From Pseudomonadota bacterium (GTDB taxonomy: Bacteria > Pseudomonadota > Alphaproteobacteria > SMXQ01), in assembly GCA_022562375.1 (NCBI GenBank), contig JADFPK010000120.1:1-5981 (forward strand): a DNA stretch of 5,981 nucleotides, written 5' to 3'. Below the pieces are notes generated by a model that worked only from the letters and a program-made list of their open reading frames with translations, searched no databases and was not told the DNA's origin. Below, piece by piece: positions 1-5,981 of the stretch; the first letter of the stretch is position 1, and the number at the start of each line of letters is the position of its first letter. The translations under genes were made by a program, and so were the position numbers.

Positions 1-11
1 AACTTCACAAA

Positions 12-47
12 CCGCCCGGCCGCCGCGACCTGGGCGGCGGGGTCCTC
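12..47. repeat. Near-perfect 36-bp direct repeat of 1798-1833
   Basis: Positions 12-47 match 1798-1833 with one mismatch (42 versus 1828); the first 30 bases are identical. Both copies code for the AAQVAAAGR segment of the two paralogous virion proteins, in the same frame and orientation. The repeat is part of the longer diverged homology 1-232 / 1786-2018 and is far better conserved at DNA level than the middle of that homology. It is a possible substrate for homologous recombination that would delete the plus-strand cargo gene. Confidence 0.85.
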
Positions 48-184
48 CGAGTACATGCCGCCGATCAGCGAATCGCGAAGCACGGCGGACAACATGCCGG
101 TCGCAGCGACGTAATCGTCCTCGACCGACGCCCGGTCCTCGGGCGGATGTTCGGCGATGTCCTCGGCAAGGTTTGCGAACACGG

Positions 185-232
185 CATCGACCGCCGCCCG
201 GTCGGCCGCATCGTCGGCGTCCGGTTTCTCGC
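185..232. repeat. 48-bp direct repeat of 1971-2018, ending at the breakpoint
   Basis: Positions 185-232 match 1971-2018 with three mismatches in 48. In both copies the stretch codes for the EKPDA...RAAVD segment. Similarity ends sharply after 232: the full gene goes on into its KGKLANG coding sequence, whereas the left copy enters unrelated DNA and a TGA within about 10 bases. The abrupt end marks the rearrangement junction between phage-derived sequence and the cargo-gene region. Confidence 0.8.
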
Positions 233-263
233 TGGCGGTGCATCAGGTCATCGGAGGCTGAGT

Positions 264-293
264 TTGACCGGCGGGAAACCGGAGTCCTATACT
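264..293 (+). promoter_or_regulatory. Sigma70-type promoter for the secreted-protein gene
   Basis: TTGACC (264-269) and TATACT (288-293) each match the sigma70 -35 and -10 consensus at five of six positions and are separated by 18 bases. A start of transcription near 300 would leave a leader of about 20 bases before the GAGGG ribosome binding site at 308-312 and the ATG at 321. The promoter lies just outside the truncated paralogue. It gives the gene at 321-803 expression independent of the phage operon, which runs the other way. Confidence 0.7.
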
Positions 294-320
294 CTCTACC
301 TTCCGTTGAGGGATTTGGCG

Positions 321-803
321 ATGAAAATGATGTCACGGATGAAACTACACCTGTCCGGTTTACTCCTTTGCATTTCCTTGGCCGTCGGTGCGCCAGCTGT
401 CATGGCTGGCGCTGAGCCGTTTCGACCGATCGACGCCAAGGCGTTGATCAAACCGTGCTGGGATCTATCGGAAGAAAAACGGTCGAGCGGCGTCACGGCG
501 ACGATGCGACAAGGCACGTTGGATACCGTCCTTTGTCTCGAGAAGGTCATACTGGATCAAGTCGAAATTCTCTTTCCCGATGGTGAAAATCTTTCGCGCG
601 CCCAAGCCGAAGAAAAGCTCGAACGTTTGCGTTTTGCCGTCGGCAGTTTTTACTGGTCGCTTTACAATGGACACGTAGGCTGTAAAGGTTTCTGTGGAAC
701 CATGTGGCAGGTATTACATTTGGCCAAAAACGCGGACTTCCTTGAGCAAATGATCCGGGACATAGCGGACCAACGAAACCGGTACGAGATCGAAGGGCCT
801 TAA
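321..803 (+). CDS. Small secreted cysteine-containing protein, likely moron/cargo gene
   Basis: The ATG at 321 is preceded by GAGGG at 308-312 (8-base spacing) and the promoter at 264-293. It begins a 160-aa protein with a clear Sec signal peptide: basic residues up to about residue 10, a hydrophobic core at about 11-25, and candidate signal peptidase I sites after VMA (29) or AGA (31). LLLC at 14-17 is a poor lipobox, so a lipoprotein is unlikely. The open frame extends up to 147, but those extra residues would bury the signal peptide; Met7 (339) is an alternative start. The mature part, predicted periplasmic or exported, is about 130 residues and mostly helical, with four cysteines: one near its start (CWDL), one in VLCLEK, and two in GCKGFCGTM. 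These could form disulfides. From memory the CGTM plus C-terminal QRN-Y pattern recalls uncharacterised alphaproteobacterial proteins; no function is recognised. GC is low (25-26 of 60 in the stretches at 541-600 and 661-720) against over 60% in the phage genes, pointing to a different origin. It converges on the phage operon with 82 bases between (804-885), where no convincing terminator hairpin is seen. Confidence 0.82.
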   Translation: MKMMSRMKLHLSGLLLCISLAVGAPAVMAGAEPFRPIDAKALIKPCWDLSEEKRSSGVTATMRQGTLDTVLCLEKVILDQVEILFPDGENLSRAQAEEKLERLRFAVGSFYWSLYNGHVGCKGFCGTMWQVLHLAKNADFLEQMIRDIADQRNRYEIEGP

Positions 804-885
804 CGCCGGTTAGCGTCGGGTTACGCGGGAATTAAAGCTGTCACCCTCCAAGTGATCTAACCTAGTAGCTCGCTTCCGCTGTCAC

Positions 886-2961
886 TCACGGCTTTTTCGG
901 TGCGATCCGGAAGCTCTCGGCGCGCGGCACCCAGCCTCCTTTGTATGTTTTATATTTCGGCTGACGTTTCATGAAATCGAGGCGCCTGTTGACCATCTTG
1001 TTGTTGACGTCGACGATCTTTCCTTCCCGGACCGCGCGGTCAATCGCCGCACGGGTCTTCGGTCCGACGTTCCCGTCGTAAACCGGATTGCCTTTTTTAT
1101 CCGATATCCTGAGGTCGGTGCCAAGAACATCATCCAGCGATTGTTGCAAGAGTTGCCCGGCGTTCGTAATGCCGTGGAGAATGCCGCTGTCGAAGAGCTG
1201 TTCCGGAAGTTGCGGCGTTTGTTTCTTCATGCCGGGAATGTCCCAGACCTTCTTGATTCTTAACTTGTCGAAAAACTCTTCGCGGAAAACCCTTTCGATC
1301 TGCTGTGGCGTAAGGTTCTTTGTGGACTTGGGCAGTTTGAGATCCGGCCGCTTTTTCCTGAGATCATTAAGCAACTCTTGTGAGAAGCCTTCTTTGGTCG
1401 GACCGCCGGGATCCTTAGGATCACTAACGAATTTGCCTTCGCGGGGCCTCAGGTTTCCACGGTACTTCTTGAACAAAGCATCAGCGTCTTTATCCCTTGG
1501 CGCTTTCACATTGCCGGCACTGCCACGTGTGGCGCCCGCTTTCCCCGCGGCGTGGGATACCTGTGTCCCGTTACCACCGGTCCCCGGTTGTTGCGGGGTT
1601 CCCGGCGGGGCGATCGGTTCCACTTCTCTATCTTTCCCTTCCTCTCCTTGCTGCGCCATCTTCTCCGCCGCCAGTTGCACGATGCGGGCGGGGGGGAGGC
1701 CGGGATAGGCGTAGGCGTTGATCGTCCGGGCGCGGGTGAGGGTGTCGGCGGGGAGATTGATGATGAGCACGGGATCGGAATTATCGAACGCAACCAGCCG
1801 CCCGGCCGCCGCGACCTGGGCGGCGGGATCCTCGGACAACATGCCGGCGGTTAGCGAATCGCTAAGGGCGGCGGGCAACATGCCGGTCCGGCGGACGAAA
1901 CGGGTTTCGATGATCGCCATCTCTTCCGGCGGCCGCCCGACGTTGGCCTCGACAAGGCCCTCGAACAGCTCATCGACCGCCGCCCGCTCGGCCGGATCGC
2001 CGGCGTCCGGTTTCTCGCCGTTCGCAAGCTTGCCCTTGACCCGCGCCGCGCCGTCGGCCCTTCTCGCGTTGTCTTCGTCGAAGCGCTTGAGCTCGGCGAG
2101 GAAGTCGGCGTACTCCGCGGCACTGATCGTCCCCTCCTCGAACTCGGAGTCGAGCTCCTCGGCGAACGCCTGGCCGGTCGCCACCCGGAAGTCGAGATCG
2201 GCCACCGCCACCGTGTTTGCCTTATCCGCCTGTCTGGCCGCGTTCCTCGCGTTGTCCTTCTCGCTCCTGGCGATGCGGCCCAACAGCAGCCTCGCCGGCC
2301 TGGGCCCAAGCTCGGCGTCGAAGCCGCCCTTCTGGATCAGCGCCCGCGCCTCACCGGTCTTGCCGCGTTCGATCAGCCCGTCGATGGCGGCGCTGACGGC
2401 GCCGGCGCGAAGCCTGGTCCGTTGCTCCGCGGCCTCATCGCTGGCGAACACGCCGTCGAATTGGCCTATCAAATCATCTACGGTCGAAAGCAGGCCGGAA
2501 AGCCCCTTGGCGTCGCGCTTCGCCGCCGCCGCGATCTCCGCCCCCGCCGCCTCGATGTTGGCGAAGGCTTTTTGGTGACGCTCGAGGTTGAGGCGGTGGA
2601 GTGCTGCGGTCTGGAACCGCTCCATGGCGCCTTCCATGTTGGCCCTGGTAACATCGATGGCGTCCTGGCTGATGAGCCGGCCCTGGGGGCCCCTGGGGAT
2701 ATCGGAGAGATGCTCGCTCCGCATCTCGGACGCGACCTTCATCAAATCCTTCACGAACATCGGATCGGCGGAATCGCCATCCCGTTTGGCGCGCCCGAAC
2801 TCCGCCGCCATGTCGCGCTGGAAGGCGAGCGTCCTCTCGGTGATGAAGTTGGCGTCGTCGAGCTTCTGCTGGCGCGCCATCGCCCTCTTCGCCGCCTCGC
2901 TCAACTCCGGCGGTTCGGCGAACTCGAAGCGTCCATCGTCGTCGAATGGAATTTTGGGCAT
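886..2961 (-). CDS. Virion-associated peptidoglycan hydrolase: long helical internal virion protein with C-terminal GH108 lysozyme domain
   Basis: This is a 691-aa protein in three parts. Residues 1 to about 435 are charged and alanine-rich, predicted helical and without hydrophobic segments, as in phage internal virion/ejection proteins. Residues about 438-490 form a Pro/Gly/Gln/Thr-rich linker. The C-terminus resembles the GH108 family: Glu508 in REGKF is the expected catalytic acid (family pattern EGGY), followed by DPKDPGGPTKEGF (514-526) and LTPQQIERVFREEFFD, matching the usual LT..E...IYR..YWD. A peptidoglycan-binding-type tail follows, with DGNVGPKTRAAID and NRRLDFMKRQPKY then GGWVPR. 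The predicted action is cleavage of the glycan backbone of the cell wall, most likely as a virion component opening the wall during DNA ejection, by analogy with T7 gp16 (whose lytic domain is N-terminal). A holin-partnered endolysin is less likely given the long N-terminal part and the location among virion genes. The start is supported by GAGGAGGG at 2967-2974. GC drops sharply over the lytic domain (27-29 of 60 at 1081-1140, 1261-1320 and 1321-1380, versus 39-43 of 60 at 2041-2160), suggesting the domain was acquired separately. A broken paralogue lies at 1-242. Confidence 0.85.
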   Translation of the reverse strand: MPKIPFDDDGRFEFAEPPELSEAAKRAMARQQKLDDANFITERTLAFQRDMAAEFGRAKRDGDSADPMFVKDLMKVASEMRSEHLSDIPRGPQGRLISQDAIDVTRANMEGAMERFQTAALHRLNLERHQKAFANIEAAGAEIAAAAKRDAKGLSGLLSTVDDLIGQFDGVFASDEAAEQRTRLRAGAVSAAIDGLIERGKTGEARALIQKGGFDAELGPRPARLLLGRIARSEKDNARNAARQADKANTVAVADLDFRVATGQAFAEELDSEFEEGTISAAEYADFLAELKRFDEDNARRADGAARVKGKLANGEKPDAGDPAERAAVDELFEGLVEANVGRPPEEMAIIETRFVRRTGMLPAALSDSLTAGMLSEDPAAQVAAAGRLVAFDNSDPVLIINLPADTLTRARTINAYAYPGLPPARIVQLAAEKMAQQGEEGKDREVEPIAPPGTPQQPGTGGNGTQVSHAAGKAGATRGSAGNVKAPRDKDADALFKKYRGNLRPREGKFVSDPKDPGGPTKEGFSQELLNDLRKKRPDLKLPKSTKNLTPQQIERVFREEFFDKLRIKKVWDIPGMKKQTPQLPEQLFDSGILHGITNAGQLLQQSLDDVLGTDLRISDKKGNPVYDGNVGPKTRAAIDRAVREGKIVDVNNKMVNRRLDFMKRQPKYKTYKGGWVPRAESFRIAPKKP

Positions 2962-2966
2962 CGCTG

Positions 2967-2974
2967 CCCTCCTC
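2967..2974 (-). promoter_or_regulatory. Ribosome binding site of the 691-aa virion lysozyme gene
   Basis: GAGGAGGG on the minus strand lies 5 bases before the ATG at 2961. It sits in the 42-base gap after the coiled-coil gene, so this gene is probably translated from its own strong site rather than by overlap coupling. Confidence 0.7.
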
Positions 2975-3003
2975 GAAATTGTGGAATTTCCGGGTTGGCC
3001 GGG

Positions 3004-3606
3004 TCAGTCGGCGAGGTAGCGGGCGTGGGCGCCGGCTTCGAGATCGGCAAGGGTGCGGACCTCGCGCCGGCAATAGGCGTTCACGTCCTCGGTCAGCCAC
3101 TTGTGCAGGCCGATGAAGCCGCAGAAAACCTGCAGGCGGAAGCACACCCGGTCGGGATCGAGCGGCCCATCGACGGCCTCGGCGCGGGTCTCGGCCGGGC
3201 GGAGCTTGACGATCTCCGCCGCGAGTTCGGCCATGGCGTCGAGTTCCCTGGCCACCGCCCTCAGGTGATCCTCGAGCCGCGCCACCGCCCCGGCGCGCTT
3301 GGCGACAAGGGCGTGAAGGCGCTTGTTCCGGGACCGCGCCTCGGCGGCGCGCTCGGCGTCCCTGGCCTCGGCCAGTTGGGCCTCGGCCTCCGCTCTCGCC
3401 AGAACCAAATTACGGATCTTCTCCGCGGTCTCGCCTGCCTCGCGCTCGATGAGGCCGAGCTTGCGCGAAGCACTCCGATCGCCGTCCTCGCGCGCAAGGG
3501 CAAGGGCGCGGCGCTCACCGTCGATTTCATTGGCCTTCTGCCGCGCCCCGGCGAGGTTCCGCTCGATGCCGGCGATCTTGTTTTGCCAATAGTCTTGCCC
3601 GCTCAT
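3004..3606 (-). CDS. Coiled-coil phage protein of unknown function
   Basis: This is a 200-aa protein. Residues about 5-140 are almost wholly Ala/Glu/Arg/Leu/Lys with heptad-like spacing, a long predicted coiled coil. The last 50 or so residues differ: the segment VCFRLQVFCGFIGLHKW and a later YCRR bring three cysteines and aromatic residues, suggesting a small globular end. There is no signal peptide or transmembrane span. The ATG at 3606 overlaps the stop of the preceding gene (ATGA, 4 bases) and has a perfect GGAGGT at 3615-3620 with 8-base spacing. Its place just before the virion lysozyme gene makes a structural or assembly role likely, for example a virion core component or chaperone, but this is inference from context. 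No family is recognised, and coiled-coil composition alone would mislead a homology guess. Confidence 0.75.
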   Translation of the reverse strand: MSGQDYWQNKIAGIERNLAGARQKANEIDGERRALALAREDGDRSASRKLGLIEREAGETAEKIRNLVLARAEAEAQLAEARDAERAAEARSRNKRLHALVAKRAGAVARLEDHLRAVARELDAMAELAAEIVKLRPAETRAEAVDGPLDPDRVCFRLQVFCGFIGLHKWLTEDVNAYCRREVRTLADLEAGAHARYLAD

Positions 3607-3914
3607 TTCCCTTTACCTCCGAGGATCCCGCGCTTGCGGTCATGCCAACGGACCAGGGAAGAAGCGGCGGAAGGCGATGGTGATCCCTTGGCGAAGTTGG
3701 CGCCCCGCCAGCGCCGGTCCTTGGTGATCAGAAGATCAAACGGCCGCTTCAGCGCCTTGCGAAGGTCCGCCGTCATGCAGCGGCGCGCGACCTCGAGGGA
3801 GAACTCGGACGGCTCCACCCGCAAGCGATCGAGATAGATCGGGTAGACGGTATTAGGGTCGACTTCGAAAGTTCCGTCCCGGCGGCTGTTCACCCATGGA
3901 GGCAAATCCGTCAT
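3603..3914 (-). CDS. Hypothetical phage protein (103 aa)
   Basis: A small basic protein that starts MTDLPPWVNSRRDGTFEVD and ends in a Lys/Arg/Gly-rich tail. The N-terminal part has the look of a compact domain (PPWV, DGTFEVDP, YPIYLDRL, EVARRCMTADLRKAL); residues after about 75 look disordered. It is tightly embedded: its ATG shares one base with the TGA of the gene before (TGATG at 3916-3912), and its TGA overlaps the ATG of the next gene (ATGA). Such double coupling supports a real gene made in step with its neighbours. A weak GGGGAA lies about 10 bases before the start, so coupling probably drives its translation. The function is not recognised; a minor virion or assembly protein is a guess from position. 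Confidence 0.72.
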   Translation of the reverse strand: MTDLPPWVNSRRDGTFEVDPNTVYPIYLDRLRVEPSEFSLEVARRCMTADLRKALKRPFDLLITKDRRWRGANFAKGSPSPSAASSLVRWHDRKRGILGGKGK

Positions 3915-4513
3915 CAGGACGTGTTCCCCGCCAGGGCAACGAAGTGGCGGATGATCTCAAGATCGTTGCCGAGCTGGGTCTCTTCGAGACGTTCGACCAG
4001 CTCCTCGCCGCCAAGACGCCGTACAGCCGCCATGGCGGCAGCGATTTTTTCGTCGAATTCGTCGCCGAATTCGCTGCGTAATTCCCCTTCGGCCTGGAGG
4101 CGCCGGTGTTCGTCCATCGTGTGATCGACGGGCATCGGGTCAAGGGCGGCGCGGTTGTACTTATCGACGATTCCACTTACCTGGCCCTGGTTGAGGCCGG
4201 CCTCGTGAAACCACTGCCGGGCGGTTTGCTCGAGCTCTTCATCGTAACCGGCGCCGGAGGCCACGAAAGGGCGTTCGATGCGATAGCCGTCGGGTCGATC
4301 GGGCGGGGCGAGCGCCTCCGCCATCGCCTTGACGAGATCAGGCGGCGTATCTTGCGGAGACTGCGTAGCGTCAGGCGCACTGGATGCGTCCTTGGCCGCC
4401 TCATCACCCGCGGACGGGCTTTGCGGCACTTTGATACCCCGCTCCTCTAAAGCCTCGGCCATGATGCTCTCAAGGGTACGGCCGGCTGGGCCGGCAGTCG
4501 GACTGTCGGACAA
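3914..4513 (-). CDS. Scaffold/capsid-assembly-like phage protein, TTG start
   Basis: A 199-aa acidic protein. The first 80 or so residues are low-complexity Ser/Pro/Ala/Asp with a short helix (LESIMAEALEERG); the rest is helical. The segment EQTARQWFHEAGLNQGQ, followed by EGELRSEFGDEFDEKIAAA, RRLGGEELVERLEE and LGNDLEIIRHF, has the layout I associate with podovirus-type scaffold/capsid-assembly proteins of alphaproteobacterial phages: an aromatic helix, then GLTQ-Q, then EWG..fd....A, then GLGN. This is recall of a pattern, not a search. A scaffold normally sits between portal and major capsid genes, which are not here, so it may instead be an internal virion protein sharing that helical repeat. 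The start is TTG at 4513, chosen because AAGGAGAG (4518-4525) sits 4 bases upstream and no ATG precedes it; Met18 would discard that site. The stop overlaps the next start (TGATG). Confidence 0.7.
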   Translation of the reverse strand: MSDSPTAGPAGRTLESIMAEALEERGIKVPQSPSAGDEAAKDASSAPDATQSPQDTPPDLVKAMAEALAPPDRPDGYRIERPFVASGAGYDEELEQTARQWFHEAGLNQGQVSGIVDKYNRAALDPMPVDHTMDEHRRLQAEGELRSEFGDEFDEKIAAAMAAVRRLGGEELVERLEETQLGNDLEIIRHFVALAGNTS

Positions 4514-4517
4514 GGGA

Positions 4518-4525
4518 CTCTCCTT
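4518..4525 (-). promoter_or_regulatory. Strong ribosome binding site deciding a TTG start
   Basis: AAGGAGAG on the minus strand is placed 4 bases before TTG at 4513. The only nearby in-frame ATG is 17 codons downstream and has no such site, so this element argues for TTG initiation. A strong site with a weak start codon may hold expression at a moderate level. Confidence 0.65.
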
Positions 4526-4629
4526 TTATGCTTGATGGGTTGGTATCGATCTGCGCGCCGGTCGTGCCGCGTTTACGAGGGGGCCGCGATTACGGCCGAT
4601 GGGGCGGGCCGGAAATCTGGGGAATTCAA

Positions 4630-5070
4630 TCACCCCGTCTCCGGCTTGATCTTGCTTGCGGCCGTGAGCAATGTCTTGCCGGCACCGAAAAAGCTCGACG
4701 TGCGACTCGCCTGGCCACCGAACCGGGCGGCCTGGGCTCGGGCCAGTTCACGCGATTCTGAAAGTTTTCCACCAAAGAGGACCGTGAGAGCGTCGAATTC
4801 GCCCTCCGCCGCCGTCTCCTCTTGCACCAGTAGCGGCGTGCCCTCGAGCCGCACCCCCGCCTTGGAGAAAGAGGCGCGCTGGGCGCCAAGGATCCGCACA
4901 TTCTCACGGCGCTTTTCGACTTCCTCCACCTCGGCGCGCTCGCGCGCGATGCGGGCGTTCTGCTCGGCGACGCGGGCCTGGAATTCGCCCGCGCGCTCGG
5001 CCGCGATTCCCTGCGAAATAGTGCCGAGCGCCCCAAGGACGAGCCCGGCGATCTCAAAAGGTGATCCCAT
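4630..5070 (-). CDS. Internal virion protein, T7 gp14-like
   Basis: A 146-aa protein. Residues 6-24 form a hydrophobic/glycine helix (EIAGLVLGALGTISQGIAA) that could be membrane-active. Residues 25-60 are a charged amphipathic helix (EFQARVAEQNARIARERAE). Next come GAQRASFSKAGVRLEGTPL (62-80), then more helix and an Ala-rich end. A small hydrophobic/Ala-Gly N-terminus, an Asn-Ala-rich helix and a Q/R-A...AGV-x-x-x-GTPL turn are the recurrent features of podovirus internal virion proteins of the T7 gp14 type. These enter the cell envelope with DNA and help build the ejection channel. The ATG at 5070 lies 17 bases inside the end of the gp13-like gene, and the purine-rich GAGAGTGAGAA just before it is a modest ribosome binding site. 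Its position straight after a gp13-like protein repeats the T7 order 13-14. The gp14 link is pattern-based; a generic virion protein remains possible. Confidence 0.72.
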   Translation of the reverse strand: MGSPFEIAGLVLGALGTISQGIAAERAGEFQARVAEQNARIARERAEVEEVEKRRENVRILGAQRASFSKAGVRLEGTPLLVQEETAAEGEFDALTVLFGGKLSESRELARAQAARFGGQASRTSSFFGAGKTLLTAASKIKPETG

Positions 5071-5506
5071 TTCTCACTCTCGCATAAAGCCAATAATTTT
5101 CACCATTAGGGCCGTAGCCCACCATCTCGCCTTCGCAACGGAAGCCGAGCCGTTCGGCCCATCTTCGAGCCACTTCGAGATCCGTGCGGACGCCGATTTG
5201 AAGCCGGCGCAGCCGAAGACCACGTTCGACCAGTTCCATCCCCCGCCTGACATGCTTGTGAAGAAAAACCGGATGACGCCGCATCTCATCGGAAGCGAGC
5301 AGCCAGGCGCTTGCCACGCCTTTCGCCACCAATGTAACGCCGGAGGATGCAAGGACCCGGTCCTCATGAACGATCGAGAACGCCGGATCGGAATCTCGAT
5401 GATGTGACGTGAGATCCCCGACACCGGCACTCGCGAGCGCTTTGACCTCGATCGCACCGGGCTCGATCAGGTGAAGATGGGCGGGCTCGAAGGGAACGAT
5501 TCGCAT
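5054..5506 (-). CDS. GNAT-fold phage protein, T7 gp13-like
   Basis: This is a 150-aa protein from the ATG at 5506 (MRIVPFEPAHLHLI). The open frame continues upstream to 5632, but those 42 residues are Arg/Pro-rich antisense-like sequence inside the methyltransferase gene, so the shorter start is preferred although no clear Shine-Dalgarno is present. Features of a GNAT acyltransferase: a first strand/helix with an EPAHL motif, a central SGVTLVAKGVASAWLL segment (55-70), a helix with HKHVRRGMELVERG (83-96), and ARRWAERLGFRCEGEM (113-128), the usual C-terminal signature. It ends GYGPNGENYWLYARV, common in phage versions. The acetyl-CoA pyrophosphate loop (Q/R-x-x-G-x-A/G) is not clearly present around 83-90, so catalysis is doubtful. 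T7 gp13, of related fold, is needed for virion morphogenesis rather than known to acetylate anything. It overlaps the methyltransferase by 40 bases and the gp14-like gene by 17. Confidence 0.78.
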   Translation of the reverse strand: MRIVPFEPAHLHLIEPGAIEVKALASAGVGDLTSHHRDSDPAFSIVHEDRVLASSGVTLVAKGVASAWLLASDEMRRHPVFLHKHVRRGMELVERGLRLRRLQIGVRTDLEVARRWAERLGFRCEGEMVGYGPNGENYWLYARVRNGITF

Positions 5507-5981
5507 GTAAAGATGGCCGACACGCCATCGGCGAGGCAGTCGACGCCGGCCCAATGTTCTCCGAGTTGGCGATGCCACCATGCCGCGGGGCGCACCGTGA
5601 GGTGGAGGGATTGGCCGATCAGCCCGCCGCAACCGTCGGGCACCGTGGAAATCTGGAAGAACGCGCCCCTGGTGGTGCGCTGGGCGATGCTTTCGATAAC
5701 GGTGTCCACCTTGTGTGGCGGGATATGCTCCATCACGTCAGCGCAAAAGGCGATGTCGGCGGGGCCGATATCCGGGGGCAAGTCCCAGAGACAGGCGATG
5801 ACGAAATCAACATCCACGTCCGGGTCGAGACTGTTGGGCGCGATATCGATGGCGGTGACCGCCGCCGCCACCCGGGCGAGGTGTTGCGCCGCCCGGCCCG
5901 AACCGCAGCCATAGTCGATAACATAATCGCAAGGACCGATACCGAGCGCCTCGATTGCCATCCCGACCAGCGCTTCGCCGG
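5467..5981 (-). CDS. Class I SAM-dependent methyltransferase (probably 5'-partial)
   Basis: Numbering from the ATG at 5961, motif I is VIDYGCGSG (14-22), the SAM-binding glycine loop; Asp39 in AIDIAP fits the ribose-binding acidic residue. PADIAFCADVMEHIPP (67-82) is motif IV with the D-V-x-E-H-I-P signature of small-molecule/Methyltransf_11-like enzymes. The protein ends at 5467, overlapping the gp13-like gene by 40 bases. Upstream of 5961 the frame stays open to the window edge and encodes GEALVG, so the true start may lie outside; the Rossmann fold would lack only a short lead-in helix if 5961 is used. The substrate cannot be told. No DNA methylase NPPY/DPPY motif is seen, so a restriction-evasion DNA methyltransferase is not supported. 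Similar genes occur in phage structural clusters and may modify a virion or host component; that is inference. Confidence 0.82.
   Translation of the reverse strand, partial: GEALVGMAIEALGIGPCDYVIDYGCGSGRAAQHLARVAAAVTAIDIAPNSLDPDVDVDFVIACLWDLPPDIGPADIAFCADVMEHIPPHKVDTVIESIAQRTTRGAFFQISTVPDGCGGLIGQSLHLTVRPAAWWHRQLGEHWAGVDCLADGVSAIFTCESFPSSPPIFT

Follow-up and report, generated by a model that had tools for sequence, protein, structure and literature searches.

A probable orphan C-terminal module beside a polymorphic phage ejection-type gene and its candidate inhibitor

Related systems and the carrier locus

In the orphan CT/immunity loci of the CDI and Rhs systems, as far as they are described by Poole et al. 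(2011, PMC3150448), a constant 5' part is followed by exchangeable C-termini, each with a small neighbouring gene that is tied to the C-terminus, and downstream fragments repeat a piece of the constant part, mostly without translation start signals, and lead into other C-termini. Taken together with its relatives, the locus described here, which lies in a DNA stretch of 5,981 nucleotides (the window), has the same traits; it is built around the gene of a 691-amino acid protein, the carrier. Unlike the CDI and Rhs proteins, this carrier is of the phage ejection type, and the two common C-termini of its family are lysozyme-like. While the orphans described for CDI are followed by cdiI (PMC3150448), the neighbour of the GH108 module is convergent, lies on the other strand, and has its own promoter-like block. 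By analogy, the carrier locus resembles toxin-immunity gene sets, with the C-termini as putative toxins and the neighbours as putative neutralisers.

Polymorphic toxins have been described on MuF and other phage proteins in the literature covered here. The MuF toxins, 86% of whose proteins are assigned to siphoviruses, have a phage carrier, variable C-terminal toxin domains, and a small ORF of presumed immunity function (Jamet et al. 2017, PMC5576092), as is the case here; the words "orphan" and "lysozyme" do not occur in the main text of that paper. Unlike in these toxins, a MuF domain was not found in the window carrier, for which Pfam lists GH108 and PG_binding_3 alone at E up to 0.1. The same kinds of effector domains, PBECR, RelA/SpoT, and lysozyme, are described on polyvalent proteins that phages deliver together with their DNA; these are multidomain proteins (Iyer et al. 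2017, PMC5512222), whereas the present carrier takes one of several C-termini and has a paired neighbour gene. Recombination exchanging polymorphic toxin cassettes has been proposed (PMC3482391).

Among ejectosome proteins, a gp15-like protein with lysozyme activity is described for K1E (gp35) and K1-5 (PMC8954989), and the predicted fold of carrier residues 22-440 may, with modest support, be like that of the T7 gp15-type proteins. The putative orphan modules and linked inhibitor of the carrier locus have no counterpart in what that review was found to say on gp15-type proteins, and the word "toxin" does not occur in its main text. For the inhibitor side, T4 Spackle is described as blocking the virion lysozyme gp5 in the periplasm (PMC7677548). 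It is a small, exported, helical phage protein with cysteines and would thus be comparable in its proposed action with the product of the opposite-strand gene of the window, a member of a family termed A2. The mature Spackle protein has 75 amino acids and is made early in lytic infection (PMC7677548), whereas the A2 gene lies beside its presumed target behind its own promoter-like site. Immunity proteins of the Tai4 type, which neutralise amidases delivered by type VI secretion (PMC3695027), would be a further parallel, as exported helical neutralisers of a peptidoglycan enzyme delivered by a neighbour; unlike the GH108 domain, Tae4 is an amidase, belonging to a different enzyme family with different delivery. 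In the literature searched, which comprised few subscription papers and no preprints, no account was found in which ejectosome-type carriers are combined with orphan modules and with lysozyme inhibitors encoded convergently.

The carrier gene and its exchangeable C-termini

The main carrier gene (886..2961, minus strand) encodes the 691-amino acid presumed ejection protein. Residues 22-440 are helical and gp15-like in a predicted model of modest quality, with structure matches to the PhiM1 and T7 ejectosomes, so that the constant part may modestly resemble T7 gp15-type proteins. The variable C-terminus includes a GH108 muramidase domain at residues 506-573 (1243..1446, minus strand; Pfam E 1.6e-11, 45 bits against a cut-off of 21.2), followed by a PG_binding_3 domain at residues 625-682 (Pfam). 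Glu508 is present in the protein and is presumably the catalytic glutamate of GH108. When isolated phages were searched with the 691-amino acid protein, only its GH108 end matched (13 records). Upstream of the carrier lies the gene of a 146-amino acid internal virion protein (4630..5070, minus strand; PHROG 418, E 9e-24), and a methyltransferase gene is found at the right edge of the window (5467-5961; PF13649, E 1.6e-10). Its 3' end overlaps the start of a 157-amino acid ORF (5054-5527, minus strand) with matches to families of internal virion proteins.

Eighteen relatives of the carrier were obtained when 5.8 billion proteins were searched. The family is rare, being present in four of 385 genomes of the class of genome G001; the carrier query matched five of 96 relatives of G001, three of them in the GH108 part only. 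Over 13 aligned sequences, the mean pairwise identity per 40-residue bin is 0.61-0.87 up to residue 440 and 0.16-0.28 beyond. By blastp clustering, 22 C-termini, near-duplicates included (P0008 and the contig L002, see below, are identical in this part), fall into five classes: GH108 (six), a second lysozyme-like domain (seven), pre-toxin/nuclease (three), an HExxH motif (five; motif by eye, plus a weak YgjP-like match of P0017, E 0.0018), and RelA/SpoT-like (one, P0012; weak NCBIfam match, E 0.013). P0011, P0043, P0015, P0045, and P0047 were left out of the clustering, their tails being short or missing. The 691-amino acid protein is one allele of a family with constant residues 1-440 and at least five exchangeable C-termini. 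The group for which "pre-toxin" is used as a provisional label includes a PBECR1 domain. Compared with PDB sequences, the C-termini of P0012, P0042, and P0019 gave no match; among isolated phages, P0042 was matched only in its lysozyme-like end (seven records). In the carriers P0015 and P0047, the constant part is cut in both cases after LIGG, at about residue 373, and continues into unrelated tails, which makes this a second recurrent break point.

The fragment at the left edge

At the left edge of the window, a core fragment (1..242, minus strand), homologous to carrier residues 315-390, lacks the 5' part and runs off the edge. In a blastp comparison of its translation, window 6-233 (minus strand) aligned without gaps to residues 315-390 of the 691-amino acid protein, with 46 of 76 residues identical (E 2e-25); an earlier note on this DNA had reported an ungapped match of 1-230 (minus strand) to residues 316-392, with 47 of 77 identical, which is borne out by this result. 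A self-search of the window gave 79% DNA identity over 222 nt between 12-232 and 1798-2018 (E 3e-47). The missing 5' part and a TGA at 245-243, both claimed before, were confirmed; the TGA is in frame, and no stop interrupts the frame between 242 and the left edge. Similarity to the DNA of the carrier gene stops at 232, and a different conserved block starts rightwards from 245-246. The segment of the carrier that is repeated by orphan modules is a shared core of residues 314-440 (1642..2022, minus strand), which is a likely recombination segment.

A scan of genome contigs gave two relatives, L001 (JADFIH010000156.1, a Proteobacteria MAG contig) and L002. The order and orientation in L001 are those of the window, i.e., a full copy (2-1474, plus strand, 5' end cut by the contig), the opposite-strand gene (1557-2054, minus strand) between the two copies, and a second copy without 5' part. 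The latter covers about residues 160-412 and then meets a stop before any C-terminal domain; behind it come a terminator-like sequence (by eye) and then a gene that matches tail proteins. The layout of the window might have been produced by an assembly that joined two related phages at the repeat, since assemblers err at repeats and the contigs L001, L021, L028, and L030 end inside such arrays. However, L001 was assembled independently with the identical layout and is 89.9% identical in DNA over window 245-2356, so that a chimera in the window is very improbable. L002 contains a single carrier copy with a C-terminus different from that of the window. It is the nearest relative of the fragment over 76 codons (82.0% DNA identity), but the stretch LRDSLIGGM of the fragment is shared with L001, in its second copy. 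On these grounds, recombination with relatives, which the earlier note had suggested, is likely. A 9-nt sequence at the end of the conserved block, CGATGACCT, corresponds to carrier codons 161-164 in L001 and is absent from the main gene of the window; its candidacy as junction microhomology was dropped, a match of at least 9 nt to the main gene being obtained by chance in 260 of 2000 junction shuffles.

The same note had offered duplication followed by decay as the alternative, and signs of decay are indeed seen. Relative to four other sequences, 10 of the 12 private substitutions of the fragment change the residue, as compared with 8 of 15 in L002 and 5 of 10 in the other three relatives together, these being small numbers from 76 codons, too short for a firm dN/dS test. 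Along with the in-frame stop, the excess of residue-changing substitutions suggests that the module is seemingly not under selection now. Both features would also fit a plain partial duplication, or what remained of the resident allele once a related phage had recombined with it, now decaying and with no role as a module or reservoir. A further point for such an origin is that no C-terminal domain follows in the second copy of L001, and by its example a bare core is also possible in the window.

The core-alone query, by which 21 proteins were found, bears on this question. Three of these proteins, P0017, P0018, and P0042, have the junction residues of the window (MT-x-CTA) at their start, ahead of the core, and lead on to complete alternative C-termini, which are of the HExxH type in two of them and lysozyme-like in one; none of 13 aligned carriers has MT-x-CTA before the core. 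These three were read as proteins only, and the window shows no more than the 5' part of its module. The junction is the same there, with the stop codon inside. As three proteins start at this junction and run into alternative C-termini, the fragment appears to be the beginning of an orphan module. In G027, as discussed below, and in G181, modules that differ in their ends occur in tandem. The G181 array consists of four consecutive modules with core stretches in common; their ends are, in order, GH108, SLT-like, pesticin-like, and GH108 domains, of which the second and third are below the Pfam cut-off. G129 has two carriers that are 63% identical over 392 residues but differ in their ends, and an RDD-type membrane protein is encoded convergently behind the second. 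Given the recurrence of the non-carrier 5' junction before complete C-termini and the tandem modules of G027 and G181, plain duplication or a mere left-over is unlikely, albeit that it overlaps with the orphan-module reading, since an orphan module can be decaying too.

Summarizing, 1..242 probably represents the 5' portion of an orphan module from the C-terminal part of a polymorphic phage ejection protein, and it lies behind a gene that probably encodes a lysozyme inhibitor. From the window copy itself, a useful product is not expected. Tandem duplication followed by decay misses the main point, namely the recurrence of the 5' truncation before complete alternative C-termini; the gene between the two copies seems to be part of the same unit.

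The convergent gene family and its proposed role

Between the orphan core and the opposite-strand gene lies the conserved block (246..325, plus strand), which comprises a promoter-like site, an apparent ribosome-binding site (by eye), and the start codon. The promoter-like site (264-293, TTGACC-18-TATACT) scores 10 of 12, and the promoter scan of 1-1000 found two sites versus 0.3 expected. The block is 91% identical over 80 nt to L002 8054-7975, and a homologous block is present in L001. In L002 it precedes another gene, the downstream piece of which is weakly OmpA-like (E 2e-4, below cut-off). The same 80 nt stand before different genes in the window and in L002, so that block and genes are not always combined in the same way. 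An in-frame stop interrupts the gene that follows the block in L002 (7551-8111).

The A2-family gene of the window (321..803, plus strand) encodes a 160-amino acid protein, which is apparently exported, judging from an apparent signal peptide (by eye), and is predicted to be all-helical (AlphaFold model, pLDDT 81). Twenty-one homologues were found besides the window's own entry, and the four cysteines Cys46, Cys72, Cys121, and Cys125 are invariant in 18 of 18 aligned sequences. The best structural rows of the model include an effector-immunity complex, a similarity within the chance range for helical bundles. No known inhibitor family was found for the protein in Pfam, where the best match has E 0.16, or in NCBIfam, where all matches are far below cut-off; PHROG 12597, of not assigned function, is weakly matched (E 0.008). 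In the PDB sequence search the best match was a glucosyltransferase (E 0.046), and isolated phages gave no match. Scans of IMG/VR with the carrier, the carrier alignment, the A2 alignment, and the exact promoter-block pattern were likewise without match. At the convergent end of the A2 and carrier genes, a weak terminator-like site (878..892, plus strand) was found by a consensus scan, which gave two sites versus 1.2 expected by chance.

In the order of G001, the A2 family was found in one of ten genomes, G001 itself. It was further sought in 240 relatives of G027 and 240 of G002, which are overlapping sets with the same matches, and found in G027 (at two places), G123, and G140. Genome-level co-occurrence of A2 and GH108 was too weak to use, and adjacency was used in its place. 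A2-family genes are convergent behind GH108 C-termini in the window, L001, G027, and G123. In G027, one such gene follows, at 74 nt, a GH108 carrier with 38% identity to the window protein over 559 residues (C31), and another belongs to an array (C20), where 40 nt separate it from the remnant of a GH108-type C-terminus. This array also contains a core whose end is weakly SLT-like, a membrane-type protein, and another orphan core; it adjoins phage head and tail genes, and a head-tail adaptor gene is present in G027 too. In G123, the A2 gene is convergent at 14 nt from the sole GH108 match of the genome, the N-terminal part of the carrier being cut by the contig end. The neighbours of other C-termini in L002, G129, and G181 are genes other than those of the A2 family. 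Thus, the neighbour gene goes with the C-terminal type, with two exceptions, G140, where A2 is present and a GH108 match was not found in the genome, and G143, where GH108 is paired with another family.

Among 240 relatives of G002, PF05838 is present in 39, with 51 matches. All 51 GH108 loci were inspected, and one at a contig edge was left unscored. Three loci (five matches) were taken first for being long or multiple, and G027 and G123 were known before; the limits for a convergent neighbour (80-300 amino acids, 100 nt, hydrophobicity 2.0) were set after the first loci had been seen. Within these post-hoc limits, 6 of the 7 GH108 ORFs that reach 300 amino acids have a convergent ORF with a hydrophobic N-terminus behind them, versus 3 of 43 shorter ones (Fisher p 3e-5). 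The long ORF without convergent partner is L039; the three short ones with a partner are L028, which is truncated where its contig ends, and two that neighbour carrier-type genes in G181, and at 250 nt instead of 100 nt L061 would be the fourth. Distant relatives of A2 among the convergent proteins were found by profile search (nominal 1000 sequences) in G129 (E 1e-7), G175 (7e-5), and one in G181 (0.0016), and the other two G181 proteins link by blastp to the latter. The convergent proteins of G143 belong to another family, in tandem copies. In that genome (L031 3925-9634), six paralogous, apparently exported proteins are convergent with two GH108 carriers, four behind the one and two behind the other; the set looks like a poly-immunity array of a family without A2 match. 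Two tandem A2-like, apparently exported paralogues are convergent with a 388-amino acid GH108 protein in G175 (L073 1650-2656).

From the pairing and the sequence features, the A2 protein is probably the cognate periplasmic inhibitor, or immunity protein, of the GH108 domain. It might instead be the product of a moron, i.e., of an independent gene inserted on the opposite strand near or in a duplicated virion gene, with another role in the lysogen and an accidental link to the lysozyme. The opposite strand, the promoter-like and the weak terminator-like site, the different gene behind the 80-nt block in L002, and the family member without GH108 in G140 would agree with such an insertion. It is nevertheless improbable, as accident would not place the family convergent behind GH108 ends in several genomes, and the G129 carrier with such a neighbour shares just the GH108 end with the window protein.

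If the A2 protein is the inhibitor, the constant part of the carrier would be packed into the virion and ejected into the periplasm in the manner of T7 gp15, and the GH108 domain would cut peptidoglycan during DNA entry. The prophage would transcribe the opposite-strand gene from its own promoter, and the exported product would inhibit that GH108 domain, by which the lysogen would be shielded from its own particles and from incoming particles of the same type (superinfection exclusion). The nuclease and RelA/SpoT-like ends would be cytoplasmic toxins. Since the C-terminus and its putative inhibitor are adjacent behind the core, a recombination event within the repeated core could replace the two jointly, and displaced or captured modules would remain downstream as orphans. 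It is possible, though we stop short of calling it probable, that a new class is represented here, that is, a phage-borne polymorphic effector-immunity system on DNA-ejectosome proteins, with inhibitor-paired alleles and an orphan reservoir for switching. In such a class, virions would deliver muramidase, nuclease, protease-like, or alarmone-synthetase-like tails, and the prophage would provide an allele-specific exported or membrane inhibitor, convergent in GH108 modules. Superinfection exclusion acting on the infection enzyme would keep the alleles diverse, and the downstream orphans would be a silent reservoir from which switching occurs by core recombination.

If the two partners do work as a pair, the virion lysozymes that temperate phages carry would be an incompatibility marker and not mere drills; prophages would recognise and block incoming particles by muramidase type, and phages would escape by swapping tail domain and inhibitor. 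Superinfection exclusion would gain a testable genetic basis, and ejectosome proteins would join the known carriers of polymorphic toxins. The rule for finding pairs, a convergent signal-peptide gene behind a long GH108 ORF, would open a source of new small lysozyme inhibitors.

Some further observations concern the surroundings of the carrier in L001 and L002. In L002 (492-1502, 4560-4990), the carrier gene is preceded by metabolic genes of the host instead of a module of phage structural genes, an integrase gene is located 3.4 kb upstream, and identity with the window begins 12 nt before the carrier start codon; the carrier may be mobile on its own. The contig of L002 ends in a 19-nt tandem repeat rich in pyrimidines (8129-8191). 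The contig end of L001 (6600-6673) is pyrimidine-rich too, and the truncated carrier P0047 ends in a low-complexity tail.
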